In this document: positions 1-64,000 of the stretch, one piece after another | How the letters are laid out: each line of letters begins with the position of its first letter | Position numbering within the stretch: position 1 is the first letter of the stretch | Assembly: GCA_947462335.1 (NCBI GenBank) | Contig: OX381708.1 | Span: 43,527,377-43,591,376, forward strand | Direction: 5' to 3' | Length of the DNA stretch: 64,000 nucleotides | From: Harmothoe impar | Lineage: Eukaryota; Annelida; Polychaeta; Phyllodocida; Polynoidae | Made by a program: the position numbers and the translations under genes | The notes under the pieces: generated by a model | Told to the model about the DNA's origin: nothing | Databases searched by the model: none | Seen by the model: only the letters and a program-made list of their open reading frames with translations

Positions 1-2420
1 CTAAAGGGTTAAATAGCCAATGGGTGGACGTATCTGTCCACCTAAGTGTGGTTCGCCGTGACCCCACTGGTCAATATTAGCTGAACCTAGCATGCTCCCC
101 ACCCACGGGCAACACGTCAGCACACCGACAAAACGAAATAAAATGACCAGACCACGTCCATAGCAAGTTTTTATCGTCCTTATTTTTTATGATAATGCAT
201 GATATTCATCAAGGAAAGACCTATGTGTCCACACGCCTGGCCTTTACTTAAGGTCGGTGGTAGTGGGAGGAGGAGGTGGTAGATGATCCGAGTACGTGCC
301 TCCCTGGCCAATCACTTTGTAAAGTTCATTGGCATTTTCATTTGAATTAACACTCATCAATTGTGTGTCCATATAGGATGAACTTCTCTATGGAAATCCC
401 ACTCTCACCCTACCATTGCCTGTGTTTGCACTAGCTGAGGAGGACACATGAACGTGCATATTAGATTGCTTTTTGTGAGGTCGTCTCATATTCCGCCTCT
501 CATACTGCAATCGTATACGGCATAATCGTAATGCGGCTAGAAGGTTTTAAGTGTTTATGCAAATGTGGAGCTTGATACACTGACTCCAGGGGGTATAGTT
601 ATGCACATGCATGTGTGAACAGATGAACATCTTACTTGTTTCAACAAACGTGATCTGTAGGACTATTGACCTCTCTCTACTCCCTGCATAAAAGCACATT
701 TTTCATATGCTACTTACAGTTGGTGTTTCCTTATATCACAATACAAATATTTCCTGAGCTCAACCATTACCAGAATGATAACGATTTTTATTTCAGCCCA
801 CACCACACGCTCTTCATATTCAAGATATGCGTTGGGTGGGATCCCAACCTGTTGGAGATCGCTCCCTATCAACCGCCTATTATATCTTTGCTAGTAAATT
901 ATGTGACCAAAAGAAATACGTTGTCTGGTCCATATCTAAGTGGTTCCCCATGGTTAAAACTGGGATGTCAGCAGATCAGCCAAAGTAGAGGTATTGGGTT
1001 AAATCTTCCAAGAAGATAACTAGATAATTGCTAAGATGGATTTAACACTGCAAAGTCGATAAACCTCTTCTTCACCATGAGTAGAGCTCGGCAATCTGTG
1101 CGGCACCAATTCTCAGAATGGTGGGAACTGAAGACCTTGCCTGTCTTTATTCCTATCTGCCTTATCTAATTAAGCAGCGGGGAGCCCAGTGGAGTGTGAC
1201 TGGTGCCACACCTCTCCCTAATCACCCACAGTGATTACAGGCGTCGGCACTGATTGGGATCCCACCCAATTAGGTATCTAATGAGGGTGAAACAGGACCC
1301 CCTGGGTCCCGTACAACCGACCCGCGCCTGCACATCAGCTTTCATTACATTATGTTGAAAAAGGTATCATTCATAAAATAGCAGTAGGCTATAGGAGATA
1401 TGGCCTAGCCCCTGCACATTCATAGAAGACCTCATGAATTATATGGCCTAAAAGTAGCACAGCATATTTTTTCATGCACTCCTAATACCCCAAGATTATA
1501 TGATAAGGGGTCGTTATCACATCTGCAAAATTAAGCCACCCATTTGCAGATTTAGGCGTATTTGGCAAATCTCAACTGCTTTTAAGCACCTCAGGGTTTT
1601 AAATCCTTTAACCTGAGTCGTGGCTGGAGGCAACGTGAAAGCGGCTACAGAAACATTTCAGCTATCAAATAGTTTCCATATATCACTATGTATCAGAGAA
1701 CCTGTCCAGAAAATGGGATAAGATTTCTGAACAAGAACCCAGGGGGACTTCAGCAATTGCCTCACTGTGCTGGTGCTTCCACAGTCCTGCGTGTATTAGC
1801 TGCTGGCAATATAGCATATCCATTATGATGAATTTGCTTCTCAGCTGCACACCGGTCTCACATAGATAGGTTGTGGCGTGGGAATAGGAGGGCTGCTACA
1901 GACGGATGCCCCGGGCGCTTATAGCTTCATCTCGTCTGATCGAAACCATCGTTGTAGCGGCAGAAGAAGTTATAGTCTGTTCCATTGCTGGTTGAAAGCT
2001 GGTATCTTTCGTAATATGAAGCTATGACTACAGCAAGGATATTGTATTTTATTTGGAGGTCTATGTAAATTAGCGCACTATATTTTTCAAATTAAAAAGT
2101 GTATTATCATGGAGAAACATTATGCAGTTCAGTGCAGCAATCTCCTGTTCGTTTAGCTAACCCTTTAAAGCCAATGAACATCAATATTCTGCCATATTCT
2201 GAGCCATGGCTTTATCAAATTATATCATTCACATAGCTTTGATTATCATATTTGATACACTATGTCAAAAAAGCAGATTGTAGTTGATGAAATCTGGATT
2301 TTAAATGAATGTGTCTTAGTAACAAAGACATGAACTCCAACTATACATGAAAACCCTTCAACAACAAGCAAGGTATGCATACTGGAATCCAGAGTCATGT
2401 ATGTGTCACTAAATGTATTT
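1..2420. other. Host noncoding sequence left of the element
   Basis: AT-rich, non-repetitive DNA. A frame of 117 codons at 666-1019 has no recognisable domain and no composition change at its ends, so I do not call it. No RNA gene is seen. Confidence 0.5.
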
Positions 2421-2426
2421 GACTTT
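2421..2426. repeat. Target-site duplication, left copy
   Basis: GACTTT lies immediately outside the left terminus. The identical hexamer lies immediately outside the right terminus at 11898-11903. The pre-insertion host sequence would therefore have read AAATGTATTT-GACTTT-ATCAGTGG. Confidence 0.9.
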
Positions 2427-2972
2427 AGTAGTATAGTATGTATCGGAACGGGACTATAGTTAAGTACTGTTTATTACTCAATCGACATGCAGCCAATCAG
2501 AGGCCTCCATTTGGTCACGTGACCGGAAGTGACCTACTTAGGGGATTAGTGGTGCATTCTGGGTAACCCTGCAGCCAATCAGAGGCCACCATTTGGTCAC
2601 GTGACCGGAAGTGACCTACTTAGGGGATTAGTGGTGCATTCTGGGTAACCTACTGACCTACTTAGGGGACCGGAAGTGACGTCATATGACCTAATTTAGG
2701 ATCACGTGACCGGAAGTGACCTGATGAGTCACGTGAGCGGAAGTGACGTCACATGACCTAATGGCCGACCGGAAGTGAGTGACCTCATTGAGGATCACGT
2801 GACCGGAAGTGACTTGATTGATCACGTGAGCGGAAGAAGAAGTTTTTTGTTTAGGAAGTGAGGGTCTTTAGGATCACATGACTGGAAGCGACGTCGTCAC
2901 ATGAGTGACGCTTTAAGAGACTGCGCGACTTACTAGTAAAAGAAGACGTATGAAAATAAAAACACAACAATA
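2427..2972 (+). repeat. Left terminal inverted repeat with promoter-motif array
   Basis: The first 128 bp (2427-2554) match the inverse of 11770-11897 with one difference, at 2487. Further in, the match continues patchily because both ends are built from a variable number of short degenerate units. Each unit combines a CACGTG E-box with an ETS-like CCGGAAGTGAC. Six E-boxes are visible, for example at 2516 and 2598. CCAATCAG boxes lie at 2492 and 2576, and TGACGTCA-type CRE half-sites recur. A last matching block at about 2932-2972 is the inverse of about 10802-10844, so the ancestral repeat was probably about 545 bp long. The repeat may serve as replication origin for protein-primed synthesis and as enhancer; both roles are inference. 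Confidence 0.88.
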
Positions 2973-2973
2973 T

Positions 2974-2997
2974 TTTATTTTATTTTTTTTATTTATT
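2974..2997 (-). terminator. Polyadenylation signals for the leftward genes
   Basis: Three AATAAA hexamers on the minus strand (TTTATT on the plus strand at 2974-2979, 2979-2984 and 2992-2997) lie 64-90 nt beyond the polymerase stop codon at 3061. No AATAAA is found between the PC4-like gene and the polymerase gene, so these may serve both leftward transcripts. Confidence 0.55.
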
Positions 2998-3060
2998 TTT
3001 TTTTCAATCTTGATAAACACTCTATTTTTGAAAAGATGCACACGCTTATTTTTTTTTTTT

Positions 3061-6000
3061 TCATATCTCTAAAGGACTCGTTGTCACACCGTCAGAATGC
3101 ACGCGACGCTTATAATACAAGTAGCGCACGCCGTCTTTCTCTATGGTGTAGGTGACCATTTTGTTTCGCACCACTTTGAAGTTTCTATTTACAGCAATGA
3201 GAGTTTTTCGTTGGCGAAGAACATCCAAGAAGTCGTCTGGTTCCTGAGGGTTTTGTTTCTTCTGTACGCCTTTTGCACTCCATTTTTTGGATTTTCTTTC
3301 ACCGGTGTCGCTGACTCGATCGTAGCAAATGTAAGTCTTAGGGTTGAGACTTAGGATCCCGTCACCTTCCCACTCCGCTTTCATAAGCCCCGAAGTTCTC
3401 AGATCGTGAAGGTACCGTCTCTCACAACATCCGCCGGGCGGCGGACACCATTCTCGCACTCTTTCCGTTTTTGTCTTCACGAAAAGCTCTAAGTGATCGT
3501 CGCACACCGCTGTCGGAAGCCACTTTCGTTTCTCTCTGAAGTACGTCTCTCTCAGGCGAGGTTTGACTAGGTCATCCAACGTGTCACCGCTGAGAGCCAT
3601 GTAAAGACTGTCGGTGTCCATTTGACAAAGGGCATAATCGCGCCGATCGACGAATCTATCCAAGAAGTCGTATGTGAACTCTAACATTTTCAACTTCGCG
3701 TACTGGTATACCATGAACCCTATTTGAATAGGGAGGTTGTTGTTGACTGTTTTCGGTTGTAGTTCGACTTCAAACAGATCGGAACTCAACTCGGACGCCT
3801 TTTTGAAGCGCCACGAATTGGCCAATAGTTCGAACTTCCGACTGTCAGTGTATCTCACCGCCGTGTGTTTTTCTTTGTTGCAGATTGTTTTACCGTACGT
3901 AGCGTTTCCCATTAACTTGTAACAGTCTGACAGAATTTTCTCGTTCTCGTTCACGTCGCCACGTCTTCGCGCCGCCGTTACTTCGTCCGCGAAACCGGCA
4001 AAGGAGCGTTTAGGTAGGTATTCTACCACCAGCTGCACTTTGGTGACTATCAAACCGTGCTCTAAATACCACTTGAGAAGCGGCGTTCCCAAGAGAATAT
4101 TTTTTCCGTGGTAACTCCCTATCAGACATCTCTGAGGCGTGTTCAACAGCTTTTCTTCCTGCGCAAAGTCTGACATGTGAGGTCCTATGTCCGATTTTGA
4201 AACGGTCGCGTTCTTGAAAACGGGGGTCATTTCTTCGAAGTAGTCTCGTAGGTGAGGCGGCGTAGTGATGTCCACTTGAACTAAACCGAACATTTTCTCC
4301 TCTTTCACAGCGGAAAGGATGTCGCTCTCGCTCATCGCGTTTCGAGACACTTTCAAAGCGTCAACCTTCCAGCGTTGTTGGGAGGCCTTGACCCGCTCAT
4401 CTCGACGCTTCATCTCTCGCCATTCGCACTCCCACACGACGACCAGCTTGTGACCTAGCGCTTTCAAGTAAGCGCTTACTCTGGTCGTTCTGTCGCGTCT
4501 CTCCTCTCTCAGTGAAGCGCACTGATATCGGTGCGACGGTATGCACTCGTGAGCGTGGAACCAACACCCGTGAAACTGGAAAACCGTATTAGAGGCCGCG
4601 TGAAACCCGTCCACGCGAATTCTCCGACAGCCTACAACCATCTCGCCGCCGTTCAAAGCGTGGCGCAGTTTCACGTCGCGGTCGTGCTCTACGAAGCGTA
4701 ACCACTCCAAAGCGCTGTGAGAGTTTCTTTGCCTAATTTCGGGCTTGAACTCGGTCTCGGGCCGTCTCACCGCGTAATAGCCCGTGCAGTGCGCTTCGCT
4801 CATGCAGCGCAAGTACAGAGAGTTAGCGTCTAGTCCTAGGATGTGTTGGCACGGTCTCGCTTCTTCGCCGTACTTGTGCTCCCTTATCCGCGTGGTGCCC
4901 TTCTCGTGAAATCTATGGAAGATGATGGAAGGACCGCCGACTAGATTTTCTTTGATCAGAGCGTGGAGGCCGGCGTCGAACTGGGGGAACGTTGTGAACG
5001 CGTCTTCTAGGTTTTGGAAGAGGAACCGTAAAGTCAAACCGGCGAGAGAAACTCCGTCTTTCAACATGTCAATGCCGCGATCTTGGAAAAATTTAGCGTG
5101 ATTTTTCAGAGCTTCTATGAAAGGTTTGACGTCTTTGTTGTTGTAGTGGATCAAGTAGTCTTCCATAGTTTGCATCTTCTCGTCGGACCAAACTTTCTGA
5201 CATGCGGCGTAGTCGGATTCGGACATTTTGACGCCCGTCAGCTCGCTGTCGAAAGCCGATCTCGGTGGCAGCGTTCTGTTTGCCAGTTTCCTGGTAGACG
5301 TCATCCATTCGTAAGGAAAGTGACCTTTCTCTTCGTTCCTGGTGAAAGCTCGCAAATAGGTCGCGTAGTTGTAACCGGGTGCCAAATAGTTGACTACGTC
5401 CAAGAAAACCGTGTGCTGTGTGTAAACCGCCAAGTATTGATTGCTTCTCTTTATGACGCTGAATTCTTGGTTTCTTCGGTCTCCGGAGGCGAAGAACGGG
5501 TGAAGGCGTATTTTGATCAGGTTCAAGTCGTAACGCCCCGAGTTGAAGCCCACGACTGGAGCTTGACGGATGTATCTCAGAAGACGCTTCTTCAGTTGAA
5601 CTAACGGGTGTCTGGTCTGAGCCGCAGCGAAGCCGCCTGGAGAAGGGGTGAACGTCGCCTCCTCCAGCAGGAGAGCTTCACCTATCGCCGCATCTAACTT
5701 CGCTAAGGTCGGTCGGTAAAGTTCTAGCACAGCTTCCCCGATGACTTTGGCGTTCTCGTTTATGTGATTTAAAACTCGGTCCAACAAGGGGTCGGAATCT
5801 GCGTCGGATTCTCTGACGAAGCAGACGGGCCCCTCCCACCCCGGAAAGTCGGATGCGACGCTAGCCGACAAAGGGACGTGATCCCACAGCAGGGACACGT
5901 GTTCCGTCGACGGTTCTTTGCACGGTCTGAAGAAAGCCTCGAAATCGAAGGCGATCTTGTAAGGGTAGATTCCGGAATGTCCGTCGGGGGGAAAAATGGA

Positions 6001-7158
6001 GAAGTCTGCTAGCGCTTCGAAAATCGTTCTCGAATTTTGGTAGATGCCACCTACGTAGCGCAACTTGACTTGTCGGCAAGAGGAAAGCTGGTTCCTGTGT
6101 CTCTTCAGCAAGAACTCGGTGGTGAACGCCGCCTTACACTTGCAACATTCGTATATGCCCGCGTACGCGTTGAAGTCCGTGACGAGAGAGACGTGCAAAC
6201 CGCCTTTCGCCGTCAGGTGTAGGTTGACTTTACCTCGGGCGGCCAGAGTTCTGGAAGGCGGTCTGATCAGAGTAACGCGTCTTCTCAACTTCCGCCCCGG
6301 CACTTGACGCGACGCGGTGTAAACCGCTATCTGTACGTCAAACAAGTTCTCTAACGCGGGTAAGTCGCGGATGTTCAGACCCGGAAAGGATTCAGGTGTG
6401 GCAGCAGGACAGAACTGACGTAACAAATCTGAAGCGCGCTTGCTGGTGTTGTATAAGTGAAAGGAAATGCAGCGGAAGATGCAGAGGTTGTCCTTGTTGG
6501 GAAAATCTAACACGCCGCTTCTCTTTCCAACTCGACCGGCCTGAGTGATCCTACCGCCTATGGGGAATTCCCCCGGTCCCATGTAAACGCAAATGTTCAA
6601 ATTGGTAGGAAAAAGAACGTGCCACTTGGTGTCAGCGTCGCAAAGTTTCCGTACTTCCTCGCAAGCGACGGTGTTTTCCATCTTTGAGAGGAGCTCTTCC
6701 AAAGTTTCTGAATTAGTTATAGTAGGGAGCGGTTGTATGAGAGTTGCATTGTTCTGGGAGGCCTGAAAGTAGCGCAGTTTGCTCTTGTCTTCTCTGTGTT
6801 GTAAGAGTAAGCCTACCGAGAAACCCACTTTGTATCTGAATCTTTGTGTCAAGTGAATGCGACGCATAGTATCTACAGCGTCACTCAACTCGCCGGTTGG
6901 TAGCCTGTGCATCCTGACGCCCGTTTGTATCGCAGGCCAATTCGCCGTGAACGTTTCCTCCCCGTTCGGTACAGCACATATGCGCGGAGGGACGGTCACC
7001 CCGTCCAGAGATTCGCGTCGACAGGCGATCTTTCGGCAATCGCCTTCGCCGCATAGAGGGCAAAACTTAGGTACTACTCTACAATTTTCTACGTGTCTCT
7101 CGTGGTTGTACGGTCTTTTAAACATTTTGAAACACTTTTCGCATACGTACTGTGTCAT
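3061..7158 (-). CDS. Family-B (DNA_pol_B_2 type) DNA polymerase with zinc fingers, OTU-like and nuclease-like domains
   Basis: This 1,365-aa protein should copy the element, probably by protein priming in the nucleus as its relatives do. A C2H2 finger lies at residues 6-26 (C6, C9, H19, H22), with a Cys cluster at 33-46. A segment at 217-327 has the OTU-type pattern DNLCIFR (C226) and a later GLHVSL (H322). A second zinc ribbon or finger lies at 338-361. The 3'-5' exonuclease motifs are FDFEAF (D405, E407), GFNSGRYD (N539, D544) and YNNKD (Y662, D666). Polymerase motif A is LDANSLY (D777), motif B is KLMGNATYG (about 1081-1089) and motif C is MDTDSLY (D1181, D1183). Between motifs A and B, residues about 838-915 (VDGF, FQFHGCWFH, VVWECEW) resemble the Vsr/restriction-like insert of many Polinton-type polymerases. 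All catalytic residues are present and there is no frameshift. The start is a true ATG, the first in frame. No TATA box lies upstream, so it may be expressed by read-through from the PC4-like gene. Confidence 0.95.
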   Translation of the reverse strand: MTQYVCEKCFKMFKRPYNHERHVENCRVVPKFCPLCGEGDCRKIACRRESLDGVTVPPRICAVPNGEETFTANWPAIQTGVRMHRLPTGELSDAVDTMRRIHLTQRFRYKVGFSVGLLLQHREDKSKLRYFQASQNNATLIQPLPTITNSETLEELLSKMENTVACEEVRKLCDADTKWHVLFPTNLNICVYMGPGEFPIGGRITQAGRVGKRSGVLDFPNKDNLCIFRCISFHLYNTSKRASDLLRQFCPAATPESFPGLNIRDLPALENLFDVQIAVYTASRQVPGRKLRRRVTLIRPPSRTLAARGKVNLHLTAKGGLHVSLVTDFNAYAGIYECCKCKAAFTTEFLLKRHRNQLSSCRQVKLRYVGGIYQNSRTIFEALADFSIFPPDGHSGIYPYKIAFDFEAFFRPCKEPSTEHVSLLWDHVPLSASVASDFPGWEGPVCFVRESDADSDPLLDRVLNHINENAKVIGEAVLELYRPTLAKLDAAIGEALLLEEATFTPSPGGFAAAQTRHPLVQLKKRLLRYIRQAPVVGFNSGRYDLNLIKIRLHPFFASGDRRNQEFSVIKRSNQYLAVYTQHTVFLDVVNYLAPGYNYATYLRAFTRNEEKGHFPYEWMTSTRKLANRTLPPRSAFDSELTGVKMSESDYAACQKVWSDEKMQTMEDYLIHYNNKDVKPFIEALKNHAKFFQDRGIDMLKDGVSLAGLTLRFLFQNLEDAFTTFPQFDAGLHALIKENLVGGPSIIFHRFHEKGTTRIREHKYGEEARPCQHILGLDANSLYLRCMSEAHCTGYYAVRRPETEFKPEIRQRNSHSALEWLRFVEHDRDVKLRHALNGGEMVVGCRRIRVDGFHAASNTVFQFHGCWFHAHECIPSHRYQCASLREERRDRTTRVSAYLKALGHKLVVVWECEWREMKRRDERVKASQQRWKVDALKVSRNAMSESDILSAVKEEKMFGLVQVDITTPPHLRDYFEEMTPVFKNATVSKSDIGPHMSDFAQEEKLLNTPQRCLIGSYHGKNILLGTPLLKWYLEHGLIVTKVQLVVEYLPKRSFAGFADEVTAARRRGDVNENEKILSDCYKLMGNATYGKTICNKEKHTAVRYTDSRKFELLANSWRFKKASELSSDLFEVELQPKTVNNNLPIQIGFMVYQYAKLKMLEFTYDFLDRFVDRRDYALCQMDTDSLYMALSGDTLDDLVKPRLRETYFREKRKWLPTAVCDDHLELFVKTKTERVREWCPPPGGCCERRYLHDLRTSGLMKAEWEGDGILSLNPKTYICYDRVSDTGERKSKKWSAKGVQKKQNPQEPDDFLDVLRQRKTLIAVNRNFKVVRNKMVTYTIEKDGVRYLYYKRRVHSDGVTTSPLEI

Positions 7159-7197
7159 GTTTTTTTTTCACTCAGTTACCAACTACTTAGCCGTCTA

Positions 7198-7303
7198 ACT
7201 ATCTATCTATCTATCAATCTATCTGTCTATCTATCTATCTATTTATCTTTCTGTCTGCTGTCTGTGTATCCGTCTGTCTGTCTCATACAGCGTACGTCAA
7301 ACG

Positions 7304-7344
<41 letters not shown>
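7198..7344. repeat. Microsatellites (CTAT)n and (TG)n between the two leftward genes
   Basis: The 205-bp gap between the polymerase ATG and the upstream stop codon is nearly filled by a tetranucleotide CTAT/CTGT run (about 7198-7285) and a TG run (about 7304-7340). I see no TATA box, CCAAT box or polyadenylation signal in it. Confidence 0.9.
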
Positions 7345-7348
<4 letters not shown>

Positions 7349-7363
7349 AGCGTTGAGCGTCTC

Positions 7364-8498
7364 TCATTCCGAATCTATGCCGAGATATTTCAGAATGATC
7401 TCTGTTTTGTCATCCAACTCTTTGAGCGCTCTGGCGGACAGCGTCACTCCCTGCTGTGTGGGTTTTTTGTCAGGACCTTTGTACTTGCGCACGTGGACGA
7501 GGTTCTTACCGCTGTAGTAGCTCACAGCTGCGTACACTTCGCCCTCCTCATCCAGCACTGCGAACCAGGGGGTGTGATTAGGTTTTCCTTGCGCGGCCGC
7601 TGTGTCGCGTATGCGCACCACTGCGCGGATATCGGCGATGCGTGCTATTAGCTCGCGCAGCGCGTCGGTCGTGAAGTGCACTCGCTTGCTTCTGGTCAGA
7701 GACGCCTCTTTCACCTGGCCGTCTTTTGTGTAGCGCGGCCTCCTAGACAGTCTAGCCACGTCCTCCCAGATCTCCAGCGTCAAAGCTCCGTCTAAGCAGA
7801 ACTCTAACCCGAGAAGACGGGAGAAGGTTTTCTCTGCTTCTTCTCGTCCATCTCGTTCTTTTTCTTGTATTTTTCTCTTCTTACTAGGCCTTGTTGTTCT
7901 GGAACTCACCTTAGAACGTTTCACACCCGCAGGATGAGTAACACCATCAGCGTGAGCTGAATCAGCAGCAGAACCGATAGCAGGAGCAGCGTCAGCGCTG
8001 GTGGTATCCGAGGCCTCGTTGTTGGAACCGCGCAGCCACACGCCGTCGGTGCTGAGTGTAGCGGTAGAAGATGAAGCGCCGCCGCCCTCGTAAGGTGGCG
8101 GTGAGGGCAGTCGCCACGGATCGGACGGGACGCTACTAGTGGAGGAAGTGAGGTCGAAAGGTCGAAGAGGGAAGCCGAAAAACGTACCGCCCACCCCTTT
8201 CCCTTCGGGTTGTTCGTACGCCTCGTCGTCAGCGTCGTTCTCTGTCTCACCCTGTTGCTGCTGCTCCTCCTCCTCCTCCTCTTCTTCTCGGTTTAGGGGC
8301 TGAGTGTCCGAATAGCTGTCACTCTCAGCGCGAGCGGCGTCGAGGGCGTCGGTCGATGTAGTGGTGGAGGAGAGGGGCTGTGCAACGTGCGGCAGGTCAT
8401 CAAAGTCATCAACAGTAGTGGGGAGGTAAAAACCCGGTTGCCAGTACTGCGCTGTGCCAGGAGCGTTGTCGTCAGTAGTAGTAGCGGTAGCAGCAGGT

Positions 8499-8554
<56 letters not shown>

Positions 8555-8962
8555 CGCAACAGTAGCAGGCGCAGCAGCCTCAGCAGGCGCAGCAGTAGCA
8601 GGCGCAGCGGTAGCAGGTGCAGCAGCAGCAGCAGCCGCAGCAGGCGGGGCGGCAGTAGCAGCGGCAGCGCGCTTAGCAGCAACGTGTACCGTCGCGAGTG
8701 TAACAACGTCGCTAGCACGACGACTACTACCAGTAGTAGTACTACTACTACTACTACTACTACTAGTACTACTACTGCTACTACTACTGCTACTACTACT
8801 ACTACTGCCGCGAGCGCTCGCTACAGCGGGAGGGTGATAAGACCAAGCGGCTGCGGCGGTAGTCTCATTTTCAGTAGCAAGAGGAGGCACTGACGCTAAA
8901 CGAGCGCTGTTCCGCGTAGTCTTCTTGTTCTTGGACGGCGCTAGGTGTTGTCTTTTGCTCAT
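7364..8962 (-). CDS. Low-complexity nuclear protein with two PC4-like ssDNA-binding domains
   Basis: This 532-aa protein probably coats single-stranded DNA or acts as a transcription cofactor for the element. The ATG at 8962 is in a strong Kozak context (ACC ATG A). The frame is open further upstream but only a TTG lies there. Residues about 52-75 are mostly Ser, 95-160 are Ala-rich and 227-238 are Glu/Gln-rich. PSKKRKI at about 360 is a monopartite nuclear localisation signal. The last 145 residues are ordered. The final segment (YYSGKNLVHVRKY, then KKPTQQGVTLSARALKEL) follows the PC4 pattern of two strands, a basic KGxxL turn and an amphipathic helix. The preceding segment (about 392-448, ending VHFTTDALRELIARI) looks like a second, more diverged copy. 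PC4 works as a dimer, so a tandem copy could form the fold within one chain. The PC4 call is by eye. A TATA box sits about 60 bp upstream. Confidence 0.85.
8493..8800. repeat. Trinucleotide repeats inside the PC4-like gene
   Basis: A pure (AGC)n run at about 8493-8551 encodes the longest Ala tract, and a (TAC)n/(TAG)n region at about 8730-8800 encodes the Ser tract. The repeats keep frame, so length changes alter only the homopolymer lengths. They also keep several antisense frames open, which should not be mistaken for genes. Confidence 0.9.
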
Positions 8963-9020
8963 GGTGGTGACTGTAGAGAGCAGCAAAAGAATGAGTGAGT
9001 GAATGGAGGTTTCCAGACCC

Positions 9021-9028
9021 CTTATATA
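9021..9028 (-). promoter_or_regulatory. TATA box of the leftward transcript
   Basis: TATATAAG on the minus strand lies 59 bp before the ATG of the PC4-like gene. A start about 30 bp downstream would leave a 5' leader of roughly 30 nt, with the strong-context ATG at 8962 as the first ATG. Confidence 0.65.
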
Positions 9029-9044
9029 CGCCTTCTCGCTTCTA

Positions 9045-9410
9045 GAGCTAAGCTACTTACTGACCCTGTTCAGCTGCCGCCGGCTGGCCGGCGGCCATTC
9101 ACAAAGAGAAACAAAAGACATAAGGCATGACGTTTTCAGCTGGATCCCTTTCCCCCCTTTTTGAGAGATCGACTGTCATGAGCTAAGCCGCTTACCACCC
9201 TGTTCAGCAATTCAACGCGCATTAGCTGTATAAAGGATTAAGCGGTTGCTGCCGTCGACTGACCGGCGGCCATTCACAAAGACATAAGGTATGACGTTTT
9301 CAGCTGGATCCCTTTCCCCTCTTTTTTTTTGAGGGATCCACTGTCATGAGCTAAGCCACTTACCACCCTGTTCAGCCATTCAGCGCGCGTTAGCTGTATA
9401 AAGGATTAAC
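9045..9410. repeat. Duplicated control-region repeat, about 168-bp period, 2.4 copies
   Basis: The block starting GAGCTAAGC is present at 9178 and 9346, with a first copy at 9045 that lacks an internal 40-bp piece. Shared parts include CACCCTGTTCAGC, GCGGCCATTCACAAAG, ATGACGTTTTCAGCTGGATC (9127 and 9291) and AGCTGTATAAAGGATTAA. The last gives plus-strand TATAAAGG boxes at 9229 and 9397, exactly 168 bp apart. The core TTTTCAGCTGG recurs once more near 9764. The repeat lies between divergent genes and is probably a duplicated enhancer or promoter. Confidence 0.85.
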
Positions 9411-9905
9411 GGTGATGAGCTTAGAGTGTGTATACAAAAAAAAACTACAGGAGGCGTGTGGCGTGAAGCAGGACCCCCCTAAGACGAACGTGTCTGTCTG
9501 TGAGTAGAGGCGTGTGCATGTGGTGAGCGACTTAAGTGTAAGACAAAAAAAAAATCACCACCTCCTGCCGTGGTGAGTAGACCGGGCCGGCCAGGCGGCG
9601 GCCGGCTAGTTCAATAGGGAGGGGTGACAGCTGACTAAGGCTGTGCATGAAAAAAATCCGATTTTCACCTGACCTCTGACGTTTGTTACAATGAATGTCA
9701 GAGGGAGGGAGGCGTCCTCAGGTAGGGGGTAGGAGGTAAGGCTATGGATGAGGAAGAAACACCGTTTTCAGCTGGTCTCCACGGATAGCGATGACACACC
9801 CCTCGTCATCTAAGCTCTTAAGGAGCGGAGCGGTTGAAAAAGCGTCATGCGGACAGGTCGCTACACAGCTGGAGTGCTGTTGGAAATGGGATTAAACTCC
9901 CTCTG
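9410..9905. other. Remaining divergent intergenic region of the element
   Basis: No coding frame is seen. The stretch has short A-runs, a GC-rich patch with GGCCGG palindromes at 9580-9608 and AGGAGG-type purine tracts. The plus-strand promoter follows directly. Confidence 0.5.
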
Positions 9906-9914
9906 TATAAAAAG
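9906..9914 (+). promoter_or_regulatory. TATA box of the Death-domain gene
   Basis: TATAAAAAG lies 155 bp before the ATG at 10061. With a start near 9935 the leader is about 125 nt, contains no earlier ATG and carries a long GCC repeat. Confidence 0.6.
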
Positions 9915-9969
9915 CTCTGATTTCTGTTGGAAAAAAACCATATCGCCTCTGACCACAGTAACGTCTACT

Positions 9970-9979
9970 ACCACCACCA

Positions 9980-10048
<69 letters not shown>
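9970..10048 (+). repeat. (GCC)n/(ACC)n repeat in the 5' leader of the Death-domain gene
   Basis: About 26 CCN triplets, the last roughly 19 of them uninterrupted GCC, end 12 bp before the start codon. Such a leader would be strongly structured and could dampen translation; that effect is inferred. Confidence 0.9.
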
Positions 10049-10060
10049 AGACGAGACGAG

Positions 10061-10801
10061 ATGGCTCAAGCTATTCCACTTTCAAGCTCGCCTTCACCGC
10101 CTTGTCCACCTGAAAAAAAGTTAATGCGGCTTGACGACGTGAGACGCGCGAGGCAGACCGATGGGGAGAACAGAGAGGTAGGACAGCGGCGGTTAGCCTA
10201 TAGCGACGCCTTGCTTCGTCAACTAGGTAAAGAGTTGAGCGGCTGTTGGAGAGAGTTGGGCAGTAGCTTAAAAGTTACCGCCGCCCGTATGGATGCTCTA
10301 GTAGAGCGCAGTGTCAAGACACCGGAGGAGCTGTGTACGGCGATGTTCCGAGTCTGGTGGGGTGAAACCCCGCATCGTCATAGATGGGGAGAGCTCGGTC
10401 GCGTCTTCACCCGCATTAGACGCGTGGAACTGTTGGCTCAGTGGATGTCCCTTCTCCACAGACAGGGGTTGGATTTCGAAAACCCCGACTCGCGCGCGAT
10501 GCATAAGCACTTGGGCACCCTCGGCAGACGTCTAGGTAGCAGGTGGAAAGAGGTGGGGGACCATTTAAAATTGTCGCCTGAGAGGTTAGATAAGATCGCT
10601 GAAGAATGCGAATACGGAGGAAGTCCCGCTGAGTGGGCCTTCCGAGTGTTGAAAATGTGGCAAGATGAAGCTGACGGTGCCGGCGGTACACCTTTTGAAC
10701 TCCTTCGAGTGTTGACTGAGGACATGGGAAAGTTTGACCTCGGCATCGCGATATTACTTGACTTTATCAAGCAAGAAACAACGAGAACGACGGACATGTG
10801 A
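10061..10801 (+). CDS. Tandem Death-domain protein, candidate host cell-death modulator
   Basis: This 246-aa protein has no signal peptide or membrane segment. After a Pro/Ser-rich and basic N-terminus (1-48) come two modules of about 85 residues with the same plan. The first (about 50-128) reads LRQLGKELSGCWRELGSSL, then RMDAL and TAMFRVWWGE, and the second (about 147-236) reads LGRRLGSRWKEVGDHLKLS, then RLDKIAEE and AFRVLKMWQDE. The order of a leading helix, a conserved W with (E)LG/VG, an L-D-x-I helix, a φ-x-φ-L-x-x-W helix and a final LL..L helix is the Death-domain signature. Death domains carry apoptotic and innate immune signals by homotypic contacts. A protein made only of two of them would act as a decoy or adaptor, much as viral FLIPs use two death-effector domains. 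The ATG has G at -3 and +4. The gene runs opposite to the replication genes, from its own TATA box. The function is inferred, and the fold call is by pattern. Confidence 0.88.
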   Translation: MAQAIPLSSSPSPPCPPEKKLMRLDDVRRARQTDGENREVGQRRLAYSDALLRQLGKELSGCWRELGSSLKVTAARMDALVERSVKTPEELCTAMFRVWWGETPHRHRWGELGRVFTRIRRVELLAQWMSLLHRQGLDFENPDSRAMHKHLGTLGRRLGSRWKEVGDHLKLSPERLDKIAEECEYGGSPAEWAFRVLKMWQDEADGAGGTPFELLRVLTEDMGKFDLGIAILLDFIKQETTRTTDM

Positions 10802-10953
10802 ATTGTTGTGTTTTATTTTCATACGTCTTCTTTATTAGTAAGTAAAAAAAAAAAAAAATCATAACAATTAAGACGCGCGCCCTCTTTAAGTGTCACTTCC
10901 TCCAGTCGCAGCTGATCGCCTCATCGAAGCACGTGATAAACAAAAAAAAACGA

Positions 10954-10995
10954 AGAGACACGCTTCTTCCTCTCGAGAGGAAGAAGCGTGTCTCT
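10954..10995. repeat. Perfect 42-bp palindrome
   Basis: Two 21-nt arms meet at CTCGAG (10972-10977) without a mismatch or spacer. The arm reads AGAGACACGCTTCTTCCTCTC. The palindrome lies in the part of the right end that the left end lacks, downstream of the Death-domain gene. Confidence 0.95.
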
Positions 10996-11049
10996 CGATT
11001 GAAATCTTTTTCTTTTCTTTTTTTCTTAAAAGAGACAAACGCCCCTTAG

Positions 11050-11213
11050 AGTGCCCCCCCCACCCCCCTAGAGTGCCCCCCTCCCCCCTCCCCCCCTCCC
11101 CCCCCACCACTCGCCCCATGCATCCTAAAAGCGCCCCCCTCCCCATGCATCTTAAAGGGGCCCCCCTCCCCTTCCCTCCCCTCCCCTCCCCTCCCCTCCC
11201 CCCCCCCTTTATA
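11050..11213. repeat. C-rich low-complexity tract
   Basis: The tract is C and CT runs with embedded CATGCATC(C/T)TAAA repeats at about 11117 and 11144 and AGAGTGCCCCCC at 11049 and 11071. No coding capacity is seen. Confidence 0.85.
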
Positions 11214-11270
11214 CACTCTAAAGAACGCTTCTACCTAGTTCAATAAGTCACTTCCAGTCGCTCGTAAAAC

Positions 11271-11276
11271 AATAAA
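11271..11276 (+). terminator. Candidate polyadenylation signal of the Death-domain gene
   Basis: This is the first plus-strand AATAAA after the stop codon at 10801, about 470 nt downstream. No nearer AATAAA or ATTAAA is seen. Confidence 0.4.
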
Positions 11277-11345
11277 AAATGAAAAAAAACAAAAACTTAT
11301 ATCGTAGTGTTTTTTATTAGTTTACCGAAAAAAATAAGAGACTCG

Positions 11346-11404
11346 CCTCCTCCTCCTCCTCCTCTCCTCCTCCTCCTCCTCCTCCTCCTCCTCCTCCTCC
11401 TCCA
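11346..11404. repeat. (CTC)n microsatellite
   Basis: Nearly pure CTC repeats lie inside the expanded right end. A (CTT)n run follows at 11480-11501, where the left end has only GAAGAAGAAG. Confidence 0.9.
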
Positions 11405-11897
11405 AAAAAAAAGATATCACATTTTAAAGCGCGTGACCCCTTAAAGACGCTCATCTCTTCATTAAGTCGCGTGACGTCACTTCTTCTTCTTCTTCTTCTT
11501 CCGGTCACGTGATCAATCAGGTCACTTCCGGTCACGTGATCCTCAATCAGGTCACTCACTTCCGGTTGGCCATTAGGTCATGTGACGTCACTTCCGGTCA
11601 CGTGACTCATCAGGTCACTTCCGGTCACGTGATCCTAAAGTAGGTCACTTCCGGTCCCCTAAGTAGGTCATATGACGTCACTTCCGGTCCATAAGTAGGT
11701 CATATGACCTCACTTCCGGTCACGTGACCAAATGGCGGCCTCTGATTGGCTAACTAGGTCACGTGACCTCACCACTAATCCCCTAAGTAGGTCACTTCCG
11801 GTCACGTGACCAAATGGAGGCCTCTGATTGGCTGCAGGTCGATTGAGTAATAAACAGTACTTAACTATAGTCCCGTTCCGATACATACTATACTACT

Positions 11898-11903
11898 GAC
11901 TTT
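11898..11903. repeat. Target-site duplication, right copy
   Basis: GACTTT directly follows the right terminus (…TACTACT) and matches 2421-2426 exactly. Six base pairs is the usual staggered-cut size for Polinton-type integrases. Confidence 0.9.
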
Positions 11904-13198
11904 ATCAGTGGCTTCTTACAGGAACCCTCCACCTTCAACTAGACCATTTGTGTAAATATTTGCAGCAAAAACGACGTCACACTTGGGAGTAGTAGCGGAC
12001 AATGGGACTAATTTGCAGGACGTGATTTGAGCTAACAGAGGGGAGGAGATGCTGGGAGTGTGGGCGCGTCTTACGACTGCCGTGACAACACATTGATTCG
12101 CTGCGTCCACACTAGGAGGGGTGGCAGGAGTGTGTAGAAATGACTCGCACTCCAGACCTCCCCTACGTCGCCTTTCCCACACCCCTAACACTATCTGTGT
12201 GCTACATGTCCCCCATTATTCTGAGTGTGAATTGGAATTGGCTGTAAGTTGGCAAGCGCGTGCTCCACACTTGCAATATATAAAGTTCCAATAGTTAAAT
12301 TATAAAGAGTAGTGAGTAGCCCTCCCTGGGGCGAATATATATATCTATCTCTCACGTTATATATGAAATTCTGTGAATTGATAGCAGGGGATACTACTAT
12401 AACCTTATTGTCCTTGGCACTGGGAACCTGATAGACAGTGTGGAGATGGACGTCACATGGGGATAAGACAGGAAGGGTTTGATGAAAGAAGACCCATCTC
12501 TCAGACGCCCTCCTCTCTCCCTCACCCCAATCTGCCGTCGGCGTTTGGATCCCTGTCTTTGAAGTCTCCTATTTTCACCTGAAGGGAGATCTGTCTACGG
12601 ATCTGCGTCTGCGCAAGAAGGCCGCCCATGCATGAACTGGGAGCTGCGTTTTGTTGCAGAATGTCGCCTGCCCGCCGTGCCTCCATTCCTATTTGATAAG
12701 CTTTACAAACAGCGTTTTAGAAAGACGGGCTTTACGTAAAAAGTCGTCTGCTGTGGCCGCTTATGACGATGAGTAGATGAAAGTCTGGATACTGTGCAGC
12801 GAATGGGAGGAGAACAGACATAACTAGGTATTACTAGGGATATAATCAGGTGGATTATCATAATATCACGGCGCAGCACCTTTCGTACCACTGCCTTGTT
12901 TCTTGAGGTAAATCCCTTAGCTTTTGTTATATGGATGTCTTTCAATTCACAGTTAGAGACTACACTAAGATGAAAAAAATGAATATATGGCTGAAGGGCT
13001 TTTGAAAATGAGATGGTAATGGGAGGCTCTGTCCCTGGTGACAACTACCCCTTAAGTCTGGATAAGCCAATATGCATAAGCTTCCTTTATGTTTTTATAT
13101 TGAAGCCTGAAAGAAGAACAAGAATAGCACATCCAGCTGCCGATGGGACATTGAACTGCCTGGGTACTCATTAAAGTTGGGTGCATATATATACATAT
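11904..13198. other. Host noncoding sequence right of the element
   Basis: No frame with a recognisable product and no repeat of note are seen. The composition returns to the AT-rich state of the left flank directly after the target duplication. Confidence 0.5.
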
Positions 13199-16900
<3,702 letters not shown>

Positions 16901-16908
16901 CCGTGGGG

Positions 16909-16933
16909 GAGCTGCTCGCTCGGGGAGCTGCTC
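16909..16933. promoter_or_regulatory. Pair of GAGCTGCTC sites
   Basis: Two exact copies (16909-16917 and 16925-16933) are 16 bp apart in a small GC-rich patch. They are the closest pair of the sixteen GAGCWGCTC sites in this window. Confidence 0.35.
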
Positions 16934-19900
16934 TTGTAGATACACAGTTTAGTCAAGCACATTGACCATGGTCAGTTGGGACTGTAGAAGAATCTGAGAA
17001 TCATGAGTCCCCAATAATCACATACATATTGAATTGGACCGTGTCCAGGACGGTGTCCGAGTCTAGGGCGTGCTAACTCTATATGGAATGGGAAGTGGAG
17101 GGGGGGGGGTAGGGCCAGTGGTGGGAAGTGGTGTCGAGTTTGGAGGACGGAAGGGATTCTTTAGGCTACAAATAGGCACTACATGGACCAATACAACACG
17201 TAAGCAGTCATCTCGTGTCCACACCAGCCCAAGGTAGAAAGTGCACGCCACTGTGCCTATAGCCGTCCCCACCCCTTACTCACGTCTGTGCCTTTGCATA
17301 GGTATTTTATTATTCCTATATAGTCGCCATAGGTATGCTGCTTCGTATTGGGAGTGGAGTTGAATAAAATAAGAGATATATCTATAGCCCGTACCACACT
17401 ATACATAAGAGAGAGAGAAAATATATGAATATTGAACTATAATGAAATGTTTAGATATAAGCAATCCATGCGATGGTTGGCATTTGAAATGTCTAACCAA
17501 CATACTCGCCTACCATTTCACCATGTCTGGCAATTTGTCTCACTTTTATATAGATGCCATAGGGTTTCCCTTGTGAGGCACCAATCTGTCAGTAGGAAAT
17601 GGCACTAACAATAAGCTAGCAGGAGATGGCTGCTGGTAGGCTACCTCTACCTCTAAATGTGGGCCTCATATTCCCCTGTACCCCCCAATAAAGGCTCCCT
17701 CCCCCAGTCCCACCGCACATAAAGCCCTTCAATAACAGAGTTATGAAAAGGTGCGTCGGCGCAGGGCTAACTGGGGGGGCTGTTTGACATGGTATTGACG
17801 CCGGCTGACATTGTATTGACATCCACCGACAATGCTGCCTACTACCCCAAGCCCCAGTCCACACAACGGCGGTAGGCCTGCAGGGGCTCCAATCACTGAC
17901 AGGAAAATCACCAACGCACATTCTTGCAATTCCATGGTATTCATGTGTAAGTAAATGTATCAATTAAATGACATTAATAGCAAGTATATATACATATGTA
18001 AACATAGATCAAAGAGAATTTAACCTTCACGGTGATTAGTTCAGGGATGCAAGTCGGGCATTTGCAGTATCTCTATGGATGCTCGATTACCCTGAACATC
18101 TCTATTTCGGGTTTCTAGTAGATCTTTTTTTAACTTCCCATTTTCAGTGAAATCCCCGACCACTTACATCGCTGTGCTATATATAGTAACACACATGACA
18201 GCTAGATTGGAACTGGCGAGCATGGGTGACAAATCTGTGTTTTTCAGAAGAGATGCTCTCCCACTATCAGCTGCATACGGCTGGTGCCTACCTTCCTCTA
18301 TACATTGTCTATACTCCACCTACCACCAAACACCCCACCCCTCTCTCTCCTGGCCACTACATCTCCCACAGCACCAGGGTATGGGGGGGGGGGGGGGGTT
18401 CTCCTGGGGTATATATGCAATGTCCAGCTATCATTTACCACCTGGCACAGACCAGCTGCAGACCACCTGAGGATGTAATAAAAGCTACCAGGGACAATAG
18501 ACATAAAAAAGTTTCATATCTGCTTTCTGGCTTGGGCACATGAATCACACCGGCCACTTATTTTATTTATGACAAACGACCATAAAGGTCCATGCGGTTG
18601 CGAGATTGGAGCGGTACATATTGTATGCAGAGCTCTATGGGGATAGGTATATGGGAGATATTGCCAGGGGCTTAGGGTATCAGGATGGCCATTCAGGGGA
18701 AAAGCAGCAGCATGATGCCAACCCCGTATTTTAATTACAGCGTTCATCTTCCTCTCGCAATCTATCAAATGAGCCATTAATATTGATCCTGCCAATGCCA
18801 TGGAGGTAGTGCAGACTGAATATACTCCATTTTACATAATGACAGGCCGTTCAATATCCCTCTAGAGACAGCCTCTGACGTACGTTATAATGTGATTAAT
18901 GTGTAGGACAATATATACGTACAGAGGATGAACTAAAAATACTAGGTTTGTTTCTGAGATTGATTAGGAAATACATTTGGATATCAAATTCCAATTCCCT
19001 AATGGTATTACGTTTTAAGTCCATTAACCGCCAGGTTGATGGAGGCAACCATCTCTATATAATGTATTAATGTCATCCATATGTCTAATTTTAAATGCAA
19101 AGGGATTATAATCCCCGCTGATTTGCTGTTTTGTGTCCGGTAGGACGATAGACTTTGTTTGTATTGTATATCAATGAACTGCAGCAGACGTTGCACTAGA
19201 GTTAGAAAACAACTTTGATTCAGGTTTTCTTTCAACAGCCATCTACTGCCTCCAGCAATGGGAAACGGCTTAATTTTGATAATTTGATAAGTAACTTAAA
19301 TCTTTAGAAAAGCCTCTAGAGACATACTCCTTTGCTCCTGGATGGTGACAATTGATACTATTGTACTCTATTATGGGTTCTCCTTGGTATTTTGCTTCTG
19401 GAAATACATGATACCTTTAGCCAACACATGTTCTGATTAAAACGGACTTGAAGTATTTCTGACTCTCCAAAATAAGAAAAGTTCAAAGTGGATGACACCG
19501 CTGCACCTACGTCTATGTGACCTTTCACGAAAGGAATTAATTAATACATGCCAAATAACCAGTCTCAAGTTAACAGCTTTAGTGATATCGTATCAGTTTA
19601 TATAAATATGATCTAAAACACAAAAGAAATATCAGGCATACATGTAACATTTAAGAAGCCACTTGATATAAAGGGATATGCCATGAAGGCCGTGAGATAC
19701 AGAAACCTGGTAAACTCAGTCCTAAACAACCAGCATCTTCAAGAGACTGGTTCAGAGGATGGACTTTCTCTACTTGACCTTTGCTGCAGGCACGCCTTTC
19801 TTACGGTCAGAATAGTAAAAACAGGTGAAGATAATTATATTTGTGGCATTTAGATTAATGAAAACGCAGGCCTTTGCGGCATCATCGTTCAGTAGGGAGC

Positions 19901-22600
19901 GCCGACTTCATAATAGGATACGCTTAGTTTCCGATCATGGTGTAGTAGCACAGAGGGGATAGTGATTTAGAGACGTGATTGATCAGGTTTCAAGTAGAAC
20001 AATTGGTCTCATCTTACCCTACCTCGCTGCAATACTAGATGGTAAGTACAGAATCAGACCTACTTCCCAATCTGGTATAATTAAAGGTGCAGTAATTAAC
20101 ACTAATCAGGTCTGTGTAAACATCTGCTTTCCTTTGCTATTTAATTAGGTACGTAGTTTAGGATAAATGTCCACAATTTCATTTTCATTTGCACCTTCCC
20201 TCTACGTCCTTATATATGTTATAGAAAATAGCTGTCAAAACGGTCAAATATAGTAACTATGCTGCAGACCTCGGATAAACAACATCTGCAGCTTTCGGGT
20301 TGTTTTAATCAGTTAAATCGCTATCCTTCAGGGAGAACCTAGACACACTCAAATAATGCCTACGATTAAAGACGTCACTGTAATGGTCTTTGATGACGCT
20401 CCATCTACTGATCTACTTGCTTAACCGATAGGAGGATCACCACTCAGTATAAAGACTACTTCTAAAGATCTCTTATCAGGAGCAGCTGCTGCTTGCTTTG
20501 GCAATTGCAATACCCTTATAGAATACATCCCTCGCATTTAGTGAGATTTGGTTGTAAGTGGACGGGGTGATAATCCCTCTCCAGCCTTCCAGGAGACAGA
20601 AAAGTGAAATCTAGTATCTCATACTGTCTGAGATGAGTTTGGAATTTCCATTCATTGTATGCACATTGCACTGCCTCCCTGCAACAGGTCTCCTTACAGC
20701 CGAATCTGATATAGGATTGAAAAGTGATGAGTTTTGGGGTGAAGTCATAATATCCACGACCTTATTTTCAATATCTGGCATGTCCCTGTATTATTTCCGA
20801 ACATGGGTGAAGTGAAACTGCCTGAAATTGTTCACTTCATCCATCACAGTTAAAAAAGTCATCTATCAATATTACATGACACCTATTGTATCCACGGATG
20901 TAACACAATGAAAGTTCGCCTATATTTATATCACCATGCATATTGGTACACAGTACCTTGTTATAGGGGTTACATTCCGGATCAGCATAACCTCAATCAT
21001 ACAGGTAACACATGATGACAAAGTATGCACAGGCTCCTGATTTTTATAACTTGATAATCCAAAAGCACTATCCAAAAACTAGGTGATCCATATTGATAGC
21101 CACACAGTGCTTTTATGGATGGCCGATGTATCATGTGAAATCATCGATATACAGTGATAATGTCAGTGCCTTGAACCATAGGTAGGCGTCACTTGGCAAT
21201 TATCGGCTTAGCAAACAGAGCCCATTAATTCACATCCTGGTAATTGCTGGCGGTTAAACCTTGGGGAAGGGTTACGTCGTATGGTCAGGGGGGGGGGGGT
21301 ACTGGACCTTTGATGGTATGTTACTGCACCAACTGCTAAACTACAGGCCCTACTATTTTGTCATTTGACACCCCCTTGAAAATGTGAATTCTTTTTATAG
21401 CCCCCTATATTCCAGGAGCTTAGATGACAGCCCCCCTACTATGACTAGTATGAGTCCTCTTCCATCTAGTATTAGTATCAATATAGTTTGTTTTGTAATT
21501 GTATAGATAACCCAAGTTTTGTTTGAAATGTAAATGTTAGTTAATTCCTATGTCAAAAGTGTTAGCCACTGATTCTGTGCTTTCCAGTTGTGGATAGCCC
21601 CTAATTTCATGTCAGACCCCCTTTTTCTATCTTCGATGACTTTACAGCCACAACTCTTTGTTGTCGCGACCACAGCAGTTGGTACCCATTGCTCTGCTGA
21701 GTGCCCCCCCCCCCTCAACCACCAGCATATGATCAGGTCCTGATACTACAATCTGTGTGGCGAGGGTGGCTAGTGATATCACAGGGGGAGACCCTTCTGA
21801 TTCTGCTGCAGACCACCACCTAAGTACCAGGTACCGTTATCTGCAATGTTGTGGCTTCATGAGCACCTAGACACTTATGGGTATCTGTGATCCGCATAGA
21901 TAAGCCACAGTTGGATGTACACCAAGGGCTGGGTTCCATACACGAACCACATATATTACTACCATCTGCATAAATCCACCAATGAAATGGCCATCCACTT
22001 TCATTCCAGTGCGAGCACAAGTAAAATTTAAGAGCCACAATGGATTTCTGTAAAGCTTATAGGATATATCAACCGATGACCTTTTTGACAAAAATAGGTT
22101 ATATATTACAATATTTCTTTAAACTGTATTATGGTTCATATACAAATAATGTTGGTTCATCACAATGTGACTAATACGTGTATAGTTAAAGTCATTACAA
22201 GGACTATTAAATACAATAATAAGTATCATCATATTCTGTATGATCATCACTGTTATCTAATATTATAAAGACCCGAACTGTTGTTCAATGGCAAGCCGCT
22301 GACCATAATGACGGACCATACTCAGTAAAGTAACCCTTGGAAAAGGTCTCCTCATACGTGTAAGTGTGCACCCCACAGTGATATCCGTCCTCACACCAGA
22401 TACACATACATGTTGTAGCTATATATACCCAGCACCCAGCGGCCCTGGAGGTGTTGTCACAACCCTTCTGCTGTGGTGGATCGATGCAGCAGGGCGGCAG
22501 TACAGCTGGAGGAGACATGTGAATTATGCACACAGACCGACTGTGGTGTCAGAGATACGAGCAGACACCCCCCCCCCCCCCCCGCAGCAGCCCTACCTCC
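16934..22600. other. Host noncoding stretch
   Basis: I see no gene and no clear transposon. Poly-G tracts occur at 17100, 18390 and 21290, and a poly-C tract at 22567. Small frames show no domains. Confidence 0.45.
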
Positions 22601-22629
22601 TGACCTACTCATGTTGAGGGGAGGGATGT

Positions 22630-23175
22630 GTGAGCAGCTCATGTTGGGAGCAGGTATCACTGATATTTGTTTACAATGTTGATACTTCACAGGCACATAG
22701 TGATCCCGTATGCGGTGGTTTAAGCCCAATTGTATTTGCCCTAACAGTGGTCACATGTGTAATAACTGCCTTTATGTCTAGTGGTTGCTTGCTGCGTGTT
22801 GCATGGACAGTGCTTTTTTTTTCTTGTAATGGAAGAATTGTTCTATTTACCAAACTAGGAATGTCACGTTTGACATTACTTATCGTGTTTGCTCCTGCTT
22901 TTATTTCACTTCTATCTACTTTTGTTCTGTCAGGATTAGATGTTACTTGGCATTCTAATGACCTATACACGGGGAAGGCCCGCTGTTTTATATTTTCAAC
23001 CTGGTTTCTGTATTCAAGGTCAACTGGTATACGACCTACAAATGGAATAGAACTCCTTATACCAGGGTACCCACACAAATTTCATTTTCAAATTCCATGT
23101 GTTTTCCCTGAGCCACGGCAGAATTTCCCTGTGCTGTTTGCTTTGGAACTGTTATTAATATTCATAATTGGGTAG
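22630..23175. other. Unassigned segment open on both strands
   Basis: The plus frame is open for 181 codons and the minus frame 22671-23078 for 135 codons, which is unusual in this AT-rich setting. The minus frame is hydrophilic (KQRAFPVYRSLE, RTILPLQEKKST) and looks more protein-like than the hydrophobic plus frame. I recognise no family. It could be part of an old transposon protein. Confidence 0.25.
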
Positions 23176-23415
23176 TCTGTCAGGAGTCAAAATTTTGAAA
23201 ATCTAGAAGCCAAGTAGTGCATTCTCGTGCTTTTTGAGAATAGATCATACCACCACCACCATTATGGTTTCAAAATGTTTTCCCTGTGTGCAAAAATATT
23301 TTTCCATGTGTTTTCCCTGTGTTCTGGAAACATTTTCAAATTCCATGTGTTTCCCTGACAGGCAATCGATTTTTCCACTTTCCCTGTTATTCCATGTTTA
23401 CCCTGTTTGTGGATA
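23090..23415. repeat. Degenerate tandem repeat of a TTTCCCTGTG core
   Basis: CCATGTGTTTTCCCTG and close variants recur at about 23095, 23274, 23308 and 23344, with shorter TTTCCCTG cores between them and after them. The repeat abuts the unassigned open segment, so both may belong to one decayed element. Confidence 0.5.
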
Positions 23416-25555
23416 CCCTGTTATACGTACCACATCCTAAAGGGCAGCTGTTTCTTTAGACTGATGATGAATGGATGGCAATACACAAAGAACAAGATTG
23501 AATATCTTCCGTTGTCACGTCGGGTGCATGTATTATTGTTGGGCCATACTTCGAGCAGCAGGTGGGGTGCAGCTTTTTAAGTGGGGGGATCCATTCTGCG
23601 AGCAGCTCATGGTGTGAACCACCAGTAGTGTGGCAACAGTACGATAAAACACTCGGCACTGTGGCCTGCTGTAGTAGACCACCTGTTTCTTTTGTCATGA
23701 GTGTCTTCACCCTCAATACTATGCACGGAGGGAGAGTATTTCTTGTGATTGCTCGAGTATCTAACAACTACTTATGTATAGGAATTATAAGGACGGTGTG
23801 TGCACTACGTCCCCCGACGCTGAAACATGCTGATTTATGGATTAGAAGAGAAACCCAAATTTTATGAATCTAACACTCCTTACAAAAACCTACTTGTTTA
23901 ACAGGAGTAAAGGGAAGAATATCAAATATACTGTAATTCAATATATTCAATCATTGAATTATGAAATGTAGATACATTGCGATACAGGCAATTTGAAGAC
24001 GTCCATTTCGCAGTACTAGAACAATATATATATTCTCTTCGGCTCTAGAAATGTGCTTCAAGGTTCCTATTCTACAATGGCTATATACCTATGTGGCTTA
24101 CCAGTGTGCCCTTTGGCTAAACAAATACGCATATAGATGTGTATATACTATGCTAACCCACTCAACAGCGTTAGGGGTATACTGTAACTTATATAACGCC
24201 TACATGCCTGGGCTAAATAATTAATCACAGCCCTAACTTAGTCTAGACCGGCTCTCAATGACATAGGGGCATAAACAAGCATTGTTTCACTGATCACCGA
24301 TTAGAAGTCATGCATGTGTTTACAAACAATTTGACTCCTTAAATGTCTTATTTTTTCCAACCATTACCATCCATACGTCAGACTCAAAATCAACTTGCAC
24401 AATTCCGGAGTTGCCCTGGACAAATTCCAATATAGCGCCTAACATATCTATATCCATACAAGCGACATATCCTAGCCTCTATAAACCATATTGACTACAA
24501 AAAGAGGGGTAGATCGAGCGACCATACGGTTCTACATGACTGATTTAAAGGTCACCTCCAGCTTGATAGACATGGAACCTCTATTGTTTGTACTGGTAAT
24601 GTCGGTAATGGCTTATTGGCTGTTATTTTGACACATGAGTGACATATTCTGTAATGCCTGTCAGAAGTAAACATGGCCGCCCCCTCCACTCTTTACCCCA
24701 ACTATTCACTGTCATAACACAGACATGTACATATCATGGAGAGACAACCTCTACAGCCCTTTTACAAGATACATGTCAAGGTCCACATACACACAGATAC
24801 AAACTGTACCTGTGACATACTAGTACACAGATACAAATTCCACAACTCTGTAGCTGACATTTCATTATTGATATTATGAATCTAAACCTGCAGTGTGTGA
24901 AGCATTAACCTGTTGGCAGACTTACCTGTCTGTTGAGGTTCTTTGCCCGCTGTGCCTGTAGCAGACCTACGCCGGTGCCCTCATCCTCTGTCTGCTCCGT
25001 GGGACAGACGCATAGCCAGGCTATGATCTCACGGAAGCTTTTGGATCCCATGCTGGACCCCATGTTATCCTTCCCCGCAATACTGAACGCTTGGTTTTCC
25101 TATTGGCAAATTAAAGGTCAATCCCTAGTGGGATTGCTTAAAGGATTCCCGATAGGAGGGTATCTAGATAAATTATTGCTTCAGACTTTCTGCTAGTTGT
25201 GTGAGAAATGTTAATTTTCTCAAGCCGTTACCCTGATTAAATACTGGGTAATAGTAGTAGCGTTGCTTGTAATTATAGTATAACTCTGGTATGCTAAAGG
25301 TAATGACCCTTCTTCTAGCTCCAGTCGGATTTGTGAAGATAATCCACCTGCTCCTGTGGGAAGCAGTTGAGGCATAAATCCAGACCTAAGCGCGCAAATC
25401 ATTCTCGTGTTGCCTTCGAATAAGTGACACAAATTAGCGACCTTTTGGTTTCTTATCGGTTTCTTCCAGTGACGCCGGACTCTCTTGAGAATATGAAGAT
25501 AGTAGATCACGATGACAGTGGTGTGCTTGATTCTCTCTAGGTTAAACTGAGAGGT
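23416..25555. other. Host noncoding stretch
   Basis: No gene or element is recognised, apart from one GAGCAGCTC site at 23600. Confidence 0.45.
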
Positions 25556-25559
25556 TTGT

Positions 25560-26780
25560 GAGTGAGTGAGTGGAGAGAGAGAGAGTGGTAGTTGGACAAA
25601 CCACGAGCAGCTCGCCTCCTCCTCCTCGCAATCCCCGCTCAGTCGGATCGATGGGACCTGCTCATCGCGAGTTGCTCACGGAGGTAACAATCACACGGCG
25701 CCGCGCCTCCCAGCACGGTGCGGTACAGCCAAAGAGCTGCTCCCCAGCATCTAAAATAACACAGTTTTACAACAGGAGCAGCTCCCTTCTGGCCGTAGAG
25801 AGTGTAGTCTCCGACCTGTGGGCGGTGTTCCTACTTCCCAGGCCGCCGCCGCCGCCGCCGACGACGATTATTGCTTAATCCCTTCCTCCAGCACCTCTGA
25901 CGACACCGTCGTCGTCACCCACAATGGCCGCGGCAGTTGCACCCCTCTTGCCTACGTTGGTAGTTTGCCTGCAGCAGGTCACCCCCGTGAGGAGCACGGG
26001 AGCCGCCCAGTGCTGGCAATGCATGCACGGCACTGGAGGAGGGGGAGGGGTTGTACTCCTAGTCCTCCTCCACCTCTTGCTCCTCTTCCTCTGCAGCCGT
26101 GGAGCACCTCCGCCGCTGCCGCCAACGACCACTGCCGCTATTAGAGCATTTATCGCAGATCTGAGGCAGAGTACACAGTATCGTCATTAATCCTAATGGC
26201 AGCATTAATTATAAAGTCCGCCCTTAAATATTTGTTGCCGAGGCCTGGAGGGCTGAGGGTGGTGGTGGTGAGGAGTGGGGGTGCCTGTAGCTCTCCTGTA
26301 GACTCCTGTTGGTGTCTGTGGTGTTGGTGCCAGTGGTGCTGGGTGAGCTGCTCCTCCTCCTGCAGGTGGGGACAGGGGCAGAGCGGATGGCCGAGCTGGT
26401 GCTGGGAGGTAGGACCTGGAGGAGTGGGTAGCAGGGAGTGGTAGGTGGGGGGGGGGATTAGCTCTGCATGTCGTTCCTCCTTTAACCTGCTTCTGGGTGG
26501 TGCGGCGGCGCGCCCTCTGTGCCTCCCTTCCTTCCTGCACCTCTCCAGTATGGCACGGCGCTACGGCTACAGGAGGAGCCCTTATAGGAGGTCCCTGCTC
26601 CTGGTGCTGGCTGGGTACTGCTTAGGGGTGGAGCCCACTCCCTCTGTCTCCCACCTCCTGTCTGTCCACTCACACACACTCTGTGTCGATCTGTGCACCT
26701 CTCCCTTTCCTGCAGTTGTCCGCGGGCAGGGCTTGGTGCCGCCAAGCAAGCCTTTCTCTCAGAGCGACCAATGACACACT
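25560..26780. promoter_or_regulatory. GC- and CpG-rich block, possible host promoter or first exon
   Basis: This is the most GC-rich stretch outside the mobile element. It has an AG purine run at its start, (GCC)n at 25844-25860, many CpGs and four GAGCWGCTC sites (25605, 25734, 25776 and 26345). Two ATGs in good context open short frames: 25924 (88 codons) and 26550. It would fit the CpG island of a gene whose other exons lie outside or are unrecognisable here. Confidence 0.4.
26550..26774 (+). CDS. Candidate first exon with signal-peptide-like start (hypothetical)
   Basis: The ATG has A at -3 and G at +4. The 74-codon frame starts with a very basic region (MARRYGYRRSPYRR), then SLLLVLAGYCLG, which is a plausible signal peptide or signal anchor. 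The rest has no domain. A pyrimidine tract ending CCTGCAG at 26715 could be a splice acceptor. The frame lies inside the CpG-rich block. I do not recognise a family, and this may be chance. Confidence 0.2.
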   Translation: MARRYGYRRSPYRRSLLLVLAGYCLGVEPTPSVSHLLSVHSHTLCVDLCTSPFPAVVRGQGLVPPSKPFSQSDQ

Positions 26781-29700
26781 ACCCTGGAGGAGAACGCTAG
26801 CTACTCAGGTGGGCCCGGTCCTCGCTGAATGATTTGTATATATATATACATTGCAATGGGAAACAAGAGGAAGAAGGGAATGGTCTATAGGTAAAACAGA
26901 GGGTTTGGACAAAATGGATAATATTGTGTTGCTGATTAGTACAGGAACGCCAATAATAGCAAGGGATGGGGCAGTGCTTTGCCTTTGGATAATTGTACTA
27001 CCTGTTTCACTCAGAGAGGTGTGCCTTGGTGCAGTATATATAATTCAGAAGAGAAAACCACAATGGGTTCCTCTAGCCCACTTTCCTTGGGTAGCTTTGT
27101 ATGACCAACTATAATAGCAACAGTCCCCAATATACACGCAGTTCACTCCGTCAGTGGCAACTAAGGTCCTCGCTCTCAGGGTCTCCTCTACATTTAGAGA
27201 CTAGGGTATCCATTTATCCAAATATAGGTTGCGGTAATGCCGACTGACCTCTTGCTGATCGCGCACTTTCAGTACTTTGCTATACATAAACTCCAACACC
27301 ACTCATTACCTCAGTGGTAACCTGTTAGAGGTATGCGCACAATGCCCTCCAGGAGATCCACATGTAAGTATAATGTGAGACGAGGTAATCACACTGAATC
27401 CGATAAGTTAAATCTGAGATTAAGCCAAGACGTCTGATTTTTAAATTTAACCAATTAGGTGTAAACCACCCTAGCGTGACGGCGCTAGCTCCTTAAACCT
27501 CAGTGTGTGCTGTATTTACATTCACACATGGGGAACCTGACACAGCATGTTGGTAGTGGCACACAGTAGGGATGTACTATACCACACACCCACCATGTGT
27601 GTCTGTACATGTACCTCCAGGCGCCCACAGGAGGCCGACTAATGGACTGACTTCCTCCAGCAGCTGTAGTGTGGGAACACCCTGTCCTCCTCCTACCTCC
27701 TCCAGGCGGTGCCTGGACAGTGGCCGTCTGTGGCTGCCCTTGCTGCTTGCTGCCCACCTGAGCACGACGACTGCCTCCCCCTGATGATCCTCCCCACTCC
27801 ATACACTACTCCATACTCCAGTCCGATCGACAACACAGCGGGCCATCCCCTTCCTGAGCGCGTTAGGAAATTCTACTTCTTTAGGGGAAGCAACGTGTAT
27901 CATGATTTCTTTTGTATTGATGGCATTTCTGGGTACATTACTTCACGCCTGCATTATTATATTCGCCATAGTTTGAACATCGAACACGGCTCATTTATTT
28001 ATTTGATCACTAGAATACCCTCTCCAAATATACTATCGAAATTAGAGTGCTCTAGAGTTGGATTTTATACTTTACTAACGCACCCTCCTAGTTGATCACC
28101 GCAGCTTAAATCCTGGTGACAGCGCCCCTATAGGATCGGCGGCACACTACCGTAGACGTTCTGCTCTGAATACCAGCTGGGCATGTAAACGTGTGAAGTT
28201 AAACCCCAACCTCCCCTATGTAAGGCTCAGAGCACCGCGGTCCGAACGCCACTCTGACTCTTGCTGTAGCGGCAGTAAGACTTTGGCTTTAAGAAGGCGG
28301 CTACGCTTGAAAGGACACACTGACCGAGTTTGCAAGATGTATTGTAAAGCTCAGGTGGTATTACTCCAGAAAGGAATTTCTCAACCACAACAGACACAAG
28401 GGAAGGGCATTTGGCAACATCGGTGTCTTACTCAGCGTGCAATTTGTACAAAGGATGGGCCATTTTCCGATTAAGGGGCTACCAATGGTTATTGAATATT
28501 GTGGGCTGGCATACTTGTATGGCTGTCTGTATACTTCACCCCGACTTCACCAACGAATGATCTCCCTTAAGGAGTTTACTCTCTTTGATCTACTGCCAAA
28601 TGTACACTTTTAAGTCTGACCTTAGTCTATAACGCTATCAAGATATACAGGTCGCTATGACCCTGGAACACACCTTATTCCTCACCCTAAATTACCCCCC
28701 CTCCAACAGAACACCCACCCATGCTTTACTGTTCGCAAAGGTGTGGCAAAATGCACCTGTGCCAATGCCTCCATTATAGCGAAGGTACTTAAAACATGTC
28801 AACATTATCTAAATGATATTGTCATATTGGCAGCGATGATCTGGTCAATTATGTCAGGAGGTATTCCCATGCAGTTGGGGAATCTAATACATGTACATGT
28901 GCTACTTACGTGGACTATACCGGTACTCCTTTTATAAGGGTTTGATGCCTAGGACTACAGGTAGACTTATTGAGCCATGCATATATATCGACATATAGGT
29001 ATATATGAGGAAGGGAGGATCAAAATGATGTCACATAGAGAACGAAAATTAGCAATGAATCAATATGATTCTTCTATGAATAACTGTCACATTGTTATTA
29101 CCATAAATATACATGGCGACTTGGACGGCACACTGCACCATCCAGCTCAGTCGGTGGTAATCGCCCAAGGAATATCTAAAGTCACGTCTTTGAAGAGGCA
29201 GTTGAAATCAATAGTTGCACCCAAGATACACCGTTTTATAATCTATTAGACTCCTCTTCAACTTCATAACCCCTGATAGTGCCTGAGCGAGGGCATCTTC
29301 TGTGGAAATAAAACCGCCCATATTTGACTAGTGACCATGCTTCCAGGCAGTAATGACCTTGGAATAACAGAGCGATTAACAAGGCAGCCCTATTCACGCA
29401 AACCACCCATTGCCATTTTTTGGTGATTGTTTGGAGCTTGTGCGGGTATTGGGGGGGGGGGGGGAGGGCTGAGTTTCAAACGGTGCTAAACAACAAAGCT
29501 CATAAAAAGGAGTGATGGAACGAGACTAAAGCAGACGGTAAGGCGGTTTTAAGTTACATGGACTAGATAGGTGAACGTCTTCCTGTTTGATACAGTTTTT
29601 TTTATTGCGTTGAACGTGCATCTGGTTTTCTTCTTGGGGGCTTTGAGCTGGTAGAGTTGCATATGCCTGGAACTGTCCACATATATGGCATCATTCAAAA

Positions 29701-31940
29701 GGAAAAAAGAATTGACCCTATTTTCAGGGGTTTTGCTAGACAGAGCCTATAGGTATCATGAAACATCCCCTCCTTCTTCACCCAACAAAAACAGACGACA
29801 ATTGAATTTTGGGCGGGAACGGTTTGATGTCATGTATATAGAAGGGACAAGGAAGCAGTAGGAGAACTGGAGGAGGGCCACTCCACTGTGTTTCTGACCA
29901 AGGCATTGATCCCCAGAGTGGGCCAGCATCAATAATACAGTCCATCTGGCAGGTATTGTGCCGAGGCCACCCGCCCCAAGGTGCATACAGGTAGGGGTAC
30001 CTATATGTGTACACCTCCGCTGTACAGCTTAAGATAACAGTACATAAAGTGACTTAATACATTTTTTTTGTACAGGCAAATACAATAGTTGGTGAATTCT
30101 ATAAATATGGTATAGTGTATATGCGTTGCACAACATGCTGCCTTTCAGTTTCTGGTATGCTTTCAGTAGAGGCACCCATTAAACCCCCTCCCTCCCTGAA
30201 ATCCCTACTCTATTCCTCCATGTTGCTTGTAACCATTTAACCCCCTTCACCCCACCCCTTGCCTGCCCCCTACATGCTCCCACCTGTCCACATGTTAACC
30301 CCACCTAGGGGCGATATATCATTTATGGTAAGCAATATAACTTCATTTCCTTTCGCCTCCCTGCTTACTGTATATTCCCACCTGATACATATAATTATTA
30401 ATGACCAATATGGTATTCATCTATAATTGAATAGTTCCTCCTGTCCATCTGTTTCCAGGATGCTACATGACACATTTCTTGACAGTCCTCCCGTCCCTAT
30501 TATGAGCATTACAACTAATCCCCTTAACTTTTACATATGTGAAAGGAAACAAAATATCTACATACATGTATAAATGAATTGTAAAAAATGCCATACACAT
30601 CTTCCAAACCATCTATATAGCTTCTTTCTTTACAATTCGTGGGTACAATCCAGTTTCACCTGCCTTGCTACCGGCTATTTTAGTGTTAGTGGCTGTAACA
30701 TCACTTCAATCTGGACCTTCGGCTTATTGTGCAATTCTACCTGTATCGTTGGTTCTATGTGCAAAAACTGGTGCTGAGGCCCCTATTTGACTTCGCAGTT
30801 TCCTAATAAACGTCTTACTCATGTAGTATCTACTTATCAACATTAAGACCATACACATGATCAAACAGCAGACACATTCCATGCCGTATCGTCCTCCTGC
30901 TCTCCAACTACCTGTACCTTTGAATTAGCTGACCATTTGGCCATATCTTCAATAGGGACGACCAGGTGTCTGTGTAATTCTTATTCGTCCAACACAGGCA
31001 TTACCATTTCCGTTTGTCATTTATGATTAATACCTGGCAACGTTGGCTCCTTACTATACATAGTGACATTAGTTTGCCCAAGATCAATATCTTTTACCCA
31101 TCATTCATCATCGTCAATTGCACACACATTTCCCATTGGTTGATTGTTTGTAGCTATCTTGATTTCAATGGGTGTTAAATTAAGCACTGATATGATCTAG
31201 CTCTCTCGGTACAGTCTACCATTTCCGGTACCATTTCCTGGCTGAACAAATGGAGTGAACTGATTGTGCTTGAGCCGCCTCATCCCTCATGAACTACGTT
31301 CCTTCCATCCTGCTGCACGGGGTGAATTAGGATGTTCAGTCCGAGCATGTAGTTATGTAATTAATAGCGGCATGACATAATGCCCCCTTGAGGACCAGAA
31401 AGTGATGTTCTGGAAGTAAGCTAATTCCGTGTGCTCCATAAGGGATCCAATCAAGCCTAGCAGCGGTCTTCACTATACATAATCAACTGATATTGTGGTT
31501 AATCATGTTGCGGGGGAAAGGTTTGTTGCCCCTCCCCCCATCTGTATACATGTCCTTTCATATCAAGGAATTTTCTACCATCTAAAAGGCATGCGAAATG
31601 ACATTACATCGGTGTTTAAATGTTAACGTTTACCCCTCTCCTTTCATGTTCACCCCTGATTGGATGTGCATGAAGTTATCTCCCGTGATACCACTGTTAT
31701 ATACCACACATAACTATTCTACCTCAAGCCTTAAAAAGACACGTCCACCGAAAACTAAATTGGGTTATTTTCCCAAGCAAGGTATTTCACCACGAGCCAA
31801 GTAGACTCTAAGGTGTTAATTAGTCGCTGGCCACCTGACTAGTGTTACAAAACGGATCAATAGGTAACTCTAATCTCACAGACCAACTATCGCTACAGCA
31901 CATACCCTACACTTATCCCCCACGCCATTCACCAGAATGG
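26781..31940. other. Host noncoding stretch
   Basis: No supportable gene is seen. A poly-G tract lies at 29451. Frames near 27500-28100 have no domains. Confidence 0.45.
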
Positions 31941-31950
31941 CCCTTGTAAA

Positions 31951-32152
31951 CACCACTTTGACCTTGAAATTGAATGTTGCTGGGTTTGGCCAATCCCTAC
32001 TGTTAGCTTGAAGCATGTGGTAACGGAAAGTATAGTGGACGTTTTCCCACAATACTCTGTGATTTGAGTTCAAGTTCCTTTACACCGGTTGCAAGCTAAC
32101 ACAGAAATTGCCCAAACCCAGCAAAAGATCAAGTTCAAGGTCATAGTGGTGG
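31951..32152. repeat. Inverted repeat, about 60-bp arms
   Basis: 31951-32010 is an imperfect inverse of 32092-32152. Shared blocks include CAAGCTAACA, CCAAACCCAGCAA and TTCAAGGTCA, with an 80-bp spacer. It may be a foldback MITE or a piece of one; no target duplication is evident. Confidence 0.65.
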
Positions 32153-32159
32153 TAATCAG

Positions 32160-32990
32160 AATCTCCCTGTGGAAAGGAGAATACATACCCAGGAAACGGT
32201 CAAACGAAGTGGGCACCGAAAACAGCTGGTTGATCAATGTTGATTCATGGTTCTGTGTCCACTGGGAACAAGCACCTACTAATGACTGCAACATTTACTG
32301 AGCATTTCTGGGCTATGTAGAATGATAGATATGTATCTTAAGTATACAGAAGCTATTCAGAAAATGTAATGCCCCTTGTTGTCGCATTATGGATGCCTCA
32401 TATATATGGCATTAATGACCATAGTTTGATGATTGATGATGCTATTCGTACTAGCTCCCTGGGTGTGTTTGCATATATACATATTATACACAATGCATGT
32501 TTTTTTGGATACCTGTGTCTCATCAAGGGTGATGGACATTGGAATCATCTGTGTTTCGTTCTCTGTGGTTCTGTGTTATGGCGTCTGCTCCTTTTTTTTT
32601 TACCAGTGAGGGAACATTCGATGATCTAGTAAATCTAACTGCATGGGTTTGTATGGTGTCATTTATACATAGGAACATTATATCAGCAATATACTGATAT
32701 ATGTTATGTGAAACCTATTTTCAGATATTACAATAATGAATAGATACATATATACAATGTACAAAACATTTTACCTATTATGTGGTGTGTTGAGAAAATA
32801 TTTTTCAAGGAGCAAGTTAAAGACAAACTGTTTGACTTCTTTCAGGCCTTCTTGACTTCTTTCAGGACTTCTGGCGATCAGACCAGTTACATTTAATCTA
32901 CGATGGACACCGCATATTATCATTATTGTAGTTCGGTTCTGTGCTTGCACGCATAATCATATTCGTTAACAATGCAATACTCATATTGGT
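32160..32990. other. Host noncoding stretch
   Basis: No gene or element is seen. Confidence 0.4.
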
Positions 32991-32995
32991 ATTGT

Positions 32996-33013
32996 ATTAT
33001 TATTATTATTATC

Positions 33014-33089
<76 letters not shown>

Positions 33090-33092
33090 TAT
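32996..33092. repeat. (ATT)n/(ATC)n microsatellite
   Basis: ATT and ATC triplets alternate in blocks. The Asp-rich and Ile/Tyr-rich frames over it are artefacts. Confidence 0.95.
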
Positions 33093-33701
33093 TGTTGTTA
33101 TTGTTGTGGCTATCGAACGGAAACTTAAACAAAGGGTATGTGTAAAGAAATTATTCTTGTATAGACAATAGTATTGCATTATTGAATGTGAGGACAGATC
33201 TTTACACTATTATACCTCGCTAGAGCGGTCATGCTGTACCAATTGATGTCCACTGTCTCGAGGAAAAAATATCTTGGAACTTGAATATACTGGCCGCTGA
33301 GATACTTAGTATCTGTCATGTATAGATAGTGAGTATGCGATTAACTGATACCTTCCATAGGACTACAAGGCGTGCTCTTGCTTTCATGTATGAACATAAT
33401 CACCAATGCTATATCAATGGATATGCTGACTACCGACATGAGACACAATTCTCTGCATGTAAAGGTGTTACATGTCGGTTTCATTACTTCCTAGAGATCC
33501 TTGCCATTAACAGTTATTAACGCCATTTGCATTAATGAGTCTAATGTAACCCAACTATTAATAACCATTGGCTATTAGTATCACATGATATACATATTGA
33601 ATGATGTGACAATATCTGCAACTATAGACGGCCGGACAATATATACCGGTACTTGGATTATTGTCAGTTAGACGTAATGGGGCAGGGGTCTATCCCATTA
33701 A

Positions 33702-34250
33702 AGGGAAATGCTACTTGTCGAGATAATACTGAAATTCTATTGCTATTTGCATGTAACTCAAGATTATATTAGCTTGATTTATTATCAAATAGAAAATGAA
33801 AAGAAATTGACTTGTGACCGAGCTAATTTTCATGATACAGCCATTTGAGCAAATGAGAACCTTAATTACAGAAATGAATGGGAAAACAGTATTTTCTCAC
33901 ATTATCGGTCATGGATTATCCCCCTCTATTGCTATATCAACCAAAACTTGGGAATGTTTCATGGGCATCTATAGGAACATTTTAAATGTAAAATACTAAG
34001 GGGTCACCGATGAAATAAGAAAGTTATGAATTTTTCAAAAATACTTATTTTGCCTTAACTATAGGATGCTATGGGTGTCCCAGTGACTAATAAATGCCAT
34101 ACACACAGGTATCATCTCTGGATTGCAAATAAAATGGTTGATTAAGGGAAAGTACCATACATTGGAATACAAATTTAGCCAAAAGAGGAATTTTCATGGG
34201 TATTGATTTTTGTCACCAGGTGGCCTATGTGTAGGAACCCGCATTTCCCT
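33702..34250. mobile_element. Candidate TTAA-type MITE, 549 bp
   Basis: The ends are AGGGAAATGC (33702-33711) and its inverse (34241-34250), directly flanked by TTAA at 33698-33701 and 34251-34254. A TTAA duplication is typical of piggyBac and some Kolobok-type elements. No open frame of note lies inside, so it would be non-autonomous. Confidence 0.6.
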
Positions 34251-34257
34251 TTAAGAA

Positions 34258-34950
34258 CTAACATTCCGTACATACTGTCATCTGGTGCTACATATGGAGA
34301 GGTCATTACTGTACAATTTACTTTATACGTATCTATAACTCTCTATCCCTTAATCTAGCAACATTGGATGGTTGCTTTGTCAGCGCCAGCTGAAAGAAAC
34401 CCCATACAGCAATGGAAAGGTGTAGACAGGCTGGGGGAATAATCCAGGGGCTCATGAGACAAAAGGAAACAGGTGTTGGGGTTAATGAGGAGATCCCAAA
34501 ATCACTAACTTCACAATGAATAGTGTGTACCCGGAACCTGTATCTCTTATGGCCAATACTGACTTCACTGACTGGAGAACCATTGTATTCGCTCCAAAGC
34601 TGTCCGGTGATATGTTACACAGATAAATATTTTACATGACATTTGTACTCAAGTAAGCTTCCCATAGATAACGTTTGTTCATTAATGCTGATTGAGGAGA
34701 AAGTGCCAAAGTGCAGTACATTGACTATGTGAATGAGATTTACAACGCGTCCCTAGTAGAACAATTAAGGGTTGCTGATAATGGTGCCATGATAGCTGTA
34801 TCCAAGCAACACTCATCGGTATCAATAGGACCTATTGGGACCAGCAACAATGTAGTAATTTGTACCCGACAGGATGGAACTCAGAGATAACTTGGACACC
34901 CACAATCTCGCTCCGAGTCTAGGCGTTAATAGCGTAGTGTCCACTGAGTT
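34258..34950. other. Host noncoding stretch
   Basis: No gene or element is seen. Confidence 0.4.
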
Positions 34951-34951
34951 A

Positions 34952-34955
<4 letters not shown>

Positions 34956-35012
<57 letters not shown>
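34956..35012. repeat. (AG)n microsatellite
   Basis: An uninterrupted AG run of about 28 units, followed 20 bp later by a short (TA)n run. Confidence 0.95.
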
Positions 35013-35017
<5 letters not shown>

Positions 35018-38000
35018 TTCATTCTCATGTGGGTATATATATATATTGCTGCATTGGGGGCCTCATCAAATGTGAAATGTTCAAGTGCATAAGACCGCAG
35101 CATAAAAGCCTGCATTAGGCTGAAACTCTTGAAATGAGGTTAAATATATCAGCATGACACCTCACCCATTTGTTCAGCATGCATATATCATGTGTGATCT
35201 TTTGACTGATACATCCTTTTTTTGCAGGAGACAGCCTAAATTACGAGGTGTTGGGGTTTGCTTAGACCCTGTCGTACACAATGACAGACAGCCTCTGTAT
35301 ACATAATGTTGGCATCCCCTTGGTAAATATTCACATGCATTTTGCATGATCAAATATTGAACAATGCCCTTTAATATTTCATAAATGTCATCGGGTTATT
35401 CTGATCTGAATACAATCAGGTTTCTGCTATAGGTACCACCAGCTATTGAATCTTTGTGAATTGGCGATTATCACAGGTTATTGAACTTTGTAAATCGCTG
35501 CCATCTTTCGTAGACTAGTTTATCGGCAGGTCGTAGTCCCCAGGTGGTGAACATACATGGTGATTACATACATGTGACATAATTGACATGGAGTCATCAA
35601 ATAGCTATACATAATCCCCTTTGTAAGCTCACCTGGGCCTTAAACCAGTCATACCATGGTTAGATAACTTCCGTAGTTAATTTACATATAATTGATAGTA
35701 TTACATTGCTTCATTGTAATATATTATATGGACAGTCAATATTTATAATGTATATATGGCATGTAGCTTGCACAATTGCATAATATATCATACATAAGAC
35801 CAGTCAATATGATTAAATATGACAATAGTACAAATACTCTACATCATTTCATATTGCAGACATACAGGTTATGATTCCCTTGTGCATGGGGATTAAGGAT
35901 ATATTGACTTATATTAGTGCAGTGATATGAAAGCACCCCCCCCCTTAATTCCCTTCATATAACACACAGGTACAACTACAGGTGGCATGATTGATCCAGA
36001 GGATTGACTACACACGAGAGCTTTGAAGGACGTGAAAAAGCAATGAATAAAAGGATGTACGAAAAATACTCCTACAGATGACTCAGGTGATCCTCGACGA
36101 ATCTTTTCTATTCAGAGGCATGCTACCATTGAATCACATTGTAACTGCTTTGTTCGTTCATTGATAAATTGGCACCACAGTCTGGGAAATCCATTAGGAA
36201 TATTTTCAAAATGGGCTTTACAGATATGCACCTACCATTGACATATCCTATCTTATTTAGCAATCACATTGATGCCTTGATGTGCCAGTGTCTGTGAAGC
36301 TTTAGAAGGTTGTGTTGTTTTTAGAACACATTCGCAATGTTAGGTCTTTGTGTGAATCCATGAATAAACCCCTCCCTAATTCAATCATCAATCATAATTA
36401 AATAAACTCGTCACCCATCGAGCGAGTAGTCTATGACATCACCATCGATGGATATCTCAAATGGACTTTATATATCGGATGCTTTTTAGATATCCAACTC
36501 GTTTATTGCTTTAGCTCTGTAAAGCTCACTAAACTTCCTTGATGGCTATCAATGGGCAAATGAATGGTCTTGATGTAATCCAGCACGAAGGAAGGTAAAT
36601 AGTCAGAGTATCAAGGATGTGACACAGACTCAGAGCCAATGTTTAGTTTGGCCTAAGCTACCAACGACAATCAAATAACGAATTCGCCCCAAGTCAATCC
36701 CCTATTAGACTGTGCCTCTGGTGGTTGTGTAGGTCCATCGACCGTCGCTAATCACACGGAACAGTCTACTCACGCAAATCAATCCCAACCACGCCGCCGA
36801 GCAACAACATTCAGCTGCCTCCAACCCCTCAGCTGCCAGCTCAGACTCTCAGATTATCTACACACCCATCCTGTGTTCAAATACTGCATGTGTGGCCAAC
36901 AGGCATTTCCAACCACTCCTCTAAACCACTTCTACAACATATTACTCCCTGCATTTCCTGCCGCCTTGCCTTGAAACTCTACCGAGCACCTCTTGTAGCC
37001 ACCCTGGAAACACAATGTCTCTATTTGTCCATTGTTTCATGCAAGACCGAACACCCACAATCTTATTCAAACATTTTTGCGTTCACTGTATATCCCACAT
37101 CACCGCCATCTGCGGCATACCTACCACTACCATACATTTTGGTCCAGACATCACCCCCTATACTACTTACATGCCACCCCATTGTTAAAGTCCCCACTAT
37201 ATCTTCCTGCATGATCACGCATATCCTGAGCCTTTTTCATATGATATAATGTGGTATAACAATAAACATGCATGCTCACTATGTTTAATCTATTCAGGAA
37301 AGCTATACCAAGCACTAACTTTCATATCAATCACTGTCTCTCTACGCATGGGAAATCGTATCCTGCGACACCATTCCCTCAGCCGCCACCAAACCTTTAC
37401 CATCAGATTCCGACTTCACATTATGCCTGTCATAACCGTATAGGTAAAGCTCTGCCCCTCTACTGGTAGCGAGCATTTGATGGATGACTCCTCCTGAGTG
37501 ATCTCCCTGCGCATCATAGGGCAAGCCATGGAGGAATAGATAGACGTGAGCGCTATCTAGACCCCAGGCATTAGCCCCATAGCTGCGAATGGAATAGACG
37601 CCTCTCAATAGATGATATTAAGCATAGATGATAATATAATTAAGCAATATCTCAACTCTATCGACAGCTGCTGTTCAACACATAACATTGCACCTTATTC
37701 CCTCATAACATTGCACCTTATTCCCTCAGTCATCACTCTATCGACAAAGGATGCTGTTATTAGTTGTCCTAGTGCATTTTATGTAGAGAGTTTTTCTTAA
37801 TCATATAGAATGAAGCTATACACACATCATATTATTCTTATTCATTCACATATTCATTCATATAAGTAAATTGGTCACTGTCCAATGCAGTAGGCTGATT
37901 CTAGCTAGACCGTCTCGGGAAACTACCTGCATCTGGGGATCCACTGCGATTGTATCTATCTAAACATACATAGCTCCTAACATGTAGATTTGATAGAGAA

Positions 38001-40040
38001 TTATTTTATGCCTGTCCATATACGCAGGAGGACTGTCAATGAACGTATTCCCATATCAATCGTGACTGCAATAGTCCATTATCAATAACTGAAGAGATAT
38101 TTGCTATTGGGAATTGAAAGTGATGAGGGTCTAGTGAAGTATACGTGTGTACATATCAGACAAGCACAATTCTACGGCATATTTCCACAGCCCTGAATCA
38201 TGATTGATATGACACATTACCTTTAAATATGTTTTAACAGCCACATCATATTCGTCATCAGGAGCGCTTTCATTTCTCATTATATATAATATGTGCTTGT
38301 ATTTGTGTAAGGCTGCTTACGTGACAATTTCTCATAACATAATGAACCCCCTGCTAATTGAGCCTTCTATAGCCATTTCTGTCGTGATGCATACCCTGGT
38401 GAGTAACTCACCAGTGCTGCGCTCATGCACAATTCCGATCCTACTGATTGATACAAAATTACCGGTAACACGCTGTTTTTGTATTTTTCTTTCGACTTGC
38501 ATAAACATGTGTTTGTCATAATCTGTAGCGAATCAACGTAAGAATGATAGTGTTATCCGGACAACGTTACCAGTCATACCTTGCAGGACAGTTTCCTTAA
38601 GCCAAATAAGTATGGGCTACGTACGTCAGTAGGTCGCTAGAATATAATAACTGTGTATTTGATCTTACCCACAGACTGCCATATAAACTCAGCACTCTTC
38701 TCCTTGCAACGAGAATCATAGGGTTCACTCACCTAGAAACAAAGAGAGAGTTTATATTACAATCAATAGAGGACATGTACATATTATATCATTTAGTGGC
38801 CATTATTCATTATTCATAAGTTTTATGGATTACCTTGAAGTTTTTTTTATTAATATAAAATTATGAACGGCTTGAACATAAAATTAAAGGAATTATGTAC
38901 ATTTTTATCGAATGAAATTTCTCGGGGATAAATCTTTTTGTGATAAGAAAAAACTTCCAGTGGAAGACTCATTTGAGTTTTATGATATGGTTCATGCAGT
39001 AATATAACTTTATTTTACATATCCCAACTCTGTAACCTTCCAAATGACATCTACTTTTTAATGATTAAGGGTAGTCGCTATACATGATGAATCCATGGAT
39101 TAAATGAGAGAAACCAAATTACAACCCATCACCCTTGAATATTCAGAAAACCAGGTCAACTACTTTTTATTATATCTCAGCATCTCCGAGTTATTCCCAG
39201 ACATGTTTAAAATTGGTAAAACGACACCGAGCTATAAAAAGGGTCCCTCATCTGAGAATTCATTCCCCAGGCTACATGCATGGCGCGGCGCGTGAGGGTG
39301 GGATTCAGAGGGATAGGGTGGAATAAGACAGGATGAGACTGACACTCTGAATAATGAATAAAAAGAAACCCCCAACCAAAGGATGCTGCATGGTCTGTGA
39401 GATGGGATCTGTAAACAACTGCCTCATCGGCTGAGCTGCTCCTGGGTTGGGTTGAGCAGTTCCCGGGGTGGGGTGGGGGTGGGGTGTCAATGGAGGCCAG
39501 TGGGTGTGGTGGTGTCCGGGAGACTGCTTTCCTCACACTGACAGTCAAACACTGAATTATGTAGGACAAACCCCCTCCCCACAACCGAATAAACACAGCC
39601 TACATACATGTCGTAAACGGCAGAGCTGAATATAGGAGCAGTATAAGAGCTGCTCACTCTGTGAGAAGCTCCACCTTCAGCCCGCCCTATCTGCAGGACG
39701 GACTTTATTGCAGGACATGTGACCTGGCCAGTCTGTGAGGTGCATCATTATTGCTGCCCCAAGGTCTGGGAAATAATGGTGTGGGTGGTGGGGTCGGGGG
39801 GGGGGGGGGTCGGGGGTGATCTCTCATTGGCAATCTAGTCATGTGTAAGATTACGTTAGGTAACCTCATTGTTCCAGGGTTTGCATATTTTATTAAGCTG
39901 AGCGTCGTCTTGTTTGTGGATTAGCTGAAGATGTTAATCCAACTGTTTTTGTGCTGAATAGCAAGCGGCGTGGGGAAGGGGCAGAGTGGAGAGAGAGAGG
40001 GTTAGCTGTGTGAGTGTTAACATAATATCACACAGCAATC
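35013..40040. other. Host noncoding stretch
   Basis: No supportable gene is seen. A 24-bp unit (CATAACATTGCACCTTATTC…) is tandemly doubled at 37680-37728. 38385-38450 resembles the insert at 53180-53235 (GTAACTC.CCAGTGCTGC). GAGCTGCTC sites lie at 39433 and 39647. Confidence 0.45.
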
Positions 40041-40059
40041 CATTTTGTACGTCTGTGGG

Positions 40060-40880
40060 GACAATAGACCACAAACGTGACATTAGGCCTCAAACGGGAA
40101 CCTTGTGACACTAGCTGTTTGAGGCTTATTGTCCATTTAGTGGACGAATGCTATACATTTGAGGCGTCATGCATGTTTGTAGCCTAGTGTTCCAACATGT
40201 GACAGTTGGCCACAAATTGTGCCCATTTGAGACGTAATGTCATATTTGTGGGCTAGTGTTCCAACTGTGGCATTAGCCCTTAAAGACTGCCTGTTTGAGG
40301 CCTAATGCCCATTGTCTCCTTATGTGGTCTTATGTACTGATGTGTGCCAGTATGCCTGAATTGAGGCCTGAGGTCACGTTGCGTCATGTATGTAGCCTAT
40401 AGTTCCTTGGCACATGGTATTAGAGTTTGCTATACTTTTTGTAGCCCGTTTGTGGCCTATTCATTGTCTCGTCATGTGATATCATTTTCTGAATATGTGT
40501 CAAATGAGTACAGCAACTGTATTGTAATTGTTATTACATGTTTAAGTGCTACCGGTTCTGTATACTGTGTGTTTGCATCCTAATGTTATTTGTGGCATAG
40601 GAGAGCGTGTGAACCAAAGGCATTTGTTGTTTGTGACCTAAAGGTACTTGTTCGGAGCCGTATGTCATTAATGAAGGAACAGACTGTACCCATTTGAGGC
40701 CTTATGCCATGTTTGTGGCCTTAGTACATTGGGTATGAAATGGTACCTGTTTGAGGTCATATGTCGTTTGTGCTTTAATATCACTTATGAGGCCGAGCGT
40801 CTCAACATGTGACATTAGGCCTCAAAAGGACCCCGCTTGAGGGTTAATGTCACGTCTGTGGCCTAGTCGCCCCACAAGGC
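40060..40880. repeat. Degenerate repeat array with TTTGAGGCCTAATG core
   Basis: Variants of CATTTGAGGCCTAATGTC and TTTGTGGCCTAGTGTTCC recur many times, some in the inverse sense (GACATTAGGCCTCAAA at about 40080 and 40811). The units are diverged and irregularly spaced, as in an old satellite or decayed foldback element. Confidence 0.7.
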
Positions 40881-40889
40881 CACTAAATA

Positions 40890-43800
40890 ATAAATATATA
40901 GAATGACGAGATATTGCTACGCATGCTAAACTAAAATAGACATTGGGCGTTGCTCCCAAAAAAACTCACACACGTTCCAATAATCAGCCCATGAGACATA
41001 ATACATCATGGAGACGCTTCCCTGCTAATCCATCCATGGCGGCTTATTGAGAGCTGGGCGGGTATCATGCTCCTCTATAGGTATAACCCCGCCACCATTA
41101 GCACACAGGGGGAGCTGCTCACCAGGCTGAGTGGCTCAATGCCAAGTTTGTCTAACCCCGGCCAAAGCACAAGTATGTTTCGGGCTGAGCACCGATAAGC
41201 CATGGTCGTGGAGCCGGGCAGTGCATGGTGCAGTAGGGCAGGGCAGTAAGGTGGTAGGCTATATGGTCGGTTGGGTTATATTACGGGTGGAGTGGGGATG
41301 GGGGGGCATTGAGTCTTTGAGCCACTCAGGACCTGCTGAGGACGATTCACAGAGTCCGTGAGCTGCTCTGGCTGCCTGGAGCTTCATCAGTGCAGGATGG
41401 CTGCAGGCCAGAGCGCTTTACGCGTGTAAAGGGCAGAGGGGCAGCGACCATGGCGGGGCCAACCATGGAGGCTATGATTAAACCTTTAACGGTGGATATA
41501 AGAGACTTCCATGTTCATTCATCGCCATGATGATAATGGATTATCGTAATGTCAGCGAGTAATTCACTAGCACTCCCTTGGTGTATCATACTGACTCTTC
41601 GGGAGTGTACCAACCCCATAGGATCGGCATGATGCACGAATCTAGCTCAAGGAAGTCGCATTCCATAGCTGTATGATTGCAAACATTAAAGGGTTAAGGC
41701 TAAGTAGACACGCCCGTATCCTAGGCTATAACCTCCATATCTAATGTCTTTAGAAGTACTGCCCTAGAAGACAAGAAAAGAGAACGGATCTATGATACAA
41801 TAACGTCACATTGCGTTTACAAATGAGTATGTATTATACACTCATTTATGATCAACCGCTGATAAATGTTCGTTTGAAGTCACTAACTGTAACCTGCAAG
41901 CGGTTTGCATGTCGGGTGAAAAGATTAATGAGGAACTCGCAGAAAGTGGAAGAATGTTTCCTGATGTCATGCCAACAGCAAAGCAGCACAGGTAGAATAC
42001 AATATTAATGCACGATTTTTGATCCATGTTTAAAGCGTATTCTATCTGTGCCAACAAAGCATTTGTGTGCTTGTCTGCTTCTAGCTGGGTGGTGATGGTG
42101 GTGGGGCTTTGTTTGATAAAGCTGTTACAATATAGCAGGTAAATGGTAAAGCACAATGCTTGCTGTAATTTAAACAGACGAGGAAGGCAATGCCTGCAGC
42201 GCTGTTGGAGCCGACACCAATGTGACGATGGCCGTTTTTCGTCTACCCCTTTGTGCATAGCCCTAGAATAAAAGCCGTGTGCATTGTGTCGGCGGGACCT
42301 GTTATTTCCACCAGAGGAGGAATCAAGGCGAAGGCCTGTCAGGTGGTCTCAAAGCTGAGTGGTGGAAGGGGGTGCTTATCTTGGCGGCTGGAGCGGGCGC
42401 GGCTAGTGCCGGCCGCGTTAAGGGCCTCCGACTTATGACTGGGTTTGGTGACAGCAGAGGCAGGCCCCTAAATGGAATTCACTCGTTACTTGCCGAAAAT
42501 CTCATCCCCGTTTAGGTGCTTGGACCGGTAGACACTATATAGTTTAACTGCCCTGCAGATAGACTAGTCCTACAGACTGCGAGCACCCGGTAAAATCCCA
42601 ATACTGGTCTGACAGATTAAACGTCCAGACATTCCTGATGTTTTGGATTTCAAATATTAGGGACGTGAACTTATTATCTTCTTTTCACTAAGTATAAAAT
42701 ATTATATGAAATGTTGTTTAAATGATACAATAAACGGCAATATCCATAATACATATACGTTCCATAATCTCTTGCAAAAATATTGTCTTAACTTTTTCCA
42801 TGATACAATTCGGACAGCTGTAATAACTTTACCATTTATACCAGGCACGTCCCCCATCTAGCTCCCTTTCACCCCTGCCCTTCCAATATAAGGAGAAGTA
42901 GTTATTCCCTGAGGCGACATGGTCACGGAGGGCAATGTTTAGCGGGCAGCGACCTCCTCGTCCATCCTTATAATACTACTAGTGCCTGTGGAGGACGGGT
43001 CATTTCCCGAGTGTGAAATGGCTCTCTCCTTTTTACCTCTGTATGGCTGGGAGCAAATCGAGAAGGGCTCTCGGCACCTGACAGGAGGCATAGGGTTGGA
43101 GGCAGGTGCAGCATGACCTGCCTGACCTGCACGGACAGCAGCCCACTGGAGGAGCACCTCCTCCAGGGTGAGCAGACAGCAAGATGTGAGAGGGAGGGAA
43201 AGGTGATGTAGAGACCAGCCATAAGGCATGGATTGGCTGTTTCTATGGTTATAACATGGTGCTAGTGTTGGTGGGGTTAGGGCAATGCTGACGCAGCGGT
43301 GTGTATATATGGTGTACATATGATTAGCTGATATATCTATCATTTGCAAACCGAGATCTTGCACTGACGTACAAAGATATCTCACGTAAAGTTCCTTTTA
43401 GAAATGAGAAGATTGATATCAATATTCATAAGGACAACATGGCTGGAAAGTCGATTTTTTAAATAGTGGATGTACCGTTTATTGCGGTAATGTTAAACTA
43501 CTCAATCATGCTATCCGAGCAGAATGTAAATTTCTGGTACTAATGCATTTAGTTCAACCACCATGATAAAATTGTCTTAACATCTAGAAATGAATGGCAG
43601 AGAAGATTGGAACGCTCCTTGATGGAGTTGTATTCAGAATGAGGTGATTTCTCAGTGAACACTAGGGTCTCTTTTACAACAACGTGTCCCCAGCCATAAT
43701 GTTGCTCCTCTCACACCTAATTAAATTCATCTATAGCCCCTTTGACGCTGTAATCCGACAACGCGACAGGCAAATCCCACACCTCAATCTAAACACCTAA

Positions 43801-46800
43801 GGCGGCCAGTCTAGAAGGCCATTCCATAATATGGCATGAGCATGCAAAACACAACAACTGATGTCCATGAAAACTGATTGACGAATAGGAATCGAGAAGA
43901 ACTGTCAATGTGTATAACACCTCCCTACATATATTTGCCCGTACATACCTATGGAAATCCGTTGTGCAATTGTTCTGTAGTGATCTTTGTCAACACAAAT
44001 CGTTTTCCCCCAACTGAATATATTTTGTAATGCAAATCCACCTGGCCTAACATGGAGACGAGAAGAAGTGCACACATCTACACCTACATATATGGTATGT
44101 ACTTGTGGGTGCTGGGCTAAGAAGGGTGATATCATGGACTGGCTGACAGCATGGTATGACCACAGCCTCACCAGCCTCACTCATCAAAATGAAGCTCTCC
44201 TGTAAGCCCTTCTGACTATACCCCCCTAACGTGGTCACCCCTGAATATACGACGTCCTACGTCATCGGCAAACGCTGTTATGACGTTATGACGCTATCCA
44301 TACGTCCTTCCTTACCTCCCAACCCGCCTTGTCAAGCTGCCTCCATCTGTCCTCCTGTACCTTCTAGTTAAACGGATCCATGACCCAAGGGGCGGCCAAG
44401 TCTGCTAAATCACCCGACCTGCTGCTGGTGTACAGCAACCTGTACCCACAGGTTGTGTTCCACCAAACAGGGTCTAACATTGCAGCCAGTGTACAACATC
44501 GGCTGATGCTGGGTCCATACCACAGGCGTTATTATCAGGTAATGGGTACTATGCAGTGACAAATCAGTTTGTATTTACCCATTATTCTAGTTTTCATAAT
44601 AAAATAGAACATTAATTGTCTTTTACACAAACTGAGAATATTTGGTAGAAAAAGTGCAGTAGAAAGTAATGAAGTGAGAACCAACTTATAAATCTTAAAA
44701 TAAAAGGGAATCAGATTATTGAGACAGGTATATTATAGGAAATGCAATAGAGATTGTTATGTTAGACTATATGGTTTTCCAGCGTCCATATTCGCGGTAT
44801 AGTGTTATCATGGGGGACCGTTGCCAGACAAATATTTAGCATATGCATAAAACATGTATACACATTACGTCTCTCTTGAGCTGCCGGTTGAGTTAGCTGG
44901 TGTCACAATAGAGGCATTCCATAATCATGAGAACTATGTCAAGGGCTCACACTGTATGGTAAAGTCTATTAATATACATTATTGGGGTATGTGACCATGC
45001 CAAAGACTGGTGGTGTGTTCATAACTTGGTTTCTTACATATTTGGAGGGGCCTGGGAGTCACACTAGAGTGGACACATTTCAAACCAGTGTTATACTCTT
45101 TAACAAAACACAAACTCCTTAGTCATGAATAAATCGTGCATTCTTGAAAAGCGCATTTGCTGAAACAGCAACATAGTATCTTGTGACCATAAGGAGGGAG
45201 TTTGTGGCGATGGTGACATAGCCCAGCGATGCAGTGCGACTGAGGTATCAGCCACACCATTCTGCGGCCCACAACACACACCTTGCGACCATGAGGCTGA
45301 CCACGATGGTAGTATGAGGTATTGTAGGGCGTGGGGAGGAGGCTATCAGAGGCTGGCTGACGTGATGACTTGATCGGCTCCGTTTGCTGCATCTTGTGGA
45401 GACGCTGGGGGGACGGGCGGCAGACGCTGACGTCCAATTTGCTCTGATGGCCCTGTTGACCTTTGAGGCCGGGGGTGAGCTGCTCCTCTCATCTCCAACA
45501 ACACAGCATCACGACCCAGCTAGCAAAACTCGTAGTAAATCACGTCATCTCTACATCTTTTCTCAACAGATATTTACTACATTTGGTTACGTCGTATTCT
45601 TGGCCTCATGACGTCTTATATGCAAATGGTTTAGACATCATTCTTCAGACATCTTTTTGATGTAATATAATAATATCAATATGACCTGCTTTGAAAGATT
45701 TGAAAGACATCAGGAAGATGCCATATAAAGATGTAAGTAAGTGGAATAATTGTAGCATTGTGTGAGGTGGGTATATTCCAAAATCATTTTATTGTGGTAT
45801 AAATTTATTTCATAAATAAGATGCCAGATGCAAACACATTTTAGACATCATGAAAAGACATGTATCTAACGTCTACCCTACACCTAGAGTAAGACTTCTC
45901 CATCAGAAGTAGGTAACATCGAAGGCAATTGATTTAATCAGTGTATTTTGCCTGTAGACATCACCAATATTCCTGCAGAGACTTAGCACATTGATCCTAG
46001 CAAATTGGCCAAGATGTGATACCAGTTCATGGTCAGTATTTTGATTTGAATAGTTGTAGCAATCACAGAAAAGGTGTGCTCATACTAATCTCCCGGTTCT
46101 CCCTTAAACAATCATTCTACAGGAACAAAAATAACATATCATACATTCCAGACAAAAGTTGTTCAAATTTCATCTTCTTTGGAAATTCATTGTGTTGAAT
46201 AAATACTCATTCATGGTCAAAGTATTGCCAATGTAGATTGGATTCTATTGATATTGGTTAAGGGAGACATCTTGTGTTAAAAGAGTGAACCACTTGAATG
46301 GTAAAGTACAGATGTGTTATAGACGTAATAATCTGACCAGACAAGGATGTACCACATATATAAAGTATACGGAATATTGATGTCAAATCTATCACATCAT
46401 TTTAGGATGCACCTTAAGTCATGAATTTAACATCAATGTATTACGTGTATAATTTCTCAAAAAAAAGATGTAATATTCTGATCAAGATTTAACCTCTTGT
46501 TATGTTAAATAGTGACCACATTCGAACGTATGGATGATACCAAATGACTAATGTCTCTTTCACATGGCCATTTAGATGTAAATAATACGTAAGTTTCTTG
46601 TCAAACCACCATGTAAAATGATTTACTCCCTCAAGATGTCATTATGGGGTCATTTTTACGTATCAACGTGAATATGACCAGTAAAAGACATACTTTTTAC
46701 ATAAGGTGCTAGCTGGGGAGCAGCTCGCAGCTTCCTGGCCACTTCTCATGGCGCCGGGAGCTGCTCCTGCACCTCGCCACACGTGCATATACATTGCGGT

Positions 46801-48515
46801 GACTTAGGTTTGGGGAGGGGGAGGGACTCTTCAGTATCTGGTGAGGTCACCAGACTGGATACAAGTGAAGTCTCTTAGTAGTTTGTACTTCTGTTTCCAA
46901 TATCATATAATGATTTTAATGATAACCTGGCAATACTATGATGATGTCATGTATATTATGCAGGGAGAGAAATCGTTCATGTACTGAAAAAAGAAGCCTC
47001 CCCTGTAGTAGACGTAAGCAACATAAAGCATCCATACTAGAACAATGTTCAACAACAACATATATACTGCCTGGTGTTTCAGTCAATCACTATTATAATG
47101 ACTAGAAAAATCGAGTTGAATGTCTGAATAAAAGAATATCAAATTCCATAGAACTGTTCACTTAGTCCATGTGTATACAGACTAGTGCTAACACGATTTC
47201 ACATGATGAAAGGGTCTGCAGAGTTTGATAGAGCAATTCCTAAACAGCTGCTAAATCTGACAAAGACTGGAGGGAGGAAAAAGAAAGTACATTCTCATCA
47301 CAGATTACCGGAGTTACTGCCAAAGTATAGTCTCCTACTCAATATCTATGTGGGGCAATTAATCCTGTGACAAGTGTCAACATTATGCGATGGATGTGCC
47401 TACATTGTGTATTTACTTGTCCTCTCTCCAGCTAATATATCACAATGCATCATCTAACGACAATAGGAGAAGGCTGGTTTTAGATGTACTCTGGAATGTC
47501 ATATCCAGTGTGGCTCTGCACTTTCAGAATTATGATTCATAAAGCCAGATGCTACAACGATGTTGGACAGTGTTCATTGCAACGTGTAGAAAGACAAGAC
47601 ACAGAACAAAATGGGGTAAAACATGAAATAGTGGATGGGATAATTAGAGCCCAGACACTGCTGACGTTGTCAAAATACAATCCCTTGAAAAGCGAAATCT
47701 GAACACCTAACAAGACTTCGTGTTTTTATGAGTTTCCCATTTCACGCTGGCTCTTCTCGGACTAATACAATTTAATTTGTTAATGCCCGTCTGATAACAG
47801 GGAACAAGAAACTTAAATTGAAATGCATCTTAAGCAGCTCTCGTATTGCTTTTTACCTCAAATTTAGTCACACTTTTTCTAGGTCAGGATTTACAGGTCC
47901 TCTTTGATAATGCTCACCGTCCACTTGGACAGCCGTATCCTATACACCCGGTCCTATATAAAAGGCTAGAGCCCACTGGACGATGGACATGCTAGTGATA
48001 ACAAGGAGTTCTTGTAACGGAGGGATTTGTACTTGAGAATGGTACGTGTATATTAAATGTGTCTAGTGTTGGGCGACAAATCCACTTGTTTTTGTTACAA
48101 ATAAAGGTGTCCCTATATTGTGACCTAGGATAGGGCGGATGCCATCAGCAATCTATTGTTAAAGATGCAACTTTAATGTACAGGGCGTGGCTGCAATTGT
48201 TGTATAACCTTCTTTATAGGTGGCCCAGAAAGACCCATGAAACGCAAGCCCATTAAAACACATGAAGGTGATATGTATAAAGTGGACCTTTTAGAACTAT
48301 CAGCCACGCTTACACCATACCGTGAATATAGCACATGGACCTGACATTTGGGTTGTACTGTCTCAAATGGGAGTTTAATGGATAGCAGCGTTAAACAGGG
48401 CTTTGTTATATCTCTCTAATGGATTCTCCATGTAACGCTTTGACATGCACACACAATGTTCCCATTCTGAGATCGCTCTTCTGTCGATGCATAAAGGTCA
48501 TTCATGTATACTATA
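40890..48515. other. Host noncoding stretch
   Basis: No supportable gene is seen. Small GC-rich islands at 41090-41480, 42280-42440, 43130 and 46710-46780 interrupt AT-rich DNA. Five GAGCWGCTC sites lie in or beside these (41112, 41360, 45477, 46718 and 46758). A 21-bp palindrome CTGGAGGAG-CAC-CTCCTCCAG lies near 43145. Confidence 0.45.
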
Positions 48516-48520
48516 GTTAA

Positions 48521-48805
48521 GGGAGTGGTCATTTTTTAACAACAGGGGGGTAGGTGGATTTTCGCGCGAGCGTGTCAAAATCTTTTGCGTCCCCCCGCGG
48601 GAGGGGTTGACATTTTTTGGGTCCCCCCCTCAGGCAGGTTGAAATTTAGCGTGGCTGACCCCTTTGAGCTATAGTAACGCGCGGGCTTTTTCGCTTTAAA
48701 GGGGTCCAAATTTTTTTGGTTCCCCCCCTTCAAGTGGTCCAAATTTTTTTGGTCTCCCCCCAAATCCACCAACCCCCCCCCTGTTGTTAAAAAATGACCA
48801 CTCCC
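48521..48805. mobile_element. Candidate PIF/Harbinger-type MITE, 285 bp
   Basis: The 30-bp ends (48521-48550 and 48776-48805) are perfect inverted repeats starting GGGAGTGGTCATTTTTTAAC, and weaker symmetry continues for about 15 bp. TAA flanks both sides (48518-48520 and 48806-48808), which fits the TWA duplication of PIF/Harbinger elements. The inside repeats AATTTTTTTGGT(T/C)(T)CCCCCC and has no coding capacity. The perfect ends suggest recent activity. Confidence 0.75.
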
Positions 48806-48809
48806 TAAG

Positions 48810-51100
48810 GGGGGCTCGAGATATCTTATAAGGCAATGGTTTGGCAATCACCGCCCTTTTATTCCATGCCCTTTGTCACTAATAGTTCCATTATCGGCAG
48901 GGAATATGTATATAGGATTACTGTATGCCTGCTTGGATGACTTTTCACAATTCCCATTAACCAAAGAGTACTCCCTACAACACCTAATTACACTACTAGT
49001 TTTCCAACATCCACTTATTTGAGATATACCCAAAGCAGGCGAGATAAATATGCTGTCTAGGAGGCAGGGGAAAGGTCGTTGTACTACAAGATACCTTGAC
49101 ATCATCCGTGTTGTGACTTGAAGAAGGTGTACACTATCACCATTGACACGTAATATGACTGTAACATATCAGGCAGCATCCTCATTAGGGAACGTCCCAC
49201 AGAGAAGTACATCCTTTAATCTTACTACTGCATGGTATTATTGTCTGCAGTAACCTTATGAGTTGCTAATCAACATTAAATCAACCTGTGGCATGTAATA
49301 TTACCCGTTATATCAGGTAGCATGCTCATTAGGAACAGGCCCACAGAGTAGCAACCTTAAATTGACCCACAAGAAGCATGGGCATTACTACTGTATAATA
49401 TATGTATATGTAGTAACCATAGGAATTCCTACACAGAATATTGCATCAACCACATCTGAAAGAGGTACTCGGTGTCACTGTAAATCGTTATAGTATATTC
49501 AGAAACTCAAACAGCTCCCGAAACCCCCTCAAAATACTAACACCGCGAATTCTGTCATTTATCAATGCAATACTATGGTGATGCCTGATACTCAGCACAG
49601 TTTCATACACTACTACTACCGTCAGAGTCGTCTATCATATTGAGTTGCTCCTCAAAGAAACCCTTCGAGTGTATTTCCTGGTATGCCTCAATGACCTATA
49701 GAAGAGGTTATAATGTGACTCCGTCCACACCCCTTGTAGTGTCTACATTATGCATGACTGATATAGTGGTGTAATGGATTAAATGTATCCGCAGATACTG
49801 CTGAATGAACCACAGCTAGAAAGGACCAAATATAACTCCACCCATAGGTAGATTCACCTCGAGTCGACCACATACCTCAAGTTGCAGTTAGGACCTTTTC
49901 ATGCATGATACACTCTCTATTTTCCTTTGCTGGTAAGAACAATATTTAAATAGTACATATAGAGGGTTTATATGATGCATGGATAACTACAAATTGAGGT
50001 GTTCAAAGATGTGTTCGACTCAAGTGATACTACTCTATCAATATAACAGTATAGCTCCAGCATTATACCGGCCTATCAGGGCACTCCCTGCGCATCACGT
50101 GTCTGTGGACGGCACTGGTTGCCGGCCTCACGCCATGTCCGCTCCCATTTCCCGCCCGGGATCAGCAGTGCTGCGGCCATGGCGTGCTGCCGCCCCATCT
50201 CCACAATCTTCACCCTTTGTTGTCCAAATTACCCGGGTTCACACAAACAGGGACCTTTGTCGGACCTGCCAGCAGGAGACCACCATTGTCGGCTCCCCAA
50301 AAGGAAACCACTCCCTCCACACATCTCACCGCCGACTGACTGCAGCGTGAAATCTGAGAGCCCAGCCCCTTAATCTTCTATTAGGACTATTGAGTTTTCA
50401 CCAGCATTCATCTTTCCTCCATCTAGCCACCCCTTAGTGTGGTGTTATCAGCGGCGAATAACACACAGACGATGTGATTATCATAAATTATAACCGCTAT
50501 TAAAATATTTATTGACCCGATGCTCCACTCGTCAACTCCCATGTTTCCCTTGCTCCGTCTGTGATGGGTGTTTAGCCATTCAGTCCCCGCCGACAATCAG
50601 ATTGCCTCAATAATGAATATCTGCCATTCCTCGAGGGCCCTTAGTCCTTTTTCCTCCATCTCATTACCCCTGTATTTGGACTGGCTGGGGCCGTTCTAAA
50701 TATGTTGTTCTGCCTTGGGTTCCAATCATGGTACAGTTGGCTTTAGACCAAACGAAGGGACCTTCTGTTATGCCATCCCAGGAGGTGTGAATTCATGGGA
50801 GGTGGTTATATAGAGGCATCAATCATTTACAATAGTAAACTATCAAAAATATCTACGTTGGTATACTAACCATGCATAGCGAAACTCAACCTACGGGTCG
50901 TCTTGTTCATGGGTCAGGCCATAAGGGAATGTCCAAAAGGAATTTCCCAGGGTTTTGGACCTTGATATATTACTCGAGTTGCATAGTGCCACATATTATA
51001 TTCACACCCCAGTTCAACCTGCCCGATCCAGACAACCTGCAAAGATATTCCACCGAACTTTCCATGAAGCAGAGTCTGCAGTATAATACATGTAGCCAAG
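48810..51100. other. Host noncoding stretch
   Basis: No supportable gene is seen. The GC-rich part at 50080-50350 has short overlapping frames without domains. Confidence 0.45.
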
Positions 51101-51105
51101 ATAAA

Positions 51106-51327
51106 TGCCTCAAATAACGCAGAGCAGGCTCATGCAGCCTCCAACTGTTCAAGGCCAACCACCACAGATTCCCTTGGTTTTTGCTGTCGGTTCCCCTGGT
51201 GATGGTTTTATAGGTTTTAACCGTTTGTAATCAGGCATGAAATGTGGCAGGGCTACAGCAATGGCGAGCCCTAATACTAATAGATAATTCTGGCTGGATA
51301 ATCAGACGATGGGTTCTGATTTAATTC
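51106..51327 (+). repeat. Direct repeat, copy 1
   Basis: Matches 54436-54657 over about 220 bp with scattered differences. Shared blocks include CCCCTGGTGATGGTTTTA, TTTGTAATCA and ACAGCAATGGCGAGCC. It is a dispersed repeat or an old local duplication; no terminal structure is seen. Confidence 0.75.
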
Positions 51328-51329
51328 TT

Positions 51330-52765
51330 AAGTTTATTGGAGGTTGTCAGAGCGACTAATTCTTTGCAATATCAATCTTAATTCAACTTCATAAGCGTTT
51401 ATATGAATACCTAAATATCTCATAACACGGGTCTAGTCACCGCTATTACAGGCTTATTTCTCTGGCTTACTGGAATTCTGTTTTCGTATTCCGTCCAAGA
51501 TCAGCGCCAATTCAAGTTCCCAAAGAAGTGTATGTTCTTAAGGTGGGTGGTCTAAAAATGATTGAATTTCGTCAAGATCTACGTCATGACGCCCAAATTA
51601 TAAGTACTCTCAAATAATGAAAAGAAAATAGGGTGTCCCAATCTAGTTTCTGAGAATCTACAATAGGACCATAGAGTATTTAGCCACATAATTATGCAAG
51701 AAATATCATCTTCAAGTAATCAACCTTAATGAGTCTAATGTCCTACATCCAGAGACAACATTTGAAACATATGGTCCCATGTATATTTTAGAGGCTTTTG
51801 GTGGTTTTTACTTTAGTGAAGTAAATGGGGCACACAATCTCAATGTGGTATATATATATATATATATATAGCTTTCAGCAGGCCTATCGCCAGATCCTTA
51901 GTACAGTAGGGGAAAACATCAGGCTCACATGCAGGAGGTCCTGGCCTTCTTTTAGTTCTTGAGGAATGTTTTGACCACACATTAGACCTTAAGCCGAGGA
52001 CTTTTTTGGTACCAATGAAGTGTAGTAAACCAGACTTTGTTTTTTGGATTTGTATATGTCTAAGGTACCCAAATCACTTTGCTTGACATCTGGGTTGCCC
52101 AGCTTAGCTTCAGAATCCTATGAGATGTACGGTGACATCACCATTTTTTCATATTCTCCCGCAGGCAGGGTATCAGTCTGTATACAAGTTAATATTTGAG
52201 ATAAAAATCTAAGAATAGAACCGAATCAAAGCTCTTGCATAGCTTTTCATCTTAACATCTTTATATTGTAATTTCTTCATTTGCATATTTAGAATAATTG
52301 TTAAAAAAATCTTTTTTTTAATGAAATATTTCATGAAGTTTATGCTATGAATGAAAAAAAACACATAATATGCAGTCTTGCCTATTTATGGTTACATTAA
52401 AATAGTTACCTAGTATGTCTCGTAAAGTAAACAACACCTTTCAGCGCTGCCATAGTGTTTTTATCATATGATTGAGGCTATTTCTGTGATGACAAAAATA
52501 TGCTGATATCTGCGTAGGTAATGCTATATTGTTCATCTAATCCTTTATAAGCAAAATTAGAATAAAATATTCAAGATAAATGAACCTAAGTCCATGTCTC
52601 TTATGTTGATATCCTCCAATGATAGTTTTCCTATGTATAAATGCTAAATGATAACCCTAAATGTGATGATTCTAAAATCTCCCCATTGTGAATTAGGGAC
52701 CCACCTGATGAAAGCAAATGGGTATAGAATAACTTTCATAAGAGCCTCCCATGATCACAATGGAC
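51330..52765. other. Host noncoding stretch
   Basis: AT-rich. A (TA)n run lies at 51850-51870. No gene is seen. Confidence 0.45.
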
Positions 52766-52769
52766 ATAT

Positions 52770-53460
52770 TAGCCTGTGTGAGGTTTTTCGGCTGGGTGGG
52801 TTATCATGCATGTCTTTAAGCTAGATATAAAGAGTTGAGAGCATTGAGAACACACGTGAGGCTTTTCTCCTCTGTGGGGCATATTGTTGTCTCTAGGTGG
52901 CTTGCCTTTATTAACTGTTTACCACATTGAGAACATTTCTGACGTTTCTCTCCTGTTTGTGTCATTGTGTGTTGCTTTAAGCTACCTGCCATTGTATTTG
53001 TTTATAACATTGATAACATGTGTGAGTTTTGCCTTCTGTGTATGACCTCCTGTGTTACTTTAAGCTACTTGCCCATGTAGACGCTTTACCACATTGATAA
53101 CATGTATGGGGTTTCTCTCCTGTGTGTTATCATGTGTTGCTTTAAGGACTAGATGATGCCTTAGTGTATCATAGCCCTGCTTGCCATGATGCATGCAAGT
53201 AACTCGCCAGTGCTGCAGTCAAGCATCATCCCGACCATACAGGGTTGGGACAGTCCCAAAGGGCCAACAGAATGCATCAGTGCAGCACTGGCAAGTTACT
53301 CTTCAGGGCTGCATTCATGCATCATGACAACAATTTCATCTTTTAGAAACATGCTGTCCTTAAAGGGTTAAGCTACCTGCCATTGTAAATTGTTTACAAC
53401 ATTGAGAACATGTGTATGCTTTCTCTCCTGTGTGAGTCACTAAGTCTCTCTTTCAGCTAC
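52770..53460 (-). pseudogene. Decayed C2H2 zinc-finger array
   Basis: Read on the minus strand, units of about 84 bp carry the linker and first half of classical zinc fingers: HTGEKPHTCYQCGK, REKRQKCSQCGK and EEKPHVCSQC. At least five units are recognisable, but frameshifts, stops and lost second His residues break every one, and a transposon-like insert splits the array at 53146-53367. It is the remnant of a KRAB-type or other poly-zinc-finger gene exon. It cannot encode a working protein. Confidence 0.75.
53146..53367. mobile_element. Candidate TTAA insertion inside the zinc-finger fossil
   Basis: 222 bp separate two TTAA copies (53142-53145 and 53368-53371). Other units of the array read GCTTTAAGCTACCTGCC without a break, which predicts the empty site. 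CTTTAAGGAC occurs inverted at the two ends, and an inner pair of inverted blocks (GTAACT-GCCAGTGCTGC at 53201 and 53283) gives a foldback shape. A related block lies at 38385-38450. Confidence 0.55.
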
Positions 53461-53464
53461 TCCC

Positions 53465-54430
53465 AGAGATCAGGTAAAACTAGCACAAGATAGCACCCAG
53501 TGATCTTGCTGGGTTTCATTGGAAATATCGCGATAAATAATTCTCAATCTATTACCATTATATTAGTAAAAAGGCCTGGTATGTTCACATTTATTGCCTA
53601 ACCAAGAAGTTGGCATAGCCATATCCCTGAGAGGTGCTACCACCTAGTGGACAAATCATCAGCTCATCAGCTTGGACCTATGCTAAGACATAGGACTACT
53701 GTGCTGCCAGTTGTGGCGGTGGCATATTGTGAATATATTCCATTTTTCTAAAGATTTTACAAGATTCTGAAGCTAAGCTGGGTGACTGACATGTCAAGCA
53801 AAGTTATTTGGGATCTATAGACAGATATCAAGCCAAAAAAAGTTGTCTGGTTTAATACTTTTGATTGGTACTGATCCACTATAGAAGATCAAATGGGCTC
53901 ACGGTCTACATGGCAATAGGGAAAACAAAAACAAGACCAAACGCACCCTGCAAGAGCTGCATGTACATATGCAAAAATACCTGCGCATTGGACGTGTTGA
54001 CAATAGTGTCTCGCCACCTTAAAATGAATTGGAAATCTGCAGTAGCATGCTTATGATGAGAAATCAAGTTGAATACAATAACAGTAACACACAAATGTAT
54101 GGTGCACTGAAAATGCTCCTATTGTATTCATACACAGACATAACCTATTGCACCTTCAGGCAACACGAGAGAGATTCCACCGACCTCTCACACAGATCAT
54201 GCTGGGTGCAGCTCTGCAGGACCTGCGATGCAATACAAGTGATCTTAGCCGAGTGCTCTGACAGGCCTCTAGTGCCAATTGCTGGCAGTCTAGCAGCTTA
54301 TCAATCCTGTCCCACCCACCTGGCGATGTCTGTACAGGTCCAAGCTCCTCCACATTCAGAACCACCACCCTCAGTTGTGGCAGCACGGGACGTGAGGAGA
54401 CTAACACAACACTTAGAACCACGTCCATAC
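53465..54430. other. Host noncoding stretch
   Basis: No gene is seen. Confidence 0.4.
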
Positions 54431-54435
54431 AAAAA

Positions 54436-54657
54436 GCCTCAAACAACACAAAACAGGCTCAGCCTTCAACTGTTCAGGGCCAAATACCACAGACTCCCCC
54501 TGTCTTTTTTTTGGTGGCCGTTCCCCTGGTGATGGTTTTACACATTTTAACTGTTTGTAATCAAGCAGCAACTGTGGCAGGATTACAGCAATGGCGAGCC
54601 TTAATGGATAATCGTTCTGGATGGATAATGATCAGACGATGGGGGCTGATTTAATTT
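54436..54657 (+). repeat. Direct repeat, copy 2
   Basis: Partner of 51106-51327, in the same orientation 3.3 kb away. An upstream fragment (ATTCCACCGA at about 51048 and 54174) also matches, so the duplicated block may have been longer and later interrupted. Confidence 0.75.
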
Positions 54658-54912
54658 GTGAGATTTAGGGACAGATCGCAGGAAAACATTAAATTGCACT
54701 AGTGTATATAACATTATGATCTCACGTCTTCACAACTTGATCATGTATGGTCTACAAACCTCTATTTTTATGAACCAGTGTAGACGACTAGATCAATGAA
54801 CATAAGGATGGAAAGTCTTCCAAAACAGCTTTAGGGTCTTCTTTTCTATAATAACAACATTTCTCTAGTATGATTATAAAAGCATGAACTGCTGTTTCAA
54901 AGGGAATAGGAC

Positions 54913-55004
54913 TGAATGTTTTCCTTTGTGAACCAGTCATGAATTTTGTCAAAGTTATTTCAGAAAACATACCATTCATTCCCGCATCAATATACCAGCA
55001 CCAT
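54913..55004 (+). repeat. Dispersed repeat, copy 1
   Basis: Matches 57555-57648 over about 92 bp. Shared blocks include TTTTGTCAAAG and CAGAAAACATACCATTCATT. Confidence 0.7.
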
Positions 55005-55009
55005 AGGAC

Positions 55010-57380
55010 CTGTAATATGACTGATATGACAATGACCATGAACATGAATAAGCACAGTATTAAATACATAGGTCCACATCTTGCGAATTGTAATGCCTTT
55101 GATTGCGTGGCACTTAAACGAAACGGAAGCTGGGTCCTGGGGGAGATGCAGTCTTTATGCAGGATGATCTCCCCAACGGCAGTAAGCCCATGTATACAAT
55201 AGGATCCAACCGGTTTGAACATTTTGACATTAAAGGGATCCCTTGTGGGTGCTTTCTTTTTCCTGGCACAAGACGAACGCAGAGTGCAAAGCCGCGAAAG
55301 GGAAATGTTCTGTGTCTGAATGGCCGGGGACAGGAAGCATTAGCGGGCGATGATATGTGAAAGGTCGCTGCCTGGAAGCTAATGCATTTCCTGGTCCCCA
55401 CCCCTCCACCAAGCCCCCAACCTCACCAACACCCCTACAGCTCTCTACCCACCGCGCCAGCCCTGCGACCACACCCATTTTTAGGAGACGAAACCTGGAG
55501 ACACTGGGTACGAAGAGCCCTGGGCACGAACAAAGCTCATCAGCACCCGCAGGGTGCTAGTACTAAGGCAGAAGAAGTCACCAGATTATTGTGCTGCCAC
55601 GGGAGGGACTGAAATCGCATTTCCTTTGGCCTGGATGGAGGACGGCTTCTGCCATCGACGCCTGGTGCCTGTTCCCAGCCCCTGCACCATGCCTGTTCCT
55701 GCCACTTCCCCAGAGCCACACCCCTCCATCCCACCACCACCCTCTGTCGCCGCCTCCTCCAGTGTCGGTGCTGGAGGACCCTTACCTTTTTGGTCAATAC
55801 TCTTGCTGAGCGCCGTGAAACATTCGCCACAGAGGCACATTTCCTGCCCACCCGTTGCCATGGTAACATTATCATAAGACAGCTATCAGAGTATAGGTCG
55901 GGCACCCTGGAGACATCTCTCAGGAGGAGGAACTAGCATCACAAAAAGGGCCACATGTCCTTGGACAAAGACACCGAGCCGCTGATGGATCGCGGCTGTC
56001 TGTGCTCCTGATGGGATCAGATTGGGGTATTACAAGGCCACATTTATTTCTTTATCAAATGTATATGTCTGCCGGAAATGATGCTGCGGATGAGAGCCTC
56101 TATGCCACATGCAATATAGAGAGATAACCTTGTCTGACATTTTGGACGGTAGGGGGAGGCACCAGCCGCAATAGAATGTCGGTGTCGCCACCTGGTAAGG
56201 GGAGCATATAACAAGTGTCTGCTCCCATTCGTTTGCTATGTCGTTTTGGTTTTTACTTTATCCTCTACGGTACTTTATATTCGTATAAGATAAGCTGATA
56301 AGCATTACAAGGGAAAGTCATGATGTAATACATGAGGAGGAAGTGATATAGAAATTCCCGATAAATCCCACCCTGCTGTATTATCAAAGAGAGTTATTAA
56401 TTCGCAGCTGATAAAGGATAAACCTTTAAGGCTTTATATCATAATGCATCATTTGAATTCAGGGGCGTAAACCACTAGGTTAACTCCCCATGACTGATAG
56501 GTATCGCTTAAAACAGCCACAGTAAAAGTCAGTAGCATTTTGGCAATGCCTTACCTGATCTTATACTTTAATACAAGACTGCCTTAGATACAGTAGATTT
56601 GACTATACATGTAATAACAGCATAAAAACATAAATCTTGACACCTCACGTAAAGGTTCAAAATTATGTTATTCAGTTTCGTCATTTACCTCCTACTGACT
56701 TTAACAGTAATAGCTAATAGATATGTAATATAAAGCCACGCTCGATTTACTGCCATAGAAAAACATAGAGTATGCATATATGTCACCCGAACAGTCTTGG
56801 AATGATATTGTAATTCCACATGAACCTAGAGACTACTCCTGAACCTAGTAGTTCTGATAAAAAACGCCAGGTGGCGACGGTGTGCACCGAACAAGCCATG
56901 CAGAGGCCCCACCAATGTGGTGTGTCTACACAACGTACCCTAGTATGGCATTGGCAGTGTCAGGTGATTGGATCTTTGACTATTGCCGATAGTTACATGC
57001 GATCCGTGTATGTACTAACAATAGTAATCTCTAACAAAGGTGTTTCCGATAGCTGTACATGACGTTCAGCCCACGACCCTCATGGTTTATGTTAGGTATA
57101 TCATATACACACTCATATTTCCACGACAATTTTATTATATATACATATAGTTGTGTGGTAAGTTTATTTTCTGTAGGTGGTATTTATTTAAATAGTATTA
57201 TAATCATTTACAAGCAAAACTGTCATGTCAGAATACTAAGAACTGAGTGTCCATTGTGATCCTCTAGTTCTGTTTTCTATAGTAAGCGTGTATAGCTTAT
57301 CAATTTAATCAGGTGAATAGACCTATTTATAAAGAACATAATAGGAATTACCACAGCACAGGTGGCCGACGTGGTATCAG
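55010..57380. other. Host noncoding stretch
   Basis: A GC-rich part at 55390-55900 gives several overlapping Pro-rich frames on both strands, none with a domain. No gene is called. Confidence 0.45.
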
Positions 57381-57389
57381 GACAAATAC

Positions 57390-57760
57390 CCCCCCCCCTG
57401 GACATCTACCCATGATATCTATCCCCTAGCCATCTAACCCGTTGGACATCTACCCCCTAGGACTTCCCCCTTCTTGGACATCTATCCCCTAGGACCCGAG
57501 GACATACATACCCTCCATGTGCAATACTTTGCATTTGGCTCAAGAAGAAAGCACTGAATGTTCCTCTGTGTGCACCCGTCATGCATTTTTGTCAAAGCTA
57601 TGTCAGAAAACATACCATTCATTCCTGCATCAAAATGCTAGCATCATCTACCTCTTGGAAATTTACCCCTAGGACTTCTACTCCTTCCACATGATGTGAC
57701 TCAAGCATTTGGGCATGTAGTGGGGGTGGATGTACAAGTCCAAAGGGGTAGATATCGGCG
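57390..57760. repeat. Degenerate tandem repeat, GGACATCTACCCCCTAGGAC unit
   Basis: Variants of the 20-bp unit recur at about 57400, 57453, 57476 and 57650. An inverse-like block (TGGATGTACAAGTCC…GGGGTAGATATC) lies near 57728. The array is split by the dispersed repeat at 57555. Confidence 0.65.
57555..57648 (+). repeat. Dispersed repeat, copy 2
   Basis: Partner of 54913-55004 in the same orientation. It interrupts the CCCCTAGGAC array at 57390-57760. Confidence 0.7.
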
Positions 57761-57769
57761 GGGTTGTTG

Positions 57770-60170
57770 CCCTAGAACTGAATGATGTGTATGGCCATTT
57801 TCCCATAAATCGCAACCTGTAGTATCATACAAATGCCTTTCAACAAAGGACATAAAGAACTGCTGCAATATTATTCTTCCAAAATGCTACAAATATCCTA
57901 CGTATTACTATCTGAGGAATTGCCTATTTGTACATTCCCACACAGGGAGAGAACCAGGAGCGGGTACCCCACAATGAAAGCAATTAATATCCCCTAACAT
58001 ATTAATGGCATATTTTGCAACCAGCCCAAGACTTATATACAGAATGGATGAGAGGGATTTTTGTAGGTGACGGGCTGCATGAGTTATCTTCCACCGGGGA
58101 ACACCCCACACATTACCCTGGTTTGCGCCTTGGCAATAAAGACCAACTTAGAGTTATAAACAATATCCCTGGAGAGGAGACTGGGGTTTTATGTGCGACT
58201 GGGTGGCGGGGTTTATGTGTTTTATCCATTATATGGGGTGTACTTTGCAAACATAATACTACTGAGACTGATAGAATATGGTTAAAAATTGATAGAGGTA
58301 TGCAATAAGATATGCTACCAATATGTGAGTGTAATTTCCATATAATACATTTGGGAACTATGTTCTACATCATTCCATTTGATGTGTTCTATGGAGATAA
58401 ATCAGCTGGGAAACACAGAAGCCGTTTCTAAATAATCAGCAGTTCCTTCATTCTTTGCTATATTTGTGCAGAGGATCTAAATTGCAGACATGGTATAAAT
58501 GGAAATCGACCAAATAAAAAACAAGTTTGAATCTAACAATTTATAGGCCCCTGTGCACTGCGATCTGCTTGTACCCGTCAGCTACACCATACTTTGCACA
58601 CAGTCCACCAGGAACCAGGGGTGTAGCCCCCCTGGTGCTGCCCTCTGAAGGGACGCCATGCCTGCCGCCATCGGGCAGGAAATTGGCACACTGCCAAGAC
58701 CCAAGACCTACTGCTCACCACCGGCCGCTCGGCGTCGTAACGGGTTCCTGCCTGCTGACCCACTTCCGGCAATGTCCGCTGGTTGCTGGAGGGGCTGAGA
58801 TGTGCCCCCGACGCAGTCAGCTGGACTGCAGTGCTGTCACGTTTGAGGACACAGCGGACAAAAGGGAAGAAAACTCTACACGGCCGTGTCAGACACCGTG
58901 TGTAAAGGAGCGAGCCTTAGGGTGAGGCTAGTGATCCCCGCTTTGCAACTGGAGACTCCATGGCTTTTCTGATGGCCAGACCAGCTTTCATGTTATCTGG
59001 GACTAAGAAAGAACACCCCATCCGCCAAAACACCCCATTCATTCACAGAGCCTCCGCCCTCCACCCAAACCAACATTCACCCCACCCTCGCTAACTGAGC
59101 TGGGGCACCCCCTTGTAGTAAAATCAAAAGATGGGATTCTTGGTATGAACACGGCGACAGAGATATGAAGAGGGAGGGGGGGGGGGGTGAATAAAATGGA
59201 ATAAGGAGGGAGGTTGGCTTAGTCTGGTGTTTTGGAGGATCGACTTGATCACATCACAGACGCGCCCGGCCGTCCACACGGGCGTCTTTTCAAGGCCTGG
59301 GTAATGTTCATAAAAAGTGGCTCCCGATCGGCCACTCAATCATTAAATAGGAATAGGCTAATTACGCCTCATAAGGAGAGTTGGCGGCAATGAAATTAAA
59401 CAGGGCACAGAGTAGCCTGACAACCATGAGACAGTGCGTCTCAGACAGACACCCGAGACGTCTCCCTCCACCAATCTTTTTAACTCTGAGCGTACAATAG
59501 GACCCCCAAGCCTTTGTTTTCTTGTAGATTCTATAAACATTCAGAACGTAATCAAAGTTGCAACTTTAGGCACAGCTGCTTGGTGCTTTAAAAGATTAAA
59601 GGTACATTAAAAGAGAAAAATGCAATTTATATTTATGGCATATATGAGATGACAGGACTAGGCCCTTATGTGGAAATAAGAATTCTGAACTTGGCAAAAA
59701 AATGATACCATGTTCTTTGGATAGCGTATAGACGTTTTTAGCAGCTTTATTCCTATTGTAAAAGGCTCTAGGCCTTTTAGCGCACCTATTTGATTCATTC
59801 TGCTCCATTGACCTCTCCCTCCATTGACTGAGTAGTTGCAGTGGGATTAGAGTACCCTTTTCCTATCTCGCTATGCCCCTCTGCATCCCCTGTTCTCGCC
59901 CTGCCCTCTCAGGAGCCGCACTAATTGCTCCTATCGCGCCATCTGGTGAGAAAGCCATGCGCACGGACAAGCCCCATCGGAAGTGTCGGTCACGTGACGG
60001 TTGCCAGCGTCCTCTGGAGGTGATGGAGATTAGGGAGGGGTCGCTGTGGACAATGGGTTGACCGGGGCTCCGTGTTAGCCCTCCGTGGTCCCCGTGCTGG
60101 CCTGCTGTAGCCGCTGACAGGCTAATTGAGTTTATCTCCTCACGTCCACACACTTGTACCTGTCATTAAC
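57770..60170. other. Host noncoding stretch
   Basis: No supportable gene is seen. The frame at 58527-58925 has no domain. A CTCF-like GCGCCATCTGGTGA lies near 59937. Confidence 0.45.
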
Positions 60171-60176
60171 GGGTGT

Positions 60177-61033
60177 CCCAGCAAACACGTCTGTACTGGG
60201 CCGGTACTGGCATTGTACTGGCAAGTACTGGCAGTAACGGCCCAGCACTGCCAATACCATGCCACTTCTTTGCCATCACTGCCTCCATGTATTGGTTCAG
60301 TACTGGCAATGTACTATTTGCCATTACCGGTATGCCTGTACTGGCCCGGTACTGGCAATCTGGCTAGATTAGTTCCCAATCACTCCACTAGATGTCATCA
60401 ATGCATGTCTTATGAGATATATAGCCCATATGTATAATTATAACTTAATAATTCTGATTCACATTACCTCACATAGGTGCAAATTTATTTGGGATAAAAC
60501 AGATATCATAAGAAATCTATTTGATGCAAAATTATGAACTGAATAAAGTAAATTATGAGGGAACAAAGAGCTTTTCATTATAAACACCTCTTGTTTGAGT
60601 TTGAGATATAGCTCATATACCAACAGGCTGTGGCATATGTGGATAAGATTGGTCTCCTTTACTCCTTGTTGTTAAAACTAGTTGAGGAAAGATGTTTGAC
60701 TGATCACTTATTATACACTATCTATGTGTGCAGGATGTGCACTGGGTGGCAATATAATGTATTTTGTCTCAATTATATATCTCACAATACATGGTATGAT
60801 TAATATTGGCCAGATTTTCCGTATACAGTACCAGGCCAGTATCGGCATGCCAGTAATGGCCCAGTCCTGGTCCAGTAGAGGCCCAGTGCTGGGCCGGTTA
60901 TGGCATACTGTACAGGCCCGATGCCGCACCTGTTTGCACTTTTTTACTGGGCCAGAACCGTATTGCCGGCACTGGCCCAGTACCGTTGCCAGCATTGGGC
61001 CAGCACTGGCCCGCTAAAGGTGTGTTTGCTGGG
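60177..61033. mobile_element. Foldback MITE-like element with tandem-repeat arms, 857 bp
   Basis: The termini are inverted CCCAGCAAACAC (60177-60188) and its inverse (61022-61033). Each arm of about 190 bp consists of degenerate ACTGGC/GGCCCAGTACTGG units, in opposite senses in the two arms. The middle (about 60370-60825) is unique, AT-rich DNA. Elements with CCCAGCAAAC ends and such arms are, as I recall, common in aquatic animal genomes. I cannot name the superfamily and see no clear target duplication. Confidence 0.65.
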
Positions 61034-61039
61034 GTCTGG

Positions 61040-62940
61040 TGCTGAGACGGCATTGGGAAGGGAGCAGCCAGACAGTGGTATAGAACGCCATGGGTAGGCA
61101 GTCGGGGCAATAGTGTCAGAGTAGCTGTAGGGGCATGGTCACTATGAAGTGGAATATCATGTGGGCATTTATTTTCATAACCTTGACGTTGGGGACAATG
61201 CCAGTGCTTAAATGAAAGGGGGCAGGGCTGGAGGATACAGGATGGATATGCAACAGATAGCTGGACGAACATAGAATGGTACAAGTGTTGGCAAAATGCA
61301 GTACACATTGCCAAACGCATCAAAACTAGCTCCTGTTGTCATCGATTGGTCAAGCCCACAGGCACGTCCCACTGCCCCATGCAAAGATGACGAATCACTT
61401 AACCACATTAATCACCTATATAATGTTAACTGTGACTCGCCATCTACAAATTATAGTGATCATAGTCAGATGATTTAATGCACATTTCCTCAGTATTGTA
61501 AATTCTGAGTAAAATGTGCAAGCAGAGATGACAGAAATAGATATAGCACGGGCTCTATTAGAATATGCTGTTAGACTCTGAGCAATATCGATCTACGCAA
61601 ACAGACAATGCGTGCTCAGTGCTATAATATGTTTTTCCAACACATGCCACCTCATCACGTGTCACCTCTAACCAGACCCATTGTCATTTACACAAACCGA
61701 ACTCAACTCTGTGCAGATGGCAAGCAGACCACCAATACGATTTTAGATGTTTAAAACAATGTAATTCAGATGCATAAATCTATGTTTTCCCTTTAGATTC
61801 TATCTTTCTCTGTCTCTCCATCTCTGTCTCTTTCTCACTGTCTTTGTCCCTCTATCATAGATGTTCCCCTGGTCCACCCTCTACTTGACACCACAAATGT
61901 TAAGGGTACCCCAATGCACAAACAGCTCAGCATGAGCCTTATGAGGAGTTATGGTCAGGTAAACAAGGGGAGGTCGAGCCTATTGATTTGAGCAGCTCTA
62001 ATTGTTACCATGACCACGTGACCCTGGCTTTGATCTGCTCCTAATGGCACTTCCTGTCATGTAAGACTGAGCTGATTTCTCAAATTACCCTGCCCTATGC
62101 CCAGCCCTTACATGGGATTATACTCGGTACGTGCTTGAGGGATGACTGTAAAATGGAGCACTATGTGGAGCTTGCTTACGCATAGCAGCTCTTTGTTCAT
62201 ACAACTAGATTTTCGAAACGTTCATGTGATTCTCAGTATAAAGTGCCAAATAATAGGACATTTATATTTTGTGTTTTTAAAGGTGTATAGAATTCTATTT
62301 ATTTTGATAAGTATCTTTGTAATTGCACTAACCTAACGGTTTCCAAGTATCCCAGTATGTGGTTCAATAACAAGAAGGTAGAAATCTTTTAAATCAATGT
62401 CGAGATCAATATTTCACACAGCGTAGCAAAATATTGACAGACCTGACCCAAACGCTTTGCCCTATATGCTACATTTCTAGACATAGACATAGTGCATATA
62501 AATGTAACTGAGAAAACTCGATAGCCAATTTCATATAGGGAAACTACAGACTATGCTTGCCTAAGGTTATGTATAGCCTCTTACATATATGTTATATAGG
62601 GAAGGCTGAACACAAAATACGACTAGCGGTATAGGACAAGTCTGGTTTGGGTGGTTTACAATCAAGAGGCACCAATGTGTATATTGCAGACTATGACCTA
62701 CTCAACAACGTATGAATGCATGTATACATACACATTATATTTCATTATTGGAGCCCTGGGAAACCTGCACTGTTAGAAGTAAGTAGTGTTCCTGTACACC
62801 AAATACTGGGGGCAACTTTGGTTCCAGTAGATTGTGCTGTAGACCTACAGCAAGTGAGCTTTTGTATATTTACATCACTATGTACTGTTTAGGGACAGCA
62901 GAATCTTCTGTTACTGTACAGCAAAATTGATTGTAAATCA
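61040..62940. other. Host noncoding stretch
   Basis: No gene is seen. A pyrimidine-rich (TCTC) patch lies at 61800-61855, and one GAGCAGCTC site at 61990. Confidence 0.45.
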
Positions 62941-62948
62941 TAGTCTGA

Positions 62949-63140
62949 AGGTCCTGGGTTCACCTCCCAGTGCTGGTGATATTTTTAACCATCCATGTTA
63001 GGGAAAACAAATTTTAGGTGAATAGGTAAAACAAGAGAAGTGGCTCCACCAAGGATTGAACTCACCACCTGTGGTGTTGGAGACAGGCGCTGATCCGTTG
63101 CGCCATAGAGCCGGTGTTACAAACATTCATATTGGGATAT
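62949..63140. repeat. tRNA-type repeat, copy 1, with a tRNA-like insert
   Basis: 62949-63020 and 63113-63140 match the continuous copy at 63186-63284. Each copy starts with a B-box-like GGTTC(A/G)CCTCC followed by CAGTGCTGGTGATATTTTTA. Here a block of about 92 bp containing a tRNA-like sequence lies between the two parts. Confidence 0.7.
63040..63112 (-). pseudogene. tRNA-Arg-like pseudogene or SINE head
   Basis: On the minus strand GGCTCTA pairs with TGGAGCC as an acceptor stem and GCGC/GCGC forms a D stem. The first 25 nt closely follow the start of tRNA-Arg(TCT) as I know it. The anticodon loop is 10 nt rather than 7 and the T stem is weak, so it is not a working tRNA. Confidence 0.55.
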
Positions 63141-63185
63141 ATCTCTACTCTACTTCTCCACTGATTAACAATAATTTGTAAAGGC

Positions 63186-63284
63186 CTGGGGTTCGCCTCC
63201 CAGTGCTGGTGATATTTTTAATCATCCATGTGAGGGGAAAACGAATTTTAGGTGGTGGTACAAATGGTCATATTGGGATATAAG
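63186..63284 (+). repeat. tRNA-type repeat, copy 2
   Basis: Uninterrupted partner of 62949-63140, with GGGGTTCGCCTCCCAG as its B-box region. It shows that the tRNA-like block was inserted into copy 1 or lost from copy 2. Confidence 0.7.
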
Positions 63285-63344
63285 CTACCTCTGCCATGTC
63301 TGTATTAAATGAGCTACAGCCTTGTTGCTAAAGATCCCTGATGA

Positions 63345-63390
63345 GAAGTCGCTAGACCTAGGATCGATCCCACGACCTCTCGTGTACATA
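63345..63390 (-). repeat. Further tRNA-derived fragment
   Basis: The minus strand reads GGTCGTGGGATCGATCCTAGG, which is a T-arm/B-box-like stretch. No full cloverleaf is evident. Confidence 0.35.
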
Positions 63391-64000
63391 TTACAGGGAA
63401 AAGTACTGTAGATCTACAAGTCACTACCGTAACCTGCATCTACAGTAACAAAATTGTACATGTACAGTAGAATTTGCTGTATTATTATTTACAGCTAAAG
63501 TACTGTACATTTACAGCAAATCTTGCTGTTCACGAACAACAGTTTTTTATGGTGTGTTATCAATAATGCAGGGCCATAGAGTCAGACCAGGACTCACCAT
63601 TACATCACAGAACTACAAGACTATGTATAATTCTAGTTGGGTGTTAGTGCTGGTGGTTTATGGTATATAGAGTGGGGAGGTGCGCCTACAATGCCCTTGA
63701 GTGGCACAATTTATTGTTAGTAACTTAGCAGTGGACTGACAAGGCGCTAACATGAGAGGTCGGTAAGATGTCTCATCAAAAGGCAGGAAGATGCTAGTTC
63801 CTGACTGGAGATCAACAGGACGCCACTCTGTGGGGTTGCATTTACAAATAGTCATGTCTTTCACATTCCATTGTATGTTGGTTCAAAGTGCAGCCCTGGG
63901 GATGACAAAGATCGAACTGAACAATTCCACATCCGACAGGATCTAATTCAGTTCACCAACTTGCAGTGTGCATTGAGAAGCTAAGGTTCTAGGTTAGTGG
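63391..64000. other. Host noncoding end of window
   Basis: No gene is seen. CTGTA/TACAG words (for example TACTGTACATTTACAGCAAA) are frequent between 62820 and 63540. Confidence 0.4.

What the first reader, a model, noticed from the sequence alone, without database searches (positions are those of the whole stretch)
2427..11897. Compact Polinton-like replicator: PolB, tandem PC4 and tandem Death domain, with 6-bp duplication but no integrase
Seen: long inverted ends, a perfect GACTTT duplication, and three intact genes filling the unit. Known: Polinton/Maverick integrases make 6-bp duplications, and those elements carry this polymerase type. Inference: the element either borrows an integrase in trans or belongs to an undescribed small lineage that keeps a replication module (polymerase plus ssDNA binder) and a host-death module while lacking virion genes.
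Basis: partly seen in the sequence, partly recalled or inferred. Interest (0 to 1): 0.93.

Follow-up and report, generated by a model that had tools for sequence, protein, structure and literature searches.

The report
Capsid-less, integrase-less Maverick-type DNA replicator
A 9.5-kb piece of mobile DNA in an unnamed, probably animal, genome carries its own DNA-copying enzyme and the ends of a virus-like transposon called a Maverick, but no recognisable insertion enzyme or shell genes, so it probably lives off fuller relatives.

Summary
A 9,471-bp unit (2427-11897) with ~410-bp inverted ends lies between two copies of GACTTT and carries three open genes; nothing else was recognised. Its ends read AGTAGT...ACTACT, the commonest end motif reported for intact vertebrate Mavericks, which also have 6-bp duplications. 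The polymerase is of polinton/adintovirus type: an OTU protease (Cys and His in 33 of 33 aligned rows), exonuclease, palm, a candidate priming residue, and a Vsr-like nuclease that lies after motif A (in a snake PolB it lies before). Tandem Death domains are supported; one PC4 domain is supported at the edge of the cutoff, the other only by a weak model. Predicted proteins related to each of the three exist at 55-78% identity; that they share contigs or lack integrase was not shown. Best reading: an integrated protein-primed replicon that copies itself and relies on Maverick-type integrase, perhaps capsids, from elsewhere. A shortened copy of a full element, or one segment of a multipartite virus, is not excluded. 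The decisive test, other copies in the host genome, could not be run: the genome search gave no answer in 21 tries.

The parts
2421..2426 (.). left copy of the 6-bp target site duplication, GACTTT
2427..2842 (+). left terminal inverted repeat; begins AGTAGT; six copies of the unit CACGTGA[CG]CGGAAG
3061..7158 (-). protein-primed-type B DNA polymerase: C2H2-like fingers (below cutoff in the window's own protein, called in several relatives), candidate priming region, OTU protease, exonuclease, motif A, Vsr-like nuclease, motifs B and C
7364..8962 (-). 532-aa protein: low-complexity N-terminal part, C-terminal PC4 domain at the edge of the cutoff, possible second PC4-like domain before it
8963..10060 (.). 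divergent intergenic region between the PC4 and Death genes with blocks of 84, 49 and 35 bp each repeated once at a spacing of 164-175 bp; two-way promoter (inference)
10061..10801 (+). 246-aa protein with two Death domains; no effector domain found by Pfam
11492..11897 (-). right terminal inverted repeat; ends ACTACT; six copies of the unit CACGTGA[CG]CGGAAG (reverse strand)
11898..11903 (.). right copy of the 6-bp target site duplication, GACTTT

Best explanation
The unit is an integrated replicon of polinton (Maverick/adintovirus) descent without capsid or integrase genes of its own. Shown: Maverick-type ends and 6-bp duplication, an open protein-primed-type polymerase with its catalytic motifs, a protein with a PC4-type ssDNA-binding domain (edge of cutoff), a two-Death-domain protein, and no recognised frame for integrase or capsid. 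Inferred: the linear DNA is copied from its ends by protein priming. The polymerase's N-terminal region would take the first nucleotide on a hydroxyl residue (Thr177), the AGTAGT repeat would let the new end jump back as in adenovirus, and the OTU domain would cut the priming part off. The PC4 protein would coat displaced single strands, and the inverted ends, rich in promoter-type sites, would serve as origin and promoters. The Death-domain protein would act as a decoy in host death or alarm complexes. Insertion, and perhaps packaging, would be done by the integrase (and capsids) of a full Maverick or adintovirus that recognises the same AGTAGT ends: a satellite way of life.
Against: No helper element, second copy or empty site was seen; the host genome could not be searched. 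Relatives' contigs could not be read, so whether they lack integrase is unknown; of 83 polymerase hits, 7 have a longest contig of 16-18 kb, room for a full Maverick. Separate protein searches cannot show that the three genes travel together. The upstream PC4-like domain has no sequence support, and the other is at the cutoff. No LF/PAD (priming-domain) structure was matched. Only 10 of 82 listed frames were scanned with Pfam. The end motif is short and could be kept for replication alone.
Confidence: 0.5

Rival explanations
1. A shortened (internally deleted) copy of a full Maverick/adintovirus of the same polymerase lineage: longer relatives carry integrase and capsid genes between the same ends, and this copy was moved by their integrase.
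For: Intact vertebrate Mavericks are 12.7-24.6 kb (PMC8097293), and 7 of 83 polymerase hits have a longest contig of 16-18 kb. The class as a whole normally has integrase and capsids.
Against: No remnant of another Maverick gene was recognised in the frames scanned, the gene order is tidy (two genes leftward, one rightward from one intergenic region), and Death and PC4 relatives persist as predicted proteins at 55-78% identity.
Confidence: 0.27
2. One segment of a multipartite DNA virus: shell and integrase genes lie on other segments with the same ends, as bidna-like viruses spread their genes over segments.
For: A bidna-like virus of up to twelve segments is described (PMC8363768, passages; also PMC11071296, passages). 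Viral matches of the N-terminal model include two parvovirus-labelled structural proteins (ranks 3 and 8).
Against: The OTU Cys and His are kept here, while PMC11071308 section 9 says that bidnavirids have replaced them. The unit is flanked by an integrase-type 6-bp duplication. No other segment is known.
Confidence: 0.1
3. A self-sufficient element that inserts with an enzyme not recognised here, for instance with help of the Vsr-like nuclease inside the polymerase or of a host recombinase.
For: The Vsr-like domain keeps D850 and H868 in 33 of 33 rows and matches Vsr nucleases weakly (E 0.02) and an endonuclease family (phrog_13076, E 7.1e-6); two JGI relatives are named as Vsr proteins.
Against: Vsr nucleases nick at mismatches and are not known to join strands (recalled); a like domain is in the snake PolB P0082, so it is not special to this unit; a 6-bp duplication with Maverick ends fits a DDE integrase.
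Confidence: 0.08
4. Chance or assembly artefact: unrelated repeats placed around old genes.
For: None found.
Against: Only this unit passes the test in the window; a 98%-identical polymerase exists independently in the protein collection, longest contig 9,882 bp.
Confidence: 0.02

Closest known systems
Vertebrate Mavericks/Polintons (PMC8097293, passages and section 7)
   Same: (AGT)2//(ACT)2 end motif, 6-bp duplication, inverted ends of a few hundred bp, uninterrupted genes, protein-primed PolB
   Different: 9.5 kb instead of 12.7-24.6 kb; no recognised integrase, ATPase, protease or capsid genes; genes point outward, whereas the modules of vertebrate Mavericks generally point to the centre
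Adintoviruses (definition in PMC11071296 section 16)
   Same: PolB with an OTU-like domain; named relatives of the polymerase are animals
   Different: no recognised hexon or rve integrase with chromodomain
Transpovirons and cytoplasmic linear plasmids (PMC11071308 section 11)
   Same: polinton-related replicators that kept replication and lost the structural module; transpovirons parasitise giant viruses
   Different: here integrated in a chromosome with Maverick ends; no helicase fusion seen in the PolB
Bidnaviruses (PMC11071308 section 9; PMC11071296 passages)
   Same: polinton-type PolB without polinton capsid genes
   Different: no parvovirus NS1 or VP recognised; OTU active-site residues kept; 6-bp duplication
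Non-autonomous DNA transposons and phage satellites (recalled)
   Same: would depend on an enzyme supplied in trans
   Different: non-autonomous transposons seldom carry their own replicative polymerase (recalled)

Membership tests
Polinton/Maverick | protein-primed family B polymerase (TP-vOTU-EXO-PALM) | tested here: met
Polinton/Maverick | terminal inverted repeats with (AGT)2//(ACT)2 or similar ends and 6-bp duplication | tested here: met
Polinton/Maverick | retroviral-type (rve) integrase | tested here: not met
   longest frame wholly outside the three genes 118 aa; 10 of 82 listed frames scanned with Pfam, none rve, none above a cutoff; frames overlapping the genes in other registers mostly not scanned; spliced or decayed genes not excluded
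Polinton/Maverick | major and minor capsid proteins, packaging ATPase, protease | tested here: not met
   same calls and limits as for the integrase
Polinton/Maverick | length 12.7-24.6 kb in intact vertebrate elements | tested here: not met
   9,471 bp
Adintovirus | PolB with OTU-like N-terminal domain | tested here: met
Adintovirus | hexon recognisable by BLASTp and rve integrase with chromodomain | tested here: not met
   judged from frames and Pfam, not by BLASTp with a hexon
Bidnavirus | parvovirus-type NS1 helicase and VP together with PolB | tested here: not met
   no such family in the unit's three proteins or the 10 further frames scanned; other segments not testable
Satellite of a Maverick (works like) | helper with the same ends in the same genome; movement depends on it | not testable with these tools
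   The genome search gave no answer in 21 tries (listed under Tried and rejected)
PC4 (PF02229) | score above the Pfam cutoff | tested here: inconclusive
   last 83 residues alone 25.9 bits against 25; whole protein 22.3; relative P0087 20.6; upstream copy no hit
Death domain (PF00531) | score above the Pfam cutoff | tested here: met
   31.1 bits against 22.6, two stretches; relatives P0085 28.9 and P0086 37.9, two stretches each

The most novel reading that the evidence does not exclude
A lineage of small animal-genome satellites: replicons with their own polinton-type polymerase (nuclease domain in an unusual place), an ssDNA binder and a Death-domain protein, which keep Maverick ends so that Maverick or adintovirus integrases, and perhaps capsids, spread them; an animal counterpart of transpovirons and phage satellites.
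Probability: 0.33. Interest if true: 0.88.

Novelty: new variant of a known kind. Interest (0 to 1): 0.7.

Why it matters
[quoted passage not shown] A chromosomal copy with Maverick ends, its own polymerase and no recognised virion or integrase genes would show that step in an integrated form and allow a direct test: does it move only where a full Maverick is active? The Death-domain gene would be unusual cargo: no paper in the library held polinton, death domain and DNA polymerase together, and none of the 15 papers listed (of 140 with two of the terms Maverick, Polinton and death domain; papers with all three would have come first) held death domain.

Tried and rejected

IMG/VR: eight scans with the polymerase, three alignments of its family, P0006, P0082, the Death alignment and the terminal 20 bases gave no relative. 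GTDB contigs: the first scan gave nothing, the second one contig, L001, from a tubeworm-symbiont MAG: 28% identity in the best segment, the PolB frame runs off the contig; the gene upstream does not match the PC4 protein (E 0.47) and has no family above a cutoff (TMEM174 at 16.4 bits against 27; nothing). Phage records: no match.

Contig lengths as a stand-in for element size: 7 of 83 polymerase hits have a longest contig of 9-10 kb and 7 of 16-18 kb (histogram); not used as evidence for the satellite, because what ends those contigs is unknown.

Chance explanation of the unit: rejected. Host genes in the window: nine frames, no Pfam family above a cutoff (one weak match, E 0.047); no Rfam match; no tRNA.

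Domain order: of 84 proteins (window plus 83 hits) 65 had both motifs by pattern; 61 have Vsr 73-83 residues after motif A; four have it before (P0073, P0074, P0081, P0082); 19 were not scored. P0073, P0074 and P0081 cover only 30-32% of the query. The tree used the window and 69 of 83 hits, dropping P0070-P0083, quick method with long-branch warnings. The snake P0082 was taken for comparison as a PolB (Pfam DNA_pol_B_2, 1.2e-44); that it lies in a Maverick or adintovirus was not tested.

Papers: one search listed one paper holding all six loose words (PMC7786948, seen in the listing only); one search found 26 papers with four of six terms, one listed; two searches found none; one search listed one review, not opened.

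Full report
What is there. The window holds a unit of 9,471 bp (2427-11897) between two copies of GACTTT. Its ends are inverted repeats: the outer 128 bp are 99% complementary, and 416 against 406 nt align at 87% with gaps. Of 14 inverted exact 14-mer pairs in the window with the same 6-mer just outside, 13 are trivial (palindromic 6-mers within these ends) and the other is this unit. The unit is richer in G+C than the flanks (0.514 against 0.429) and not CpG-depleted (1.08 against 0.51), which suggests that it arrived recently or escaped methylation (inference).

The ends. They read AGTAGT at the left and ACTACT at the right. PMC8097293 (section 7 read; passages) gives this as the commonest end motif of vertebrate Mavericks, with 6-bp duplications and inverted ends of 402 +/- 276 bp in intact ones, and says that such repeats allow jumping back in protein-primed replication. 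The inverted ends are packed with CACGTG (6 left, 7 right) and CCGGAAGT (6, 8), against shuffle means of 0.16-0.17 and 0.01-0.02, with two TGACGTCA and two CCAATCA on each side. That these are E-box, ETS, CRE and CCAAT sites is recalled; that the ends double as promoters or origin is inference, by analogy with adenovirus ends (recalled).

A marker of the lineage. A Vsr-like nuclease domain lies in the polymerase (E 0.02, E 7.1e-6; two relatives so named by JGI). In 61 of the 65 proteins in which both motifs were found by pattern it starts 73-83 residues after motif A; in four, including the snake PolB P0082, it starts before. The window's and the snake's domains are 34% identical over 121 residues, and the window's family matches the snake protein by profile from the OTU part to the C terminus. 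So the lineage is a sister form of at least that PolB, with the nuclease in another place. Whether other polintons, or alpha-adintoviruses, share this order was not tested. A quick tree of the window and 69 of 83 hits puts the window with P0001, P0002 and P0003, next to P0004-P0006 and P0025.

The two other genes. The 532-aa protein has a long low-complexity part and a C-terminal PC4 domain (25.9 bits alone, 22.3 in the whole protein, cutoff 25). The stretch before it has no sequence match; a weak model shows a second unit of like secondary structure, with structure scores below 5. The 246-aa protein has two Death domains, nearest in the PDB by sequence to RIPK1 at E 0.012. Relatives of the Death protein exist at 100% (partial), 78 and 55% and of the PC4 protein at 76%. 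With polymerases at 98, 76 and 65% this suggests that the trio has been kept through one or two splits (inference); that they sit on the same contigs was not shown.

What is missing. The longest frame lying wholly outside the three genes is 118 aa, in a C-rich stretch. Ten of 82 listed frames were scanned with Pfam; none gave an integrase, capsid, ATPase or protease, or any match above a cutoff. Frames in other registers over the genes were mostly not scanned, and a spliced or badly decayed gene is not excluded.

How it most likely works. See best explanation. In order of certainty: insertion by a Maverick-type integrase (motif and 6-bp duplication: strong); protein-primed copying by its own polymerase (motifs, OTU, jumping-back ends: good); integrase from elsewhere (absence here: fair, since a deleted copy would look alike); packaging in another's capsid and a Death-domain decoy (guesses).

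Literature. No paper held polinton with death domain and DNA polymerase or polB with PC4 and polinton; of 140 papers with two of Maverick, Polinton and death domain, the 15 listed, which would have begun with any that held all three, held no death domain; none held four of six terms on satellite and non-autonomous Mavericks. The library is open-access only, and the first adintovirus paper (10.1093/ve/veaa055) was not held. In the main text of PMC11071296 the words 'death' and 'PC4' do not occur.

Verdict. A real and tidy element; a new variant of the polinton kind rather than a new kind. The satellite reading is attractive and testable but unproven without the host genome.

Noticed in passing
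L001 (QGON01000007.1) 199-1014 and 1543-3450: A contig binned with a tubeworm symbiont encodes a 28%-identical PolB fragment; the gene upstream on the same strand (271 aa) has no family match above a cutoff, and by eye its last 110 residues look somewhat Bcl-2-like (untested), which would again put a death-related gene beside this polymerase.
   Followed up: partly
window 9073-9409: Blocks of 84, 49 and 35 bp each repeated once at a spacing of 164-175 bp, 91-96% alike, in the divergent intergenic region.
   Followed up: no
window 9962-10060: A run of CCN codons directly upstream of the Death gene's ATG, in frame with it and without a stop between (a proline run); whether it is translated is unknown.
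   Followed up: no
window 3061-7158: The window polymerase is 10 residues shorter than its 98%-identical relative P0001, by two in-frame gaps.
   Followed up: partly
window 13209-13308: A 100-bp (AT)n run to the right of the element.
   Followed up: no
P0073, P0074, P0081: Partial relatives with the Vsr-like domain 445-765 residues upstream of motif A, two of them (P0073, P0081) with a PF07498 domain: possibly a third arrangement of these polymerases.
   Followed up: no
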